A stretch of DNA of 64,000 nt from Pseudomonas pergaminensis (GTDB lineage Bacteria; Pseudomonadota; Gammaproteobacteria; Pseudomonadales; Pseudomonadaceae). Location of the stretch: NCBI RefSeq assembly GCF_024112395.2, contig NZ_CP078013.2:4030001-4094000 (forward strand). The letters run 5' to 3'. Each line of letters begins with the position of its first letter. Position 1 is the stretch's first letter. Below are positions 1-64,000 of the stretch, one piece after another. The position numbers were made by a program, and so were the translations under genes. The notes under the pieces were generated by a model. It saw nothing but the letters and a program-made list of their open reading frames with translations, ran no database searches and was not told the DNA's origin.

Positions 1-3000
1 GACATGCCGGTGGTCAATACCGGGTGCAGGTACTGGTCCTTGGCCTCCAGCGGTTCAAGGATGCCCGCCAACAGCAGGTACGGCGCCGACAGGTTGATAC
101 GGGAATTGTCCGCCGCCTGTTCCGTGAGGCCCATGGCGCCGCTGTACAGGCGCAGGCTTTGGCCCAGGTGCAGTGACACGTCACCGTCAAAACCCAACAG
201 GCCGTTGCTCAACACGGCGAGGTTATCGAACCCGCCCGCGTTGACCTGGTCGACGCCAAGGCGACCATGACCATATTCCAGGTCGGCGGCCGCCGCGTCG
301 GCGGTGTCCGGCGATGCACTGCCCTGGTGGGTCTGGCTCAGCACCAGTTCGCGCAGCTTGAGCACGCGGTCGGTGACTGCGTTCTTGGCGTAGTACGGGC
401 TTTCCAGGGCCAGGGACAAACTACCGCCCGCCGCACCGGCGCCACCGGCGCGGGCGACAAAGCTGCCATCCAGGTACAGGCCGTTATTGGAGGCAAAACT
501 GATGCTGCCGCCATTGCTTGCCACCTGTACCCGGCCCTGGCCTGGCACATCCAACGCCGCCTGGGTACCGGACGCGTCCAGGCGCGCGCCGTCGCGCACC
601 ACTACAAACAGGTCGCTGGCCTTGGCAATGCCGGTCGCCAGGTCGATGTCGCCACCGATGCTGATCTTGCCGCCGTTACGCACCTGGCCGTAGACACCGC
701 CACGATTGTTCACCGCCGTGACCGCCCGCGATGCGACGTCGATCAGCGCGTTCTCGCCCACCCAGATCGAGCGGCCATGGCCAATGGCGTTGACCGCCTC
801 GGACGCCTGGACCGTCAAGCCGCCAAGGCTGACGCTGCCCCCCCAGGCATTGAGGGTGCCGTTCAGGGTCAATTGGCCGACGCTGCGCAGGTTGATGCCC
901 TGGCCGGGGTCGACGTTGATCACGGCGCCCTTGCCCACTGTCAGGGCCGTGGTGGCCAGTTCGGCGGCCGTCGAATCGCGATGGCCGGCAGTCAGCGCCA
1001 GGCTGGCGCCACGGCGCTGGGTCAGCACACCCTTGGCAGCGTCTTCCTGGTAAAGCGCCGGGGTCCAGCGCTCCAGGGCCGTCGCCGGGTCGCTGCCCGT
1101 TGGCGTGGCCGACGTCTGCTCGCCCAATCGGTAGACGGGCGTGGTGACATCCACCTGGGTGCCATCCGTGACCAGCAGCCCTTCGTTGCCGCTGATGTCG
1201 TACGCCGAGAAGCCCTTGTTGAAAAAATCCCCTGCCAGTTTCAGGGTATCGGCGGTGGGCGCCGTGCCGCTGTCGCCGATCTGCACCTTGCGCGCCTGCA
1301 ATGCCAGGGTGCCGCCGCCCGTGACGCCATAGCCACGAATCTCACCGTCCAGCGCCAACGCACCGAGCGCCCCCAGGGTCACGTCGCCGCCCTTGCCGCC
1401 GACGAGCTTGCCGTCCACGCCGAGGGTGGCCCCAGAAGATGCATCCACCACACTGCCCTGCGCCAGGCTCACATTGCCGGTACCGCGCAGCGATACCTTG
1501 CCGCCGTTGACATAGGCCAGGCCGCTGGTGTCGGAAGGGTTCAGTGGCAGGTTGTTCCAACGCCCGCTGGCATCCAGCTTGACGCCGCTGGCGACGTTGA
1601 CCGTGCCCGCCCCCGCTGCAATTGCATCCTCAACGGCCCCGGCTTTAAGCGGGTTGACCTGGCTGAGCAGGTTGCCGGCGTTGATACTGCCGCCGTGGGC
1701 CGTCAGGTTCGCATTGAGAGTGACCCCAGGCCCGAACAGGGTGATATCACCGCCGTCCGCCACCTTGAGCGCGCCATTGACGGTGATCTGCTGTGTGGCG
1801 CCCACCTTGATCGCGCCCAGTTGGTAGCCATTGAGGGGGTCACTGTCGAGCACCATCTTGCCTTGGCGATCCGCCGGCAGTGCTGTGGTGAGGTCCAGGC
1901 CATCGGCAATGTTCTGCGTGTTGCTGTCGATCAGCACTTGGTCGGTGGCGCCACTCAGGGCGTAGCGCAGGGTGCCGGTGGTCTTGTTGTAGATCGGAAT
2001 GTACTGACCAATGATCAATTGCGCCCGCTGGGCCATGGCCTTCTTGGATTGCTGGTAACCGTCGAGGTTGATACTTGGCGCCTGGGTCTGGCGATCGCCC
2101 TGGAATACATCGCTGATCAACTGGCCTTCCAGCACCGCGCTGGTGGTGCCGATTACCAGTTTGCCGGCATCGCGGCCCACGGTGTAACCGGCCTCATACC
2201 GGCGCTGCGGTGCAATCAGCGGGTTGTAGTAGTACTCGGTCTGGCCCCAGCGCGCGCTGTTGTCTTCATAGCCTTTGTAGAACCCCGAATAGAGGATGTC
2301 GCCCGGCGCCTTGGAGAGTTCATACAAGCGGCCATTGGGACCCTTGAGCCAGGTTTGCTGGATGTAGCCGGCTTGCACGTCCACGGTACCGCCGGACAGG
2401 TTGATCTGCGCGCCCTTCTGGGTCACCACATCGTTGCCGGTAAAGGTCACGGTGCCGCCCTGGGCCATCCATTCACCGACCGTGTGCCCCTGGGTGCCGA
2501 GGTAACCGCCAACTTCCAGCAAGCCGCCGGCGGTGTACCAGCGATCCGTCGCATAGCCGTTGGTGCCCGCCGGTACAAACACCAGCTCGCGCAGGTCTAC
2601 CCACACATCGTTGTTGATCAGTTGCCCGCCGTCCCGGTTGACCGGCGCATCGCGCTGCTCGTTGCCCTGCACGTTGATCTTGATGTTGTTGGATTCCATC
2701 GACACCTTGACGCCGACCGCGCCTGACACGTCGATCATCGCGCCATCGCGCACCAGGCTGCGCCCCGTCGCGCTGACCGCCACCTGGCCGCCGGTGGCCA
2801 GGGTGATCGAGCCTTTCTGGAAGTCCACGGTGCCGCCGCTGACGATCTCGATCCGCGACTGGTCGGTACGGTCGGCCACGGTGCTGAGGTTGTTGAACGG
2901 GCCGGTGATCAGGTTGGCCGGCGTGCCATCGAGCTTGATCAGGCCGTTGTCTTTCTGGCCGTTGAGGGCGGTGCTGCCACTGGCGTCCAGCAGGATCGCG

Positions 3001-4229
3001 GTGGTGCTGCCCTCGCCCAGGGTCACGCTGCCGGTGGTGTCGGTGGCAGCGTTGAGCAAATGAAGGGTGCCGCGCGTGTCCACCGACGTGCTGGCCAGGG
3101 CTACGCCGTTTTGCTGCACTTGGTGACCGGTCAGAGTGATGTCGCCGGTGGAGGCCATGATCAGGCCGCTGTTGGTGACCTTGCCGGCACTGCTGCCGGT
3201 GTTGAGGCTGGTCGCCACTTCATTGCCGCGCGTGGTGGAGCGGTCGTTGCCGGTGGTGCCGACGCCCTTGCGGATGTAGAAGCTGTCACCCGCCGCCAAG
3301 GTCGTCTGGCCCTTGGCGGTAATGAGGGTGCCGGCGTTGTCCACTTCGGCGCCCAACAGCAAGGCGTAACCGCCGGCATCGGTGGACGTGGCCGGGTTGT
3401 GGGTCTGGATCACGGCGCCACGCTGTACCTGCACCTTGCCGGCGGCATCGGTAAAGGTCGGCTGGGTGCCGTTGGCGTCGACGTAGATACCGCGCTGGGT
3501 GAACTGCTCGTCGGTGATGTTCGCCGCTGCGGCCACCAGGTTACGCACATTCACCTGGCTGGTGCCGCTGAACACCACGCCGTTGCGGTTCATGATCATC
3601 ACCGTACCGGCGCCGTTGATCTGGCCCTGGATCTCGCTGGGCCGCGCATTCGGATCGTTGACGCGGTTAAGCACCGCCCAGCTGGACTGCTGCTGGAAAT
3701 CCACGGTGGTGTTGCGCCCGACGTTGAAGGTCTCCCAGTTGAGGATCGCCTTGTCGGCGGTCTGCTCGATGGTCACCGTGGTCTTGCCGCCGGACTGGCT
3801 CTGGGTCGGGCCCTTGGCGTTGGTCCAGCCCTGGGTGAGGCTGTTATCGACCTGCAGGCCGCCCTTGCCCATGCCATCGGGAACGTTCGAGACCTGGCCG
3901 AACGCCGCCTGGCGCCCCGCTGCTTGCGCCGCCTGCTGGGCCGCAATCGCCGCGACACTGGTGTTCAAGGTGCTGATGGAGCGCGACAACTGCTGCTTGA
4001 CGCGCGCCTGTTGGTTCAACGAAGGAATCCCCGGCACCTGGCCTGCACCGGTGCGCGCCGCCGTGGCCGCCTGGGACGCGCCCTTGTCGGCAAACCAGCC
4101 GGAACTGAACGCCGTGGCCGCCTGGGCATTCCCCGCCACCATCAACAACGCAATGGCCTGGGCCAGTGGTTTGAGGCGCAGGATTGTCTCTGGGGCTTTG
4201 AGGTTAACCGGTGATTTGCAGCGGACCAT
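1..4229 (-). CDS. pdtA: Two-partner-secretion exoprotein, filamentous-haemagglutinin-like (PdtA type), 3' end outside window
   Basis: An open frame runs on the minus strand from the ATG at 4229 to the window edge (about 1,409 codons, no stop), so the C-terminus is missing. Residues 1-37 form a long signal peptide ending GNAQA. Residues about 130-250 are the haemagglutination TPS domain, with the family-typical core AILNWETFNVG and INGAGTVMIMNRNGVVF. The rest is Gly/Asn/Val-rich repetitive beta-helix sequence. A Shine-Dalgarno GGAAG lies just upstream. TpsA proteins are secreted through a partner TpsB barrel; no tpsB is visible and it probably lies beyond the left edge. The position next to a DING protein, the hxc genes and vreAIR matches P. 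aeruginosa PA0690 (pdtA, phosphate-depletion regulated). All plus-strand open frames here are antisense shadows. Confidence 0.88.
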   Translation of the reverse strand, partial: MVRCKSPVNLKAPETILRLKPLAQAIALLMVAGNAQAATAFSSGWFADKGASQAATAARTGAGQVPGIPSLNQQARVKQQLSRSISTLNTSVAAIAAQQAAQAAGRQAAFGQVSNVPDGMGKGGLQVDNSLTQGWTNAKGPTQSQSGGKTTVTIEQTADKAILNWETFNVGRNTTVDFQQQSSWAVLNRVNDPNARPSEIQGQINGAGTVMIMNRNGVVFSGTSQVNVRNLVAAAANITDEQFTQRGIYVDANGTQPTFTDAAGKVQVQRGAVIQTHNPATSTDAGGYALLLGAEVDNAGTLITAKGQTTLAAGDSFYIRKGVGTTGNDRSTTRGNEVATSLNTGSSAGKVTNSGLIMASTGDITLTGHQVQQNGVALASTSVDTRGTLHLLNAATDTTGSVTLGEGSTTAILLDASGSTALNGQKDNGLIKLDGTPANLITGPFNNLSTVADRTDQSRIEIVSGGTVDFQKGSITLATGGQVAVSATGRSLVRDGAMIDVSGAVGVKVSMESNNIKINVQGNEQRDAPVNRDGGQLINNDVWVDLRELVFVPAGTNGYATDRWYTAGGLLEVGGYLGTQGHTVGEWMAQGGTVTFTGNDVVTQKGAQINLSGGTVDVQAGYIQQTWLKGPNGRLYELSKAPGDILYSGFYKGYEDNSARWGQTEYYYNPLIAPQRRYEAGYTVGRDAGKLVIGTTSAVLEGQLISDVFQGDRQTQAPSINLDGYQQSKKAMAQRAQLIIGQYIPIYNKTTGTLRYALSGATDQVLIDSNTQNIADGLDLTTALPADRQGKMVLDSDPLNGYQLGAIKVGATQQITVNGALKVADGGDITLFGPGVTLNANLTAHGGSINAGNLLSQVNPLKAGAVEDAIAAGAGTVNVASGVKLDASGRWNNLPLNPSDTSGLAYVNGGKVSLRGTGNVSLAQGSVVDASSGATLGVDGKLVGGKGGDVTLGALGALALDGEIRGYGVTGGGTLALQARKVQIGDSGTAPTADTLKLAGDFFNKGFSAYDISGNEGLLVTDGTQVDVTTPVYRLGEQTSATPTGSDPATALERWTPALYQEDAAKGVLTQRRGASLALTAGHRDSTAAELATTALTVGKGAVINVDPGQGINLRSVGQLTLNGTLNAWGGSVSLGGLTVQASEAVNAIGHGRSIWVGENALIDVASRAVTAVNNRGGVYGQVRNGGKISIGGDIDLATGIAKASDLFVVVRDGARLDASGTQAALDVPGQGRVQVASNGGSISFASNNGLYLDGSFVARAGGAGAAGGSLSLALESPYYAKNAVTDRVLKLRELVLSQTHQGSASPDTADAAAADLEYGHGRLGVDQVNAGGFDNLAVLSNGLLGFDGDVSLHLGQSLRLYSGAMGLTEQAADNSRINLSAPYLLLAGILEPLEAKDQYLHPVLTTGM

Positions 4230-4317
4230 CTGGAATCTTCCTTCTTGGTGTTAGCCCAGGGGCAAGACAAGCTCACGTATGAGGGTTAGGCGGTTGGCAA
4301 GGGGCGCGACTGAACTT

Positions 4318-4335
4318 CTGTCATGGAAAGTTCAC
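4318..4335 (+). promoter_or_regulatory. Possible Pho-box-like direct repeat upstream of pdtA
   Basis: CTGTCAT-GGAA-AGTTCAC resembles the PhoB box CTGTCAT-N4-CTGTCAC: the first half is perfect, the second matches 4 of 7. It lies about 90 bp upstream of the pdtA start, but in the opposite orientation to that gene. Functional assignment is weak. Confidence 0.2.
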
Positions 4336-4351
4336 ATGCGGCTGGTAACGC

Positions 4352-4385
4352 AAAAAAATCAGCAACGGCACAGGCCGTTGCTGAT
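4352..4385 (-). terminator. Rho-independent terminator of the DING gene
   Basis: An 11-bp perfect stem (ATCAGCAACGG / CCGTTGCTGAT, arms 4358-4368 and 4375-4385) with a 6-nt loop is followed on the minus strand by seven T residues. It sits 30 bp beyond the stop of the DING gene and before pdtA, so it separates the two transcripts. Confidence 0.9.
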
Positions 4386-4414
4386 CAGGTGGTGCGGGTC
4401 TTGGGTAGCCTGGG

Positions 4415-5617
4415 TTACAGCGGACGACCGATGCCGTTGCAGACGTTGGTCTTGCCAATGCTCAGGGCGCTGGTGGACGTTACGAACGTGTCGGTGATGG
4501 CTGCTTTCCAGTTAGCGGGCAGCGGTACGAAACGGTTGGCCGAAATGGCGTCGTCGTTGTTGGCGGTTTCGCCGAAGTGCTTGGTGAAGAAGTCACGCAC
4601 CTGGGTAGTCTGGCCAGCGTTGGCGTAGCACTGGTTGAAGATCAGGTTGGTGAAACCAAGGATCGGGTAGCCCGAAGTCGGGTAAGGCTGAACGCCGGCC
4701 ACACCGTCTTTACCGAACACTGGCACCCAGTTGTCCGGTTGGGTGATGTCCAGTGGAGCGCTAGGATCGTTAGGGGCTGGAACCAGTGCGATGGCATCCG
4801 ACACGTTGCCTGGCGCTGGCGATACACCTTCGATGCCGTTGGCCACGTCTTTACCGACGCGAGCGACTTTGGTGGCGTCGTCCAGACCTTCCAGGGTGGT
4901 CGCGGCGTAGTCAGGGCTCATGTAGGTGATGCGGCCTTGAGCGGCGTTCAGGGCGGTCATCACACCTTGGCTGCCAGTGGCGGCAACGGCGCCAACCAAC
5001 GGCGTCAGGCCCAGGCTGTAGCTGTTGGCGAAGGTTGTGGTGACAGCGAAGGTGCCAGGCTCAGTGGTGCACTTGGCATTCAGGAAGCGGGTGAACAGCT
5101 CGGTAGTGCCGCTGCTTTCGCTGCGATAAACCACGGTGATCGGGCCGGTACGGCCAGAGCCGGAGATGCCCGACCAGTTAGTGATACGGCCGGAGAACAC
5201 ACCGCACAGCTCTTTGACGCTCAGGTCAACCGCTGCAGTACCGCTTTTGTTGAACGGGATGGCAACCGAGGTGGCAACCGATGGCACCTGGATCAGCTTG
5301 CCCCAGGCAGCTTGTTTGGTGGAAGCGTAGGTCGACAGCTCAGCCGAGGTCAGCTTGGAATCGCTGCCTGCCCAGTGCACGTTCTTGTTGGTCACGCCGG
5401 CCACGAACTTGGTGTAGTCGTTGGTCAGGAAAGCCGCTTTGCCGTTGCCGCTGCCCACGCCGATGTAAGGGGCGAAGCCGGCAGTGAGTACGCCGGCAGT
5501 CTGGTACAGCGGTTGTGGCAGGGTTGCACCGCCGCCGTTGATGTCAGCCATTGCAGCCTGTGCCGAGCACAGGGCAGCGAGGGTCATGGATACCGCGAGA
5601 ACGTTGCGCTTAAACAT
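4415..5617 (-). CDS. DING protein (PstS-like phosphate-binding / phosphatase family, secreted)
   Basis: 400 aa. A 24-residue signal peptide (ending AAMA) leaves a mature N-terminus DINGGGATLP, the hallmark that names the DING family. The sequence closely resembles the known P. fluorescens DING protein throughout, with the phosphate-pocket motif ESSGTTELFTRF in the middle. DING proteins bind phosphate with very high affinity, and some act as phosphatases. In P. aeruginosa the DING/LapA-type proteins encoded at this place are substrates of the Hxc type II system. The start at 5617 is chosen over a longer frame because AAGGAG lies just before it and the signal peptide begins there. A strong terminator follows. 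Inference: exported by the neighbouring Hxc system under phosphate limitation. Confidence 0.93.
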   Translation of the reverse strand: MFKRNVLAVSMTLAALCSAQAAMADINGGGATLPQPLYQTAGVLTAGFAPYIGVGSGNGKAAFLTNDYTKFVAGVTNKNVHWAGSDSKLTSAELSTYASTKQAAWGKLIQVPSVATSVAIPFNKSGTAAVDLSVKELCGVFSGRITNWSGISGSGRTGPITVVYRSESSGTTELFTRFLNAKCTTEPGTFAVTTTFANSYSLGLTPLVGAVAATGSQGVMTALNAAQGRITYMSPDYAATTLEGLDDATKVARVGKDVANGIEGVSPAPGNVSDAIALVPAPNDPSAPLDITQPDNWVPVFGKDGVAGVQPYPTSGYPILGFTNLIFNQCYANAGQTTQVRDFFTKHFGETANNDDAISANRFVPLPANWKAAITDTFVTSTSALSIGKTNVCNGIGRPL

Positions 5618-5843
5618 GAAGAATCTCCTTTCGTCGTGTTTGTACGTTGGGGTAGATGGCTCTTGCATGACGCCATGGCTTCGGTCCCAAGCCGTCTTCC
5701 GGGGGTGGCCGGGGGTGAAAACCATGGGAGTGAAATTCGCAGTTTCCGATGACGGTTGTAGGAAAAAACCTCGGGAGGAACACCTTGATTTTTAAAAAGA
5801 TTCTCGGGTGTTTTGGTCATCGTTTTGAGCGGTTTGGGCACAG

Positions 5844-5861
5844 GTGACAGCGAGGTTTCAG
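5844..5861 (-). promoter_or_regulatory. Degenerate Pho-box-like site upstream of the DING gene
   Basis: Minus strand CTGAAAC-CTCG-CTGTCAC: the second half equals the PhoB half-site CTGTCAC, the first matches 4 of 7, with the right 4-bp spacing and orientation. It lies about 227 bp upstream of the DING start. Plausible because DING and hxc genes are phosphate-regulated in P. aeruginosa. Confidence 0.25.
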
Positions 5862-5960
5862 CGCAATGGGCTGCAAGCGCCGTGGGACGTCGGGATGTGA
5901 CGGAATGAGGAACCCGAGGTTCGGGGCCACGCACAAAACACTGCCGAAAAAATATCGATT

Positions 5961-6049
5961 TGCAGGAGCCGGCTTGCCAGCGATAGCGGTGGGTCAGTGC
6001 TATCTGTGTCGGCTGACCTATCGCTATCGCTGGCAAACCAGCTCTTGGG
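5961..6049. repeat. REPIN (two inverted REP sequences)
   Basis: Arms GGAGCCGGCTTGCCAGCGATAG and the inverse CTATCGCTGGCAAACCAGCTC flank a spacer of about 33 bp. This is the typical Pseudomonas REP doublet in an intergenic position. Confidence 0.85.
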
Positions 6050-6063
6050 GTGAAAGGGAGTAT

Positions 6064-7275
6064 TCAGGTGACCAGTTGGTTGATCTCGATGATCGGCAAC
6101 AGCACCGCCATGACGATTACCAGCACCACGGCGCCCATCACCACGATCATCAACGGCTCCAGCAACGCGGTCATGCCCATGGCGCGGCGTTCGATATCCC
6201 GCGACAGCGTTTGCGCCGCGCGCTCCAGCATCGGCGGGAGCGAGCCGGTTTTTTCGCCGCTGGCGATCAGGTGGATCAGCACCGGCGGGAAGACTTTTTC
6301 CACCGCCAGCGCCGGGGCGAGGTTGACGCCTTCGCGCACTTTGGCGGTGGCGTCGTTGACGCATTGGCTCAGGCGGTCGTTGGACAGGGTTTGCCGCGCC
6401 GCTTCCAGGGCGCGCAACAGCGGCACGCCGGCACCGCCGAGAATCGCCAGGGTCGAGGCAAAGCGCGCGGTGTTCAGGCCCAATACAAAACGCCCGATCA
6501 GGGGCAGGCCCAATACACGGCTGTGCCAATTCAAGCGCGCCACCGGGTTGCGCAAATACAGGCGCCAACTCCAGAAACCGCCAACGATCCCGGCAAAACA
6601 CAGCCAACCCCAGGCGCGGATAAAGTCACTGGCGTTCAGCATTGCCAGGGTCAGCCCCGGCAAATCCTGGCGCGCCTGGGAGAACGCGCTGACCACCTGG
6701 GGCACCACGTAGCTCAGCAAGAAAATCACAATGCCGATGGACACCAGCCCCACCACGCCGGGGTAGATGAACGCGGTGAGGATCTTGCCCCGCAGGTTGT
6801 TGCGCTCCTCGATGTAGTCGGCCAGCCGCTCCATGACCTGGGCCAGATCACCCGACTCCTCCCCGGCCGCAATCAACGCGCGGTAGATCGACGGAAAGTC
6901 CCGTGGCCGCGCTGCCAACGCATCCGCCAAACGCATGCCTCCGCGCACATCGGCGCGCACGGCGGCCAGGGTCTGGGCGATATGCTTTTTCTCGGCCTGC
7001 TCCACTGTGGCGCTCAAGGCGGCTTCCAATGGCAGGCTCGCACCCAGCAGGCTTGCCAGTTGCCGCGTGGCCCAGGCCAGGTCGTTGTCCGACAGCTTGG
7101 CGGTGAACAGGCTGCTGCCGGAGGCCGCTTGCTGATTGCCTTCAATTTGCACCAGCAACGCCGTCAGGCCTCGGCTGCGCAGGCTGGCAAATGCCGCGCT
7201 CTGGCTGTCGGCCTCCACGTGCCCGGCCTCAACCTTGCCGCTGGCATCGGCGGCCTCATAGCGATAGCGATTCAT
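6064..7275 (-). CDS. hxcS: Type II secretion inner-membrane platform protein GspF (HxcS)
   Basis: 403 aa, the normal GspF length. It opens MNRYRYEAADASGKVEAG, the usual GspF start, followed by two T2SSF domains separated by hydrophobic segments (about residues 165-195 and 215-240) and a terminal membrane helix near the C-terminus. GspF forms the inner-membrane base that couples the GspE ATPase to pseudopilus assembly. The ATG overlaps the hxcR stop by one base, implying translational coupling. Last gene of the minus-strand hxc run before the DING gene. Confidence 0.94.
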   Translation of the reverse strand: MNRYRYEAADASGKVEAGHVEADSQSAAFASLRSRGLTALLVQIEGNQQAASGSSLFTAKLSDNDLAWATRQLASLLGASLPLEAALSATVEQAEKKHIAQTLAAVRADVRGGMRLADALAARPRDFPSIYRALIAAGEESGDLAQVMERLADYIEERNNLRGKILTAFIYPGVVGLVSIGIVIFLLSYVVPQVVSAFSQARQDLPGLTLAMLNASDFIRAWGWLCFAGIVGGFWSWRLYLRNPVARLNWHSRVLGLPLIGRFVLGLNTARFASTLAILGGAGVPLLRALEAARQTLSNDRLSQCVNDATAKVREGVNLAPALAVEKVFPPVLIHLIASGEKTGSLPPMLERAAQTLSRDIERRAMGMTALLEPLMIVVMGAVVLVIVMAVLLPIIEINQLVT

Positions 7276-8693
7276 CAGGCGTCCCGTGTCACGCGCAGGA
7301 TTTCTTCGGGCGCGGTGGCGCCGCTGCGCACCCAGCGCTCGCCGTCTTCACGCATGCTGAACATCCCGGCACGCCGGGCGGCCAGGCGCAGGTCCTGCTC
7401 GTTGGCGCCCTGGTGGATGAGGCTGCGCACGTCATCATCGACGCAAAACAACTCATGGATCCCGGTACGGCCGCTGTAGCCCATCTGGTTGCACTGCGCG
7501 CACCCCACCGGACGCCACGTGCCGGGCGCCGCCGGGTCCTCCTGCTTGCAGTGCGGGCACAGGCGGCGCACCAGGCGCTGGGCCAACACACCCAGCAAGG
7601 ACGACGCCAACAGAAACGGTTCGACGCCCATGTCGATCAGCCGGTTGACCGCCGACACCGCGTCATTGGTGTGCAAGGTCGCAAGCACCAAGTGCCCGGT
7701 GAGCGAAGCCTGCACGGCGATTTGTGCGGTCTCCAGGTCGCGGATCTCACCGATCATGATGATGTCCGGGTCCTGGCGCAGAATCGCACGCAGCGCCAGG
7801 CCGAACGTCATGTCGATCTTGGCGTTGACCTGGATCTGGCTGATGCCCGGCAGGTCGTATTCCACCGGGTCCTCGACGGTGAGGATATTGCTGGTGCTCG
7901 CATCCAGCCGCGCCAAGGCGGCGTACAGGCTGGTGGTCTTGCCACTGCCGGTGGGCCCGGTGACCAGCACGATGCCGTGGGGTTGGCGGATCAACGTGTC
8001 CAGGCGCGCCAGCAACTGCGGCTCCATGCCCAGGGTCTCCAATTGCAGGCGCCCGGCTTGTTTGTCCAGCAGGCGCATGACGACTCTTTCACCATGGCCG
8101 GTGGGCACGGTGGACACCCGAATATCGATGGGACGACCGGCCACGCGCAGTGCGATGCGACCGTCCTGGGGCAGGCGTTTTTCGGCGATATCGAGTTGGG
8201 CCATGATCTTGATCCGCGACACCAGTGCGCCATGCAACGCCTTGCGTGGCGACACCACGTCCCGCAGGGTGCCGTCGACGCGGTAGCGCACGACGGAGTG
8301 GGTTTCGTAGGGTTCGATGTGGATGTCACTGGCTTCATCGCGGGCGGCCTGGGTGAGCAAGGCGTTGATCATGCGGATCACCGGGGCGCCGTCCTGGGTG
8401 TCGAGCAGGTCGGTGACTTCGGGCATGTCTTGCATGAGGCGGTCGAGGTCGACTTCGTTTTCGGCGGCGCCCACTACGGCGGCGGCGCTGCCGGTGTCGG
8501 CGTAGGCGCTGGTGAGCAGGCCGTCGAGTTCGTCGTCGCGGACCTGTTCGAGGTGGGTTTGGCCGAATTGGCGGTGGACTTCGCTGATGGACCAGCCGGG
8601 GGTTGAGGGGCACACGGTTAGCAGGTGGCCTGCTTCGGTGGGGCGCAGGAGGATGCGTTGGGATTTGGCCCAGGCGTACGGCAATAGGCTCAT
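7275..8693 (-). CDS. hxcR: Type II secretion ATPase GspE (HxcR)
   Basis: 472 aa. Walker A GPTGSGKTTSLY, the Asp/His boxes typical of PulE/PilB ATPases (EIRDLETAQIA, HTNDAVSAVNRL) and a Cys4 zinc cluster (CPHC...CAQC) near the C-terminus are all present. It powers pseudopilin assembly on the cytoplasmic face with HxcS and HxcY. Unlike the rest of the operon it is not coupled to its upstream neighbour: 723 bases of repeat sequence separate repeat start to end, and 829 bp in all lie between it and hxcQ. The Shine-Dalgarno before its ATG is poor, so repeat insertion may affect its expression. Confidence 0.95.
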   Translation of the reverse strand: MSLLPYAWAKSQRILLRPTEAGHLLTVCPSTPGWSISEVHRQFGQTHLEQVRDDELDGLLTSAYADTGSAAAVVGAAENEVDLDRLMQDMPEVTDLLDTQDGAPVIRMINALLTQAARDEASDIHIEPYETHSVVRYRVDGTLRDVVSPRKALHGALVSRIKIMAQLDIAEKRLPQDGRIALRVAGRPIDIRVSTVPTGHGERVVMRLLDKQAGRLQLETLGMEPQLLARLDTLIRQPHGIVLVTGPTGSGKTTSLYAALARLDASTSNILTVEDPVEYDLPGISQIQVNAKIDMTFGLALRAILRQDPDIIMIGEIRDLETAQIAVQASLTGHLVLATLHTNDAVSAVNRLIDMGVEPFLLASSLLGVLAQRLVRRLCPHCKQEDPAAPGTWRPVGCAQCNQMGYSGRTGIHELFCVDDDVRSLIHQGANEQDLRLAARRAGMFSMREDGERWVRSGATAPEEILRVTRDA

Positions 8694-8716
8694 TGGGTTG
8701 GACCCGCTTTTAGGTG

Positions 8717-8988
8717 TACATATCCGTTTTTTGGGTAACGGCGGCTATTGGTTCCGCTCTTACAGCGGCTCACTTTTGAAAAGCGCAAAAGTAAGCAAAA
8801 CGCTCTTGCCCCAACACTCGGCACCTCGCCTGGGCTCGGTGTGCCCGTAATCCGACAGTGATTTGGGGGGCCGCCGCCACGCGCCATCCATGGCGCGGGG
8901 CGGCTAAACCGGCATCCCTGCCGGTTTACCCCCCAAATCCCTGCCGAATTCCGGCCAGCGTGTTTGACGGGGCGCCTAAGATCAAAAT
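8717..8988 (-). repeat. Structured dispersed repeat, copy A
   Basis: Inverted copy of the element also found at 9246-9518 and 19841-20113. Ends are TACATATCCGTT (left) and GGCGCCTAAGATC (right). Internal palindromes include GCGCCAT-CC-ATGGCGC (8881-8896) and AAACCGGCA-TCCC-TGCCGGTTT (8906-8927), enclosed by an outer stem 8853-8870 / 8929-8946. Nearly identical to copy C. Confidence 0.9.
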
Positions 8989-9065
8989 CAAGATCAAGAT
9001 CAAAAGCAAAAGCACAGCGGCCTGACAGCCGGCTTGAGTGGTGTGGAGCAAAGGCATACGCGGTC

Positions 9066-9165
9066 TTGTAGGATCTGGCTTGTCGGATTGCCGCATCGCT
9101 GCGATGCAGGCACCTCGGTGAGTCAGCTACACCCAGGTGATACTTTCGCAGGCAAGCCAGCTCCC
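9066..9165. repeat. Degenerate REP pair between repeat copies A and B
   Basis: TGTAGGATCTGGCTTGTCGG at the left and GCAGGCAAGCCAGCTCCCACA at the right are REP arms; the spacer holds further short palindromes (GCATCGCTGCGATGC). Confidence 0.7.
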
Positions 9166-9245
9166 ACATTTGACCGAGTTCGACAGTCAGATACCGGTCA
9201 GCTCTAAGGCCGACGCGCTCTGCTTTTGCTTTGGCTCTGGCTTTT

Positions 9246-9518
9246 GCTTTTGATCTTAGGCGCCCCGTAAAACCACGCTGGCCGAACGCAGGCTTTGGAG
9301 CGTGGGTAACCCGGCAGGACGCCGGGTTAGCCGCGCTGGGCCAAGGATGGCCCATCGCGGCGGCCCACGCTCCAAAGCCGGAGTGAGGGCACACCGAGCC
9401 TAGGCGAGGCGCCGAGTGGTGGGGCGAAGGCCTTTTGGTTACTTTTGGGCCTTTCCAAAAGTGACCCGCTGTAAGAGCGGAACCATAAGTAGCCGTGACC
9501 GCAGCAACGGATATGTAC
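9246..9518 (+). repeat. Structured dispersed repeat, copy B (diverged core, same fold)
   Basis: Shares the ends GATCTTAGGCGCC and CGGATATGTAC with copies A and C but has different central sequence. The same folding plan is kept: outer stem GCTTTGGAGCGTGGG (9292-9306) with its exact complement (9364-9378), hairpin TAACCCGGC/GCCGGGTTA (9307-9329), and hairpin GCCGCG-C-TGGGCCA-AGGA-TGGCCCA-T-CGCGGC (parts within 9330-9361). Downstream hairpins ACTTTTGG/CCAAAAGT and CCGCT/AGCGG follow. Confidence 0.9.
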
Positions 9519-9522
9519 TCAA

Positions 9523-11799
9523 TCACGGCCGCCCCCCAGAAACAGGAATCGCCTTCTCCACCGAAGGCAACTGCGGCGCCTGCACATCCGGCATCGCCCA
9601 ACTATGCTCGGGCTGCAACCCCCCTTGCGCCCTGCGCATAAACTCATACCGATTCAACGTAATACTACGCCCCGCCCCACTGTCCCGAATAATGTACGGC
9701 CGCAAAAACACCATCAGGTTGGTCTTGTTCACACTGCGCTTCTCATTGCGAAACAACGCCCCCAACCCCGGAATGTCCGACAACCACGGCACCGCATCAT
9801 TACTCTGGCTATAGCCATCCTGCAGCAACCCACCAAGCACCATGATTTGCCCGTCATCGAGCAAAATACTGGTATCGATCGCCCGCTTGTTGGTCACCGT
9901 CCCCGCCTCCACCGAGGCCCGCGCATCTACGGTGCTGACCTCTTGGTAAATATCCAGCTTCACCGTGCCACCCTCGGAAATCTGCGGCCGCACATTCAGC
10001 TTGAGCCCCACCTCTTCACGCTGCACCGTCTGGAACGGGTTATTGCTGGTCCCCCCGCCACCGGTCACGTAGCTGCCGGTGACAAACGGGATGGTCTGGC
10101 CGACAAAAATACTCGCCGCCTCGTTGTCCAGGGTCAGCAGGTTAGGCGTGGACAATACGTTGGTGCCACCCTTGCTCTTCAACGCACGGGCCAACACCTT
10201 GAGGTCGAGCACCTTGCCAATACCGGGAATGTCCACCGTGCCGTTGACCAGCCCCACGTTCAGGCCCTTGGGCAAAACGTCGATGCTGGTCTTGCTGGTC
10301 GGCGTGCTGTTCACCCCGCTGCCGCCCAGGTTGACCCCGCCGAAACCGCCCTTGCCGCCCAGGTTGCCGGCCTGCCACTGCACGCCAAACTCAGTGGCAT
10401 CGTCTTCCCCGACTTCCACGATCAGGCTCTCGATCACCACCTGGGCGCGGCGCTGGTCGAGCATGTCGATGACTTCGCGCAGGTTGCGGTACAGCGGGTC
10501 CGGTGCGGAGATCAGCAAGGTGTTGGTGGTGGCGTCCGCCTGGATAGTCACGCCGCCGGCACTGAACGCGGTGTCCTGATTCTCGTTGTTGGCGCCATTG
10601 GGGCTGGTCGTCGAACCAGGGGCCTGGCCATAGCCCGACTGCACACCGCTGCCGGTGGGTGTGCCGCTGCTGTTTTGCGCAGTGCTGGTGCCTTGGCTGT
10701 TCTTGCCATTGCCGCCCATGGCGCTGAGTTTGCCGCGTGCGTCATCGCTCACGCCAGAATCACTTTCGCCGGTGAGCAAGCCGCGCAGTGACTGGGCCAG
10801 CTTGCCCGCCTGGGCGTTGCGCAGGTACACCACGTGCATGTTGCTGGGGTTGCTCTGGGCATTGTCGAGCTTGTAGATCAGGTTGCGGGCCAGCTCGGTG
10901 CGCTCGGGGCTGCCGGAGCGGATGATGATCGAGTTGGAACGCGGGTCGCCGATCACATTGATCTTCTGGGTCTGGTCGGCGCCCTGGGTTTCCAGCAGCT
11001 CGGAGACCATGGCGGCGATGTCCACGGCAATGCCGTTTTGCACCATCACTACGTCGGTGTCGATGGCGCTGGGGGTGTCGATGCCGTTGATGATCTGCGC
11101 CACCCGCGCGAGGTTTTCCGCGTAGTCGGTGATCACGATGCTGTTATTGCCGGGGTAGGCATTGATCGGGTTGTTCGGCGACACGATGGGGCGCAGCACC
11201 GGGATCAGGTTGACCGCGTTTTCATATTGCAGGCGAAAGGTGCGGGTCTGCATGCCGCTGCTGCCAGCGCTGTAGATCGGCCCGCCGAGCAACTTGGCAT
11301 CGGCTTCGGGCACCACCTGGGCCACGCCACCCACATCGACCACGCTGAAGCCCTGCATGCGCAGCGCCGCCAGCAGCATGTCGTAGGCCTGATGCGCCGG
11401 CACCTGGCCTTCGCTGACCAAAGTAAGGTTGCCCTTCACACGCGGGTCCACCAAAAATTGCTGGCCCGTGGCGCGGGACAGCGCGCGCACCACCGCCTGG
11501 ATATCGGCATCGACAAAGTTGAGCTGCACCGGCTGGTCGCCCAGCGGGTTGCGCGCCTTGACCGCCGCCGGGGCGTGGCCGCGTGCGCTGTTGGTGACCC
11601 GATGCTGGACGGGCGGCTTGGGTGCCGGTTCGCGCTGGCGATCGAGCAAGGTTTCGCCGCTGCGGCGGGTTTCCGCCAGGGGTTGGCCGAGTTCACTGTC
11701 CACCAGCAACGGCTTGGCCGGCTCCTGGCTGCTGCACGCACTCAGGGCTAGCACCAGCAGCGGCGCGACCAGACGAAACGGGGGGACTGACCACTTCAT
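9523..11799 (-). CDS. hxcQ: Type II secretion outer-membrane liposecretin GspD (HxcQ)
   Basis: 758 aa. The signal sequence ends LALSAC with the lipid-receiving Cys at residue 22 and Ser at +2, so it is a lipoprotein. N0 domain at about 90-165 (VQLNFVDADIQAVVRALS), N1-N3 repeats follow, a Gly/Ser/Asn-rich linker interrupts N3 (about 350-400), and the secretin barrel occupies the C-terminal third (VPWLSDIPGLGALFR). It forms the outer-membrane channel. P. aeruginosa HxcQ is known as a liposecretin that pilots itself to the outer membrane by its lipid, and this protein has the same feature. Starts inside the end of hxcZ (4-bp ATGA overlap). Confidence 0.95.
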   Translation of the reverse strand: MKWSVPPFRLVAPLLVLALSACSSQEPAKPLLVDSELGQPLAETRRSGETLLDRQREPAPKPPVQHRVTNSARGHAPAAVKARNPLGDQPVQLNFVDADIQAVVRALSRATGQQFLVDPRVKGNLTLVSEGQVPAHQAYDMLLAALRMQGFSVVDVGGVAQVVPEADAKLLGGPIYSAGSSGMQTRTFRLQYENAVNLIPVLRPIVSPNNPINAYPGNNSIVITDYAENLARVAQIINGIDTPSAIDTDVVMVQNGIAVDIAAMVSELLETQGADQTQKINVIGDPRSNSIIIRSGSPERTELARNLIYKLDNAQSNPSNMHVVYLRNAQAGKLAQSLRGLLTGESDSGVSDDARGKLSAMGGNGKNSQGTSTAQNSSGTPTGSGVQSGYGQAPGSTTSPNGANNENQDTAFSAGGVTIQADATTNTLLISAPDPLYRNLREVIDMLDQRRAQVVIESLIVEVGEDDATEFGVQWQAGNLGGKGGFGGVNLGGSGVNSTPTSKTSIDVLPKGLNVGLVNGTVDIPGIGKVLDLKVLARALKSKGGTNVLSTPNLLTLDNEAASIFVGQTIPFVTGSYVTGGGGTSNNPFQTVQREEVGLKLNVRPQISEGGTVKLDIYQEVSTVDARASVEAGTVTNKRAIDTSILLDDGQIMVLGGLLQDGYSQSNDAVPWLSDIPGLGALFRNEKRSVNKTNLMVFLRPYIIRDSGAGRSITLNRYEFMRRAQGGLQPEHSWAMPDVQAPQLPSVEKAIPVSGGRP

Positions 11800-12308
11800 G
11801 AAGCTTCCTTAGCGCCAAGCGCCTGATCCATGCGAACGGTCCCGGACACAGTGCCGGCCGCGTTGTCGACGGTGTCGAGGGCGCGCTGCAAACGCGCCTC
11901 GGACACCTCCAGGGAAAACGAGCGGGCATTGCCCAGCAGCCAGCCCACCACCGCGTCGGCCGGGGCGTTGTCGAACGTCAGGCTCCAGCCACCAGGTGCC
12001 AGCGCCTGCAAGTGGTAGTGGCCTCGCAGGCCGGCACTATCGAGGGCCTGGCGCAGTGCGGTTTCGTTACCCGGCCGGGGCGCGGCGACATCCTGCAACA
12101 GCACCTGCAAGGCTTCGGCCTGGGCACGCAACTTGGGGGTTTCGGCCTGCCAGTAATCGATCTTCTTTAGCGCGGGCGCCACCAGCACCAGCCAGGTCAA
12201 CAGGCTCGCTAAAACCAGGCCGGCAGCGCCGAGCATGCGTTTCTCGCGCAGGGCCAGGCCACGCCAGAACACCTGGGCCTGGCTGCGCAGTCGTTGGATT
12301 TTATTCAT
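11796..12308 (-). CDS. hxcZ: Type II secretion protein GspM (HxcZ)
   Basis: 170 aa. A short cytoplasmic N-terminus (MNKIQRLRSQAQVFWRGLALREKRM is the basic lead-in; core motif LREKRML) precedes one membrane helix (about 31-48, AGLVLASLLTWLVLVAPAL) and a periplasmic ferredoxin-like domain, the GspM plan. GspM partners GspL in the inner-membrane platform. Start 12308 overlaps the end of hxcY by 8 bp; a longer upstream frame has no support. Confidence 0.88.
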   Translation of the reverse strand: MNKIQRLRSQAQVFWRGLALREKRMLGAAGLVLASLLTWLVLVAPALKKIDYWQAETPKLRAQAEALQVLLQDVAAPRPGNETALRQALDSAGLRGHYHLQALAPGGWSLTFDNAPADAVVGWLLGNARSFSLEVSEARLQRALDTVDNAAGTVSGTVRMDQALGAKEAS

Positions 12309-13359
12309 CAGCGGCCCCTGGCTTTTCCGCCGCCGGCGCCGGGGCGATGGTCCAACCGTGCTCATCGCGGCTGGCGGCAAAGCCGGCCTGGGCCAACGCC
12401 GCCTGCCATTCACCTTCGGCCGTCGGGTTGCGACTGTCAGCCAATAGCTCGACGTGCAGGCGCCCCTGCTCATAACTCACGTTGTCGACGCTGCCGACCA
12501 TGAACGGCAGGTGGCTGCCCGCCAGTTGCAACAAGCGGGTGAAGCGTTGTCCGGGGTCGTCCGCCGCGCCGCTCTGGCGTGCGGCCAATTGCTGACGCAC
12601 CTGCTGCAAGGGGTTGAGCACCACCGGCAATTCGGGGAACGCCTGGCGCACTTGCTGGCTCATCAACGCCTTGAGTCGCTGGCCTTCTTCCACTTGGCGT
12701 GCGGCGTACAGGTTGAGTCCCAGGGTCCAGATGGCCACGGCCAGCGCCACACAGGCCAGCGCCCTGCCCCAGCCGCCAGTCGATGGCGGGTTGAGGCGAC
12801 CGTGCAACCCCCAGGCAGGCACCGGCCCACTCCACCGCTGGGCCGCCTCCACCAGCGGCACCTCCAACGCCTGCACGCCCAACGGGTGCACCGCGCCTTG
12901 CTGCAGGCTCTCACGTGTCAACAGATAGCCTTCATCCAACGCCGCTGCGCCCACCGGCAAGGCATAGGGCGCCGGGTACAGGCCGCGCAACTTGAGTGGC
13001 AATTGCGCCAACCGCTCCAGCCCGGCCTTGGGCACCCAGGCCACTTGCACGCGGCCATCGCTCTCACGCGGGCCGTGGGCCACCTGCATCTGCTCCACCG
13101 GGCCGAGGATCAGCGCCTGCGCCGCACAGGCCACGGCGGCCGCTGTCTTCGCCGCCGGCAATGGCGGCAGCTCCAGGCTGGTGAGCAGGCTGTCACGGGG
13201 ATGCAGGAAACAGTCTGCCGCCTGGCGCGATTTACCCAGTTGCGCCAGGCTCTGAGAGCCCTCTTCAACGACCACGCCACGCTCCAGCCAGGCAAACCTG
13301 ACCAGGCTTTCGGCGCTCAATTGATCCAGTGGCGGCAGGCCAATGCGCAAGCGTTTCAT
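12301..13359 (-). CDS. hxcY: Type II secretion protein GspL (HxcY)
   Basis: 352 aa. The N-terminal ~190 residues are a cytoplasmic actin-like domain that in GspL binds the GspE ATPase. One membrane helix follows (about 217-233, ALACVALAVAIWTLGLNLYA) and then a periplasmic domain ending in a Pro/Ala-rich tail. Identity rests mainly on architecture and on its place between GspK and GspM, the universal gspKLM order. Its ATG overlaps the hxcX stop by 4 bp. Confidence 0.88.
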   Translation of the reverse strand: MKRLRIGLPPLDQLSAESLVRFAWLERGVVVEEGSQSLAQLGKSRQAADCFLHPRDSLLTSLELPPLPAAKTAAAVACAAQALILGPVEQMQVAHGPRESDGRVQVAWVPKAGLERLAQLPLKLRGLYPAPYALPVGAAALDEGYLLTRESLQQGAVHPLGVQALEVPLVEAAQRWSGPVPAWGLHGRLNPPSTGGWGRALACVALAVAIWTLGLNLYAARQVEEGQRLKALMSQQVRQAFPELPVVLNPLQQVRQQLAARQSGAADDPGQRFTRLLQLAGSHLPFMVGSVDNVSYEQGRLHVELLADSRNPTAEGEWQAALAQAGFAASRDEHGWTIAPAPAAEKPGAADE

Positions 13360-14225
13360 ACACCCACCCGCGACCAGATCACCCGTGGCTGACGGTCTTC
13401 AGGGCGGTGCAACAAGGCGTCGAGGGCGACCCGGCGTTGTTCGCGACGCGCCTGGCCCTGCACGCGAAACCACTCGCTGGTAATGCCCACCTGCACCGAC
13501 TCCACCGCCACCTGGGGCAAGTGCAGACGGTTGACGAAATCCCCACGGTTGATAAACCACTGCCCACTGTCACGCTCGGCCACCAGCCCATGGGCCTGGG
13601 ACAGACTCAGCTGAGGCACCACCGCGCTGAGCACTTCGGCGCTCGCGGTGTTGCCGTTGACCCAGGTCGGGCCGGGCAGCACGCTGATATAGGCTTGCAT
13701 ACGCTGCAACACGACAGGGTCGAGGCCTTCGATGCCGCCCAGGTCATCCAGGTTGCGCAGCATCGGGTATTTGACGGGCGCTACATAAGACGCGATCACC
13801 CGCTGGCTGATGCGCCGACTCACCGCCGGATCAACACCGATCAGCCGGCACAGCCGCTCGAAACGCTGCAACTGTTCGGTGTCCACCTGCTGGCGATTGA
13901 CCAGGTTGCGCAGGTTGAACTTGCCCTGCTCATCCTCGATGCGCCCCTCGAAGGCGCCACGCTGGACCAGCGCCCAGGGCTGGTCAAGACGGGTCAGCAC
14001 GTCTTTCTGGCGCGCATCCCAGAGCAGCTGGCGGCTGCGCTCCAGGCCACCCTCCAATAGCCACTGGCCCTGGATACGCAACTGCTCGGCTTCCAGGCTG
14101 CGGGTGAATACGGTCTGGCGCGTGAGCATGGCGCCGGCCAGTACTGCCACCACCGCCGCGATCAGCAAGGCGCTGATAATCGCCATACCGCGCTGCTTCG
14201 CCGCTGGGGGCGAACACCCTTTCAT
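13356..14225 (-). CDS. hxcX: Type II secretion minor pseudopilin GspK (HxcX)
   Basis: 289 aa. The N-terminus is prepilin-like: a short leader KQRG followed by MAIISALLIAAVVAVLAGAM, the GspK variant of the pseudopilin helix. The large C-terminal alpha domain characteristic of GspK follows, including GDFVNRLHLPQV near the end. GspK caps the pseudopilus tip with GspI and GspJ. The start at 14225 lies 8 bp after the hxcT stop; a longer frame upstream would overlap hxcT and lacks a leader. Confidence 0.92.
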   Translation of the reverse strand: MKGCSPPAAKQRGMAIISALLIAAVVAVLAGAMLTRQTVFTRSLEAEQLRIQGQWLLEGGLERSRQLLWDARQKDVLTRLDQPWALVQRGAFEGRIEDEQGKFNLRNLVNRQQVDTEQLQRFERLCRLIGVDPAVSRRISQRVIASYVAPVKYPMLRNLDDLGGIEGLDPVVLQRMQAYISVLPGPTWVNGNTASAEVLSAVVPQLSLSQAHGLVAERDSGQWFINRGDFVNRLHLPQVAVESVQVGITSEWFRVQGQARREQRRVALDALLHRPEDRQPRVIWSRVGV

Positions 14226-14233
14226 GGCGCGCC

Positions 14234-14683
14234 TTACAGCTGCCAGGAGCCAATATCGGCATTCACGCCATCGCCATCCGGCTGGCCGTCGGCGCCGAGG
14301 GAGAACACATCCACCTCGCCATTGGCGCCTGGGTTGAGGTAGTGATAAGGGTGGCCCCACGGGTCATTGGGCAAGCGTTCCAGGTAGGCGCGCCAGGTGC
14401 TGTTCTTCGCATCCGCCGGGCGTTCCACCAGCACCTTCAAGCCCTGGTTCATGCTCGGGTAAGTGCCGTGGTCGAGGCGGTAGAGTTTCAGCGCCTGCAT
14501 CAACCCGCCGATGTCCTGTTTGGCCGCCGTGGCCCGCGCCTGGTCCGGACGGTCGAGAACCTTGGGCACCACCATGGCCGCCAGGATCCCGAGGATGACC
14601 ACCACCACCATGATCTCGATCAACGTAAAGCCACGCTGCCCGCGAGGGCCTGGCAACGGGGACGTTAGGCACGCGATATCCAT
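14234..14683 (-). CDS. hxcT: Type II secretion major pseudopilin GspG (HxcT)
   Basis: 149 aa. The prepilin peptidase site is RGQRG|FTLIEIMVVVVILGIL, and the C-terminus has the GspG calcium-site region (DPWGHPYHYLNPG, SLGADGQPDGDGVNADIGSW). It forms the pseudopilus shaft. Start 14683 is chosen because AAGGAA precedes it and the leader has normal length. First gene of the minus-strand hxc operon (T-X-Y-Z-Q-R-S), divergent from hxcV. Confidence 0.95.
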   Translation of the reverse strand: MDIACLTSPLPGPRGQRGFTLIEIMVVVVILGILAAMVVPKVLDRPDQARATAAKQDIGGLMQALKLYRLDHGTYPSMNQGLKVLVERPADAKNSTWRAYLERLPNDPWGHPYHYLNPGANGEVDVFSLGADGQPDGDGVNADIGSWQL

Positions 14684-14720
14684 CTCGACATTCCTTGGCT
14701 TGAGTGCAATTCGTGGCGCA

Positions 14721-14735
14721 GTGTTGCAAGAACAC
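14721..14735. promoter_or_regulatory. Palindrome GTGTT-N5-AACAC between hxcT and hxcV
   Basis: The perfect palindrome GTGTTGCAAGAACAC sits in the 148-bp divergent promoter region of the two hxc transcription units. It may be a regulator site; the protein is unknown. Confidence 0.3.
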
Positions 14736-14831
14736 ATGTCAGTCGTATTGAAAATCCTCGGGAGTTTCGGTCGCCAATCGGTCAACTGCCGGCGCTAGTC
14801 TGCGGGCCTGTTTCCAGGCTTTGAGAGCGCC

Positions 14832-15197
14832 ATGTACGGCTGTCGCAAGGAGCAAGGTTTTACCCTGATTGAAGTGCTGGTGGCGCTGGCGATCATCGCC
14901 GTGGCCATGGCCGCCGCCGTGCGCGTGGCCGGGCTGATGACCCAGAGCAACGGGCTGCTGCGGGACAAGTCGATCGCCTTGCTGGCGGCCCAGAGTCGAC
15001 TGGCGGAGTTGCGCCTGGAGGGACACCTGCGCAGCGGCCAGAAGACGTTCGAATGCGACCAGGGCCGCCTGAAACTGCGTTGCGAGCAGACCATCAACGC
15101 CGATGGCCGCGTGTTTCAGATCAACCTGCAGGTGCTCGACGCCAGTCGCGCAGCCCCGCCCCTGGCGCGCCTGGAAACCCAGGTCATGGCCGAGTGA
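14832..15197 (+). CDS. hxcV: Type II secretion minor pseudopilin GspI (HxcV)
   Basis: 121 aa. Leader MYGCRKEQG|FTLIEVLVALAIIAVAMAA is a canonical type II pseudopilin N-terminus, and the length and LRDKSIALLAAQSRLAELRL helix suit GspI. GspI nucleates the tip complex with GspJ and GspK. It is on the plus strand, divergent from hxcT, and its last 14 bp overlap the convergent hxcP. Confidence 0.9.
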   Translation: MYGCRKEQGFTLIEVLVALAIIAVAMAAAVRVAGLMTQSNGLLRDKSIALLAAQSRLAELRLEGHLRSGQKTFECDQGRLKLRCEQTINADGRVFQINLQVLDASRAAPPLARLETQVMAE

Positions 15198-15615
15198 GCA
15201 GCGGCAACGCCGGCCCTTGCGGCAACTTGTCGAGGTTGACGCGCAGCGTCTCGCCACCGCGCTCGATCTCCACGCCGTCGCCTTCGATGGCCGTCAGCCG
15301 CACGCCGGGGCTGAGCCGTTCACCCAGTAGAAAACTGCGCGGCGGGCCGCCATTCAGACTGAGGATCGCCACCGCCCCTCGCGCGCCTGCCAGCACCCCC
15401 GTGACCTTCACCTGCAGCGCCGTCGGCGCATTGGAAAACCACTGCAGCGCCGGGTTGTCGCTGCGCGCCGCCAGTGCCTGGGGCGCGGCTGGCGGTGTGT
15501 GGGATTCGGCGGTGGTCAGCAGCAGCGGCGTCCATACCGCCACGCCCGTCAGCGCGGCCAACATACCCAGCGCCTGCACTCCATGGGCCAGGGTGAAGCG
15601 AGGGATGAATGTCAT
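15184..15615 (-). CDS. hxcP: Type II secretion protein GspC, short form (HxcP)
   Basis: 143 aa. One N-terminal membrane helix (about 13-33) precedes a periplasmic HR domain (about 58-125; SLNGGPPRSFLLGERLSPGV) in which GspC contacts the secretin. It ends soon after: the PDZ or coiled-coil domain of longer GspC proteins is absent. AGGAGG-type Shine-Dalgarno precedes the ATG. It lies on the minus strand between hxcV and hxcU, both plus strand; the V-P-U-W order equals P. aeruginosa PA0680-PA0677. Confidence 0.85.
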   Translation of the reverse strand: MTFIPRFTLAHGVQALGMLAALTGVAVWTPLLLTTAESHTPPAAPQALAARSDNPALQWFSNAPTALQVKVTGVLAGARGAVAILSLNGGPPRSFLLGERLSPGVRLTAIEGDGVEIERGGETLRVNLDKLPQGPALPLLTRP

Positions 15616-15708
15616 GGGCAGGACCTCCTGTTTGTCCGTCGCACCAGCCTACAGGTCAATTCGCACGCTTTTATTTCACACACTCCCCAGTTCTCCAGGT
15701 GGTCACCG

Positions 15709-16161
15709 ATGAAACAGCAAGGCTTCACCCTGATCGAGCTGATGGTGGTGCTGGTGATCATCGGTATCGCCAGCGCCGCCATCAGCCTCACGATCAAACC
15801 CGACCCGTTGCACCTGCTGCGCAAGGACGCCGAGCGCTTGAGCCAACTGCTGCAAGTCGCCCAGGCCGAAGCCCACGCCGACGGCCGCCCCATCACCTGG
15901 CGCGCGGATGCCAAAGGGTTTCGCTTTAACCGCCAACGGGACGACGGCCAGGGCATCGAAACGTTTACAAACGACGATCAACTGCGCCCGCGCCTCTGGG
16001 ACAGCACGCCGATGAACATCAGCATCGAACCCCGACAAACCCTGGTGCTCAACGCCGAATGGATCAACCCGCCGCTGCGCGTGGTGCTGTCCGACGGCCA
16101 ACACAGCCTCAGCCTGCAACGCGACGCCGCCGGCCTGATGCGCGTGGTCAGCCAACCATGA
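15709..16161 (+). CDS. hxcU: Type II secretion minor pseudopilin GspH (HxcU)
   Basis: 150 aa. Prepilin site MKQQG|FTLIELMVVLVIIGIAS is followed by a helix (DAERLSQLLQVAQAEAHADG) and the beta domain of GspH. The start at 15709 is set by the short leader. Overlaps hxcW by 4 bp (ATGA), so the two are co-translated. Confidence 0.92.
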   Translation: MKQQGFTLIELMVVLVIIGIASAAISLTIKPDPLHLLRKDAERLSQLLQVAQAEAHADGRPITWRADAKGFRFNRQRDDGQGIETFTNDDQLRPRLWDSTPMNISIEPRQTLVLNAEWINPPLRVVLSDGQHSLSLQRDAAGLMRVVSQP

Positions 16162-16754
16162 ACAGGTCCCAGCAAGGCTTCACCCTGATCGAAGTGATGG
16201 TGGCGATCATGCTCATGGCGGTGGTCAGCCTGATCGCCTGGCGTGGGCTCGACAGCGTGACCCGGGCGGATCAGCATTTGCAGGCGAGCTCCGAGCAGAC
16301 CGAGGTATTGCTGCGTGCGCTGAACCAGATGCAACGGGACATCAGCCTGCGCGCCCGTGTCGAACTGACGCCCACGGACACGGCACAAACGGAAGGCCTG
16401 GCCGCCGTGACCGTGCGCAGCTCCGACAGCAAAGGCTTTCGCCTCGACGTGATCCGCAGCGCCCCCATGGCAGGCGATGGCCTGCAACGGGTACGTTGGT
16501 GGCTCAAGGGCGACGCACTGTATCGCGCCGCCGCCCCGGCGCGGGATCGCTACCCCCTGCCGGCAGCGAAGGACGGCGTAGTGGTGCTGACCGGCGTCAG
16601 TGACTTGCAGGTACGGGTGTGGGAAGCAGAAAAAGGCTGGCGGCAGCTGAGCGGGAATCGACGCGAAGACCCGGTGGGACTGGAGATCAGCCTGGTGCGA
16701 CAGACGCCGCAGGGGGTAGAAAAATACCGGCAGGTCGTGGGGCCGTTGAAGTAG
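16158..16754 (+). CDS. hxcW: Type II secretion minor pseudopilin GspJ (HxcW)
   Basis: 198 aa. Leader MNRSQQG|FTLIEVMVAIMLMAVVSLIAW is a pseudopilin signal. The globular domain has GspJ features: WWLKGDALYRAAAPARDR, then GVSDLQVRVWEAEKGW. It belongs to the pseudopilus tip. Last plus-strand hxc gene; a broken HTH fragment and vreR follow on the other strand. Confidence 0.92.
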   Translation: MNRSQQGFTLIEVMVAIMLMAVVSLIAWRGLDSVTRADQHLQASSEQTEVLLRALNQMQRDISLRARVELTPTDTAQTEGLAAVTVRSSDSKGFRLDVIRSAPMAGDGLQRVRWWLKGDALYRAAAPARDRYPLPAAKDGVVVLTGVSDLQVRVWEAEKGWRQLSGNRREDPVGLEISLVRQTPQGVEKYRQVVGPLK

Positions 16755-16782
16755 GGGCGGCCCCTTGGCCGTCCCGCCGCCG

Positions 16783-16905
16783 TCAACGTTCGCGCTGGCC
16801 TGTCTCAAGCCACGCTTTGTTGACACTCAAGGTTGTCGCCAGTTTTTCCATGCGCGCAACCGGCAGCCCGCGTGAAAACCAATTGTTGAGGCACGGGATG
16901 AACAA
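16783..16905 (-). pseudogene. Remnant of an XRE-family helix-turn-helix regulator (C-terminal end)
   Basis: A 41-codon frame just after vreR, without a start codon context, reads CLNNWFSRGLPVARMEKLAT then TLSVNKAWLETGQRER and stop. This matches the end of XRE/Cro-type HTH domains (pattern xxWFxRGxPxxxxxxKLAxxLxVxxxWLxxG). The frame is closed upstream by a stop at 16906-16908. Called a decayed fragment; recognised by pattern only. Confidence 0.45.
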
Positions 16906-16914
16906 TCAAGGCCT

Positions 16915-17841
16915 TCAACTCAACAACACCACCCCACCCGGCAACTCCGTACACTTGGCCCCGTACGCATCCCGAATCAACAACGCCACACCCGCCAGTT
17001 GCTGCAAACTGAACCGCGCTTGCACCCGGCGTTGGCCCAGTTGCTTATTCAACAGCACCAGCATGCCGGGGCGGTATCGGTTGATTTCATCCACCACCGT
17101 CGCCAGGGTGGCGTTGTTGAAGACCAGCACTTGCTCACGCCAGGCCACGACCGTTTGGGTGTCTACCGTCGTCACGTCGCTGACGCCGGCAGCGCCGTAG
17201 GTGAGCTGCCGGCCGCTGTCCAGGCGCACGCTGCGCCCGGCGATGTCCACCAGAAGTGAACCTTCGATGCAGGTGACGCACACGTTGTAGTCGGTATTGC
17301 GCAGGTTGAAGCGCGCCTGTGCCGCGCTTACCCAGCCTTCGCCGGCCTGGACCTTGAGCGGTTGTACCACGTGGGCGACCACTTCGACTTCGCCCTCGAG
17401 CAGCTCGATGCCCTGCCCCACCCGGCTGATGCGGGTCTGGGTGTTGAGTTCCAGGCTGATGCCGTCGCTCAGCAGGACTTGGCGTTGCTCGCCGACCTCG
17501 GTGCGGTAATCGGCGGTGAGCCCGGCAAAGCCACCCGGTACGCCGACGCGAACCATTACCACAGCGGCAGAGGCGGCGATCGCACCGCCCAGGAAGGCAC
17601 GCCGGCCAAAGCTGCGCGGTTGCGAGACGTGCTCCAGCGCAGGCGCCACGTGCTGCCACAGCGTCTTGGCCTGCTCGAATGCCTGGGCATGTTCCGGGCT
17701 TTGTGCGCACCAGGCCTTGAGGGCCTTGGCATCGGCCACGGTGGCGCGGCCCGAGGTCAGCAGGACCAGCCAATCGCGGGCTTCATCGTGCAGGGGGCTG
17801 GCGGCGGATTGCCGGGCGGTGGAGAGGCTAAAAATATTCAA
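16915..17841 (-). CDS. vreR: FecR-family anti-sigma regulator (VreR)
   Basis: 308 aa. An N-terminal cytoplasmic anti-sigma domain (about 15-75: ARDWLVLLTSGRAT, LKAWCAQSPEHAQAFEQA) precedes a membrane helix at about 82-100 after Arg-Arg 80-81, a periplasmic FecR domain (about 110-215) and a C-terminal STN-like segment (about 245-305). Such proteins hold an ECF sigma factor until a periplasmic signal triggers proteolysis. Directly downstream of vreI (37-bp gap) and next to hxc, as PA0676 in P. aeruginosa. Confidence 0.9.
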   Translation of the reverse strand: MNIFSLSTARQSAASPLHDEARDWLVLLTSGRATVADAKALKAWCAQSPEHAQAFEQAKTLWQHVAPALEHVSQPRSFGRRAFLGGAIAASAAVVMVRVGVPGGFAGLTADYRTEVGEQRQVLLSDGISLELNTQTRISRVGQGIELLEGEVEVVAHVVQPLKVQAGEGWVSAAQARFNLRNTDYNVCVTCIEGSLLVDIAGRSVRLDSGRQLTYGAAGVSDVTTVDTQTVVAWREQVLVFNNATLATVVDEINRYRPGMLVLLNKQLGQRRVQARFSLQQLAGVALLIRDAYGAKCTELPGGVVLLS

Positions 17842-17878
17842 GCGCGCACGTACTCACGGATTTATCAGGGACTCGACA

Positions 17879-18424
17879 CTAAGACGGTTTTCCGGCCCCG
17901 GGACCGAACCGCTGAATCACTTTTCTTTCCAGGCGCTTGGCACAGTGGCCCAGGGCAGCCTTGATTTCTTTCTCGACCATGCGCGTGGAAATGCCGAAAC
18001 GCTGGGAGATTTCCAGGTGCGGCGCCTCCTCCAGGCGGGCGGCAATGAGGATTTTGCGCCGGCGTGCCGGCAGCTCGTAGAGGGCCTTGACCAGGGATTG
18101 GATGTCTTTCTGGCCGCCCACCACCCGCGACGGGTCCTGGGCTTCGTCGGCGCTTTGCAGCAACTCTTCCACCTCGCTGCCGGTGAGCAGGCGCGCATCG
18201 GCCTGGCGGCGGTCGGCGGCGATGTTCAGGGCCATGCGGTACAGGTAGGCATTGGGCTGCTGCAGGTTCGGCGGCACGTCCATGCGGTCGACCCGCAGGT
18301 ACGTCTCGTGCAGCACGTCGTTGGCCAGGTCCTCCGAGCCCAGGCGCTTGCGCAAACGCACCTTGAAGTCTTCGTAGGAGGCCAGGAACAAGCTGACCAT
18401 TGTGCTGTGCCCGGAATTTTTCAT
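17879..18424 (-). CDS. vreI: ECF sigma factor (VreI)
   Basis: 181 aa. Region 2 has GSEDLANDVLHETYLRVDRM and PNAYLYRMALNIAADRRQ; region 4 has LPARRRKILIAARLEEAPHLEIS with HTH RFGISTRMVEKEI. It is a FecI-type sigma-70 factor. The ATG at 18424 overlaps the vreA stop (ATGA). In P. aeruginosa VreI, active under phosphate starvation, drives the vre, hxc and pdt genes; the identical neighbourhood supports the same role here. Confidence 0.9.
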   Translation of the reverse strand: MKNSGHSTMVSLFLASYEDFKVRLRKRLGSEDLANDVLHETYLRVDRMDVPPNLQQPNAYLYRMALNIAADRRQADARLLTGSEVEELLQSADEAQDPSRVVGGQKDIQSLVKALYELPARRRKILIAARLEEAPHLEISQRFGISTRMVEKEIKAALGHCAKRLERKVIQRFGPGAGKPS

Positions 18425-19128
18425 CCCCCCGAGGCTCCTTTCGCTGCTGTGCATTCCATGCGTGTTCCTGTTGTGTCAGGCATCAAAAGTAAAGTCACCG
18501 GTTGGCGCAACGAGCTTGGTGCCGGGCGTTCGACCCGCGCCGTTGCCAGGCTGCGCACCAGTGCTTCATCGCGTTGTTCATCGCCGGTGGAACTGACCAG
18601 CCGGCTGTGTTCGATCACCCCGTCCGGGTTGACCCACACCTGCACCAGCGCACGAAAACTGCCGGGCCGGGTCAGCGGCGAACGGCACAGGCTGCCTTCG
18701 ATGGCTTGCTGCAGCGCCGTCGCGTAGCTGTTGTTGATCCGCACAGCACTGCGTGCCGCCGCACCACGGGTGGGGGGCGGCTGACTGACCTGCGGGGCCT
18801 GCAAGGTAAACGCATCGCTGCGTGCATAACGGGCCATCAGGCCACTCCCTGTCAGCAACATCGCCAGTGCCTCTTGCGCCGTAAAGCGCCCGCGCACCCC
18901 GATGGCACGCCGGCCCCGCGTCAACTCGCGGTCAACCAGCACCGCCATCCCGGTGGCGCGGCTGTAGGCTTGCAGTGCGTGTTCCAGGTCTTGCGCCGGC
19001 AGGTCCAACGACAACAGGGGTGAATCTGCCTGCGCTGCGCGACCACCGACCAGCAGCAACAGCAAGACCAGGGCGCATGCGACGCGCCTCCAGACTCCCT
19101 GCTCACCCCCTGCTCTGCATCGCTGCAC
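18421..19128 (-). CDS. vreA: Periplasmic signalling protein with STN domain and TonB-C-like domain (VreA)
   Basis: 235 aa. A hydrophobic export signal (about 17-34) is followed by an STN domain (about 38-100: LSLDLPAQDLEHALQAYSRA, LTRGRRAIGVRGRFTAQEAL) like the signalling domain of TonB-dependent transducers. The C-terminal part (about 125-215; FRALVQVWVNPDGVIEHSRL) resembles a TonB C-terminal domain. There is no beta-barrel, as described for P. aeruginosa VreA. First gene of the vreAIR operon. Confidence 0.87.
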   Translation of the reverse strand: MQRCRAGGEQGVWRRVACALVLLLLLVGGRAAQADSPLLSLDLPAQDLEHALQAYSRATGMAVLVDRELTRGRRAIGVRGRFTAQEALAMLLTGSGLMARYARSDAFTLQAPQVSQPPPTRGAAARSAVRINNSYATALQQAIEGSLCRSPLTRPGSFRALVQVWVNPDGVIEHSRLVSSTGDEQRDEALVRSLATARVERPAPSSLRQPVTLLLMPDTTGTRMECTAAKGASGG

Positions 19129-19183
19129 GGCCGACGCGCCCTAGAAAACCGTCATCCTGAGGCCAGTTTATGAACCTGATGTT

Positions 19184-19214
19184 ACGGTGATAGCAAAAAA
19201 AACATCACGGTGAT
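19184..19214. promoter_or_regulatory. Direct repeat ACGGTGAT in the vreA / 19283 divergent promoter region
   Basis: ACGGTGAT occurs at 19184-19191 and 19207-19214, separated by an A-rich tract, start-to-start distance 23 bp (about two helical turns). It lies between divergent genes and may be a regulator site; no regulator can be named. Confidence 0.3.
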
Positions 19215-19282
19215 GAGAGGCGCGCTGCACTAGACTTTCAAGCCTAACCGGCCCCCTCCCCAGGGCCAGCCAGGAGGCCCCG

Positions 19283-19594
19283 ATGAAATCGTTACCGACC
19301 CTCGCCAGCCTGTTGCTGTGCGCCGCCCTGCCCTTGCTGGCCCATGCCGACAACAGCGCCGGCACTTGCGCCGAAGTCACGGTGGATGGCTACAAGGCAC
19401 CGGACTATGGCTGCCTGAGCCAACAAATGGGCAACGACACAAATGCGGCCAAAGCCGCGCAAAAGAACCGCGAAGCGCAGGCCCTTCCCGTGGAAAAGCG
19501 CCTACCGAATAAACTTGGCCTGGCCACCCCGGCGGCGACCAGCGTACGCATGGGCAATACCTTCGGGACGTCGGTGAAGCCGCAGCGGCCTTGA
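19283..19594 (+). CDS. Small exported protein of unknown function
   Basis: 103 aa. Clear signal peptide (MKSLPTLASLLLCAALPLLAHA), cleavage before DNSAGTCAEV. The mature part is hydrophilic, has two Cys residues (TC and GCLSQQM) that could pair, and no recognised domain. A Shine-Dalgarno (CCAGGAGG) precedes the ATG. It is divergent from vreA and shares its promoter region, which suggests but does not prove a link with phosphate-starvation regulation. Confidence 0.8.
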   Translation: MKSLPTLASLLLCAALPLLAHADNSAGTCAEVTVDGYKAPDYGCLSQQMGNDTNAAKAAQKNREAQALPVEKRLPNKLGLATPAATSVRMGNTFGTSVKPQRP

Positions 19595-19617
19595 GAAATC
19601 AAAGCGCCCAGGCAATG

Positions 19618-19830
19618 CCATCGCAGGCAAGCCAGCTCCCACATGGGAACGGGATCGACAGCAAAAACCCGGTCGGCTCTAAGGCCGCCTTCGCTGGCAA
19701 GCCAGCTCCCACATTTAGATCGCGGGGCTACAGTCAGATAGCGGTCAACTGTCAGGCTGCCTTCGCGAGCAAGCCCGCTCCTACATTTGACAGGGATCGA
19801 CAGCAAAAACCCGGTCGGCTCTAAGGCCGC
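19618..19830. repeat. Array of three same-orientation REP units
   Basis: GCAGGCAAGCCAGCTCCCACA, GCTGGCAAGCCAGCTCCCACA and GCGAGCAAGCCCGCTCCTACA recur about every 70 bp, linked by spacers such as GGGATCGACAGCAAAAACCC and GCGGTCAACTGTCAGGC. Mixed REP subtypes. Confidence 0.85.
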
Positions 19831-19840
19831 CGCGCTTTGC

Positions 19841-20113
19841 TTTTGATCTTAGGCGCCCCGTCAAACACGCTGGCCGGAATTCGACAGGGATTTGGGGGGT
19901 AAACCGGCAGGGATGCCGGTTTAGCCGCCCCGCGCCATGGATGGCGCGTGGCGGCGGCCCCCCAAATCACTGTCGGATTACGGGCATACCGAGCCTAGGC
20001 GAGGTACCGAGTGTTGGGGCGAAGGCCTTTTGCTTACTTTTGGGCCTTTCCAAAAGTGAGCCGCTGTAAGAGCGGAACCATAAGCGGCCGTTACCGCAGC
20101 AACGGATATGTAC
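19841..20113 (+). repeat. Structured dispersed repeat, copy C
   Basis: Same orientation as copy B, sequence very close to copy A. Outer stem 19882-19899 / 19958-19975 (one mismatch), hairpin TAAACCGGCA-GGGA-TGCCGGTTTA (parts within 19900-19923), hairpin with GCCGCC, GCGCCAT and their complements (19924-19955), then ACTTTTGG/CCAAAAGT and CCGCT-GTAAG-AGCGG hairpins before the end CGGATATGTAC. Confidence 0.9.
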
Positions 20114-20144
20114 CCAGCCAGATCCAACATCCAGGCCGGCTGTC

Positions 20145-20325
20145 AGGCCGCCTTCGCAGGCAAGCCAGCTCCCACACTTGGATCCCGGGGAGACAGTTGG
20201 AGAGAGGTCGGCTGTCAGGCCGCTTTCGCAGGCAAGCCAGCTCCCACATTTAGATCGCGGGGCTACAGTCAGATAGCGGTCAACTGTCAGGCCGCCTTCG
20301 CGAGCAAGCCCGCTCCCACAGAGAG
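20145..20325. repeat. Second REP array, three units
   Basis: Three REP units in one orientation about 70 bp apart (GCAGGCAAGCCAGCTCCCACA twice, GCGAGCAAGCCCGCTCCCACA once). Spacer sequence CTACAGTCAGATAGCGGTCA is shared with the first array at 19618-19830. Confidence 0.85.
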
Positions 20326-20351
20326 CTGATACCACCGAATCGTCGGTGGTA

Positions 20352-20567
20352 TCAGGCGGCGTGGCTTTCTTTTTTCAAGCGGTCCATGTCGATCACGAAC
20401 CGATACTTCACATCGCCCTTGAGCATCCGCTCATACACCTCGTTGATGCCCTGGATATCGATCATCTCAATGTCCGAGGCAATCCCGTATCTGGCGCAGA
20501 CGTCGAGCATGTCCTGGGGCTCCTGGATGCCGCCGTTCAACGATGACCCGCATAGACGCTGAATCGT
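20352..20567 (-). pseudogene. 3' remnant of a YahK-type zinc alcohol dehydrogenase
   Basis: The frame encodes GSSLNGGIQEPQDML, then DIEMIDIQGINEVYERMLKG and DVKYRFVIDMDRL, which is the C-terminal end of NADP-dependent cinnamyl-type alcohol dehydrogenases (YahK family). The zinc-binding and Rossmann domains are absent: the frame is closed upstream by a stop at 20568-20570 and the following DNA belongs to another gene. About 70 of ~350 residues remain, so it is a truncated gene. Confidence 0.8.
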
Positions 20568-20647
20568 TCAACCGAGCACGTCCGTACAATCCGCCGGTCG
20601 GCCCCGTTCCTAAGATCGAGACTTTCTCAAGACGCAGGAGAGTGGGC

Positions 20648-21544
20648 ATGAGCAGAAAAGTAAGGACGGTTGCGCTAGCAGTCACGTTGCTGGCCGAGGC
20701 CATGATGGGCAACGCCTTTGCAGCGACAGCGGCGGTCGCCGTGGCTCCGCAATACGACACCAGCCACGTTTACGTCGCCCCGGCCGATGTGGACCGTTTT
20801 ACCCAGAGTTTCCTGGCCACATTCGGCGGCAAAAGCACGCCCCAAGTGGTGGTGAACGTGTTGCCGGTGCCCAGCAGCACCACCTCGCAACTGTTGCAGA
20901 CACCCGTTGGCACAGTGTCGCTGTTCGGTTTCACCACGCCGATCCCGCACCCGTTCGGCCAGGAGCGCAACGGTTACCTGGTCAAGGACATGGATCTCGC
21001 CCTCAAGGCCGCCCGGGAAAACGGCGCGGCGGTGATCGTCAGCGACTTCCCCGACCCGATCGGACGTGACGCGGTGGTGCAGTGGCCAGGCGGTGTGAAC
21101 ATGCAACTCTACTGGCACACCAAGGCCCCGGATTACGCCGCGTTCCAGACCGTGCCGGAAAACCGCGTGTACCTCAGCGCCGAGCGTGCCGACAGCTTCA
21201 TCAAATCGTTTGTCGGCTTCTCCCATGGCAAGGTGCTGACGGATGACAAACACGCCCCTGGCGTGGATATCGGCCAAGCCAACGGTAACTACCGTCGCGT
21301 CGACATCGAATCGCCGTTCGGGCGCATGGCCGTGCTGGTCACCAACGGCCAACTGCCCTACCCGTTCGGCCATGAGACCACCGGCTATCAAGTGGCTGAC
21401 CTGACGGCCACCCTGGGCAAGGCCACCGGCTCCGGCGCCAAAGTGTTGGTGCCTGCGTTCGACAGCAAAGGCCGTCGCAGCGCTTTGGTGGAGTTTCCGG
21501 GCGGCTACGTCGCGGAGATCCATCAACTCAACGCCGCAAAATGA
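20648..21544 (+). CDS. Exported VOC/glyoxalase-like protein
   Basis: 298 aa. Signal peptide MSRKVRTVALAVTLLAEAMM ending NAFA. The mature protein has two related halves (each with an FGG/FSHGK start, a ...PIPHPFGQER / LPYPFGHETT segment and a final V.FPGG), the duplicated fold of vicinal-oxygen-chelate proteins. Substrate unknown. Start 20648 is preferred because GCAGGAGAG precedes it and it begins the signal peptide. The stop overlaps the next ATG (ATGA), so it is co-translated with the outer-membrane channel gene. Confidence 0.75.
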   Translation: MSRKVRTVALAVTLLAEAMMGNAFAATAAVAVAPQYDTSHVYVAPADVDRFTQSFLATFGGKSTPQVVVNVLPVPSSTTSQLLQTPVGTVSLFGFTTPIPHPFGQERNGYLVKDMDLALKAARENGAAVIVSDFPDPIGRDAVVQWPGGVNMQLYWHTKAPDYAAFQTVPENRVYLSAERADSFIKSFVGFSHGKVLTDDKHAPGVDIGQANGNYRRVDIESPFGRMAVLVTNGQLPYPFGHETTGYQVADLTATLGKATGSGAKVLVPAFDSKGRRSALVEFPGGYVAEIHQLNAAK

Positions 21545-22932
21545 TGCGCCGCACAGGCTGGGGCCTGGCCGTGCTGTGGCCGCTGCTCGTCAGCAGTGTC
21601 CACGCCGACGAGCAAGCGACACGCCCGGCCATCAAGGCCAACCGCTGGCAGGAAGACTGGTCGGTGCTGCAGGACCCGGCGCTGCGCACGCAGCCGCTGG
21701 ACAGCTTGAAGTACATCCCGCTATCCAGCGCGAACCCCTATACCTACTTGTCCCTGGGCGCGACGTTGCGCGAGCGTTTCGAGATGAACGATGCCAGTGG
21801 CTTCGGTGTGCGGGATGTGAAGCGTGATCGCTACCTGATCCAGCGTTTCCAGGTCCACGCCGACCTGCATCTGAACGAGCACTGGCGCGTGTTCACCCAA
21901 TTGGAAGATGCGCGGGCGTACGACAAGACGACAATCGGCGGCGCCGACCAGAATCGCGTCGACCTGCGCCTGGCCTTCGCCGAGTATGTGAATACCTTCA
22001 GCAGTGGGACCCTTAAGGCCCGTGTCGGGCGCCAGGATTTCGCCTTCGACCTGCAGCGCTTCATCTCATCGCGGGACGGCCCGAATGTGCGGCAGTCCTT
22101 CGATGCGCTGTGGGCCGACTGGGAGACCTCCAACTGGCGTTTTATCGGGATCGCCAGCCAGCCGGTGCAATATCAGGACGGGCGTCACTTCGACGACAAA
22201 TCCAACAGCGATGCGCGCTTCCACATGGTCCGTGTGGAGCGACTGGTGGGCGGCAATAACGAGTTGTCCGCCTACTACGGCGTATATGAGCGCACCGCCG
22301 CTCACTACCTGGACGCCGACGGCGACGAGACCCGCCACCTGTTCGACGCACGCCTGGGCGGCGCGGCCATGGGCTTTGACTGGGACATCGAAGCGATGCT
22401 GCAAAGCGGCTCGGTCGGCAACAAGGACATTCGCGCCTGGGCCGGTGGCAGCCGTACCGGCTACACCTTCGACAGCCTGGCCTGGAAACCTCGCGTCGGT
22501 CTGCAACTGGACATCGCCTCGGGCGACCGCAAAACCGGGGATGGCACCGTCGGCACCTTCAACCCGCTGTTCCCCAACGGCTACTACTTTTCCCTGGCGG
22601 GCTACACCGGCTACAGCAACCTGATTCACGTCAAGCCGTCGATCACGGTCAAGCCGATCGACAAGCTCAGCGTGCAAACCGCCATCGGCCTGCTGTGGCG
22701 CCAAACCACCAGCGACGCGGTCTATACCCAGCCCAACCTGCCGGTGGCCGGCACCGCAGGCCAGGGCAATCGCTGGACCGGCGCCTATGCGCAAGTGCGC
22801 ACCGATTATGTGTTCAGCCCCAACCTCACCGGCGCCGTCGAGGCCGTGCACTACGACGTGGGCCAGACCCTGCACGATGCTGGGGGTGACGACAGCAATT
22901 ACCTGGGGGTCGAGCTCAAGTTCAGTTGGTAA
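21541..22932 (+). CDS. AlgE-family (alginate export type) outer-membrane beta-barrel
   Basis: 463 aa. Signal peptide ending SSVHA, then a barrel rich in alternating aromatic/polar strands and a terminal Phe-Ser-Trp typical of outer-membrane insertion. Sequence features of the Alginate_exp family are present (LGATLRERFEMNDASGFG, RVGRQDFAFDLQRFIS). Many members outside alginate operons are channels for other acids or sugars. It overlaps the VOC-like gene by 4 bp; no alginate genes are nearby, so the cargo is unknown. Confidence 0.8.
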   Translation: MMRRTGWGLAVLWPLLVSSVHADEQATRPAIKANRWQEDWSVLQDPALRTQPLDSLKYIPLSSANPYTYLSLGATLRERFEMNDASGFGVRDVKRDRYLIQRFQVHADLHLNEHWRVFTQLEDARAYDKTTIGGADQNRVDLRLAFAEYVNTFSSGTLKARVGRQDFAFDLQRFISSRDGPNVRQSFDALWADWETSNWRFIGIASQPVQYQDGRHFDDKSNSDARFHMVRVERLVGGNNELSAYYGVYERTAAHYLDADGDETRHLFDARLGGAAMGFDWDIEAMLQSGSVGNKDIRAWAGGSRTGYTFDSLAWKPRVGLQLDIASGDRKTGDGTVGTFNPLFPNGYYFSLAGYTGYSNLIHVKPSITVKPIDKLSVQTAIGLLWRQTTSDAVYTQPNLPVAGTAGQGNRWTGAYAQVRTDYVFSPNLTGAVEAVHYDVGQTLHDAGGDDSNYLGVELKFSW

Positions 22933-23020
22933 CCCCAAGCAAGCACACCCGTACAAGCCCTTGAACCGGTTAACGGCAATAGTGATCCTGCGTTTTACAC
23001 CACCTTGAAAGGAGATGTTC

Positions 23021-23839
23021 ATGAGCACATTCGTCGCCAAAGACGGTACCCAGATCTATTTCAAAGACTGGGGCAGCGGTAAACCCGTGCTGTTCAGCCA
23101 CGGCTGGCCGCTGGACGCCGACATGTGGGAATACCAGATGGAATACCTGAGCAGCCGCGGCTTTCGCACCATCGCGTTTGACCGCCGTGGGTTCGGCCGC
23201 TCGGATCAACCCTGGACCGGCAACGACTACAACACCTTCGCCGACGATATCGCCCAGTTGATCGAACACCTGGACCTCAAGGACGTGACCCTGGTGGGCT
23301 TCTCCATGGGCGGTGGCGACGTCGCCCGCTACATCGCACGCCATGGCAGCGCACGCGTGGCCGGGTTGGTACTGCTGGGCGCGGTGACACCGCTGTTCGG
23401 CCAGAAACCGGACTACCCGCAGGGTGTGCCGACTGAAGTATTCGATGGCATCAAGGCCGGCCTGTTGAAAGACCGTGCGCAATTTATCAGCGACTTCAAC
23501 ACGCCGTTCTTCGGCCTCAACAAGGGCCAGAAGGTCTCTGATGGTGTGCTGACCCAGACCCTGCAAGTGGCGATGCTGGCATCCCTAAAGTCGACGGTGG
23601 ATTGCGTGACCGCGTTCTCCGAAACCGACTTCCGCCCGGACATGACCAGGATCGACGTACCGACCCTGGTGATCCACGGTGACGGCGACCAGATCGTACC
23701 GTTCGAAACCACCGGTAAAGTGGCGGCCGCCTCGATCAAGGGCGCCGAACTGAAAGTCTACAAGGACGCGCCGCACGGGTTCGCCGTGACCCACGCGCAG
23801 CAGTTGAATGAAGACCTGCTGGCGTTCCTGCAACGCTGA
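23021..23839 (+). CDS. Alpha/beta-hydrolase arylesterase / perhydrolase (P. fluorescens esterase PFE type)
   Basis: 272 aa, the exact length of the known P. fluorescens arylesterase, and near-identical along most of its length. Catalytic Ser95 in GFSMGG, Asp223 in HGDGDQ and His252 in DAPHGF (numbering with Met1). It hydrolyses aryl esters and this family has cofactor-free haloperoxidase/perhydrolase side activity. The oxyanion-loop motif is HGWPLDADMW, with Pro where PFE has Leu. The second ATG (23021) is chosen since AAGGAG is correctly spaced for it. Confidence 0.93.
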   Translation: MSTFVAKDGTQIYFKDWGSGKPVLFSHGWPLDADMWEYQMEYLSSRGFRTIAFDRRGFGRSDQPWTGNDYNTFADDIAQLIEHLDLKDVTLVGFSMGGGDVARYIARHGSARVAGLVLLGAVTPLFGQKPDYPQGVPTEVFDGIKAGLLKDRAQFISDFNTPFFGLNKGQKVSDGVLTQTLQVAMLASLKSTVDCVTAFSETDFRPDMTRIDVPTLVIHGDGDQIVPFETTGKVAAASIKGAELKVYKDAPHGFAVTHAQQLNEDLLAFLQR

Positions 23840-23868
23840 AACGCCTGCACCACCCTCTCCTTATTTGG

Positions 23869-23891
23869 CCGGGTTTGCCCGGTCTTTTTTT
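23869..23891 (+). terminator. Rho-independent terminator after the esterase gene
   Basis: Stem CCGGG / CCCGG with loop TTTG (23869-23882), then TC and seven T residues. It lies 30 bp after the esterase stop and before the convergent DoxX gene. Confidence 0.85.
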
Positions 23892-23893
23892 GC

Positions 23894-24280
23894 TCAGGAG
23901 AAACGCTGGCCCAGGACCAGGCGACCGGGCCCGCTGATCAGCAAGGTGGTGAAGATGATCAACAGCAGCCAGCCGAACTGCCCTTCGAACAACGTCCACT
24001 CCGGGTGCACCACCCACAAAGCGATCAACAGCACCGCCAGGATCGGCAGGCACGCCAGGCGTACCAGCACCCCGGCAATGATCAGCAGCGGGCACAGCAC
24101 TTCAGCGAAAATCGCCAGCAGCAACGTGATAGTCGCCCCCAGGTGAAACGGATCTTCGATCAGCTTCAATTGCTCGTTGTAGTTGAGCAACTTGGGCAAG
24201 CCATGCACCCACAGCAGGAACAGCGCCCCGCTGATCCGCAGAAACAATAGTCCCAGGTCCTGACGCGTCGATTCGTTCAT
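23894..24280 (-). CDS. DoxX-family membrane protein
   Basis: 128 aa with four hydrophobic helices and the DoxX pattern LGLLFLRISGALFLLWVHGL at the start. DoxX proteins are small quinone/thiosulfate- or redox-stress-associated membrane proteins. Start 24280 (MNEST) precedes the first helix; a longer frame adds an unlikely Arg-rich head. Only 2 bp separate its stop from the terminator T-run of the convergent esterase gene. Confidence 0.82.
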   Translation of the reverse strand: MNESTRQDLGLLFLRISGALFLLWVHGLPKLLNYNEQLKLIEDPFHLGATITLLLAIFAEVLCPLLIIAGVLVRLACLPILAVLLIALWVVHPEWTLFEGQFGWLLLIIFTTLLISGPGRLVLGQRFS

Positions 24281-24357
24281 AGGTGCTCTCGGTTGATTGC
24301 CACAAACGTTGATTGTGGCGACCGGGCCACCTAAGCGCTTGCAAGCCTGTGCTGACC

Positions 24358-25233
24358 TCACTCCCCGGTGCCGGCAAACGCCGCCACGATTTCATCGATC
24401 ACCGCCCGCACCCGGGCGGTGTGGCGCAGGTCGGCATGGGTCACCAGCCACACGTCATACGGCAGTGGCCGGGTACGCTGCGGCCACAGGCGCACCAGCC
24501 CGTCGCGCTCACCGGTGTACACCGGGATTTCACCAATGCCGATACCCGCGGCGATGGAGCGGCGTACCAGCAGGCTGGAACTCAAGGCGGCGACAATGCG
24601 CCCGCGCGCTACGGGCTCAGAGACCAGGCTCATGTCCTTCTGGCTTTGCAGGTAGGGTTGGTAGACCACCAGGTCATGGCCTTCGAACAGGCTGCCCGGC
24701 GTGGGCACGCCGTGGCGGTCGATATAGCCCTGGGACGCAAACAGCCCGACCGGCCAGCGCGCAATGCGCCGGGCGATCAGGTCGGGGTTGTCCGGGCGGG
24801 TGTTGCGCACGGCGATATCGGCTTCACGCTTGGCCAGGCTGAGGATCTGGGTGGAGGCGTCCAGTTGCACGCGCACGTCGGGGTGCTTGTCGTGCAGGCG
24901 CGCGATGGACGGAATCAGAAAGTCGATGGCCAGGGAGTCGGTGGTGCTGACCCGCACCGTGCCGGTCAGGCGGTCATCCAGGCCCTGGATCTGCCGCTCC
25001 AGGTCGAGGGCCGAACGCTCCATTTTCTCCACCGAGAGCAACGCCGCTTCACCTACCGCCGTGAGCGCATAGCCTTCGGAGGTGCGCAGGAACAAGGTCG
25101 CGCTCAAGGACTTTTCCAAGGCATTGATCCGCCGCCCTACCGTGGCCTGGTCCACCCCCAGCACCCGCGCGGCACCGCGCAGTGTGGACTCACGGCACAC
25201 TGCCAGGAACACCCGTGCATCATCCCAATTCAT
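24358..25233 (-). CDS. LysR-family transcriptional regulator
   Basis: 291 aa. N-terminal winged HTH (LRGAARVLGVDQATVGRRIN, residues about 18-38) and a C-terminal periplasmic-binding-like effector domain. It is divergent from an MFS/quinone-oxidoreductase pair, with two tandem palindromes between, so it most likely regulates that pair and itself. Inducer unknown. Confidence 0.92.
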   Translation of the reverse strand: MNWDDARVFLAVCRESTLRGAARVLGVDQATVGRRINALEKSLSATLFLRTSEGYALTAVGEAALLSVEKMERSALDLERQIQGLDDRLTGTVRVSTTDSLAIDFLIPSIARLHDKHPDVRVQLDASTQILSLAKREADIAVRNTRPDNPDLIARRIARWPVGLFASQGYIDRHGVPTPGSLFEGHDLVVYQPYLQSQKDMSLVSEPVARGRIVAALSSSLLVRRSIAAGIGIGEIPVYTGERDGLVRLWPQRTRPLPYDVWLVTHADLRHTARVRAVIDEIVAAFAGTGE

Positions 25234-25246
25234 ACCGCCCTCCAGT

Positions 25247-25294
25247 GATGCATATCTGCATCGCCATGACGCTAATTCGCTGCATTATTGCATC
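25247..25294. promoter_or_regulatory. Tandem LysR-type operators
   Basis: GATGCA-TATC-TGCATC (25247-25262) is a perfect palindrome and GCTGCA-TTAT-TGCATC (25279-25294) a one-mismatch copy, start-to-start distance 32 bp (three turns). They contain the LysR T-N11-A pattern and lie between the lysR and MFS starts. Confidence 0.7.
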
Positions 25295-25345
25295 TTAAAA
25301 CCTCGCTATGCTGGCCGCCAGAGAAAAACCTTGAGGACCGCCATC

Positions 25346-26578
25346 ATGCTCGACACCCCTGTTTCATCCCGCAGCGCGGTCTGGCTGCCGATCTTCGCCG
25401 GCCTGTGTGCCAGCCTGGTCAGCATTGGCCTGGCGCGCTTCGCCTATACGCCACTGATTCCAACGCTGATCCAGGCCCAATGGTTTTCCGCCAATGACGT
25501 GGTCTATCTCGGCGCCGCTAACCTGGTGGGCTACCTGATCGGTGCGCTGATCGGCCGGCCCATCGCCCAGCGCACCTCGAACAAGACTGCCCTGCGCATC
25601 ATGATGGTCGCGGTGACCCTGGCGTTCTTCGCCTGTGGCTTTGCGCTGTCGGTGGTGTGGTTCTTCGCCTGGCGCCTGCTGTCGGGGATTGCCGGCGGCG
25701 CGATCATGGTGCTGGTGGCCGCCACCGTGCTGCCCCACGTGCCGGCTGCCCGTCGGGGCCTGGCCAGTGGCGCGATTTTCCTGGGCATCGGCCTGGGCAT
25801 TGCCGGCTCCGGTACGCTCGTGCCGCCGCTGTTGAGCCTGGGCTTGCAGCAGACCTGGTTTGGCCTGGGCCTGTTGGCATTGGTGTTGACGGCGGCCAGC
25901 TGGTTCGCCTGGCCCACCGGTACGCTGCAGGAAGCACCGGCCCCCACGGGCACTTCAGCGCGGATGCCATCCGGCGTGTACCTGCTGTTCGCCCAGTACG
26001 CCTTTATGGCGGCGGGCCTGGTGCCGGCAATGGTGTTCCTAGTCGACTACGTGGCCCGTGGCCTGGGTGCCGGTGCACACACTGGCGCGATGATCTGGGT
26101 GATGTACGGCCTGGGCGCGATTGTGGGCCCGGTGAGCTACGGGTTCCTCGCCGACAAACTCGGCGCGCGCTTGAGTATCCGCGTGGTGCTGGTGGTGCAG
26201 GCAATTGCGGTGGGCCTGTTGCCGGTGGCCGGCTCCTTTACCGCCCTGGCAGTGCTGGCGGTGCTCCTGGGTTCCTTCCCACCGGGCATCGTGCCGCTGG
26301 CCCTGGCACGGGTGCATGAACTGCTGCCCAACCATCACCAGCAACAAGTGGCCTGGAGCCGCGCCACCGTGTCCTTTGCAACGTTCCAGGCGCTGTCCGG
26401 GTTTGCCTATTCAGCCCTGTTCAACAGCAGCGGCGGCCAACATGTGCTGCTGTTCCTGATCGCCGCCGGCGCGATCGTGGTCGCACTCGCCCTTGAACTG
26501 GGCATGATTGTGCTGAACCGTCGACCGCTCGACACGGTCCCAACCCATACGCTCATCGCTGCAGGTACTTTGAAATGA
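25346..26578 (+). CDS. MFS transporter, YbfB/YjiJ-like
   Basis: 410 aa with about 12 hydrophobic segments. The first is GLCASLVSIGLARFAYTPLI, the hallmark of YbfB/YjiJ-type exporters (LARFAYxPLIP). Probably a drug or metabolite exporter. The start at 25346 (ATGCTCGACACC) fits with GAGGACC upstream. Its end overlaps the next gene by 4 bp, so the quinone oxidoreductase is co-expressed. Confidence 0.88.
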   Translation: MLDTPVSSRSAVWLPIFAGLCASLVSIGLARFAYTPLIPTLIQAQWFSANDVVYLGAANLVGYLIGALIGRPIAQRTSNKTALRIMMVAVTLAFFACGFALSVVWFFAWRLLSGIAGGAIMVLVAATVLPHVPAARRGLASGAIFLGIGLGIAGSGTLVPPLLSLGLQQTWFGLGLLALVLTAASWFAWPTGTLQEAPAPTGTSARMPSGVYLLFAQYAFMAAGLVPAMVFLVDYVARGLGAGAHTGAMIWVMYGLGAIVGPVSYGFLADKLGARLSIRVVLVVQAIAVGLLPVAGSFTALAVLAVLLGSFPPGIVPLALARVHELLPNHHQQQVAWSRATVSFATFQALSGFAYSALFNSSGGQHVLLFLIAAGAIVVALALELGMIVLNRRPLDTVPTHTLIAAGTLK

Positions 26579-27573
26579 CGCTTCCTAAAGAAATGACCCT
26601 GATTGAAATCACCACCCCCGGCGCACCTGAAGTGCTGCAACCGCGCCGCGCCGATGTGCCGGTCGCAGGCCCTGGCGAAATCCTGATCCGCGTGCATGCC
26701 GCCGGGGTCAACCGCCCAGACGCCCTGCAGCGCGCCGGCAAGTACCCGATGAAACCCGGCATGAGCCCGATCCCAGGCCTGGAAGTGGCCGGCGAAGTGG
26801 TCGCCCTGGGCGATGGCGTGAGCGAGTACGTCGTCGGCGACAAGGTCTGCGCCCTGACCAATGGCGGCGGCTACGCGCAGTTCTGCAGCGTACCGGCCAG
26901 CCAGGCCCTGCCGATCCCGGAGGGCATGGACTGGATTCAAGCCGCCGCCGTGCCGGAGACCTTCTTTACCGTGTGGGCCAACCTGTTCGGCCTCGGCGGT
27001 GCGCACAAAGGCCAGCGCGTGCTGATCCACGGCGGTACGAGCGGCATCGGCACCACCGCCCTGATGCTGTGCCGCGAATTTGGCATCCAGGCCTTCGCCA
27101 CCGCCGGCAGTGCCGACAAGTGTGCCGCGATTGCCAAGCTGGGCGCCGAGCCGATCAATTATCGCGAGCAGGACTTTGCCGAGGTCATCGCCAAGCGGAC
27201 CGGCGACAAGGGCGTGAACGTGATCCTCGACATCATGGGCGCCTCCTACTTGAACAACAACATCAAGTCCCTGGCCATGGACGGTCACCTGGTGATGCTG
27301 GGCTTCCTCGGTGGCGGCAAGGCCAACGACGTCGACCTGCTGAGCATCCTTGGCAAACGGGCGGTGATTACCGGCTCGCTGTTGCGTGCACGCACCCGGG
27401 AAGAAAAGGCCGCGATTGCCGAACAACTGCGCGAATACGTGTGGCCGGTGCTGGCCGCCGGGCGTTGCCTGCCGATCATTGACAAGGTGTACGAATACAC
27501 CGACGCCGCCCAGGCCCATGCGCGGATGGAGGGCGGTGATCACATTGGCAAGATCGTGCTGCGCGTGGAGTAA
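26575..27573 (+). CDS. NAD(P)H-quinone oxidoreductase (zeta-crystallin/PIG3 type)
   Basis: 332 aa zinc-independent medium-chain reductase. GroES-like N-terminus (AGVNRPDALQRAGKYP, PGLEVAGEVVALG) and Rossmann nucleotide site (VLIHGGTSGIGTTALMLCRE). The absence of the structural zinc Cys cluster and the GVNRPD motif place it with PIG3/QOR proteins that reduce quinones. Co-translated with the MFS exporter under the divergent LysR regulator, suggesting a quinone- or electrophile-handling unit. Confidence 0.9.
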   Translation: MTLPKEMTLIEITTPGAPEVLQPRRADVPVAGPGEILIRVHAAGVNRPDALQRAGKYPMKPGMSPIPGLEVAGEVVALGDGVSEYVVGDKVCALTNGGGYAQFCSVPASQALPIPEGMDWIQAAAVPETFFTVWANLFGLGGAHKGQRVLIHGGTSGIGTTALMLCREFGIQAFATAGSADKCAAIAKLGAEPINYREQDFAEVIAKRTGDKGVNVILDIMGASYLNNNIKSLAMDGHLVMLGFLGGGKANDVDLLSILGKRAVITGSLLRARTREEKAAIAEQLREYVWPVLAAGRCLPIIDKVYEYTDAAQAHARMEGGDHIGKIVLRVE

Positions 27574-27590
27574 CACAGGGGCTGGCTTGC

Positions 27591-27675
27591 GTGGGAGCTG
27601 GCTTGCCTGCGATAGCATCGCCGCGGTCTGACTCCTACACCGAGGTGCCAGCATCGCAGGCAAGCCAGCTCCCAC
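27591..27675. repeat. REPIN
   Basis: GTGGGAGCTGGCTTGCCTGCGATAGC and its inverse, loop about 35 bp, between convergent genes. A partial extra unit (GGGGCTGGCTTGC, 27578-27590) precedes it. Confidence 0.88.
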
Positions 27676-27694
27676 CTTGATCAGCGTTGCCTGG

Positions 27695-28819
27695 CTATTG
27701 GGCGTACACCGGGTAGTCGATATAGCCCTCTGCACCACCGCCGTACATCCCTTCCACCCGCAGCGGATTCAACGGCCACCCGTTGAACAACCGCTGTGGC
27801 AAGTCCGGGTTGGCTATGAACGGCCGCCCGAACGCGATCAAGTCCGCCAGCCCGGCTTCGACCAGACCGGCACCGCGCTCAGCGGTGTAGCGACCGGCGT
27901 AGATGATGCGCCCGCTGAACGTGTCGCGCACCGCGCGGCGGAACGATTCGGGCAACACTGGGGCGTTGTCCCAGTCTGCTTCGGCAATGGACACATAGGC
28001 GATGCCCGACTCTTCCAGCACCTTGATCGCTTCGACGTAGGTGTGATGCGGATCGTCTTCCACCAGGCCGATATACACCCGGTCCTGATCAGTGCCGCTG
28101 AACAGCGGTGAGAAACGCACCCCCAGCCGCTCAGGCCCGACCACCGCGCTCACGGCTTCGACGATCTCGCGCAGAAAGCGCAGGCGGTTGTGCAGCGAGC
28201 CACCGTATTCGTCATCACGCTGGTTGGCGTGGGCCGAGATGAACTGGTTGACCAGGTAACCATTCGCCGAATGGATCTCCACCCCGTCGAACCCGGCATC
28301 CAGTGCATTGCGTGCGGCCTGGGCGTAGTGCCCGACCAGTTCCTCGATCTCCAGGATGGTCAAGGCACGCGGCACTGGCGGTTGCTTCAGCTCCCCCTCG
28401 CCCGGCGCGGTTTCGATGAAGGCCTTGGCCTGTAGCGCCTGGAGTGCCGAGGGTGCGACAGGTGCCGCGCCGTCTGGCTGCAAGGCGTTATGGGACACCC
28501 GGCCAACGTGCCACAGTTGGGCGAAGATCACCCCGCCTTCGGCATGCACCGCCTCGGTGACCTTGCGCCAGCCGTCGATCTGCGCCGGGGAGTAGATACC
28601 TGGCGTCCAGGCATAGCCCTGGCCACGCGGTTCAATCTGTGTGCCCTCGCTGACCATGAAACCGGCACTCGCGCGCTGGCGGTAGTACTCGGCCATCAAG
28701 TCGGTGGCGATATCGCCCGGTTGCGCACTGCGCTGGCGTGTCAACGGCGGCAGCACAATACGGTTGTTCAGCGTGTGGTGCCCCAGTTTTACCGGAGTAC
28801 TTAAAATAGGCTCATTCAT
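27695..28819 (-). CDS. Old yellow enzyme family ene-reductase (NemA/XenB-like)
   Basis: 374 aa FMN TIM barrel. Active-site and FMN motifs are seen: RIVLPPLTRQRS at the start, IEPRGQGYAWTPGIYS, HSANGYLVNQFIS and RDDEYGGSL. It reduces activated alkenes, N-ethylmaleimide and nitro-esters with NADPH. It lies downstream of a TetR regulator and a DJ-1 protein (79-bp gap), the same functional grouping as the E. coli nemR-nemA electrophile defence. Exact substrate cannot be told. Confidence 0.92.
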   Translation of the reverse strand: MNEPILSTPVKLGHHTLNNRIVLPPLTRQRSAQPGDIATDLMAEYYRQRASAGFMVSEGTQIEPRGQGYAWTPGIYSPAQIDGWRKVTEAVHAEGGVIFAQLWHVGRVSHNALQPDGAAPVAPSALQALQAKAFIETAPGEGELKQPPVPRALTILEIEELVGHYAQAARNALDAGFDGVEIHSANGYLVNQFISAHANQRDDEYGGSLHNRLRFLREIVEAVSAVVGPERLGVRFSPLFSGTDQDRVYIGLVEDDPHHTYVEAIKVLEESGIAYVSIAEADWDNAPVLPESFRRAVRDTFSGRIIYAGRYTAERGAGLVEAGLADLIAFGRPFIANPDLPQRLFNGWPLNPLRVEGMYGGGAEGYIDYPVYAQ

Positions 28820-28897
28820 TGAATCATTTCCAAATAGCGGGCGCGCTAAAGCATTGGCGACTTATAAAAGTCACCAATGCATCAAGCGGTCAGTTAA

Positions 28898-29575
28898 TTA
28901 AGCGGTGAGTGTCAGCAGGGCTTTGGCGACATCACTGGAACTGCCAGGGTTTTGCCCGGTGACCAGCAAGCCATCGGTGATGACAAAGGATTGCCAATCA
29001 GCGCCTTTCTCATAAAGGCCACCCAACTTCTTGAACTCATCTTCCACCAGGAACGGCACCACATTGGTCAGTTCCACTGCCGCTTCTTCCGAGTTGGAGA
29101 ACCCGGTGACGCGACGGCCCTTGACCAACGGGTCGCCGTTGACCGCCTTGACATGACGCAAGGCGCCCGGTGCGTGGCAGACGAAACCGATCGGCTTGCC
29201 AGCGCGCTCGAAGGACTCGATCAGGGCGATCGACACCGGCGACTCCGCCAGGTCCCACAGCGGGCCGTGGCCGCCTGGGTAGAACACGGTGTCGAAGTCA
29301 TCGGCGTTGACCGAATCGAGCTTCAGCGTGGTCGCCAGGGCCTGCTGCGCAGCCGGGTCGGCGGCGAAGCGGTGGGTCTGTTCGGTCTGGAAGTCCGGCT
29401 GGTCGCTCACCGGGTCCAGGGGCGGCTGGCCGCCGGCAGGAGAAGCCAGCACCACCTCGGCACCGGCGTCCTTGAACGCGTAATAGGGGGCGGCAAACTC
29501 TTCGAGCCAAAAGCCGGTCTTGCGCCCGGTATCGCCGAGCTGGTCGTGAGAGGTCAGTACCATTAATACTTTCAT
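28898..29575 (-). CDS. DJ-1/PfpI family protein, Hsp31-like (glyoxalase III/chaperone type)
   Basis: 225 aa. Nucleophile elbow FVCHAPGAL with the Cys and a following His, acid segment HGPLWDLAES and start MKVLMVLTSHD fit the YDR533C/Hsp31 subgroup, whose members degrade methylglyoxal or act as chaperones. ATG overlaps the TetR stop by 4 bp, so both are made from one message and protect against reactive electrophiles together with the downstream old yellow enzyme. Confidence 0.9.
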   Translation of the reverse strand: MKVLMVLTSHDQLGDTGRKTGFWLEEFAAPYYAFKDAGAEVVLASPAGGQPPLDPVSDQPDFQTEQTHRFAADPAAQQALATTLKLDSVNADDFDTVFYPGGHGPLWDLAESPVSIALIESFERAGKPIGFVCHAPGALRHVKAVNGDPLVKGRRVTGFSNSEEAAVELTNVVPFLVEDEFKKLGGLYEKGADWQSFVITDGLLVTGQNPGSSSDVAKALLTLTA

Positions 29576-30201
29576 TTTCCAGTGCCTCGATAAGTGGAGT
29601 TGTCAGTCTGTTCAGGCCAACCCAACAACTGCCGGGTCAACCCCAGCGCCTCGTCAAAAGGCGCCGTAGTACGGGTGATCTTGCTCATGACGCTGGTCCC
29701 CAGCCACAACGCATACAGGCGCCGGGCCAGGCTTTCGGGGTGTTGCGCAATGACGACCGAACCGTCGTCGACGCCCTGTTGCAAAGCCTCGGCGAGCAAG
29801 CCGATGGTGCGTGCGGTGCCGCGTTGCAGGGCCAGGCGCATCGGCTCTGAAAGGTCTGACACCTCAGCGCCGAGTTTGACGGCAAGGCATTTGCCCGCGT
29901 CGGTGCAGCCGGTCTGGTTGTCGATCCAGCAGTCCCAATAACGCATCAACTTGGCGTGCTGGGTTAAGCCCGGCTGGTCGAACAGTTGTTGCATGCCGTG
30001 CACGTAGTTGTCGAAATAGTGGTCGAGCAATACAACGCCGAACGCATCTTTGGAGGTGAAGTAGTGATAAAACGAACCTTTGGGTACTTCGGCGGCTTGC
30101 AGTATTTCGTTCAGGCCCACCGCAGAAAATCCTTTGCGACCGACAATACGTTGCGCGGTATCGAGAATGGTCTGCCTTGCACTTTTGGTTTCGTTGCTCA
30201 T
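29572..30201 (-). CDS. TetR-family repressor (NemR-like)
   Basis: 209 aa. HTH at about 25-50 (FSAVGLNEILQAAEVPKGSF YHYF region). Only a few Cys residues occur, in the ligand domain (DNQTGCTDAGKC), which could sense electrophiles as NemR does. It heads the operon TetR-DJ-1-old yellow enzyme, and a perfect TetR-type palindrome lies 18 bp upstream of its start. Likely autorepressor of the operon. Confidence 0.92.
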   Translation of the reverse strand: MSNETKSARQTILDTAQRIVGRKGFSAVGLNEILQAAEVPKGSFYHYFTSKDAFGVVLLDHYFDNYVHGMQQLFDQPGLTQHAKLMRYWDCWIDNQTGCTDAGKCLAVKLGAEVSDLSEPMRLALQRGTARTIGLLAEALQQGVDDGSVVIAQHPESLARRLYALWLGTSVMSKITRTTAPFDEALGLTRQLLGWPEQTDNSTYRGTGK

Positions 30202-30218
30202 GCTTCATCCCGTCCGAT

Positions 30219-30233
30219 TAGACCAGTCGTCTA
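30219..30233. promoter_or_regulatory. TetR/NemR-type operator
   Basis: TAGAC-CAGTC-GTCTA, a perfect palindrome 18 bp upstream of the tetR start. It closely resembles the TAGACC...GGTCTA box bound by NemR and related TetR proteins. Confidence 0.8.
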
Positions 30234-30374
30234 GTTCGTTGAGGGAATGTTAGGAGTCGGGGCAATCGCGCACAATGTCAGATCCGCAAGGATTCCGGAC
30301 ATGCCGCGAAGGCAGTTGCCGTTTACCCGGCACACGCCGACAATCCCCTCTCCCGCGCCCCTTGGAGAATGACG

Positions 30375-31319
30375 ATGCACAGCGTTGCGCTGATGGTTTA
30401 CCCGAACTTCCAGTCCCTGAGCCTCAGCCTGGGGTCGGTGTTCGAGTGCGCGAACCTGCTGCGCGGCGAGCCGGCCTATGAGTTTCACTTGGTGTCGGAG
30501 AGTGGCGGCGCGGTGATGACGTCACAGGGCTTCTCGGTGAACACCACGCCGATCCGGCCGGAGGGCTACGACACCCTCATCGTCAGTGGCTACCTGGAAT
30601 TCCGCCTGCCGGAAGCCAACCTGCTCGAACTGGTCAAGGCCGCCTCCGCCCAGTCGCGGCGCGTGGCCTCCTTGTGCATGGGCATCTTCGTGTTGGCCGA
30701 AGCCGGCCTGCTGGCAGGCAAGCGCACCACCACCCACTGGATTCACGCCCCGGCCTTTCGCAAGCGCTACCCAGACATTCGCCTGGAGGAAGACAAGCTG
30801 TTTATCGTCGACGGCCAGGTATGGACAGGCGCCGGCATGAGTGCCGGCGTGGACCTGGCCCTGGCCATGGTGGAGAACGACCTGGGCAGCGACCTGGCCC
30901 GGCGCATAGCGCGCAAACTGGTGATCGCCCAACGGCGCGGCAGTGAGCAATCGCAGTTGTCGGCGTTGTTGGAACTGGACCCAAAATCGGACCGCGTACA
31001 ACTGGCCCTGGCCTACGCCCGCGAGAACCTGACCCACGACCTTTCGGTGGAAGCCCTGGCCGATGTCGCCCGGCTCAGCCCGCGCCAGTTCAGCCGGGTG
31101 TTCCGTGAAGAGACCGGGCAAACGCCGGCCAAGGCCATCGAATCCCTGCGGGTGGAAGCCGCCCGGGCGATGATGGAAACCAGTCGTCACCCGGTTGAAG
31201 TGGTGGCCCGCGAAACCGGGTTTGGTGATCGCGAGCGCATGCGCCAGGCGTTTTTAAGGGCGTTCGGGCAGCCGCCGCAGGTGATGCAGCAAGCCTTTAA
31301 TGCAACGCTGCCCGCGTAA
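30375..31319 (+). CDS. GlxA-family regulator (DJ-1-like domain plus AraC HTH)
   Basis: 314 aa. N-terminal class I amidotransferase-like domain (about 1-170; SLCMGIFVLAEAGLLAGKRT around the nucleophile position) and C-terminal AraC HTH pair (about 210-310; ALADVARLSPRQFSRVFREE). The second ATG (30375) is preferred because GGAG is 7 nt upstream of it and only 1 nt from the first. Target unknown. The 3' end overlaps the convergent GNAT gene by 23 bp. Confidence 0.9.
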   Translation: MHSVALMVYPNFQSLSLSLGSVFECANLLRGEPAYEFHLVSESGGAVMTSQGFSVNTTPIRPEGYDTLIVSGYLEFRLPEANLLELVKAASAQSRRVASLCMGIFVLAEAGLLAGKRTTTHWIHAPAFRKRYPDIRLEEDKLFIVDGQVWTGAGMSAGVDLALAMVENDLGSDLARRIARKLVIAQRRGSEQSQLSALLELDPKSDRVQLALAYARENLTHDLSVEALADVARLSPRQFSRVFREETGQTPAKAIESLRVEAARAMMETSRHPVEVVARETGFGDRERMRQAFLRAFGQPPQVMQQAFNATLPA

Positions 31320-31803
31320 TCAGGTAACTCACCAACTGCGGTTCATCGTCCAGCTCAATTGTCTGCACCGGGCGTGGCAGGTTATCCAGCACCGAGCGCC
31401 AGAACGCTTGGGACACTTCGTCCTGGTCATAGAAGCGCACCAGCCAATTGGCGTCGCCACTGCACAGCACCTGGCTGGCGATGGCGCGGCCGATGCCTTT
31501 GCGGCGGTAGCGCTTGAGGATGAACAGGTCGGCCAGCTCCAAGGCGTCGATGCCCGGCAGTTCGCTGCCTTCGATCAGCAGGAAGCCGGCGATATAACCA
31601 TCGACCAGCAGCAGGTTGGCGCTCCATTGCGGGTCCTGCCAGTAACGGGCCAGGTGTTCGTCATGGATGTAGAAGCGGCCGTCCGCCTCGACATCTTCCT
31701 GCTCCCAGTCCGACGACTCATAAGCGTAATACTGGTAGAGATTGCGGATCAGCTCGGCGTGCTCCGGGCCGGTCTGGATCAGTTCGACGGTGGTTTCAGG
31801 CAT
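31297..31803 (-). CDS. GNAT-family N-acetyltransferase
   Basis: 168 aa. The acetyl-CoA binding motif is LADLFILKRYRRKGIGRAIA (R-R-K-G-I-G-R), preceded by typical GNAT beta strands. Substrate unknown. Convergent with the GlxA regulator, overlapping at the 3' ends. Confidence 0.88.
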   Translation of the reverse strand: MPETTVELIQTGPEHAELIRNLYQYYAYESSDWEQEDVEADGRFYIHDEHLARYWQDPQWSANLLLVDGYIAGFLLIEGSELPGIDALELADLFILKRYRRKGIGRAIASQVLCSGDANWLVRFYDQDEVSQAFWRSVLDNLPRPVQTIELDDEPQLVSYLITRAALH

Positions 31804-31982
31804 GGGGCTCTCGGTCAGGAATGCAGGGCGACATTGTTCACAAAACGCGGGGACAGTCCAATAGCGTCGCCAACCTTTCTACTTGCTGAACCGATTGCAA
31901 ATAGGTGTTGCCTCCCCCGAAACCCTGAAACATTTCGAATAAACTCCGCGAAATTGCCTCCCCTTTTTCAAGGACACGTATT

Positions 31983-32855
31983 GTGAGCAACGTCTGTTCC
32001 GCCGGCCTGGATGTCGGTTTTGCCTCCCTGGATTATCTGCAGATCTTCATCCTGGGCGTGATCCAGGGCATTACCGAACTGTTGCCGGTGTCGTCCACCG
32101 CCCATATGCGCGTAGTACCCGCCCTGCTCGGCTGGCAAGATCCGGGCTCGGCGTTTTCGGCGGCCATGCAGTTGGCGGCGCTGGCGGCGGTGGTCAGTTA
32201 TTTCTGGCGCGACGTGCGCCAAGTGACCACCGGCAGCATCGGCGCAGTGTGTCGAAGTGACTACAACGACCCGTGGTTCAAGCTGGCCGTGGCGATTGTG
32301 CTGGCGACCGTGCCGATCGGGATCGCCGGCCTGGCGCTGTCGTCGACCTTGAATGCCTGCAACTCGCCGTTGCGGGGGCTGATGGTGATCGGCATTTCCT
32401 GCGTGGTGATGGCGGTGCTGTTGGCCGTGGCCGAAGTGCGCGCACGCCACACCCGGGAGATGGGTGAAATGCGCCTGCGGGATGCGTTGATTGTGGGGGT
32501 TGCGCAGATTGGCGCGCTGATTCCTGGCGTCTCGCGTTCCGGTTCAACCCTCACCGCCGCGCTGTTCCTGAACTTCAAGCGTGAGGAAGCCGCGCGGTTC
32601 TCCTTCCTGCTGGGCCTGCCGGCCATCGCCCTCGCCGGCCTGAAGGAGCTGTGGGTGCTGCTGCATGCCGACCTGCCGGTGCACGCCTGGCCGCATTTGC
32701 TGTTCGGTTTGGTGGTGGCGAGCGTCTCGGCATTTTTTGCGATCTGGGGGCTGATGAAGTTCCTGGAGCGGTTCTCCACCTGGCCGTTCGTGATCTACCG
32801 CGCGCTGCTGGGGATTTTCCTGATCGTGGCGGTGAGTACCGGCCTGCTGAACTGA
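31983..32855 (+). CDS. uppP: Undecaprenyl-diphosphate phosphatase (UppP/BacA)
   Basis: 290 aa integral membrane protein. The two family motifs are present: GVIQGITELLPVSSTAHM (catalytic Glu and Ser) and IPGVSRSGSTLTAALFL. It recycles the lipid carrier for cell-wall and O-antigen synthesis and gives bacitracin resistance. The start codon is GTG at 31983, with AAGGA 8 bp upstream; there is no in-frame ATG nearer. Pseudomonads often have more than one copy. Confidence 0.93.
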   Translation: MSNVCSAGLDVGFASLDYLQIFILGVIQGITELLPVSSTAHMRVVPALLGWQDPGSAFSAAMQLAALAAVVSYFWRDVRQVTTGSIGAVCRSDYNDPWFKLAVAIVLATVPIGIAGLALSSTLNACNSPLRGLMVIGISCVVMAVLLAVAEVRARHTREMGEMRLRDALIVGVAQIGALIPGVSRSGSTLTAALFLNFKREEAARFSFLLGLPAIALAGLKELWVLLHADLPVHAWPHLLFGLVVASVSAFFAIWGLMKFLERFSTWPFVIYRALLGIFLIVAVSTGLLN

Positions 32856-32861
32856 CCCCGT

Positions 32862-32893
32862 CCTGTAGGTATTGGCAAGCCGGCTCCTACAGG
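32862..32893. terminator. REP-like hairpin between convergent genes
   Basis: CCTGTAGG ... CCTACAGG (8-bp stem) encloses a single REP-like GGCAAGCCGGCTCC. It lies between the uppP stop and the stop of the convergent TIM-barrel gene and may act as a two-way terminator; there is no T-run. Confidence 0.5.
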
Positions 32894-32894
32894 G

Positions 32895-33719
32895 TCAACG
32901 GGTGGCCTGGCAGTCTTGCCACACTTGGCGAATCAGCGTCTGGAGCTTGAGCGCTTCGCTCCAGCGATCGCTGATCTCGCGGCCGTCGGCACCGGTGATC
33001 GCATAAGGCGGAGGGCCGAGTTCACAGGTGAAGGACAGGCTTTGCGGTGTGTCGGGCCGGGCCAGCCAGTCCTCGATCCCGTAGCGCCACCATTGGGTAA
33101 AACGCTGTACCCAGGCTTGGTGTTGGGGGAAGTCCAGGGAGACCTGCACCTGCTCGCTGCTGGCGACACGACCGTGGAAACCCCAGCTGTGGCGCAAAAT
33201 CGTCTGGATCTGTTGATCGTCTTCAGCGGCGCCCGGCTCCGGCAGCTCACGCCCGACCACGTAGTGGGACAGGTCGGCCAGCAGTTTCAGGTCGGGCATC
33301 TGTGACAGCAGGTCGAGGGTGAACAGCAGGTCATTGGTGAGTCGATAACGGTGGGTTTCCAGCAGCACCGGAAAGTCCACCTGCTCGGCCAGGCGCTGCC
33401 AGCCTTCGACCAATCGGGCCGCTTCGGATTGGGTACGCGGGCGCACATCGGCTTGCAGGGTGAGGTGGTGGCAGCCGTAGCCGCTGATCACATCCAGCGC
33501 TGCCGCCAGGTCGTCCACCGTTTGCGGGAACAACTGGCCTTCGACCTGCAGGCCCCTGGCCGTGGCGGCGGCGTGCAAACGCGCGACGTCGGCGGGCTTG
33601 AAGTAATGGTCGGTAATGCCGTCAAAACCGGCGGCCTTGATGCGGTCGAGTTGGGCATCGAGCGAACCGGGCTCGGTTTGCATGGCCCACAGGGATTGGA
33701 ACACCAGAAATTGACGCAT
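32895..33719 (-). CDS. Sugar-phosphate isomerase/epimerase-like TIM-barrel protein
   Basis: 274 aa AP-endonuclease-2-type TIM barrel (IKAAGFDGITDHYFKPADVA, PVLLETHRYRLTNDLLFTLD, LLADLSHYVVGRELP). The Glu/Asp/His metal ligands expected for xylose-isomerase-like enzymes are seen (ETHR, DLSHY). It ends the operon desaturase-Rieske-reductase-TIM barrel; only one base separates its start from the reductase stop. It probably processes the product of that oxygenase system; substrate unknown. Confidence 0.8.
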   Translation of the reverse strand: MRQFLVFQSLWAMQTEPGSLDAQLDRIKAAGFDGITDHYFKPADVARLHAAATARGLQVEGQLFPQTVDDLAAALDVISGYGCHHLTLQADVRPRTQSEAARLVEGWQRLAEQVDFPVLLETHRYRLTNDLLFTLDLLSQMPDLKLLADLSHYVVGRELPEPGAAEDDQQIQTILRHSWGFHGRVASSEQVQVSLDFPQHQAWVQRFTQWWRYGIEDWLARPDTPQSLSFTCELGPPPYAITGADGREISDRWSEALKLQTLIRQVWQDCQATR

Positions 33720-33720
33720 A

Positions 33721-34923
33721 TCAGCCTCGCAGCAAGTATTTGAGGGACAGCTCGGGGTCGGCCAGGCTGGCGGGGGCCAGCGACAAGTGTGCGCTGATCA
33801 GGCGCTCGCACAGCTTGATGTCCTTGGCCACGCTGTTGCCTGGCGCCCAGCCGCAGGCACCGTGCAAGCGCTGATCGGCATCCAGGTAGAACAGCAGCAC
33901 GCCACCGCTCGCCAATGGGCGACTGACCGTCAGGGGCGTCATCACACCCACGGTCTGCAAGCCCCAGTCGTACTGGTCGGACCAGAACCCGGGGAGTGCC
34001 TCGAACGGCACGTCGCGACCGAGCAGGTTCAGCGCCGCATGCCGCCCCTGGGCCTCGGCGTTGCGCCAGGTTTCCTGGCGCTGGTAGTCGCCACCCAGGC
34101 GAAACTCGCACACGTCACCGGCGGCATAAATGCCCGGCGCGCTGGTGCGCAGGTGGCTATCGACGCGAATGCCCTGCCCCACTTCCAACCCCGCCGCTGC
34201 GGCCAATTCGGTATTGGGTTGCATGCCGATGCCAACCACCACAAGGTCGCAGGGCAAGCGTTGCCCGTCGACCAGCCACACGGCGTCGGCCTGGATGGAT
34301 TCCAAGGCCACATTCAAGCGCACGTCGACCCCATGCTGACGATGCAGCGCCAGCAGCGCCTCGCTGATGACCGGCGGCAACACCCGCCCCGCCAGGCGCG
34401 GACCGGCTTCGAGCAGTGTCACCTCGCAGCCCAGGCCACGTGCCGTCGCTGCCACTTCCAGGCCGATAAAGCCACCACCGACCACCACCAGCCGCGTACC
34501 TGCCTTCAGCGCACTGCGCAGGGCCAGCGCCTCATCATGGGTGCGCAGGTAAAGCACATGGGCCTGCTCCTGGGGCAAGCGGCGCGCCCGGCCGCCAGTG
34601 GCCAGCAACAGGCCTGCGTACCGCAGCCACTGGCCGTCGGCGAGTTGCAGGCGATGCTGCTGCGGCTGCAACTGCGTCACCGGGTTACCGGCGATATGCT
34701 CGATGCCCAGCTCGGCCAGCCGCGCGCTGTCGCACAGGCTGCAGCCAGCCAGGTCCGCCGTGCCCTGCAACACGCCCTTGGACAGCGGCGGCCGCTCGTA
34801 GGGCAAGTGCGGTTCGTCGCCGATCAGGATCAGGCGCCCGGCATAACCTTCTTCGCGCAAGGTCAGCGCCGCACGGCCACCGGCATGGCCGGCGCCGACG
34901 ATGATCAGGGGGGCGTTCATCAT
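33721..34923 (-). CDS. FAD-dependent ferredoxin reductase (Rieske-system type)
   Basis: 400 aa. N-terminal FAD site IIVGAGHAGGRAALTLRE, NAD site VVVGGGFIGLEVAATARGLG, and the late motif GIYAAGDVCEF, all typical of BphA4/PdR-class reductases that feed electrons to [2Fe-2S] ferredoxins. ATGATG at 34923 overlaps the Rieske stop, so ferredoxin and reductase are translationally coupled. Together they likely serve the desaturase-like enzyme upstream. Confidence 0.92.
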   Translation of the reverse strand: MMNAPLIIVGAGHAGGRAALTLREEGYAGRLILIGDEPHLPYERPPLSKGVLQGTADLAGCSLCDSARLAELGIEHIAGNPVTQLQPQQHRLQLADGQWLRYAGLLLATGGRARRLPQEQAHVLYLRTHDEALALRSALKAGTRLVVVGGGFIGLEVAATARGLGCEVTLLEAGPRLAGRVLPPVISEALLALHRQHGVDVRLNVALESIQADAVWLVDGQRLPCDLVVVGIGMQPNTELAAAAGLEVGQGIRVDSHLRTSAPGIYAAGDVCEFRLGGDYQRQETWRNAEAQGRHAALNLLGRDVPFEALPGFWSDQYDWGLQTVGVMTPLTVSRPLASGGVLLFYLDADQRLHGACGWAPGNSVAKDIKLCERLISAHLSLAPASLADPELSLKYLLRG

Positions 34924-35243
34924 CACGCCGTGACGGCGAGCAATACTCGCCCCGCTTCGACCCGCACCGGGTAGGTCTTGAGGTTGACGCACACCGGCGC
35001 GCCGAGGGCCTTGCCCGAGCGGTAGTCAAAGCGCCCGTTGTGCTTGGGACACTCGATCACATGGTCCATCACCAGGCCGTCGGCCAGGTGGATTTTCTCG
35101 TGCGTGCACAGGCCGGCAGTGGCGAAGAATTCATTCTCGGCCGAGCGATACACCGCGTAGGTGTGCGCGCCGTGGTCGAAGCGCAGCACGTCTTCCTCGT
35201 CTATTTCGCCCACGGCGCAGACGTCGATCCATTGATCGTTCAT
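34923..35243 (-). CDS. Rieske-type [2Fe-2S] ferredoxin
   Basis: 106 aa. Cluster ligands CTH (46-48) and CPKH (65-68), the standard spacing of Rieske ferredoxins such as BphF/CarAc. Soluble electron carrier. Start 35243 has GGAG upstream; a TTG further up is not needed. Between it and the desaturase stop lies a palindromic repeat element. Confidence 0.93.
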   Translation of the reverse strand: MNDQWIDVCAVGEIDEEDVLRFDHGAHTYAVYRSAENEFFATAGLCTHEKIHLADGLVMDHVIECPKHNGRFDYRSGKALGAPVCVNLKTYPVRVEAGRVLLAVTA

Positions 35244-35282
35244 GGTGTTTATCTCCAATTATCTGACGACTTGCCCACCTTG

Positions 35283-35426
35283 TGGTGAGCGAGCTTGTCG
35301 AACCGTCGCACCGTCACGCTGGGCAGCCAAGCAGCCCCAAAATCGGCGGCACAGTTTTGTCTGAAAGAACGCGGTGGGTTTACTGGGGCTGCTGCGCACC
35401 CCAGCGCGAGCAAGCTCGCTCACTAC
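35283..35426. repeat. Long nested palindromic repeat element overlapping the desaturase 3' end
   Basis: Outer arms GTGAGCGAGCTTG (35285-35297) and CAAGCTCGCTCAC (35411-35423), middle arms GCTGGG/CCCAGC, inner arms AGCAGCCCCA (35330-35339) and TGGGGCTGCT (35384-35393). It looks like a REP-related mobile palindrome and contributes the last ~15 codons of the desaturase gene. Confidence 0.75.
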
Positions 35427-36465
35427 AGTGGGTCGGGCGCTGGATGAAGTAGGTCGGGTCGCTGCGCTGCTTCCAGATCGTCGGCAAGATCTCCTTGTAC
35501 GCCTCGAACAGGTTGGCGTACGGCGGCGGGCAGTCGCTGCGGATTTCTTCGTGCAATTGCGCCAGGGCGTGGTAAGGCACCATTGGGTACATGTGGTGTT
35601 CGAGGTGGTAGTTCATGTCCATGTAGATAAAGCGCAGCACGCGGTTCATGTAGATAGTGCGGCAGTTGCTGCGGTGGTCCAGCACGTCTTCCGCCAGGCC
35701 GACGTGCTGGGTAAGGCCGAAGATATAGCCGAGCCAGGCACCGTAGAGGCTCGGCAGACCCATCAGCATCAGCGGCAGCCAGCTGTGCAGGTACAACGCG
35801 GTGCCAATCACCACCGCATAAATACCAACCCAGATCCGTGCCGCGCGAAACACCTTGGGCCATTCGGATTCGGGAATGAAGTCCGCCTCCTGGGCACTCA
35901 CCTTGCCAACGGCATGCCGCGCCACACCGCTGAAGGTTTTCCAGGCCAGAGGCAGGTTGAACAGGCTCAAGAACATCATCAAGAAGCTTGGCGGACGCGG
36001 CTCGACGATCTCCGGGTCGCGGCCGACCACGATGGTGTCGGTGTGGTGACGGGCATGGCTCCAGCGCCATACGTGGGGTTCGAAGATGCACATGAAGCTG
36101 GCGACCTGATAGAGCACGTCGTTCATCCAGCGGGTCTTGAACGCGGTGCCGTGGCCGGTTTCATGCCAGCGCGGGTTGGACGCGGTGCCGTAGAGCACGC
36201 CATAGGCGAGGAAGAACGGCACACAGGCCCAGGTGCCCCAGAACCAGCAGCCACCAACACCGGCGGCAAACAGCGCGCTCACCCAAATAGCGGTGTCGAG
36301 CAGGGCCGGGCTGTCGCGGCGTTGCATCAGTTCTTTCATGCGCTTACGCGAGATCGGGGATTGGTACCAACTGGCCGAGACCAGGCCTTTCTCAAAGGCG
36401 CGGGCGGCTTCGGGGCCGGTGAGGCTGTAGTCGCGACGCGTGATAGGAGCAGTGTGTTCAGGCAT
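35380..36465 (-). CDS. Fatty-acid-desaturase-fold membrane di-iron oxygenase
   Basis: 361 aa with about four membrane helices and the three histidine boxes HETGH (101-105), HARHH (137-141) and HLEHH (287-291), plus His254, that bind the di-iron centre in membrane desaturases and AlkB-like hydroxylases. It uses O2 and electrons, here most likely from the Rieske ferredoxin and FAD reductase downstream. Substrate (lipid or a catabolic compound) is unknown. Residues from about 347 on are encoded by the repeat at 35283-35426. Divergent from a LacI-type regulator. Confidence 0.88.
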   Translation of the reverse strand: MPEHTAPITRRDYSLTGPEAARAFEKGLVSASWYQSPISRKRMKELMQRRDSPALLDTAIWVSALFAAGVGGCWFWGTWACVPFFLAYGVLYGTASNPRWHETGHGTAFKTRWMNDVLYQVASFMCIFEPHVWRWSHARHHTDTIVVGRDPEIVEPRPPSFLMMFLSLFNLPLAWKTFSGVARHAVGKVSAQEADFIPESEWPKVFRAARIWVGIYAVVIGTALYLHSWLPLMLMGLPSLYGAWLGYIFGLTQHVGLAEDVLDHRSNCRTIYMNRVLRFIYMDMNYHLEHHMYPMVPYHALAQLHEEIRSDCPPPYANLFEAYKEILPTIWKQRSDPTYFIQRPTHCSERACSRWGAQQPQ

Positions 36466-36538
36466 TGTTATTGTTCTCCACAAGCGGGTGGTTGCTGGTG
36501 CTATGTGAAACCCACCATAGAGAACGGGTAATTCCCCC

Positions 36539-36609
36539 TCAAGGCCTTGAATCCATTCCCTATCAAGCTATCATCCAGGCCCAGCGGGGCTTGATAGTTT
36601 TCTATCAAG
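36539..36609. promoter_or_regulatory. LacI-type operator region
   Basis: CTTGATAG-TTTT-CTATCAAG (36590-36609) is a perfect palindrome just before lacI; CTATCAAG is repeated at 36560-36567 followed by a second CTATC; and TCAAGGCCTTGA (36539-36550) is a perfect 12-bp palindrome. All lie between the divergent desaturase and lacI genes. Confidence 0.7.
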
Positions 36610-36627
36610 ACGCTCAAGGGGCCTGTC

Positions 36628-37671
36628 ATGAACAACCATAAACGCCCAACCATCGCCACCGTTGCCGCCCATGCGGGGCTCAGCGTGGCCACCGTCGACC
36701 GCGTGTTGAATGCACGCGCGCCGGTCAATCCAGAGACCGCCGAGCAGGTGTTCCAGGCGGCCGAAGCCGTGGGGTATTTCGCGGCGCGGTTGATCGGCCA
36801 GCGTATCCGCGAACGCCGGCCAACCTATCGCTTCGGCATCCTGTTGCTGGCGACCGCCCAGGCGTTCTATGCCAGCCTGGCGCAGGCGATCAGCGCCGCC
36901 GCCGAGCAGCATGCCGGTGCCAACCTGACGTGCCAGTTCGAGTACATCGTCGATCGCACGCCCAGCGCCATTGTCGCGCAGATCGAACAACTGGCCGTGC
37001 AATGCGATGGCCTCGCGGTGGTCAGCTTTGCCCATCCGCTGATCAACGCCTGCCTCAAGCAGATCCGCGAAGCCGGTGTACCCGTGGTTGCCCTGCTCTC
37101 GGATATCCACGAACAGGCCGAAGAACCCTACGTCGGCCAGGACAACCATGTGGTCGGCCGCACCATGGGCTGGCTGCTCGCCCGCACCTGCGGCGCGCGC
37201 AAAGGCAGCGTGGGCATCCTGCTCGGCGGCCATCGGTTTCTCGGCCACCAGGCGCGGGTCGAAGGCCTGCACAGTTACCTGGCCGAGCACGCGCCAGGGC
37301 TTAAGCCGTTGGAGCCGTTGATCAACCTCGACAACTGCGACATCACCGAAGAAGCCACCCTCGACCTGATCAGCCGCCACAGCGAGCTGCGCGGCCTGTG
37401 CGTGGTGGGCGGTGGCGGGGACGGCATCATCAGCGCCCTGGCGCAATTGCCCAAGCGCCCGGCACTGTGTTGCATCTTGCAGGAGTCCACCGAGCTGTCA
37501 CGCCAGGCGTTGCGCGAGGGGGTGATTGATGTGGTGATGGATTCACAGCCACGGCACACGGCGACCGCACTGGTGCAGTTGATGGTGCAATTGCAGGGCG
37601 CTGAGGGGTTCGATCCGGTGCGGCAGCGGGTGTATATACCGCCGCACATTGTCACGTCGGAGAACCTCTAG
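36628..37671 (+). CDS. LacI-family transcriptional regulator
   Basis: 347 aa. HTH and hinge helix IATVAAHAGLSVATVDRVLN at 8-27, then a periplasmic-binding-like sugar domain. Length and motif are standard. It is divergent from the desaturase operon and probably its repressor through the CTATCAAG sites. A sugar-like inducer would fit the TIM-barrel isomerase in the operon. Its end overlaps the convergent rtcA by 4 bp. Confidence 0.92.
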   Translation: MNNHKRPTIATVAAHAGLSVATVDRVLNARAPVNPETAEQVFQAAEAVGYFAARLIGQRIRERRPTYRFGILLLATAQAFYASLAQAISAAAEQHAGANLTCQFEYIVDRTPSAIVAQIEQLAVQCDGLAVVSFAHPLINACLKQIREAGVPVVALLSDIHEQAEEPYVGQDNHVVGRTMGWLLARTCGARKGSVGILLGGHRFLGHQARVEGLHSYLAEHAPGLKPLEPLINLDNCDITEEATLDLISRHSELRGLCVVGGGGDGIISALAQLPKRPALCCILQESTELSRQALREGVIDVVMDSQPRHTATALVQLMVQLQGAEGFDPVRQRVYIPPHIVTSENL

Positions 37672-38693
37672 CGGGCGCGGCACTCGATTTTCAAACCGCC
37701 CTCCTCCAGCACGTGGCTCTCGATCACCACAGGCAGGAAGCGTTGGATCACCTGCATGTTGCTGTGCAGATGGTCGCTCATATGTGGCGTGGTGAAACGA
37801 CCACCGCCAGCCAATGCCATCGGCAACAGCAACTGGTCAGCCAGGTGCTCACCCACCGCCGCGTCGGTCCCCCGCCACTCCATGGCTTGGTCGATGGCCT
37901 GGTCGGCCACGGTCTCGGCACGCACGTTGGCCAGGCCGAACGCGCTGAACACTTCGGTGACGTGCTCGTGGACATACTCCAGCATCAGCACGTTGCCCGG
38001 TCCTTGCGCGGGGTCGACCTCAATCGGGAGCCACTGGCTGTCGTCGAACGACAAGCGCTGGCGCACGCGCTTGAACTCGCGCTCGCTCACCTGAGCAGGC
38101 AACCCGGCGTTCAGCGTTATCGCGCGGGCTTCGAGCAACTTGCCGCGCTGCATCAACTGCAACGGCGCCAGTTCGCCGGGCTGGATATAGACCTCCAGCT
38201 CGCCGCCGCCTGCGGGCACAAACCCATGCCGGTTCAAGCTCAATTCGATACGCGCGCCCATGCGCCGCAACAGCGGGAGCCAGGCACGCTGCAGAAAGTC
38301 CACCGGCGGTGCCAGTGGGTTATGGGTGCCGCCACAGATCGTCACGCGACTGGCCGTGGGGGCGCGCAGCAATGCCGGCAGCAAAGTCTGTAACACCAGG
38401 GTGCAACTGCCGGCCGTGCCGATGGAAAAGCGGTATTCGCCCCCTTGGATCGGACCAGGCTCGAACACCAGGGACTGCGAGCCCAATTGCGCACCGTGCA
38501 CCTGGGCACCACAGACTTGCGCCGCCGCCAGCACAGCGGTCAGGTGTTGACGCATCAAGCCCGGCCGACTGCGCTTGGCGCGAATGTTTTTGATCCGCAG
38601 GGGCCGCCCGGTCACCATCGACAGGCTCAGGCCACTGCGCAGCACCTGGCCACCACCAATGGCCCCATCGAGTTCAATCACGTCCTGTTTCAT
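37668..38693 (-). CDS. rtcA: RNA 3'-terminal phosphate cyclase (RtcA)
   Basis: 341 aa. Start IELDGAIGGGQVLRSGLSLS is the RtcA signature region, followed by KNIRAKRSRPGLMRQHL, and the catalytic-His region MSDHLHSNMQVI near the end. It converts RNA 3'-phosphates to 2',3'-cyclic phosphates with ATP. Start 38693 is preferred since AAGG lies 6 nt upstream. Last gene of rtcB-rlaP-rtcA. Confidence 0.95.
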   Translation of the reverse strand: MKQDVIELDGAIGGGQVLRSGLSLSMVTGRPLRIKNIRAKRSRPGLMRQHLTAVLAAAQVCGAQVHGAQLGSQSLVFEPGPIQGGEYRFSIGTAGSCTLVLQTLLPALLRAPTASRVTICGGTHNPLAPPVDFLQRAWLPLLRRMGARIELSLNRHGFVPAGGGELEVYIQPGELAPLQLMQRGKLLEARAITLNAGLPAQVSEREFKRVRQRLSFDDSQWLPIEVDPAQGPGNVLMLEYVHEHVTEVFSAFGLANVRAETVADQAIDQAMEWRGTDAAVGEHLADQLLLPMALAGGGRFTTPHMSDHLHSNMQVIQRFLPVVIESHVLEEGGLKIECRAR

Positions 38694-38701
38694 CGTCATC
38701 C

Positions 38702-39490
38702 TTAAGCAAAGCGTTTGACCGTATCCCGCAGGTAGTGGTCCAGTTGTCGGGAGTCTGCATGGGTGCGTGGCAACACCGGTGCGCCGCGTTCCAATTCACG
38801 TTGTATGTACGCGTGCAGCGCCGGGCGCCGAGGCCCGTACGCCGCTTCCCCGGCATTGCGTTTCAGCGCCAGCAGGGTCGAGACTTCATCGAGTAATTGC
38901 GCGTCATCCACCGTGCTCAACAAATCAGCGAACGTCATCGGCGGCCGGCCCAGCCCCAGGTCGATCCAGCGCACTGCCAGCAAAGGTCGCAGCACGTAGA
39001 AGTACTTTTTGAACCGCACCGTGTCGCCTTGCAGGTAGCCGCGGAAATTTTTCCGGGCCATCGACAGGTAATGATTGCGCGCCGCCGGCGGGCTGTAGAA
39101 CGTCTCGGCCAGGGCGCGCAGTTGCACGGTGGCGTCGACCTGCTGGCGATACACCAGCGGCGAGTCCAGCCATTCCAGCAACGTGGGGTTGGATTTGCGC
39201 AACAGGCCCAGCGTCTTGCGCAACTCCCAGCCACTCACGTCCAATTCATCATCCAGCGGACGCTCGATGACATCGCGCGGCGCATCCACCTGCATGAACC
39301 AGTCAGGTTTTTCCACGTAGACAAAGCGCACGTCGTAGTCGCTGTCGGTGGAAGCAAACCCCCAGGCCCGGCTGCCGGACTCGCAGGCATACAGCACGCT
39401 GACATTGCGTTCGCGCTCTATGCGCTCCAGCTCCAGCAGCACCCGCGCGCGCATGGCGTCGCTCAATGGGTGGCGTTCATCCTTTTGCAT
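38702..39490 (-). CDS. rlaP: RlaP-type nucleotidyltransferase of the RNA-repair operon
   Basis: 262 aa. Nucleotidyltransferase motif ESGSRAWGFASTDSDYDVRF (G-S then D-x-D) at about 38-57, followed by a helical C-terminal domain with the RlaP motif KNFRGYLQG. RlaP (RNA-ligase-associated polymerase-beta-fold protein) accompanies RNA ligases in many bacteria and is thought to act on RNA ends. Lies between rtcB (13-bp gap) and rtcA (8-bp gap), clearly one operon. Confidence 0.85.
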   Translation of the reverse strand: MQKDERHPLSDAMRARVLLELERIERERNVSVLYACESGSRAWGFASTDSDYDVRFVYVEKPDWFMQVDAPRDVIERPLDDELDVSGWELRKTLGLLRKSNPTLLEWLDSPLVYRQQVDATVQLRALAETFYSPPAARNHYLSMARKNFRGYLQGDTVRFKKYFYVLRPLLAVRWIDLGLGRPPMTFADLLSTVDDAQLLDEVSTLLALKRNAGEAAYGPRRPALHAYIQRELERGAPVLPRTHADSRQLDHYLRDTVKRFA

Positions 39491-39503
39491 CTTGATTCCC
39501 CTC

Positions 39504-40730
39504 TTATCCTTTGACGCACACCACCTGGCGCAAGGTGTGCAGCACTTCCACCAGCTCGCGCTGGGCATGCATAACCTGGTCGATGTCCTTGTAGGCCATC
39601 GGAATTTCGTCGATCACATCGGCATCCTTGCGGCACTCCACATGGGCGGTGGCGCGGATCTGGTCAGCCAGCGTGAACGTATTCTTCGCCTTGGTGCGGC
39701 TCATGGTGCGGCCAGCGCCATGGCTGCAGGAACAGAACGACTCTTCGTTACCCAGCCCACGCACGATGAAGCTTTTAGCGCCCATGGAGCCTGGGATGAT
39801 CCCCAGCTCGCCTTTCTTGGCCGACACTGCGCCTTTACGCGTGACCAGGATTTCTTCGCCGAAGTGCCGCTCTTTCTGCACGTAGTTGTGATGACAGTTC
39901 ACGGCCTCCAGCGCCACTTCAAACGGTTTGCTGATCACCTGGCGCGTGGCCTGGACCACCGCACGCATCATCAACTCACGGTTCTGCCGGGCAAAATCCT
40001 GGGCCCAGCCCACCGCTTCCACATAATCATCGAAGTGCTGGCTGCCCTCTTCGAAATACGCCAGGTCACGGTCCGGCAGGTTGGCCAGGTGTTGGCGCAT
40101 GTCGGCCTGGGCCAGTTGGATAAACAGGTTGCCAATGGCGTTCCCCACGCCACGCGACCCGCTGTGCAACATGAACCAGACGCGGTTGGCTTCATCCAGG
40201 CACACCTCGACGAAGTGGTTGCCGCTACCCAGGGTGCCAAGGTGTTGGCGGTTGTTGCTGCGCTCCAGTTGCGGGTACTTGTCGGTGATCGCCTTGAAGC
40301 GTGGGTGCAACGCCGACCACACCTGATCGGCCTGGGCCGGCACCTGTTCCCACGCGCCTTTGTCGCGACCCTTGCGGCTGTGGGTACGGCCATGGGGCAC
40401 CGCTGCCTCAATGGCGCAACGCAGGCCGTGGAGGTTGTCGGGCAAGTCGCTGGCCATCAACGTCGTACGCGCAGCGATCATGCCGCAGCCGATATCCACG
40501 CCCACTGCCGCCGGGATGATCGCGCCCACGGTGGGGATCACGCTGCCGATGGTCGAGCCCTTGCCCAAATGCACATCCGGCATCACCGCAAGGTGCTTGA
40601 AAATGAACGGCATCTGGGCGGTGTTCATCAGTTGCTTGCGCGCCTCGGGCTCCACAGGCACGCCCTGGGTCCAGAGTTTGATCGGCTTGCCGTTGGCGAC
40701 TTCCAGCAGTTGGTAGGTGTTCTCTTGCAT
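39504..40730 (-). CDS. rtcB: RNA-splicing ligase RtcB
   Basis: 408 aa, the E. coli length. Metal-site motifs VMPDVHLGKG, VGVDIGCGM (Asp79, Cys82), GTLGSGNHFVE, and the guanylylated-His loop CSCSHGAGRTMSR are present. It joins 2',3'-cyclic-phosphate and 5'-OH RNA ends with GTP. First gene of the operon, preceded by a sigma-54 promoter and divergent from rtcR. Confidence 0.97.
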   Translation of the reverse strand: MQENTYQLLEVANGKPIKLWTQGVPVEPEARKQLMNTAQMPFIFKHLAVMPDVHLGKGSTIGSVIPTVGAIIPAAVGVDIGCGMIAARTTLMASDLPDNLHGLRCAIEAAVPHGRTHSRKGRDKGAWEQVPAQADQVWSALHPRFKAITDKYPQLERSNNRQHLGTLGSGNHFVEVCLDEANRVWFMLHSGSRGVGNAIGNLFIQLAQADMRQHLANLPDRDLAYFEEGSQHFDDYVEAVGWAQDFARQNRELMMRAVVQATRQVISKPFEVALEAVNCHHNYVQKERHFGEEILVTRKGAVSAKKGELGIIPGSMGAKSFIVRGLGNEESFCSCSHGAGRTMSRTKAKNTFTLADQIRATAHVECRKDADVIDEIPMAYKDIDQVMHAQRELVEVLHTLRQVVCVKG

Positions 40731-40780
40731 GATCTCGATTCTTTTCTTGAAAGCCGGCAGTGCGGCGTTGGCTGAGAGAT

Positions 40781-40796
40781 AGCAGCGGGCGTGCCA
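40781..40796 (-). promoter_or_regulatory. Sigma-54 promoter of rtcB-rlaP-rtcA
   Basis: Minus strand TGGCACG-CCCG-CTGCT against consensus TGGCACG-N4-TTGCT; GG and GC dinucleotides are exactly 10 bp apart, and it lies about 50 bp before the rtcB ATG. Confidence 0.85.
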
Positions 40797-40943
40797 GGTT
40801 TATTCCTACCGCGACAAAAAATTTTATCTCATTGTTTTATATCGTTATTTTTCATGATGCTGCTGCGTGACGTTAAAAATCGATGACAAGGGCGCTACCG
40901 CGTTCATATCCTTGTATATCGCCACTTATATTTTGGTCTAGTC

Positions 40944-42524
40944 ATGAAACACAAGCGCACGGTCGCCATCGGGTTTATCGGGTCCAAGCTGGACCGCGTT
41001 GGCAAGGGCGCCAACCGCTGGAATCACTGGCGCCCCAGTGTCGGCCTGTGCCAGCAAGAGGACCTGCAGGTCGATCGCCTGGAGCTGATCCACGACATTG
41101 ACGCCCGTGACATCAGCCTGGCCGAGCGGGTATGCGCCGACATCCAGCAGATCTCGCCCACTACCGAGGTGCGCCTGCACCCCATGCCACTGAATGATCC
41201 CTGGGATTTCGAAGAGGTCTACGGCGCGCTGCACGACTTCACCGCCGGCTACACCTTCGACACCGACCGTGAGGACTACCTGGTCCACATCACCACCGGC
41301 ACCCATGTGGCACAGATTTGCTGGTTCCTGCTTACCGAGGCGCGCAACCTGCCGGCGCGCCTGATCCAGACAGCCCCCAGTCGCCGCCGGGACGACACCG
41401 CTCCCGCCACCGGCACCCACACCTTGATCGATCTCGACCTGTCGCGCTACGACCGCATCGCCTCGCGCTTCGCCCACCAACGCCTGGAAGGCCTGGCCTT
41501 CCTCAAGTCCGGGATCGCCACGCGCAACAGTGCGTTCAATGCTTCCATCGAACAGATCGAGCGCGTGGCCGTGCGCTCCACCGCGCCCATGCTGCTGATC
41601 GGCCCCACCGGCGCAGGCAAATCCTTCCTCGCCCGGCGCATTTACGAACTCAAGCGCAGCCGCCACCAGGTGCAGGGGCGCTTTGTCGAAGTCAACTGCG
41701 CCACCTTGCGTGGCGATGGCGCAATGTCGGCTTTGTTCGGGCACACCAAGGGCGCCTTCACCGGCGCGCAAAACGCCCGTGACGGCCTGCTGCGCGCGGC
41801 GGATGGCGGCATGTTGTTCCTTGATGAGATCGGCGAACTGGGCCTGGATGAACAGGCGATGCTGCTCAAGGCCATCGAAGAAAAACGCTTCTACCCCATG
41901 GGTGCCGACCGTGAAGTGGCCAGCGACTTCCTGATCATCGCCGGCACCCACCGCGACCTGCGCGGGCGCGTGGCCGATGGGCTGTTTCGCGAAGACCTGT
42001 ATGCGCGCATCAACCTGTGGACCTTCGACCTGCCAGGCCTGGCAGGACGGCGTCAAGACATCGAACCCAATATCGATTTCGAACTGGAGCGCCACGCCCG
42101 CGAACAAGGTCGTCGCGTGCGTTTCAACCTGGAGGCGCGCCGCCGCTACCTGGCGTTCGCCTGTTCCAGCGAAGCGGCATGGCTCGGCAACTTTCGCGAG
42201 CTGTCGGCGTCCATCACGCGCATGGCCACCCTGGCCGACAGCGGGCGTATCGATGAAGCCCAGGTCGAAGAGGAAATCCAGCGCCTGCGCTACGCCTGGG
42301 GGCTGACCGAAACCCATGCACTGCTGCCGGTCGATCTGGACCTGTTCGACCAGCTGCAACTCAAGGCGGTGATCGACGTGTGCCTGCAATCCGACAGCCT
42401 TTCGGACGCCGGCCGACGACTGTTCGGGGTTTCGCGCCAGGCCAAGGCACAACCCAATGACGCGGACCGCCTGCGAAAGTACCTGGCGCGCTTTGCCATT
42501 GATTGGAAGCAGTTGAAGCCTTAG
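40944..42524 (+). CDS. rtcR: Sigma-54-dependent activator RtcR with CARF domain
   Basis: 526 aa. N-terminal ~185 residues are the RtcR CARF domain (IGFIGSKLDRVGKG, HITTGTHVAQICWFLLTEAR), which binds RNA-end-derived ligands. The AAA+ domain has Walker A GPTGAGKS, GAFTGA and FLDEIGEL. It activates the rtc operon from a sigma-54 promoter. The intergenic AT-rich stretch (40805-40860) could hold its enhancer sites. Confidence 0.96.
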   Translation: MKHKRTVAIGFIGSKLDRVGKGANRWNHWRPSVGLCQQEDLQVDRLELIHDIDARDISLAERVCADIQQISPTTEVRLHPMPLNDPWDFEEVYGALHDFTAGYTFDTDREDYLVHITTGTHVAQICWFLLTEARNLPARLIQTAPSRRRDDTAPATGTHTLIDLDLSRYDRIASRFAHQRLEGLAFLKSGIATRNSAFNASIEQIERVAVRSTAPMLLIGPTGAGKSFLARRIYELKRSRHQVQGRFVEVNCATLRGDGAMSALFGHTKGAFTGAQNARDGLLRAADGGMLFLDEIGELGLDEQAMLLKAIEEKRFYPMGADREVASDFLIIAGTHRDLRGRVADGLFREDLYARINLWTFDLPGLAGRRQDIEPNIDFELERHAREQGRRVRFNLEARRRYLAFACSSEAAWLGNFRELSASITRMATLADSGRIDEAQVEEEIQRLRYAWGLTETHALLPVDLDLFDQLQLKAVIDVCLQSDSLSDAGRRLFGVSRQAKAQPNDADRLRKYLARFAIDWKQLKP

Positions 42525-42622
42525 GCCTGCTATACCGCCAGCTAGCGGGCAGTGAGTGGCATGTGCTGGAGATTGCCAAGACCAGGGTGGAACGCTCTAT
42601 CGAGCGCATGAAACACGTTTAA
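42503..42622 (+). other. Unidentified 39-codon frame after rtcR, probable gene remnant
   Basis: The frame overlaps the rtcR end and reads GLLYRQLAGSEWHVLEIAKT then RVERSIERMKHV and stop. It has no ATG near its beginning and looks like an amphipathic helix at the end of a larger protein. I do not recognise the family. The REPIN starts right after it. Confidence 0.3.
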
Positions 42623-42626
42623 ACAA

Positions 42627-42713
42627 TGTGGCAGAGGACTTGCTCCCGATAGCGGCGGGTCAGTCTGAATTTCCTTGGCTGACTCTCTGCTATCGGGGCA
42701 AGCCCCCTCCCAC
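42627..42713. repeat. REPIN
   Basis: TGTGGCAGAGGACTTGCTCC at the left and GGGGCAAGCCCCCTCCCACC at the right, with CCCGATAG/CTATCGGG inner arms; sits between convergent ends of the rtcR region and the AcoR-like gene. Confidence 0.85.
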
Positions 42714-42721
42714 CTTTGGCC

Positions 42722-44683
42722 TCAGGCGCCGCGAAAATCGCTGGCACTCAGCCCGAACCGGCTCATTTTGTTGTACAGCCCGCCCCGCGACACGTTCAGT
42801 TGCCGGGCGGCCAGGCGGATGTTGCCGCCGGTGTTCTGGAGTGCGGCGACGATGGCGTGCATTTCGTGGCTGCTCAAGTCCTGGGCGGGTTGCGGCTCAT
42901 AGGCGCGCAACGGGGTGTGCTGCTTGGTTTCCATCGGCAGATCGGCAGGCTGAATCAGCTCGCCCATCGCCAGGTTGGTCGCCCGCTCAATACTGTTTTC
43001 CAACTCCCGCACATTGCCCGGCCAGCCATAGGCCGACAGCAATGCCATCGCCTCCGGCGAAAAGCCCTGCACCGACTTACGCAACGAGCGTGCACAGCGC
43101 GCCAGGAAGTGCCGTGCCAGCAACGGAATGTCTTCGCGGCGCATGCGCAGGGGCGGCACGGTCAGGTTGAGCACGTTGAGGCGGTAGTAGAGGTCTTCGC
43201 GAAACGCGCCTTGTGCCACGGCCTGGCTGAGGTTGCGGTGGGTGGCGGCGATGATGCGCACGTCCACTTGCCGTGAGTTTTTCGCGCCGACGCGGGTGAT
43301 CTCCCCCTCCTGCAAGACCCGCAACAGGCTGACCTGGGCATCGAAGGACATATCGCCGATCTCATCCAGAAAAATGGTGCCACCGTCCGCCAGCTCGAAC
43401 TTGCCCGCCGAACCACCACGGGTGGCGCCGGTGAACGCGCCTTCGACATGGCCGAACAGTTCGCTTTGCACCAGGTCACGGGGGATCGCCCCGCAGTTGA
43501 CCGCCACGAAAGGGCCTTTTTGGCGGTCGCTGCCGTTGTGGATGGCCTGGGCGAACAGCTCTTTGCCGGTGCCACTTTCGCCGAGGATCAGGGTGGTGGA
43601 GTCGCTGCGACTGGCGATACGCCCCAGGTGCAGGGCGTCGTGGATGGCTCGGGAGTTGCCCTGGATGGTTTCAAATGTATAGCTGGCCTGGGTGCCGATC
43701 AGGCGCCGGGTGATTTCGCGGATGCGGCGGTTTTCGCGCAGCGACACGATCACCCCGCCCTGCTCCAGCGGGCACACCGACACCAGGCAGGCGAGTTGGC
43801 CCCGGTTAGCCAGGTGGAAGGTGCAATCGAGATCACGCACCGGCTCGCCAAGGACGTCGCTCAACTCACTACGACCCAGGTGCTGGAAAGGTCGCCCGAC
43901 CAGCTCCAGCCCTACGCCGAACAACTGCCGGGCATAGCGGTTGAGCGCCTTGATGCAGCCGCGCTCGTCCAGCACCACCAGGCCTTCGTTGAGGACTTCG
44001 AGCACCGCTTGCTGCTCCTCCAGCAACGCCTGCAACGCCATCTGCCGCGACACCGCTTCGGCGGCCGCCTGCACCGTGCCGAGGGTATGGAAGTGAAACC
44101 AGCCAGGCTCGGCGGTGAGGGTCAGCATCGCCACGGTGCGGCCTTGGGCATTCCTGATCGGCGCGGCGGCGCAATGCATGCGGCGCTGGCGCAGGCCGAT
44201 GCCGAAGTTTTCCTCGGCCAGCACGTACACCAGGCGGTCTTCGGCCAGGGCCAGGCCGGTGCAGTTGGTGCCTTGCACCGACTCCAGCAGGCGGCTGCCC
44301 ACCGGGGTGATGTCCAGGCCACAGAAATACAGGGTGATGCCGTCGGCATCGGTGAGGTTGATATGGCCGCGCGGGTTATAGGCCAGCAAGCCGTGCATGA
44401 CTTGCGCGGCGGCGGCGATCAGCACGCGGTGGGTGGCCAGGGTGGCGGTCAGCGTGTCGGCGGCGACAAAGCGGTACGCGTTGTCGGCTGGATCAATACC
44501 GGCCTCGACGCTGCGCCGCCACGAATCCCAGATCACTTGGCGCACGGGCGCCGGGCGCTCGACCTGACCAGCCAGGCAATCGCGCCAGGCCTGCTCCAGC
44601 GCGGCCACCGGGCCGTCATTCAGCGCCGCAGGCCCCAGGGTCGTCAGGTAGTCGAGGTCTTGCACACTGAAGGCCATGCTCAT
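42722..44683 (-). CDS. Sigma-54-dependent activator of the AcoR type (GAF-AAA+-Fis)
   Basis: 653 aa. N-terminal AcoR/GAF sensor part (about 70-200; IWDSWRRSVEAGIDPA, VQGTNCTGLALAE), a PAS-like segment (about 215-310), AAA+ domain with Walker A GESGTGKE and GAFTGA, and a C-terminal Fis HTH (IRLAARQLNVSRGGLYNKMS). Acts as bacterial enhancer-binding protein. Divergent from an inositol-like operon whose promoter is a sigma-54 type, so that operon is its likely target. Start 44683 is tentative; an ATG at 44677 is also possible. Confidence 0.92.
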   Translation of the reverse strand: MSMAFSVQDLDYLTTLGPAALNDGPVAALEQAWRDCLAGQVERPAPVRQVIWDSWRRSVEAGIDPADNAYRFVAADTLTATLATHRVLIAAAAQVMHGLLAYNPRGHINLTDADGITLYFCGLDITPVGSRLLESVQGTNCTGLALAEDRLVYVLAEENFGIGLRQRRMHCAAAPIRNAQGRTVAMLTLTAEPGWFHFHTLGTVQAAAEAVSRQMALQALLEEQQAVLEVLNEGLVVLDERGCIKALNRYARQLFGVGLELVGRPFQHLGRSELSDVLGEPVRDLDCTFHLANRGQLACLVSVCPLEQGGVIVSLRENRRIREITRRLIGTQASYTFETIQGNSRAIHDALHLGRIASRSDSTTLILGESGTGKELFAQAIHNGSDRQKGPFVAVNCGAIPRDLVQSELFGHVEGAFTGATRGGSAGKFELADGGTIFLDEIGDMSFDAQVSLLRVLQEGEITRVGAKNSRQVDVRIIAATHRNLSQAVAQGAFREDLYYRLNVLNLTVPPLRMRREDIPLLARHFLARCARSLRKSVQGFSPEAMALLSAYGWPGNVRELENSIERATNLAMGELIQPADLPMETKQHTPLRAYEPQPAQDLSSHEMHAIVAALQNTGGNIRLAARQLNVSRGGLYNKMSRFGLSASDFRGA

Positions 44684-44708
44684 TGGGTGATATCCATGTT
44701 CATGTTTT

Positions 44709-44733
44709 TGACATGTCAGTATAGGCATGTCAT
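44709..44733. promoter_or_regulatory. Candidate enhancer (UAS) for the AcoR-type activator
   Basis: TGACATGTCA (44709-44718, perfect palindrome) and a second CATGTCA 15 bp downstream (44727-44733), about 65-90 bp upstream of the sigma-54 promoter. Confidence 0.5.
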
Positions 44734-44795
44734 TAGAATGAACACTTTTTGTTTATAGATAATTATTAATCGTTATTTATCAACACGTTAAAAAA

Positions 44796-44811
44796 TGGCA
44801 CACGCCTTGCT
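44796..44811 (+). promoter_or_regulatory. Sigma-54 promoter of the inositol-like operon
   Basis: TGGCACA-CGCC-TTGCT, one mismatch to TGGCACG-N4-TTGCT, with GG (44797) and GC (44809) 10 bp apart. It lies 57 bp before the start of the dehydrogenase gene. Confidence 0.9.
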
Positions 44812-44867
44812 CTCACCCCTTTGCCATCAGGACTGTCCTGCGGCCAATAACAACAAGGGGTTATTTC

Positions 44868-45872
44868 ATGAGTACACAGAACATCCGCCTGGGCTTGATC
44901 GGTGCCGGCCGCATGGGCAGCTTCCACGGCCTGACCGCCGCGCGGCATATCCCCGGTGCCAGCCTGGCAGCGATTGCCGACCCGACGCCAGGCCAGGCCG
45001 CCCGCCTCGCCGCTGAACTGGGCGTGAGCAAGGTCTACACCGACCCGCAGCAGTTGCTCGACGACCCGGACATCGATGGCGTGTTGATCGCCGCTCCCGC
45101 CCGCAGCCACGCAGAGCTGGTGATCAGCGCCGCCCGCGCCGGCAAGGGCATCTTCTGCGAAAAACCCATGGCCATCACCCTCGATGAAGCCGACCGCGCT
45201 ATCGCTGCCGCGGCCGATGCGCGAGTGCCGCTGCAAGTCGGGTTCAACCGGCGCTTCGCCAAGAGCTTTCGCACCGCGCACCTCGATGTCGCCGCCGGCC
45301 GCATCGGCACCCCGCAGTTGCTGCGCTCGCTGACCCGCGACCCGGCACTGAACAACCCGGCCAAGTCGCCGCAATGGGTGATCTTCCTGGAAACCCTGAT
45401 CCACGACTTCGACACCCTGCGCTACCTCAACCCTGGCGCGGAGGCGGTGCAGGTCTACGTGATGGCCGACGCATTGATCGCGCCCGAATACAAAAGCAAA
45501 GGCTTCCTCGACACCGCCGTGGTCGCGATCCGCTTCGACAACGGCGCCATCGCCACCGCCGAGGCCAACTTCCAGGCGGTGTATGGCTACGACGTGCGCG
45601 GCGAGGTGTTCGGCAGCGCCGGCATGCTCAGCATGGGCAGCCTCAACGATTCCGACCTGGTGCGCTACCTGGCCCAGGGCATCCAGGCCGACACCCAGCG
45701 CCTGGACACCGACCTGTTGCGCGACGCCTATATCGCCGAGCTCAACCACTTCGTCGACTGCCTGCGCAGCGGCGCCAAGCCCCTGGCCAGTGGCGAAGAC
45801 GCGCGTGCGGCATTGGCGATTGCCCGCGCCTGCATCGAGTCATTCGAAACCGGCAAGGCGGTGGCCGTATGA
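44868..45872 (+). CDS. Gfo/Idh/MocA oxidoreductase, inositol-2-dehydrogenase-like (IolG type)
   Basis: 334 aa. Rossmann start LGLIGAGRMGSFHGLTAAR, the family motif EKPMA and the catalytic His in LIHDFDTLR fit inositol 2-dehydrogenases. It probably oxidises inositol or a related cyclitol/sugar with NAD. First gene behind a sigma-54 promoter; followed by a TIM-barrel isomerase (4-bp overlap) and a binding protein. The other inositol-catabolism genes are not here, so the substrate is uncertain. Confidence 0.87.
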   Translation: MSTQNIRLGLIGAGRMGSFHGLTAARHIPGASLAAIADPTPGQAARLAAELGVSKVYTDPQQLLDDPDIDGVLIAAPARSHAELVISAARAGKGIFCEKPMAITLDEADRAIAAAADARVPLQVGFNRRFAKSFRTAHLDVAAGRIGTPQLLRSLTRDPALNNPAKSPQWVIFLETLIHDFDTLRYLNPGAEAVQVYVMADALIAPEYKSKGFLDTAVVAIRFDNGAIATAEANFQAVYGYDVRGEVFGSAGMLSMGSLNDSDLVRYLAQGIQADTQRLDTDLLRDAYIAELNHFVDCLRSGAKPLASGEDARAALAIARACIESFETGKAVAV

Positions 45873-46648
45873 GCCCCTTCAAGCTGGCCGTCAGCGCGGA
45901 GATGGTGTTTCTCGACCTGCCCTTTGTCGAGCGCGTACAGCGCATTCATGCGCTGGGCTTCAGTGCCGAAATCTGGAACTGGACAGACAAGGACATCGCC
46001 GCCCTGGTCGCTACCGGCGCCGACTTCACCTCCATGACCGGCTACATCAGCGGTACCCTCACCGACCCCGGCGGTATCCGCCAACTGCTCGACAGCGCCC
46101 GCGAATCCTTAGGGGTCGCCGAACGACTGAATTGCCCCAGCCTCAACCTGCACGGCACCGGCCTGGGTGAAGGCGGCCTGCCCGTACAACCGGTGAGCCA
46201 GACCACCGGACGCATGTGGCTGAGCGCCTGCAAGACCCTGGAAAAAATCGCCCGCTTGGGGGAAGACGCCGGCCGTGTGTTCCTGCTGGAAAACCTCAAC
46301 ACAGCAGTTGACCACCCCGGCACCCCGTTCGCCCGCGCCGACGACACCCTGGCGCTGATCGAGGCCGTGGGCAGCCCGTACCTGAAGATGAATTTGGACC
46401 TGTACCACGCGCAGATCGGCGAAGGAAATTTGATCGAACTGATCCAGCGCGCCGGCCCCCACATCGGCGAAATCCAGGTAGCCGACGTGCCGGGACGCCA
46501 GGAGCCCGGCACTGGCGAGATCCACTACCCGGCCGTCGCCAAAGCCTTGCACGCCATAGGCTACAGCGGCGTGGTCGGCCTGGAAGGCTGGGCCAGCGGC
46601 GACAGCGAGCTGGCCCTGGCGCGTTTCCGCCAGGCGTTCACCCTATAA
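45869..46648 (+). CDS. Hydroxypyruvate-isomerase-like TIM-barrel protein
   Basis: 259 aa. Motifs of the Hyi/OtnI family of xylose-isomerase-like barrels: LLENLNTAVDHPG (metal Glu), LKMNLDLYHAQIGEGNLI (Asp/His), HIGEIQVADVPGRQEPGTGE and VGLEGW. It isomerises a keto/aldose acid of unknown identity. Co-translated with the dehydrogenase by a 4-bp overlap. Confidence 0.88.
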   Translation: MSPFKLAVSAEMVFLDLPFVERVQRIHALGFSAEIWNWTDKDIAALVATGADFTSMTGYISGTLTDPGGIRQLLDSARESLGVAERLNCPSLNLHGTGLGEGGLPVQPVSQTTGRMWLSACKTLEKIARLGEDAGRVFLLENLNTAVDHPGTPFARADDTLALIEAVGSPYLKMNLDLYHAQIGEGNLIELIQRAGPHIGEIQVADVPGRQEPGTGEIHYPAVAKALHAIGYSGVVGLEGWASGDSELALARFRQAFTL

Positions 46649-46667
46649 CAATAAAAGGATCACCCTT

Positions 46668-47594
46668 ATGAATCGCTATTCGTTGTTTGCTGCCACCTTG
46701 TTGCTGCTGTTCAGCCAATGGACCTTTGCCGCCTATCGCATCGGCGTGAGCATCGCCCGGGTCGACGATAACTTCATGACCTACGTGCGCACCGGCCTGG
46801 AAGCGGCCGCCAAGCAGCAGGATGTGCAGATCCAGTTCGAAGACGCCCAGGGCGACGTAGTGCGCCAGCTTAATCAGGTCGAGGGCTTCCTCAACCAGAA
46901 GGTCGACGCGGTGATCGTACTGCCGGTGGACACCGCCGCCACCGCCAACATGACCCGTGCTGCCGTGGCGGCCAAGACGCCGCTGGTGTACGTCAACCGT
47001 CACCCGGACGAACGCACCCTGCCCAAGGGCGTGGTCACCGTGGCCTCCAACGACATCGAGGCCGGGCAGTTGCAGATGCGCTACCTGGCGGAAAAACTCG
47101 GCGGCAAGGGCAATGTGGCGATCATCATGGGCGACCTTGCGCAGAACGCCACCCATGACCGCACCGAGGGCGCCAAACAGGTGCTCAAGGAGTTTCCCGG
47201 TATCAAGGTGGTCGAGCAGCAAAGCGCCGAATGGCAACGCAGCAAGGGCATGGACCTGACCAGCAACTGGCTGCTGGCAGGCACGCAGTTCGATGCCATC
47301 GTAGCCAACAACGATGAAATGGCGATTGGCGCGGCCATGGCTTTGCAGCAGGCGGGAAAAACCAAGGGTGAAGTGGCGATTGTGGGTATCGATGGCTTGC
47401 CCGATGGGCTGGCAGCGATCAAGCGGGGGTTGCTGACGGCGTCCGTGTTCCAGGACCCGAAGGCCCAGGCTACCCAGGCCGTGCAGGCGGCGGTGCGAAT
47501 GATCAAGGGCGAGGCGATTGAGTCGGAGATGTGGGTGCCGTTCGAACTGATCAAGCCCGAGCAAGTGGCGGTGTTCGAGCAGCGCTACAAGTAG
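46668..47594 (+). CDS. Periplasmic sugar/polyol-binding protein (ribose/inositol type), without adjacent ABC subunits
   Basis: 308 aa. Signal peptide ending QWTFA, then a type I periplasmic-binding fold (IGVSIARVDDNFMTYV, NNDEMAIGAAMALQQAG, IVGIDGLPDGL). Resembles ribose/inositol-binding proteins. ABC ATPase and permease genes normally follow but here a REPIN and an unrelated GST come next, so this is an orphan or its transporter is elsewhere. Confidence 0.88.
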   Translation: MNRYSLFAATLLLLFSQWTFAAYRIGVSIARVDDNFMTYVRTGLEAAAKQQDVQIQFEDAQGDVVRQLNQVEGFLNQKVDAVIVLPVDTAATANMTRAAVAAKTPLVYVNRHPDERTLPKGVVTVASNDIEAGQLQMRYLAEKLGGKGNVAIIMGDLAQNATHDRTEGAKQVLKEFPGIKVVEQQSAEWQRSKGMDLTSNWLLAGTQFDAIVANNDEMAIGAAMALQQAGKTKGEVAIVGIDGLPDGLAAIKRGLLTASVFQDPKAQATQAVQAAVRMIKGEAIESEMWVPFELIKPEQVAVFEQRYK

Positions 47595-47616
47595 AGTGAA
47601 ATACACAAATCCAAAT

Positions 47617-47704
47617 GCGGGAGCGGGCTTGCTCGCGATTGCGGTGGATCAGCCAATGAATCTGTTGACTGACACTCCGCATTCGCGAGCAAGCCCGCTC
47701 CCAC
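47617..47704. repeat. REPIN
   Basis: GCGGGAGCGGGCTTGCTCGC and the inverse GCGAGCAAGCCCGCTCCCAC with a ~45-bp loop, directly after the binding-protein gene. Confidence 0.88.
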
Positions 47705-47725
47705 CTTTCTTACCGCGTCAGGCCT

Positions 47726-48559
47726 TTAGTCCAGGTCGCTTGCGTCATGCCGCTCGGCCAATTGCTCATGGGGCTCACCAGACACCCGATTCACCCGCCG
47801 GCCGCGCTGCACCGCCGGCCGCGCTTCGATCGCGTCTGCCCAGCGCAACACGTGCGTGTACTCATGCACCGACAAGAACTCCGCCGCGCCATACAAGCGA
47901 CCTTTGACCAGCCCGCCATACCACGGCCAAATCGCAATATCGGCGATGGTGTACTCATCACCCGCGATGTATTCGCTCACCGCCAGGCGTTGGTCGAGCA
48001 CATCGAGCTGACGCTTGGTCTCCATGGCGAACCGGTTGATCGCATATTCCATCTTGCTCGGCGCGTAGGCATAGAAGTGTCCGAAACCACCGCCCAGATA
48101 CGGCGCGCTGCCCATCTGCCAGAACAACCACGACAGGCATTCGGCGCGGGCGGCGGGTTCGGTGGGGAAGAACGCACCGAACTTCTCCGCCAGGTATTGC
48201 AGGATCGCTCCGGACTCGAACACCCGAATCGGCGCGGCGCCGCTGCGGTCCAGCAGGGCCGGGATCTTGGAGTTGGGGTTCACCCCCACGAAGCCGCTGC
48301 CGAACTGGTCGCCATCACCGATCTTGATCAGCCAGGCATCGTATTCCGCACCGCTGTGCCCCAGGGCCAACAGTTCTTCCAGCAGGATCGTAACCTTCTG
48401 CCCGTTGGGCGTGGCCAGGGAGTACAACTGCAACGGATGCTTGCCCACCGGCAATTCTTTTTCATGGGTCGCGCCGGCCACAGGCCGGTTGATGCTGGCG
48501 AAAGTGCCGCCATTCTCGGTCTCCCAGGTCCACACTTTCGGGGGTACGTAATCGGTCAT
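47726..48559 (-). CDS. yghU: Glutathione-dependent disulfide-bond oxidoreductase YghU
   Basis: 277 aa. YghU-specific N-terminal extension (YVPPKVWTWETENGGTFASI) precedes the thioredoxin-like GST domain (LYSLATPNGQKVTILLEELL, the Thr-Pro-Asn motif that binds two glutathiones) and an alpha-helical C-domain (GGGFGHFYAYAPSKMEYAIN). Start 48559 is the one aligned with YghU. Stands alone between a REPIN and an MFS gene. Confidence 0.92.
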   Translation of the reverse strand: MTDYVPPKVWTWETENGGTFASINRPVAGATHEKELPVGKHPLQLYSLATPNGQKVTILLEELLALGHSGAEYDAWLIKIGDGDQFGSGFVGVNPNSKIPALLDRSGAAPIRVFESGAILQYLAEKFGAFFPTEPAARAECLSWLFWQMGSAPYLGGGFGHFYAYAPSKMEYAINRFAMETKRQLDVLDQRLAVSEYIAGDEYTIADIAIWPWYGGLVKGRLYGAAEFLSVHEYTHVLRWADAIEARPAVQRGRRVNRVSGEPHEQLAERHDASDLD

Positions 48560-48661
48560 GCTGACTGCTCCAAATGTGCTTGCGTTCAACGAAGCGCTCC
48601 AGACTAAACCAAAGGTCGATGGCTCGTCACACCGTGAATGCGGCCAATCTCCAGGCCGACG

Positions 48662-49885
48662 TCAAAGATGCAGCGGTGCACCCACGGCCACATTGCTCGA
48701 CACTGTTACCCGCAGTGCAATCAACAAGGCGGCCAACAACATCAACACACCGGCGCCTAGAAACACCCCGCTGATGCCACTGAGACTGAACATCGCGCCC
48801 CCACCGGCCGCACCCGCCGCAATGGCCGATTGCACGGATGCCACCACCATGCCACCGGCACTTTCAGCCTGATCCGGCACGGCGCGGGCCACCCAGTTCG
48901 ACCACGCCACCGGCACCCCGCCAAACGCCATGCCCCACAACGCCAGCAGCAAGGCCTGGCCTGGCAGCGAGGCCGGCAGCAACACCAGGGCCAGCGCTGC
49001 GACGCCGACCAATACCGGCATCAGCACCAAGGTGCCGCGCGGATAACGCACCAGCATCCAACCGGCCAACAGCGTGCCGACGAAGTTGGCTGCACCGAAC
49101 CCCAGCAGCATCAACGCCAGCCCTTCGCTGCCCACGCCCGTTGTGCTTTCGAGGAACGGCCGGATGTAGGTGAACAGCGCGAAGTGCCCGGTGTGTACCA
49201 GCACACAGCCCAACATGCCGATGGCGATGCCAGGGCGCAGCAGCACATCCAGTACCGTGCGCAAGCGTGCGCTGCCCGTCGGGGCCAACGGTGGCAACGT
49301 GAACAGCTGGAACGCCAGCGTCACCCCGCCGACCGCTGCCGCCGCCAAAAATGCACTGCGCCAGCCATACAGGCCGCCCAGGTAGCTGCCCAACGGCACG
49401 GCAACCACCGTGCCCACGGCAATGCCACTGAAGATGATCGACAGCGCACGGGGCAGCAGCGCCGCCGGTACCAGGCGCATCGCGACCGCCGCCGCCATGC
49501 TCCAGAAGCCTCCCAGGGCCACACCCAGCAGGATGCGCATCAACAGCAGCACCGCCAGGCTGGAGGAAAACGCCACCAACAGGTTGGATGCAATCATCAG
49601 CAGGGAGAATCCCAGCAGCACCATGCGCCGGTCGATCCCACGCGTGAGGCCCGGTACCAGCAACCCGGCGAACAACGCCACCACGGCCGTCACGGTCACG
49701 GCTTGGCCGGCCAGCGCTTCCGACACGCCAAGGTCCAGCGCCATCGGCGTCAGCAGGCTGGCCGGCAGGTATTCGGCCGTCAACAAGCCGAACACCCCCA
49801 TGGCCAGGGAAAATACCGCCATCCAGGCGGGCGCATCGGGCGCCACCTGGGCAGGGCGAGCGGCTTGGGCTACACAATCATTCAT
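48662..49885 (-). CDS. MFS transporter, DHA1-like exporter
   Basis: 407 aa, 12 predicted membrane segments. The N-terminal pattern GVFGLLTAEYLPASLLTPMA and the motif GLTRGIDRRMVLLGF suit AraJ/YdhP-type sugar or drug exporters. Divergent from an AraC-family regulator gene, its probable regulator. The second ATG (49885) is chosen; the first is three bases upstream. Confidence 0.88.
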   Translation of the reverse strand: MNDCVAQAARPAQVAPDAPAWMAVFSLAMGVFGLLTAEYLPASLLTPMALDLGVSEALAGQAVTVTAVVALFAGLLVPGLTRGIDRRMVLLGFSLLMIASNLLVAFSSSLAVLLLMRILLGVALGGFWSMAAAVAMRLVPAALLPRALSIIFSGIAVGTVVAVPLGSYLGGLYGWRSAFLAAAAVGGVTLAFQLFTLPPLAPTGSARLRTVLDVLLRPGIAIGMLGCVLVHTGHFALFTYIRPFLESTTGVGSEGLALMLLGFGAANFVGTLLAGWMLVRYPRGTLVLMPVLVGVAALALVLLPASLPGQALLLALWGMAFGGVPVAWSNWVARAVPDQAESAGGMVVASVQSAIAAGAAGGGAMFSLSGISGVFLGAGVLMLLAALLIALRVTVSSNVAVGAPLHL

Positions 49886-49985
49886 CACACGACATCCTCG
49901 GTAATTAGCACGACGGCCAGTCTAGGTTCGCCAACCCGGATGATCTATGATGCAAACCCTTGAGTTTTTGACCGAAACCCCGAAC

Positions 49986-50948
49986 ATGACTGCAGCGGCG
50001 CCCTTCAACCTGTCCTCCGACCTTATCGACGAACTGCTGCGCGGCATGCGCCTGCGCGGCGTGCAGTACCGACGCATCCAGGCCGGACCGACCTTCGGCA
50101 TGGGCTTTGACGCCAGACCGGGGCATGCCTACTTCCACCTCCTCGCCGCAGGAACGGCCACCCTGCGCACCGATGACGGCAGCCTGTTCGAATTGTCGGC
50201 GGGCAATGCCGTGTTCATCTCCCACGGCGGTGCCCATGCGCTGCTGTCCAGTGCGGACAGGCCGGTGCAGGACATCGGCGGCTTTGACACGACACCACTG
50301 GGCGAGACCGTCTGTGCCGTGGATGCATCACCGGACTCACCGCCGAGCACGTTGCTGTTCAGCGCCTGCATGGAGTTCGAACTCGGCAGTCTCCAGGGGC
50401 TCGGCAGCCTGATGCCAGCCTTGATGCTGATCGATGCCCAGGGCCAGCGTTACCCCGGCCTGATGCCAATCCTGGCGGTGATGGAGCGCGAAGTCGCCGC
50501 GGCCCGCGTCGGCTACCCCGGCATCCTCACGCGTCTGGCCGATGTGGTGGCTGCCATGATTGTGCGGGGTTGGGTGGAATGCGCCTGCGGCAATGCCTCG
50601 GGGCTGGTGGCCGCGTTGCGCGACTCACGCCTGGCGGGCGCCCTGCTCGTGCTGCACCAGCAACCCGGGCGCGATTGGAGCGTGGCCGAACTGGCCGCGC
50701 AGTGTCACACCTCCCGCTCGGTATTCGCCGAGCGCTTCCAGGCCACCCTGGGCCTCCCGCCACTGCGCTACATGACGGAACTGCGCATGCGCCTGGCCAG
50801 CCAATGGCTGACCCTGGAGCGTTTACCCATCGAAGAAGTGGCGCTGCGCCTGGGCTACACCTCCCAGGCAGCGTTCAGCCGTGCATTCAAGCGCATTACC
50901 GGCCAGCCACCGGGGGCCAGCCGGCAGAACATCAGGCGTCCTGCCTGA
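49986..50948 (+). CDS. AraC-family regulator with cupin domain
   Basis: 320 aa. Cupin_6 type N-terminus (GHAYFHLLAAGTATLRTDDG) and C-terminal AraC double HTH (SVAELAAQCHTSRSVFAERF, LPIEEVALRLGYTSQAAFSR). Such regulators commonly control a divergent MFS exporter. The start at 49986 (MTAAAPFNLSS) is chosen; a frame 39 bp longer exists. Confidence 0.9.
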   Translation: MTAAAPFNLSSDLIDELLRGMRLRGVQYRRIQAGPTFGMGFDARPGHAYFHLLAAGTATLRTDDGSLFELSAGNAVFISHGGAHALLSSADRPVQDIGGFDTTPLGETVCAVDASPDSPPSTLLFSACMEFELGSLQGLGSLMPALMLIDAQGQRYPGLMPILAVMEREVAAARVGYPGILTRLADVVAAMIVRGWVECACGNASGLVAALRDSRLAGALLVLHQQPGRDWSVAELAAQCHTSRSVFAERFQATLGLPPLRYMTELRMRLASQWLTLERLPIEEVALRLGYTSQAAFSRAFKRITGQPPGASRQNIRRPA

Positions 50949-51050
50949 ATGACCGCAGCCTGACCTTTGCAGGCAACATTCAGTCATTGCGCATGCCGAT
51001 CCTGTGCCCTTACTCTCTGGAGCCATCACCTTGAGAGCAACGGAGGCTTC

Positions 51051-51647
51051 ATGAAACTGATCGGCATGCTGGACTCGCCCTACGTACGCCGCGTGGCCAT
51101 TTCCCTGGACCTTTATGGCGTGGATTTTGTGCATGAACCGCTGTCGGTGTTCAGCACGTTCACCGAGTTTTCCCAGATCAACCCGGTGGTCAAGGCGCCG
51201 ACCCTGGTGCTGGATGACGGCACGGTGCTGATGGATTCCAGCCTGATCCTCGACTATCTGGAAACCCTGGCCCCGGCCGATAAAAAGCTGCTGCCCCCTT
51301 CCCCCGCAGGTCGTGCCCATGACCTGCATATCCTTGGCTTGGCCCTGGCGGCCTGCGAGAAAAGCGTGCAGATCGTTTACGAACACAACCTGCGCCCGGC
51401 CGAAAAGCTGCATGCGCCCTGGCTGGATCGCGTCAGCGGGCAATTGCTGGCGGCCTACTCGCTGCTGGAAAAGCAACTGCCTGACAGTCAGGAGTTGACC
51501 CAGGCTTCCCTGACGGCGGCAGTCGCCTGGTCGTTCAGCCAGTTCACCGTGGCGTCGGTGGTCAAGGCCGATGCGTTCCCAAACCTCAAACGCCACACCG
51601 AGCGGCTGGAACAGCACCCGGCTTTCAAGCGTTACCCGATCGAATAA
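51051..51647 (+). CDS. Glutathione S-transferase family protein
   Basis: 198 aa, N-terminal thioredoxin-like domain (MKLIGMLDSPYVRRVAISLD with Ser9/Pro10) and a helical C-domain. The PTLVLDDGTVLMDSSLILDY segment gives the cis-Pro and Glu/Asp-Ser glutathione site. YibF-like size. Starts behind AACGGAGGC. Substrate unknown. Confidence 0.9.
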   Translation: MKLIGMLDSPYVRRVAISLDLYGVDFVHEPLSVFSTFTEFSQINPVVKAPTLVLDDGTVLMDSSLILDYLETLAPADKKLLPPSPAGRAHDLHILGLALAACEKSVQIVYEHNLRPAEKLHAPWLDRVSGQLLAAYSLLEKQLPDSQELTQASLTAAVAWSFSQFTVASVVKADAFPNLKRHTERLEQHPAFKRYPIE

Positions 51648-51680
51648 GCACCCTCGTCATGATGTCGGACTGGGTTTTGT

Positions 51681-51768
51681 GTGGGAGCGGGCTTGCTCGC
51701 GAAGGCAGCGTGTCAGTCGGCAACTTTATCAACTGACCCTGCGTATTCGCGGGCAAGCCCGCTCCCAC
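51681..51768. repeat. REPIN
   Basis: GTGGGAGCGGGCTTGCTCGC and the inverse GCGGGCAAGCCCGCTCCCAC, between convergent GST and SDR genes. Confidence 0.88.
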
Positions 51769-51803
51769 ATTTGGCCTGTGCAGCCCGGATAATTGAGCCC
51801 GAC

Positions 51804-52571
51804 TCAGACCCACCCACCATCCACAATAAAGTTCTGCGCCGAACACATCGCCGAGGCATCAGAGGCGAGAAACAACGCCATATTGGCGATGTGTTCCGGC
51901 AAAACGCTCCCCGGCAAACACTGACTGCGGCTAATCAGTTCCTTGGCGGCATCGTCGACCCACATCGCCAGTTGTTTTTCCGTCATCACCCAGCCCGGCA
52001 CCAGCGTGTTCACGCGGATGCGGCTCGGCCCCAGTTCCCGGGCCAGGGCGCGGGTCATGCCGTGGGCGGCGGCCTTGCTGGCGGCGTACACCGGGTAGCC
52101 GGCCGAAGCCATCATCCAGCCCACCGAACCGAGGTTGATGATCGCGCCGCCGCCGGCGCCCTTCATCATCGGCACCACCGCCTTTGCGGCAAAGAAGGCG
52201 TGCTTGAGGTTGACGGAGATGAGCCGGTCGAACATCTCCGAATCGACTTCCTCCAGGGTATGGCGTACGTCATTGGCGGCGTTATTCACCAGCACGGTGA
52301 TCGGCCCCAGCGAGTGTTCGAAACGAGTGATGGCGGCTTTATAGGCTATCTCGTCGGTGATGTCGCAATTGACGAATTCCACGGTGTGCCCGCGCGAACT
52401 CAACAGCGCCGCCAGGCGTTCGCCCTGGCTTTGCGCGCGGTCGACAAAGCCGACCTTGGCGCCTTGGGCGGCAAAGGCGCGCACCATGAATTCGCCGATG
52501 CCCGAGGCACCGCCGGAGATCAGGACAGTCTTGCCTTCAAGGTCGGGATAAACGGCGTGCTGAGTCGTCAT
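51804..52571 (-). CDS. SDR-family sugar 1-dehydrogenase (probable L-arabinose/D-galactose dehydrogenase)
   Basis: 255 aa. NAD(P) site ISGGASGIGE, NNAAN-type motif (LVNNAANDV) and catalytic YAASK with upstream Ser (SVGWMMASAGYP). The sequence type and its place beside a mutarotase and arabinose genes suggest oxidation of L-arabinose (or D-galactose) to the lactone. The SDR family is broad, so the substrate is inferred from context. Divergent from the mutarotase with a shared operator-like site. Confidence 0.85.
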   Translation of the reverse strand: MTTQHAVYPDLEGKTVLISGGASGIGEFMVRAFAAQGAKVGFVDRAQSQGERLAALLSSRGHTVEFVNCDITDEIAYKAAITRFEHSLGPITVLVNNAANDVRHTLEEVDSEMFDRLISVNLKHAFFAAKAVVPMMKGAGGGAIINLGSVGWMMASAGYPVYAASKAAAHGMTRALARELGPSRIRVNTLVPGWVMTEKQLAMWVDDAAKELISRSQCLPGSVLPEHIANMALFLASDASAMCSAQNFIVDGGWV

Positions 52572-52664
52572 AAAAGGTTGCCTCGCTTAATTAGTCTTAT
52601 TTTATTTTGCAAAAACGCGGTTTAAGGCTATAAATTCGCTGTCCAACCGACAAAATATCGCACA

Positions 52665-52677
52665 TTAGTAGAACTAT
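52665..52677. promoter_or_regulatory. Arabinose-regulon operator-like site
   Basis: TTAGT-AGA-ACTAT, one mismatch to the ATAGT-N3-ACTAT motif found twice before the arabinose catabolic operon (62402 and 62476). Located between the divergent SDR and mutarotase genes. Confidence 0.55.
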
Positions 52678-52708
52678 TTCACTCAAAACAACAAAAGGAA
52701 GTTCGACC

Positions 52709-53857
52709 ATGAAGCACCCTCGTTACCTGCTTTCGGGCCTCGCCCTGTCCATGCTGGTCGCCAGCGGCGGCGCCCAGGCGGCGGGCCTTACCAGCGAACA
52801 CAAACCGTTCGGTAAAACCAATGACGGCACCGCCGTCGAGCAGTACATCCTGCGTAACAGCCATGGCATGCAAGCCACGGTGATCACCTACGGCGGCGTG
52901 TTGCAGTCGCTGAAAGTGCCAGACAAACACGGCAAGCTCGACGACGTGGTGCTGGGCTTTGACGACGTGCAAGGCTATCAGAGCGGTACGGCGTTCTTCG
53001 GCGCGACCATCGGCCGTTTCGGCAACCGCCTGGCCGGCGGCGCCTTCGAACTCGACGGCAAACGCTACCAGGTGCCACTCAACGACGGCCCCAACTCGCT
53101 GCACGGCGGCGCCCAGGGCTTCGACAAGCACGTCTGGACAGCCACGCCGGTCAAGGCCAAGGACTCGGTCGGCGTGACCCTCACCTACCTGTCCAAGGAC
53201 GGTGAAATGGGCTTCCCCGGCAACCTGAAGACCGAAGTCACCTACCGCCTCACTGACACCAACGAACTGCACATCGACTACACCGCCACCACCGACAAAC
53301 CGACGGTGCTCAACCTCACCAACCACAGCTACTTCAACCTGGCCGGCGCGGGCAATGGCGACATCCTCAAGCAGGTCGCGACCTTGCATGCCAGCCACTA
53401 CACGCCGGTGAACGCGACGTTGATTCCCACCGGCGAACTGGCGCCCGTCAAAGGCACGCCGATGGACTTTCTCAAACCCACGCCGATCGGCCAGCACATC
53501 AAGGACGATCACCCGCAGCTCAAGTTCGCCGAGCCGAAACAGGGTGGGTTCGACTTCAACTGGGCGCTGGACACCCAAGGTGATGTGAAGCAGTTGGCGG
53601 CCGAGGTGCACGATCCTGCGTCCGGGCGGCGGTTGCAGCTGTTTACCACCGAGCCTGGGGTGCAGTTCTATACCAGTAACTTCCTGGATGGGTCGGTGAA
53701 GGGCAAGGCTGGGAAGACCTATCTGCACTGGAGCGGTTTTACGCTGGAGACCCAGCATTTTCCGGATGCGCCTAATCAGCCGAAGTTCGCGTCTACCCGC
53801 CTGAATCCAGGGCAGACCTACACCCAGAACACAATATTCAAATTCACCACCGACTAA
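52709..53857 (+). CDS. galM: Periplasmic aldose 1-epimerase (galactose mutarotase)
   Basis: 382 aa. Signal peptide ending GGAQA, so it works in the periplasm. Mutarotase motifs NRLAGGAFELDGK, GPNSLHGGAQGFDK and LTNHSYFNLAG (catalytic His) are present, with the Glu in EPGVQFYTSN near the C-terminus. It interconverts alpha and beta sugar anomers, supplying the form used by the transporter or dehydrogenase of the adjacent arabinose system. Confidence 0.94.
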   Translation: MKHPRYLLSGLALSMLVASGGAQAAGLTSEHKPFGKTNDGTAVEQYILRNSHGMQATVITYGGVLQSLKVPDKHGKLDDVVLGFDDVQGYQSGTAFFGATIGRFGNRLAGGAFELDGKRYQVPLNDGPNSLHGGAQGFDKHVWTATPVKAKDSVGVTLTYLSKDGEMGFPGNLKTEVTYRLTDTNELHIDYTATTDKPTVLNLTNHSYFNLAGAGNGDILKQVATLHASHYTPVNATLIPTGELAPVKGTPMDFLKPTPIGQHIKDDHPQLKFAEPKQGGFDFNWALDTQGDVKQLAAEVHDPASGRRLQLFTTEPGVQFYTSNFLDGSVKGKAGKTYLHWSGFTLETQHFPDAPNQPKFASTRLNPGQTYTQNTIFKFTTD

Positions 53858-53860
53858 ACT

Positions 53861-53948
53861 GTGGGAGCGGGCTTGCTCGCGAATGCGCCGTGTCAGTCAA
53901 CTCATTCGGGTCTGACACTCCGTATTCGCGAGCAAGCCCGCTCCCACA
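53861..53948. repeat. REPIN
   Basis: GTGGGAGCGGGCTTGCTCGC and inverse GCGAGCAAGCCCGCTCCCAC with ~45-bp loop, between convergent mutarotase and araH. Confidence 0.88.
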
Positions 53949-53970
53949 TTTAGTGTTCACATGGCATGAC

Positions 53971-54939
53971 TCAGCGTTGTTTCATACGGTCGATGACCAC
54001 GGCCAGGAGCAGGATCGATCCCCGGATCACGTACTGGTAGAACGTGTCGATATTCTTCAGGTTCATCGCATTCTCGATGATCGCCAAAATCAGCACCCCG
54101 GCGATCACGTGGCGGATCATCCCTACCCCGCCGCTCAGCGATACCCCGCCGAGCACGCACGCCGAGATCACCGTCAGCTCGAAGCCCTGGCCGATCATGG
54201 GCTGGCCGGAGGTCATGCGCGAGGCCAGGATCACCCCGGCCAAGGCACCGATCACGCCATGCACGGCGAAGATCAGGATCTTGGTGCGGTCCACGTTCAC
54301 CCCGGCCAGCAAGGCCGCTTCCGGGTTGCCGCCGATGGCCATGGTGTTGCGCCCATAGGTGGTGTAGTTGAGCAGCCAGCCAAAGAACAGGAAGCACAGC
54401 ACAGTGATCAGGATCGGCACCGGCACACCGAGCAACTGGCCGTTGCCAAAGATAAAGAACTGATCCTGGGACACGCCCACCGCCTTGCCATTGGCGAAGA
54501 TGTACGCCAGCCCACGCACGATCTGCATGGTCGCCAGGGTAGTGATCAGTGCATTGACCCGCAGCTTGGCGATCACAATGCCGTTGATCAGCCCCACCAG
54601 CAGGCCCATCAGCAAGGCGGCGCCAATGCCGAGCATGACGCTGTCGGTGTCACGCATCACGATCGCCGCCACCACGCCGGCGCAGGCAATCACCGAGCCC
54701 ACTGACAGGTCGAAATGCCCCGACGCCAGGCAGAACAGCATGGTGCAGGCGGCAATGCCCACGGTGGAAATCGCCAGCCCCAGCCCGCGCATGTTCAGCG
54801 GTGAAAGGAAGTTATCGATCAGCAAGGCGCACAGCAAAAAGATGCTCACGGCGGCCAGCAGCATCGCCCAGTTGTCCAGCAGTGCGCGCAGGTCCAGGGG
54901 CTTGCGCGCGGTGGGCAGCACGTTGTGTTGAGTGGTCAT
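53971..54939 (-). CDS. araH: L-arabinose ABC transporter permease (AraH)
   Basis: 322 aa, about 8-10 membrane helices, BPD_transp_2 family. Characteristic segments: LASGHFDLSVGSVIACAGVV, INGIVIAKLRVNALITTLAT and GGVSLSGGVGMIRHVIAGVL. Follows araG with a 9-bp gap in the araFGH order. Last gene of the arabinose operon, followed by a REPIN. Confidence 0.93.
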   Translation of the reverse strand: MTTQHNVLPTARKPLDLRALLDNWAMLLAAVSIFLLCALLIDNFLSPLNMRGLGLAISTVGIAACTMLFCLASGHFDLSVGSVIACAGVVAAIVMRDTDSVMLGIGAALLMGLLVGLINGIVIAKLRVNALITTLATMQIVRGLAYIFANGKAVGVSQDQFFIFGNGQLLGVPVPILITVLCFLFFGWLLNYTTYGRNTMAIGGNPEAALLAGVNVDRTKILIFAVHGVIGALAGVILASRMTSGQPMIGQGFELTVISACVLGGVSLSGGVGMIRHVIAGVLILAIIENAMNLKNIDTFYQYVIRGSILLLAVVIDRMKQR

Positions 54940-54948
54940 AATCGTCTC

Positions 54949-56457
54949 TCAGTTCGCCAGGCTGCGCGGCAAGGCCAATTGCAGCAGGTTGGATTCAGTC
55001 GCGTGTTCGCGGGTTTGTTCGCCGCGCAGCGCGCCTTCGCACAGCACCAGGATGCGGTCGGCGATGCCCATCACTTCCATGAGGTCGCTGGACACCACGA
55101 TCACCGCAATGCCTTGAGCAGCGAGGTTATGGATGATCTGGTAGATCTCGGCCTTGGCGCCGATATCGATGCCACGGGTGGGCTCGTCCAACAGCAACAC
55201 TTTCATCGGCATCGACAGCCAGCGGCCGAGAATGGCTTTTTGCTGGTTGCCGCCGGAGAGGTACATGATTTTTTGCGCAGCGGTGGGCGTCTTGACCTTC
55301 ATGGCCTTGATCTGCTGGTCGGCGTTGCGCTTTTCCCAACCGTCGCGCAGCAGCCAGCCAAACCTGGAATGAGCACCGCGAGCACTGATATTGATGTTCT
55401 CCGCCACGCTGGACAGCGGGATGATGCCTTCCTTCTTGCGGTCTTCCGGGCACAGCAACACGCCGGCAGCGATGGCGTCGCGCGGTGACTGCAGCTGCAG
55501 TGTCTGGCCGCAGAGCTGAAGGGTACCTGCGGTGCTGCGGGTCAAACCGCTCAGCAGCCGAAACAGCTCCGTGCGCCCTGCCCCGACCAATCCAAACAGG
55601 CCGAGAATCTCGCCCTTGTGGACGCTCAGGCTGACCGGCTCACGCAACCCTGGACCGAGCAAACCCTCGACCTTGAGCGCGACCTCGCCCTGCTCACGCG
55701 GCCGGTAGTCGTAGATGTCCTGGATATCGCGGCCAACCATGCAGGTGACCAACTGGTCGTGGGTCAGCGCGCTCATGTCGTCGAAGGTGCGCACGTAGCG
55801 GCCGTCCTTGAACACGGTCACCGCGTCGCAAATGCGAAACACCTCTTCCATGCGATGGGAGACATAGAGCACCACTTTGCCCTCATCGCGCAGGCGCGTG
55901 ATGATCGCCATCAAACGGTCGATTTCCCGCGCCGAGAGGCTGCTGGTGGGCTCGTCGAACGCAATCACGTGGGCACCACGGGACAGCGCCTTGGCGATTT
56001 CCACCAGTTGGCGCTGGCCCAGGGACAGGCGCCCGAGCTTTTCATCGGGGTCGATTTCATCCGCCAGGCCCTTGAGGCAGGCCAGTGCCTGCTGGCGCAG
56101 CAGGCCGCGGTTGACCACGCCAAAACGCGAGGGCAAGTGGCCGAGGAACAGGTTCTCGGCCACGGTCATTTCCGGCACCAGGTGCAACTCTTGGTGGATC
56201 ACCGCCACGCCGCTGGCAATGCTGTCGGCGGCGTTTCGGAAAGCCATGGTCTGGTCGCCGATCTGCAGTGTGCCGCTGCTGGGAATGTAGGCGCCACCGA
56301 GGATCTTCAGCAGCGTCGACTTGCCCGCGCCGTTCTCGCCCATCAGCGCGTGCACCTGCCCTGGGTGGGCGCTGAAGCTGATGCCATCCAGCGCCTTGAC
56401 CCCAGGAAAGGTTTTGCCGATGCCGTCAAACCGCAGGGCGGCAGCCGTCATTGCCAC
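54949..56457 (-). CDS. araG: L-arabinose ABC transporter ATPase (AraG)
   Basis: 502 aa with two ABC domains in tandem, the layout of AraG/RbsA/MglA. Walker [13 protein letters not shown] in the first half and the diverged [12 protein letters not shown] in the second; signature [15 protein letters not shown] and [11 protein letters not shown]. Energises import through AraH. Overlaps the araF end by 10 bp. Confidence 0.95.
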
Positions 56458-57452
56458 AGCCCGATCTTGGTCAGCTCTGCCTGGAAGTTCTCACGGGTGA
56501 TGAGGGTCACTTCGTCCATGGCAGTGTACTTGGCAGGCTCGGTGCCCTTGGTCACCCACTCGTACATCATCAGCGCGGTGTTATAGCCCTCGATATGCGG
56601 GCTTGGCAGCATCGAGCCGAAGAAGCCGCTGCTGGGTTTCTTCAATTCGCCGATGGCGTCGGTGCCATTGATGCCAATGCCGATCACGTTGGCGGCCTTG
56701 AAGCCGGCGCTTTCGGTGGCGCGTACGCCGCCCAGTACGGTGTTGTCGTTCATGCCGCCGATGATCAGGTTTTTCGCGCCGCTGGGCAGCTTGACCAGGG
56801 CGGAGTTGGTGGCGTCCATGCTGCCGGGTACGTCGAGGGTCTTGGCGGCGGTGAACAGAATATGGTCCTTGGGGATACCCGCTTCTTCCAGGGATTTGAC
56901 CGAGCCGTCGGTGCGTTTTTTACCGGTGTCGAGTTCGTTGAAGGTGTTGATCACCGCGTAGGTGACCTTCCAGTCCCAGCCGCGCTTTTTCGCTTCGGCG
57001 GCCATCGCGGCGCCCTGCTTCTGGCCGACTTCAAAAGCCGCCATGCCCAGGTACGGCACGTCTTCCATGAAGTTGCCTTTGGCATCGACGAACCGGTCAT
57101 CTACGGCAATCACTTTCAGGCCGTTGGCCTTGGCCTTGGCGACAATGGCCGGGCCGAGGGACACGTCCGGCGGGCAGATCACAAAGCCCTTGGCACCGTT
57201 GGCGGCCAGGCTGTCGATGGCCGACAGGGTCTTCTCACCATCCGGCACGGCGATCTTGATCACGGTGAAACCATGCTCCTTGCCGGCTTTTTCGGCGAAG
57301 GCCCATTCGGTCTGGAACCACGGTTCCTCAGCCTGCTTGACCAGGAAACCGATCTTCACTTCCTCAGCGGCCAGCAACAGCCCGCTCAAGCTCATGGCCG
57401 AGACCGCCACAGCGGCGCAGCACAGGGAACGCAAACCACGACGACGATTCAT
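56448..57452 (-). CDS. araF: L-arabinose-binding periplasmic protein (AraF)
   Basis: 334 aa. Signal peptide ending LLAAE, then a mature protein strongly resembling E. coli Ara[52 protein letters not shown] and [10 protein letters not shown]. Binds L-arabinose (and often D-galactose). Downstream of the lactonase gene by 37 bp in one operon. Confidence 0.96.
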
Positions 57453-57489
57453 ACGGGTGACTCCTTGTTGTTGTTTTTAAGTCTTGGGT

Positions 57490-58353
57490 TTATCCGGCAA
57501 AGCGATGACAGGGTTTTCCAGGTACATCTACTTCCATGGCCAATACCGCACCGTCCCAGGGGTGATCCAAGGGGCTGGCGGCGCTGGTGATGTAGAGGGT
57601 GGTGAGGTTCGGGCCACCAAACACGCAACTGGTGGGACGGCTGACGGGCAGCTCGATAATGCGGTCGACTTCACCGTCCGGGGTCAGGCGCAACAGGCAG
57701 CTGCCGTCCCAGCGGGCGTTCCAGAGGTAGCCTTCAACGTCCATCGCCGAGCCGTCCGGCCCGCCGCGCGGGTGCGGGCCGAACCACGTCTGCGCAGGGT
57801 CGAGCTGGCCGTCTGGCCTGATAGCGTGCCGGTACAGCGTGCCGTCCAGGCTGTCGCCAAAATGCACTTGGCGGCCGTCATCACTCCACAGCAAGGTGTT
57901 GGGAATGCCCAGGCCGCTGAGCAACGGCGTGACCTGCGCATCCGCATCAATGCGAAACAGGCCGCCGGAACGCTGGGTAATGGGCAGGTCTTCACCCTGC
58001 TCGCCAATGTTGTTCTGCATGGTGCCCAACCACAGGCGGCCCTGGGCATCGCAGCGTGCTTCGTTGCCACGGTTGCCCGCTTGCGGGTCGGCCACGCACA
58101 GCAGGGTCAGGGCTTCGGTGACGAGGTCAAGGCGATACACGCCGCTGCTCAAGGTCACCAGGGCATCGCCGCTTTCACACGGGATGAACGCCGAGACATG
58201 CTCCGGCAACTGCCACACCTGCAACTGCCCGCCCATCAGGCGCAGCGCCTGCTTGCCGGCGATATTCACCCAGTACAGTGCCTGGGTGGGCGCATCCCAG
58301 AACGGACCCTCGCCCAACTGCGCACGGTGCGGGGTAACGGCGATACACGACAT
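57490..58353 (-). CDS. SMP-30/gluconolactonase-family sugar lactonase (probable L-arabinolactonase)
   Basis: 287 aa six-blade propeller. Motifs LGEGPFWDAPTQALYWVNIA (metal Glu), GLGIPNTLLWSDDGRQVHF (Asn), and GPDGSAMDVEGYLWNARWDG (Asp) of the SMP-30 family. Opens the lactone made by the sugar dehydrogenase to the aldonic acid. Located between the semialdehyde dehydrogenase and araF genes in the same operon. Confidence 0.92.
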   Translation of the reverse strand: MSCIAVTPHRAQLGEGPFWDAPTQALYWVNIAGKQALRLMGGQLQVWQLPEHVSAFIPCESGDALVTLSSGVYRLDLVTEALTLLCVADPQAGNRGNEARCDAQGRLWLGTMQNNIGEQGEDLPITQRSGGLFRIDADAQVTPLLSGLGIPNTLLWSDDGRQVHFGDSLDGTLYRHAIRPDGQLDPAQTWFGPHPRGGPDGSAMDVEGYLWNARWDGSCLLRLTPDGEVDRIIELPVSRPTSCVFGGPNLTTLYITSAASPLDHPWDGAVLAMEVDVPGKPCHRFAG

Positions 58354-58389
58354 GATGCCTCCTGGATTCTTATTGCTCTCAGGTGCGCG

Positions 58390-59970
58390 TTACAGCGGGT
58401 CGCGAGATGGCGTGCCATCCACCAGCCGCTGGATACGCAACGGGTTGGCGTTTTTCAACGCGTCGGGCAGCAGGCTATCAGGGTAGTTCTGGAAGCACAC
58501 GGGGCGCAGGAAACGGTCGATGGCCAAGGTACCCACCGAGGTACCACGGGCATCCGAAGTGGCCGGGTACGGCCCGCCGTGCACCATCGAATCGCAGACT
58601 TCCACGCCGGTTGGGTAGCCATTGAGCAGGATGCGCCCGACTTTCTGTTCCAGCAGTGGCGTGAGCTCGGCGAACTGCTGCAAGTCGCCCGGCTCGCCAA
58701 TGATTGTCGCCGTGAGTTGGCCGTGCAGGCCGTGCAAGGCCTCGCTGAGTTGGGCCTGGTCGGCGACTTCGACAAACACCGTGGTGGGGCCGAACACTTC
58801 TTCCTGCAGCACTTCATCGCCCTCGATCAACAGGCGCACGTCAGCCTTGAACACCTGCGGTTGCGCTTGGTTGCCGGCCTGCTGGCTGCCCGCCAGGTGC
58901 TGGATGCCAGGGTGCGCCAGGAGTTTTTCCAGGCCCTTGCCATAGCTGACCAGGGTGCCGGCGTTCAGCATGGTCTGCGGTGGTTGGTCGCCGATCAGTT
59001 GGGCGACCTGCTGGGTGAACGCGGTGAAGGCTGGCGAAGCAACGCCGATCACCAGGCCGGGGTTGGTGCAGAACTGGCCGCAGCCTTGCACCACCGACGC
59101 GGTCAGGTCACGTGCCACGGTGTCGGCCCGCGCGGTCAATGCCTGGGGCAGCACGATCACCGGATTGATGCTCGACATCTCGGCGAACACCGGGATCGGC
59201 TGCGGGCGTGCCGCCGCCATGTCACACAGTGCACGGCCACCCTTGAGCGAGCCGGTAAAGCCGACCGCCTGGATGGCCGGGTGCTTGACCAGTGCTTCAC
59301 CGACGCCACCGCCAAAGATCATATTGAACACGCCGGCCGGCATCTCGGTGGCCTCGGCCGCACGGATGATCGCATCGGCGACGCGTTCCGCCGTCGCCAT
59401 ATGCCCGCTGTGGGCCTTGAACACCACCGGGCAGCCAGCCGCCAGCGCAGCGGCGGTGTCGCCGCCCGCAGTGGAAAACGCCAGGGGGAAGTTGCTCGCG
59501 CCAAACACGGCGACAGGCCCCAGGCCAATGCGGTACTGACGCAAATCCGGGCGTGGCAGCGGTTGACGGTCGGGCAACGCCTTGTCGATGCGCGCGCCGT
59601 AGAAATCACCGCGACGCAATACCGTGGCGAACAGGCGCATCTGGCCGCTGGTGCGCCCACGTTCACCCTTGATACGTGCAGCCGGCAGCGCGGTTTCGCG
59701 GCACACCAGCTCGACAAAATCATCCCCCAGCGCGTCCAGTTCGTCGGCCACTGCGTCGAGGAACTGCGCGCGACGCGATGCACTCAAGGCGCGGTAAGCA
59801 GGGTATGCCGCAGCGGCAGCCGTGGCGGCGGCGTCGACCTCTTGTGGTGTGGCCTGGTAAAACGCCTGGGGCAAGGCTTCGCCGGTGGTCGCGTCGAGGC
59901 TTTGCAACGTGACGCTGCCATTGGCGCTGCGCTGGCCGCCGATGTAGTTGTGGCCGAGGTACTGGGTCAT
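58390..59970 (-). CDS. 2-oxoglutarate semialdehyde dehydrogenase (aldehyde dehydrogenase, NADP type)
   Basis: 526 aa. Catalytic Cys in VQGCGQFCTNPG, NAD(P) segment VGFTGSLKGGRAL, and FGASNFPLAFSTAGGDTAAA typical of the KGSADH subgroup used in pentose and hexaric-acid pathways. Oxidises 2-oxoglutarate semialdehyde to 2-oxoglutarate, the last step of the oxidative arabinose route. Follows the AraD1-family gene by 11 bp. Confidence 0.93.
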   Translation of the reverse strand: MTQYLGHNYIGGQRSANGSVTLQSLDATTGEALPQAFYQATPQEVDAAATAAAAAYPAYRALSASRRAQFLDAVADELDALGDDFVELVCRETALPAARIKGERGRTSGQMRLFATVLRRGDFYGARIDKALPDRQPLPRPDLRQYRIGLGPVAVFGASNFPLAFSTAGGDTAAALAAGCPVVFKAHSGHMATAERVADAIIRAAEATEMPAGVFNMIFGGGVGEALVKHPAIQAVGFTGSLKGGRALCDMAAARPQPIPVFAEMSSINPVIVLPQALTARADTVARDLTASVVQGCGQFCTNPGLVIGVASPAFTAFTQQVAQLIGDQPPQTMLNAGTLVSYGKGLEKLLAHPGIQHLAGSQQAGNQAQPQVFKADVRLLIEGDEVLQEEVFGPTTVFVEVADQAQLSEALHGLHGQLTATIIGEPGDLQQFAELTPLLEQKVGRILLNGYPTGVEVCDSMVHGGPYPATSDARGTSVGTLAIDRFLRPVCFQNYPDSLLPDALKNANPLRIQRLVDGTPSRDPL

Positions 59971-59981
59971 GGGGATCTCCT

Positions 59982-60971
59982 TTAAAGGGTGATGACGTTG
60001 CCGGGCTCGAAGGCCGCCTCGCTGCTGCCGACACGGTTGACCAGCGGCGCGCCGAACTCGGCCTGGCTGATCTCGAACACATCGCCGGCCTGGGTACGTA
60101 TACCGTCGGCAAATGACAGCGTGGCGGTGCCGAAAAAGTGGATGTGCACATCGCCCGGCTTGAGGAACTGGCGGTATTTGAAGTGGTGGTATTCAAGGTT
60201 TTCCAGGCTGTGGCACATATTGGCCTCGCCGCTGAGGAATTCGTTCCGCCAGATTTCCTCACCGTTACGCAAGAGACGGCTGGTGCCCGCCAAGTGCTGG
60301 GGCAACTCGCCCACGCGCAACTCCGGGCCATAGCTGCAACTGCGCAATTTGGAATGGGCCAGGTACAGGTAGTTCTTGCGTTCCATCACGTGGTCGGAGA
60401 ATTCATTGCCCACTGCAAAACCGACGCGATAGGGCTGGCTGTCCGGCCCGATGACGTAGAGGCCACCGATTTCCGGTTCTTCACCGGCATCCTCGGCAAA
60501 CGGTGGCACCGGGAAGGCCGCGCCGGGACGCACGACGATGCTGCCGTCGCCTTTGTAGAACCACTCGGGCTGCACGCCCGCCTGGCCAGCCGCGGGCTTG
60601 CCGCCCTCCACGCCCCATTTGAAGATGCGCATGGTGTCGGTCAACGTAGTGTCGTCACCGGCCTGGTGCATCTTGTCACGCGCCGAGGCACTGCCCAGGT
60701 GAGTCAGGCCGGTGCCACTGATCAGCATATGGGCCGGGTCCGGGTGGTCCAGCGGCGGCAGGATCTTCAGGTCGGCCAGCAATGTGGCGTAGTCGTAGCT
60801 GTCGCCCAGGCCCAGGCTGTCCACCTGTTGCGCCAGGCCGACGCCCGCCTCGATGGCTGCCAGGGCCAACTCACGCACGCTGCGGGCCGTGCTGACTTCG
60901 CGCAGCTTGGTGCCATCGACCACGCCGACGCGACGCTCGCCATTACGCAACTCGAACTGAACTAAACGCAT
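59982..60971 (-). CDS. AraD1-family (FAH-fold) protein, probable 2-keto-3-deoxy-L-arabonate dehydratase
   Basis: 329 aa. FAH fold: PAHMLISGTGLTHLGSASAR, EPEIGGLYVIG, GFAVGNEFSDHVMERKNYLY, SYGPELRVGEL, with acidic metal ligands. Members are annotated AraD1 and occur in arabinose clusters. Since the operon has a semialdehyde dehydrogenase but no DHDPS-type dehydratase in view, this protein is the best candidate for making 2-oxoglutarate semialdehyde from 2-keto-3-deoxyarabonate. That role is an inference. Confidence 0.85.
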   Translation of the reverse strand: MRLVQFELRNGERRVGVVDGTKLREVSTARSVRELALAAIEAGVGLAQQVDSLGLGDSYDYATLLADLKILPPLDHPDPAHMLISGTGLTHLGSASARDKMHQAGDDTTLTDTMRIFKWGVEGGKPAAGQAGVQPEWFYKGDGSIVVRPGAAFPVPPFAEDAGEEPEIGGLYVIGPDSQPYRVGFAVGNEFSDHVMERKNYLYLAHSKLRSCSYGPELRVGELPQHLAGTSRLLRNGEEIWRNEFLSGEANMCHSLENLEYHHFKYRQFLKPGDVHIHFFGTATLSFADGIRTQAGDVFEISQAEFGAPLVNRVGSSEAAFEPGNVITL

Positions 60972-60986
60972 GCCATTTCTCCTGGA

Positions 60987-62309
60987 TTAAGTACGTGTGG
61001 CGCCACGGGCACTGGCGGCGAATTGGTCGGCAGGCAGCACATGCTTGCGCTCCAGCAGGTGATAGACCACCCAGGTCAGCACCAGCCCGAACACCATCAC
61101 CCCGGACAAAAAGTACAAGCCCGACGCCAGGTTGCCGGTGTATTCCTTGAGCGCGCCGATCACGAACGGGCCGATATAGCCACCGAGGTTGCCCACCGAG
61201 TTGATCAAGGCAATGCCCGCCGCCGCACTGGCACCCGCGAAGAAGCGCCCCGGCAAGGTCCAGAACACCGCCGTGCAGGAAAACAGGGCAAACGCCGCCA
61301 GGCACAACGCGGCCATTTGCAGCACCGGCACACTGAGCCAGGCGCTGAAGAACAGGCCGATGGCGCCCAGTACATAAAGCACTGCAAGGTGGCCGTAGCG
61401 GTCGTTCAGGCGGTCGGAACTGCGCGGGATAATCAGCAGGCCGATGATGCCGAAGATATACGGCACGGCCGAGATAAAGCCGGTGACCAGGTCAGTGCCG
61501 CCGAACTGTTTGATCAGGGTCGGCAGCCACAGGCCCAGGCCGTAGATGCTCAGGGTCACCGGCAAGTAGAACAGCGCCAGCAACAACACGCGTTTGTCTT
61601 TCAACGCATGCAGCGGGTTGCCATGGCGGGTCTGCCCGTAGGCTTGCAGGTCTTTGGCGAGTTCGCCGGTGAGCCAGGCCTTTTCGTCGTCGCTCATCCA
61701 GGTGACCTGCTTGGGGCCGTCCGGCAAATAGCGCAGCACGGGCCAGGTCAGCAGGATCGCCGGGGTGCCGATCACGATGAACAGCCACTGCCAGCCGTGC
61801 AGGCCAAGGATGCCGTCCATGCCCAGCAAACCACCGGACACCGGGCCGGTGATCATCATCGCGATGGGTTGCGAGAGGATAAACAGCCCAAGGATCTTGC
61901 CGCGATGGCGCACCGGGAACCATTGGGTGATGTAGTACAGCACGCCCGGAAAGAACCCCGCCTCCGCCGCGCCGAGCAAAAAGCGCATGACATAGAAGCT
62001 GTGCGGCCCTTGCACGAAGGCCATGCCGATGGTGATGGCGCCCCAGGTGATCATGATGCGTGCAAACCAACGCCGCGCGCCGAAGCGGTCGAGCATCAGG
62101 TTGCTGGGGATCTCGAACAGGAAGTAGCCAATGAAGAACAACCCCGCACCCAGGCCATAGGCGGCGTCGCCGATGCCGACGTCGGCGCCCATGTGCAACT
62201 TGGCGAAGCCCACGGCGGAGCGGTCCACGTAGGCGATCAGGTACAGCAGGATCAGGAAGGGAATCAGTTTCAGCGTGATGCGCCGAATAAGCCGCAGTTC
62301 CTGGCTCAT
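60987..62309 (-). CDS. MFS transporter, anion:cation symporter family (sugar acid type)
   Basis: 440 aa, 12 membrane segments. The N-terminal motif IAYVDRSAVGFAKLHMGADV and LGAAEAGFFPGVLYYITQWF are hallmarks of the ACS family (GudP, ExuT, phthalate permeases), which import sugar acids. Promoter-proximal gene of the operon MFS-AraD1-ALDH-lactonase-araFGH. It may import L-arabonate or a related aldonate, complementing sugar uptake by AraFGH. Confidence 0.9.
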   Translation of the reverse strand: MSQELRLIRRITLKLIPFLILLYLIAYVDRSAVGFAKLHMGADVGIGDAAYGLGAGLFFIGYFLFEIPSNLMLDRFGARRWFARIMITWGAITIGMAFVQGPHSFYVMRFLLGAAEAGFFPGVLYYITQWFPVRHRGKILGLFILSQPIAMMITGPVSGGLLGMDGILGLHGWQWLFIVIGTPAILLTWPVLRYLPDGPKQVTWMSDDEKAWLTGELAKDLQAYGQTRHGNPLHALKDKRVLLLALFYLPVTLSIYGLGLWLPTLIKQFGGTDLVTGFISAVPYIFGIIGLLIIPRSSDRLNDRYGHLAVLYVLGAIGLFFSAWLSVPVLQMAALCLAAFALFSCTAVFWTLPGRFFAGASAAAGIALINSVGNLGGYIGPFVIGALKEYTGNLASGLYFLSGVMVFGLVLTWVVYHLLERKHVLPADQFAASARGATRT

Positions 62310-62401
62310 GGGGTCGATCTCCGATTGTTGTTTTTATAGAAGCTCGGGGGACGCCTCTCGCGAAAATCCGCCAGGGCCATACCTCAGTGAAGACCGACTA
62401 T

Positions 62402-62414
62402 ATAGTATGACTAT
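62402..62414. promoter_or_regulatory. Operator 1 of the arabinose operons
   Basis: ATAGT-ATG-ACTAT, a perfect 5-3-5 palindrome in the 192-bp region between divergent MFS and dehydratase genes. Size and symmetry suit a GntR (FadR/FCD) regulator; no such gene is in the window. Confidence 0.65.
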
Positions 62415-62475
62415 TTGCAAAACAACTCTTCCAAAGCATCGATTTTGCGCTTATGTTTAAGCACGCATAGAACAT

Positions 62476-62488
62476 ATAGTCATACAAT
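62476..62488. promoter_or_regulatory. Operator 2 of the arabinose operons
   Basis: ATAGT-CAT-ACAAT, one mismatch to the palindrome of operator 1, 74 bp away and 14 bp before the dehydratase start. Confidence 0.65.
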
Positions 62489-62501
62489 AAGAGAATCGAT
62501 C

Positions 62502-64000
62502 ATGCCTGATAAAAAGCCCGGCCTACGCTCTGCCCAGTGGTTTGGTACCGCCGACAAGAACGGCTTCATGTACCGCAGCTGGATGAAGAACCAGGGCATT
62601 GCCGACCATCAGTTCCATGGCAAGCCGATCATCGGCATCTGCAATACCTGGTCGGAGCTGACCCCGTGCAACGCGCATTTCCGCCAGATTGCCGAGCACG
62701 TCAAACGCGGCGTGATCGAGGCCGGTGGCTTCCCGGTGGAATTCCCGGTGTTCTCCAACGGCGAGTCGAACCTGCGCCCTACCGCGATGCTGACCCGCAA
62801 CCTGGCAAGCATGGACGTGGAAGAGGCGATTCGTGGCAACCCGATTGACGGCGTGGTGTTGCTGACTGGCTGCGACAAGACCACCCCCGCGCTGCTGATG
62901 GGCGCGGCCAGCTGCGATGTGCCGGCCATCGTCGTGACCGGCGGGCCGATGCTCAATGGCAAGCACAAGGGCCAGGACATTGGCTCGGGCACGGTGGTGT
63001 GGCAGCTCAGCGAGCAGGTCAAGGCTGGCACCATCACGCTGGATGATTTCCTCGCGGCCGAGGGCGGCATGTCGCGTTCGGCAGGCACCTGCAACACCAT
63101 GGGCACCGCCTCGACCATGGCGTGCATGGCCGAGGCATTGGGCACTTCCCTGCCCCACAACGCCGCGATCCCGGCAGTGGATGCGCGGCGCTATGTGCTG
63201 GCGCATATGTCGGGCATGCGTGCGGTCGAGATGGTGCGCGAAGACTTGAAGCTGTCGAAGATTCTCACCAAGGAAGCGTTCGAAAACGCGATCCGTGTGA
63301 ATGCGGCCATCGGCGGTTCGACCAACGCGGTGATCCACCTCAAAGCCATCGCCGGGCGCATCGGCGTCGAACTCGACCTGGATGACTGGACCCGCATTGG
63401 CCGTGGCATGCCGACCATTGTCGACCTGCAACCCTCGGGGCGCTTCCTGATGGAAGAGTTCTACTACGCCGGTGGCCTGCCCGCCGTGCTGCGCCGTCTC
63501 GGTGAAGCCAACCTGATCCCGCACCCGAACGCCCTGACCGTGAACGGCAAGTCCCTGGGCGAGAACACGCAGGACTCGCCGATCTATGGCCAGGACGAGG
63601 TGATCCGCACCCTCGACAACCCAATCCGCGCCGACGGCGGCATTTGTGTATTGCGCGGCAACCTGGCGCCGCTGGGTGCGGTGCTCAAGCCGTCAGCCGC
63701 CAGCCCGGCACTGATGCAGCACCGAGGCCGCGCGGTGGTGTTCGAGAACTTTGACATGTACAAGGCGCGCATCAACGACCCGGAGCTGGACGTCGACGCC
63801 AACTCGATCCTGGTCATGAAAAACTGCGGCCCCAAGGGTTACCCAGGCATGGCCGAAGTCGGCAACATGGGCTTGCCCGCCAAGCTGTTGGCCCAGGGCG
63901 TGACGGACATGGTGCGGATTTCCGATGCACGCATGAGCGGCACCGCGTACGGCACGGTGGTGTTGCATGTGGCGCCGGAAGCCGCTGCCGGCGGGCCATT
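62502..64000 (+). CDS. IlvD/Edd-family dehydratase, probable L-arabonate dehydratase (3' end outside window)
   Basis: About 499 codons are visible, no stop before the right edge; the family is usually about 575-600 aa. Iron-sulfur Cys residues occur in GICNTWSELTPCN, LTGCDKTTPALLMG and SAGTCNTMGTAS. The start MPDKKPGLRSAQWFGTADKN resembles L-arabonate/L-fuconate-type sugar-acid dehydratases, not the IlvD of branched-chain synthesis. It converts L-arabonate to 2-keto-3-deoxyarabonate. Divergent from the rest of the pathway and sharing its operators. Confidence 0.92.
   Translation, partial: MPDKKPGLRSAQWFGTADKNGFMYRSWMKNQGIADHQFHGKPIIGICNTWSELTPCNAHFRQIAEHVKRGVIEAGGFPVEFPVFSNGESNLRPTAMLTRNLASMDVEEAIRGNPIDGVVLLTGCDKTTPALLMGAASCDVPAIVVTGGPMLNGKHKGQDIGSGTVVWQLSEQVKAGTITLDDFLAAEGGMSRSAGTCNTMGTASTMACMAEALGTSLPHNAAIPAVDARRYVLAHMSGMRAVEMVREDLKLSKILTKEAFENAIRVNAAIGGSTNAVIHLKAIAGRIGVELDLDDWTRIGRGMPTIVDLQPSGRFLMEEFYYAGGLPAVLRRLGEANLIPHPNALTVNGKSLGENTQDSPIYGQDEVIRTLDNPIRADGGICVLRGNLAPLGAVLKPSAASPALMQHRGRAVVFENFDMYKARINDPELDVDANSILVMKNCGPKGYPGMAEVGNMGLPAKLLAQGVTDMVRISDARMSGTAYGTVVLHVAPEAAAGGP

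Follow-up and report, generated by a model that had tools for sequence, protein, structure and literature searches.

The three repeats of about 270 bp analysed here, A, B and C, appear to be members of a dispersed non-autonomous Pseudomonas repeat, whose 270-bp unit contains the fold of the Rfam family RF01731 (TwoAYGGAY). They lie in a stretch of 64,000 nt from Pseudomonas pergaminensis (GCF_024112395.2, NZ_CP078013.2, positions 4,030,001–4,094,000, forward strand), hereafter the window, to which all coordinates refer unless stated otherwise. The reading preferred here, to which a probability of about 0.5 is given on sequence grounds, is that of a non-autonomous dispersed element whose transcripts would present paired sites of the Rsm/CsrA type. 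It is supported by membership of RF01731, the 55 units of the genome, covariation, the conservation of GGA, the presence of three CsrA-family genes, head-to-head pairing, the absence of units at the gsp and C sites of relatives and the existence of decayed copies with outer ends. An origin as a spreading element is well supported, and such an element is quite probably to be preferred to a static gene family; the docking mechanism proposed below is the best single guess as to what the fold would do.

The A–B composite and unit C

A and B are the two ends of one element of about 800 bp, in which they are arranged head to head around a REP-type pair. The left arm of this composite is unit A (272 bp, 8717–8988, minus strand, RF01731 core 8836–8962) and its right arm is unit B (273 bp, 9246–9518, plus strand, RF01731 core 9284–9386). 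The spacer between the arms (8989–9245; a gap of 258 bp according to BLAST ends) contains hexamer-like runs (GATCAA/CTTTTG type) on both sides of the REP-type sequences. Terminal inverted repeats, a criterion used for MITEs, are present, the outer ends GTACATATCCGTT being found at either side of the composite. The left one, GTACATATCCGTTTT, which has one mismatch to the search pattern, is located at 8716–8730 on the plus strand (genome 4038716–4038730); the right one, at 9504–9518 on the minus strand (genome 4039504–4039518), is the GTACATATCCGTTTT sequence inverted, GTACATATCCGTTGC.

The composite is inserted between gspD and gspE, two genes of a same-direction operon. The upstream gene, gspD (9523–11799, minus strand, TIGR02517), encodes a type II secretion secretin and has its stop codon 4 bp away from the composite, and the downstream gene, gspE (7275–8693, minus strand, TIGR02533), encodes a type II secretion ATPase. 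Unit C (273 bp, 19841–20113, plus strand, RF01731 core 19866–19992) is a solo, A-like unit. REP-type repeats are found on the plus strand both upstream of it (19620–19788, repeat families D1 and D3, starts partly 72 bp apart) and downstream of it (20134–20323, repeat families D1 and D2, starts 72 bp apart). The initial annotation had placed and oriented the three units exactly, and its description of A and C as near-identical and of B as sharing their ends with a different core was borne out.

A 303-aa reading frame (8690–9601, minus strand) spans the entire A–B composite, and related frames, all in one BLAST group, occur at units in 34 of 104 loci. These frames are probably spurious ORFs of the repeat, which may be annotated as hypothetical proteins.

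Membership of RF01731 and fold of the units

Over the full RF01731 model (positions 1–168), A, B and C obtain bit scores of 59.1, 49 and 61.5, respectively, against a gathering threshold of 43, with E-values for the 64-kb window of 3.2e-07, 6.2e-05 and 8.7e-08. Their membership of this family is virtually certain, and the question whether the fold was already known, left open at first, is answered by its entry in Rfam. In a survey of 2010, TwoAYGGAY was reported from the human gut, Gammaproteobacteria and Clostridiales and considered to be probably an RNA and probably not cis-regulatory (PMC2864571); the type label of RF01731 in Rfam is cis-regulatory. The available text of the TwoAYGGAY literature gives no established function or setting for the family. 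A literal AYGGAY loop is found once in A and once in C and is not found in B. The possibility that B is an unrelated element having only its ends in common with the others, which the initial annotation had named as its refutation, does not hold: B alone passes RF01731, and B-like units regularly serve as the arm opposite an A-like unit.

RNA folding gives the three cores the common three-way junction that had been proposed for them, and all the stems specified at that time are located within the computed folds. The z-scores of the cores are −7.7 (A), −9.9 (B) and −9.4 (C), none of 200 dinucleotide shuffles being as stable for any of them. Of the remainder of the proposed structure, the two small hairpins 3' of the core are weakly supported (z = −1.8 for the 3' 141 nt of C, equalled by 9 of 200 shuffles); 3' hairpins with different stem sequences were seen by eye in several other bacterial families. 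The compensating stem changes between A/C and B are real, and among the B-like copies of this genome there are already variants of the outer stem with compensated changes as well as variants of the hairpin II stem. When the gspD–gspE read-through RNA is folded whole, both cores are predicted to be kept as local junctions on a long stem.

Covariation

A covariance model built from 20 sequences of the P. pergaminensis genome was run on 91 sources, and the best 150 of the 152 matches at E ≤ 1e-4 formed a genus-wide alignment. In this alignment, which is fitted to the structure and includes five antisense rows, both sides change in 40 of 43 pairs, and pairing cells amount to 95.0%; shuffles reach 79.2% and slid controls no more than 41.4%. 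After removal of antisense and gappy rows, 115 rows and 147 columns were tested in the manner of R-scape, with a tree-based null and 40 replicates. Eleven column pairs reach E < 0.05, among them 9 of the 43 structure pairs (four in the outer stem, two in hairpin I, two in hairpin II and one in the next small hairpin), the 34 other structure pairs not being significant. Another significant pair, 211–237, extends the next small hairpin, and the pair 198–200 is unexplained. As the tree was derived from the same alignment and copies may recombine, the test supports the case and does not finish it. Selection on a folded nucleic acid, deduced in the initial annotation from three copies, is supported over many copies, by changes on both sides as well as by significant pairs in each of the stems for which they had been predicted.

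Copies and layout in the P. pergaminensis genome

With 150 of 253 first-look candidates scored, the genome contains at least 54 RF01731 matches. A BLAST comparison of the stretches collected gives 55 units as a minimum, of which 45 are A/C-like and 10 B-like. Nine of the 10 B-like units have a head-to-head A/C-like partner, which is truncated in one case, the 5' ends facing inward and the gaps being of 204–258 bp. In the three pairs inspected, each arm has an outer end on its far side and a hexamer-like run on its inner side, and the REP-type pair lies in the centre between the two runs. Solo units (n = 37) comprise 36 A/C-like units and one B-like unit. At least three TTGATC-like hexamers are found within 120 nt upstream in 35 of them, and 34 are followed by one or more REP-type sequences in the next 430 nt or so.

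Runs of hexamers of the TTGATC/CTTGCT type, variable in length, lie directly upstream of solo units in this genome. Tandem arrays of a 72–74-bp REP-containing unit are also seen beside solo units (20134–20323 in the window; 645–1360 in locus L010), L010 carrying 9.6 copies of a 74-bp unit.

The outer-end pattern, searched with at most one mismatch, occurs 64 times in the genome, and its reversed control never. Fourteen of these occurrences, at 12 loci, fall outside the 55 units. By BLAST, nine of the 12 loci have both end parts with a deleted or rearranged interior, two have the outer end only and one gives no match; one of the deleted loci (L369) corresponds to a site that holds an intact pair in a relative (G017). 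Cores are thus often deleted while ends remain, which implies that the core is dispensable at single sites and counts against the preferred reading. The composite A–spacer–B would be the spreading form, and either this form or recombination with REP arrays would have given rise to the solo and internally deleted copies.

No recurring neighbouring transposase was found among 104 loci (ORF groups judged by eye), no autonomous element with the same ends among the 12 extra end loci or the ORFs beside the 104 loci, and no target-site duplication was visible by eye in the flanks of nine pairs of this genome. Plasmid and phage records gave no substantial matches, partial matches being found in two records of each. 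The outer flanks of some of the pairs look, by eye, mutually inverted (TTGA/TCAA and longer; for example, genome positions 4796814–4797569 and 4772260–4773016), as if the element were sitting in a small palindrome such as a terminator.

Insertion sites

Among 79 named Pseudomonas gspD-like loci, 67 include the start of gspE; a divergent pair is found between the two genes in 14 of these and a single unit in 7 (E < 1e-6). In 18 of the 67, gspD and gspE overlap or abut, many of these loci having only 71–80% GspD identity and some belonging to a second gsp system of the same strain (for example, L319/L339 and L271/L333), so that the 71–80% loci may not be the same site. Since they may be paralogous, more weight is given to closer loci, and units are missing from four loci with 87–90% GspD identity, in which the genes are separated by 28 nt (L290 and L300) or 55 nt (L291) or overlap (L298). 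The gsp site of G004 holds 178 nt with another REP-type pair. At the site of C, no RF01731 match was found in G004, G114, G017, G103 and G134. The sequence between the flanks of this site is 68 nt in G004 and 143 nt including a REP-type pair in G114, whereas in G017 (L364) it spans 1089 nt and includes a gene preceded by a manganese riboswitch; G103 and G134 lack the neighbouring partial gene as well. Judging from presence and absence in related genomes, units come and go at sites.

Both neighbouring genes could be called, using a simple codon score, for 32 of the 37 solo units. The flanking genes are convergent for 19 of these, divergent for one and co-directional for the others, to which the unit is sense in 7 cases and antisense in 5. 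A preference of solo units for the sense orientation is rejected by these numbers (7 versus 5), and this too is counted against the preferred reading.

Paired elements in other genomes

RF01731 is present in at least 95 of 149 genomes of the genus, 18 of 274 of the class and 25 of 299 of the phylum, the last two numbers also being minima, each sample including the P. pergaminensis genome and few candidates being scored per genome. Close neighbours, defined as units less than 1 kb apart, are divergent in 44 of 46 cases among the genus loci (one is convergent and one tandem). Confidence in the preferred reading is slightly lowered because 18 of these 44 divergent pairs represent a single site, that of gsp, and because some of the empty gsp loci are perhaps paralogues. 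In the phylum sample, 10 of 17 close neighbours are divergent and 7 are tandem, the latter counting against the preferred reading. Five of the tandem cases come from G693, in which RF01731 matches are seen in tandem arrays and not in divergent pairs (contig C1, 1379445–1380744 and 3660687–3662476), perhaps reflecting a different, sRNA-like use of the fold.

Six distant genomes were searched with all candidates scored. Twenty of 21 close neighbours are divergent, these coming from G247, G319, G430 and G402, and no close RF01731 neighbours were found in G307 and G186. Dispersed paired RF01731 elements are found in five gammaproteobacterial families, the occurrence in one family resting on a single pair. 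Among 30 copies from other genera, 3' hairpins of a like kind were recognized by eye in G247, G319, G430, G402, G307, G323 and G170 and were not seen in G186, G347, G379, G234, G300 and G420. Long copy-specific outer stems, with no recognisable 3' domain, were observed in L196 (G379), L197 (G234) and L193 (G347).

Widely spaced pairs of G319 and G430 were considered as autonomous forms and rejected from the contents of their gaps: that of G319 (L216) encodes, between the RF01731 units, a DUF4160 protein and a HigA-family antitoxin, and that of G430 contains other reading frames, an IS3-family transposase lying beside and not between the units.

The two arms are of different types in the pairs of P. 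pergaminensis (A with B). The same holds for all 11 pairs of G247, whose partner arms give no BLAST score with each other, compared with 139–236 bits to the best match elsewhere; the three pairs of G430 have arms of different types, and the five of G319 are similar, but with L262 unclear. These differences are not independent, as the copies of one genome share ancestry. In Pseudomonas pairs, arm-to-arm stem identity ranges from 0.56 to 0.97 (median 0.73) and reaches at least 0.88 in 9 of 44, so that the idea of arms always differing in sequence is rejected. Whole pairs were folded for 33 of the 44, by minimum energy and not as they would fold during transcription. In 13 pairs, the local fold of the sense core is retained whichever strand is folded; all 13 belong to the 16 pairs with an arm identity of 0.73 or less, and none to the 17 others. 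The local sense fold is not kept on both strands in 20 of the 33, a result counted against the preferred reading.

GGA loops and Rsm/CsrA docking

The stems and the second base of the loops vary among the genus rows, whereas GGA is retained by 119 of 121 loops I and by 119 of 120 loops II. The main loop forms are ATGGAT, AGGGAT, AAGGAT and AGGAC, with near-invariant C–G closing pairs; of 122 distinct rows of the genus, 35 have ATGGAT as loop I and 83 have ATGGAT or ACGGAT as loop II. A and C have the loops AGGGAT and ATGGAT, and B has AGGAC and AAGGAT. Hairpin I of A/C and hairpin II of B match exactly the core CARGGAUG of the CsrA consensus, quoted as RUACARGGAUGU in PMC7937890; the remaining loops of A, B and C deviate from it in length or at one base. 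In other families, some copies carry ACGAC, without GGA, as one of their loops, which is counted against a docking role. Three CsrA-family genes are present in the P. pergaminensis genome.

In P. putida KT2440, RsmA, RsmE and RsmI bind in vivo intergenic RNAs beside copies of ISPpu8, an element tabulated in the IS4 family (PMC3056050), and also bind a 'long palindromic region' downstream of PP_3547 (PMC7937890). These RNAs could possibly be an independent sighting of the RF01731 family.

The proposed mechanism can be viewed as follows. Whichever strand of a pair is crossed by a host transcript, one arm would be read in the sense direction and would present two hairpins side by side, each with an A(N)GGA(Y) loop. 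Both loops could be held by the two binding faces of one CsrA, RsmA or RsmE dimer. A read-through transcript of gspD–gspE, for instance, would carry A in sense. The element, carried by a selfish repeat, would then act as a dispersed Rsm/CsrA docking site, either titrating the protein or protecting the transcript. The core RNA is given an even chance of being bound by Rsm proteins. A crude scan of the window between 8650 and 9600 found no sigma-70-like promoter, which counts against the preferred reading.

Alternative explanations

The initial annotation had offered a choice between a non-autonomous mobile element and a transcribed structured RNA; the repeat may well be both together, although neither active mobility nor transcription is proved by the evidence. 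REP hairpins are recognition structures for REP-associated tyrosine transposases, and the repeat could be selfish DNA only, its hairpins being one-strand recognition sites for a trans-acting transposase or recombinase, of which the GGA loops would form part, with no role as RNA. This explanation, possible although rather unlikely, would account for the dispersal of inverted pairs, for their conserved outer ends and central REP-type pair, and for the lack of visible target duplication, and single-strand covariation fits single-stranded DNA as well as RNA. The 19 of 32 solo units found between convergent genes would, on this view, have settled where an insertion does no harm. However, no enzyme was found beside the units at the 104 loci, and A(N)GGA(Y), with its free second base and invariant C–G closing pair, fits the published CsrA site better than it fits a generic loop.

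It is improbable that the fold is a terminator or an mRNA-stabilising hairpin, spread via recombination of REP arrays, which would end or protect transcripts with no protein binding its loops. Such a function would leave GGA in both loops unexplained, and termination would be harmful between the co-directional gspD and gspE, where the composite lies, even though the convergent-gene bias resembles that of Pseudomonas repeat families (PMC2718517), solo units lie among REP-type repeats and their cores are very stable. Lastly, extrusion of both strands as a cruciform, for example at a recombination or gyrase site, fits the strong inverted structure in DNA and would likewise keep compensating changes, but is very improbable because the wobble cells are biased to the GGA strand (98 G–U at 16 positions versus 22 A–C at 6 positions in 122 cleaned rows, in an alignment fitted to a model that somewhat favours G–U). 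Judging from the aligned copies, a single strand is favoured over a cruciform, RNA and single-stranded DNA fitting the covariation equally.

Comparison with known systems

The preferred reading, a dispersed element with putative paired Rsm/CsrA-type sites, shares traits with several known systems. Among the repeats of P. fluorescens SBW25 are R178 (101 bp; 18, 28 and 9 copies) and R200 (320 bp; 47 copies in SBW25 and 8 in Pf-5) (PMC2718517). The size and copy number of R200 fit those of the units described here, and the repeat may be R200, a guess that compares size and copy number alone; unlike for the present units, no structure or RNA-family link is given for R200 in the available text of PMC2718517. 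The element is also similar to REPINs and MITEs in being short, non-coding and multicopy, with inverted ends and, in the composites inspected, a central REP-type pair. It differs from them in that its arms are 270-bp structured units and in that no autonomous relative or target duplication was found. With titrating sRNAs of the CsrB/RsmY/RsmZ type, it has in common the presence of two or more A(N)GGA hairpin loops in each molecule, whereas the units are present in dozens of copies, in a paired layout and with no promoter found. A(N)GGA is also contained in the Aln1 sRNAs of Alteromonas (PMC5864184).

The closest comparison is with TwoAYGGAY itself. Neither the fold nor the idea of CsrA binding is new, the latter having been proposed for TwoAYGGAY in 2014 (PMC4333381). 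A, B and C show the same two GGA hairpins on a common outer stem, but in Pseudomonas the fold belongs to a dispersed repeat of at least 55 units, lies inside a longer unit of 270 bp and is often one arm of a head-to-head pair; the available TwoAYGGAY literature makes no mention of repeats or pairs. Within the literature found, as far as its text was available, what is new is the combination of two features: one covarying fold of the RF01731 type, borne by both arms of a head-to-head dispersed element, and the recurrence of this pairing in several gammaproteobacterial families. RF01731 matches in Pseudomonas can be copies of a repeat and not single cis-regulatory leaders, as the Rfam label suggests, and the placing of this orphan RNA family on dispersed paired repeats would connect mobile repeats with the Csr/Rsm network in a way that is open to testing. 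A broader and more doubtful proposal is that TwoAYGGAY as a whole is a wide gammaproteobacterial class of selfish elements, whose two head-to-head arms would be shaped as docking sites for CsrA/Rsm dimers, either orientation giving one sense site; in some lineages, one fold made of different arm sequences would, according to the predicted structures, keep the antisense arm from masking the sense arm. If this were true, mobile elements would have seeded Csr/Rsm sponges through whole genomes.
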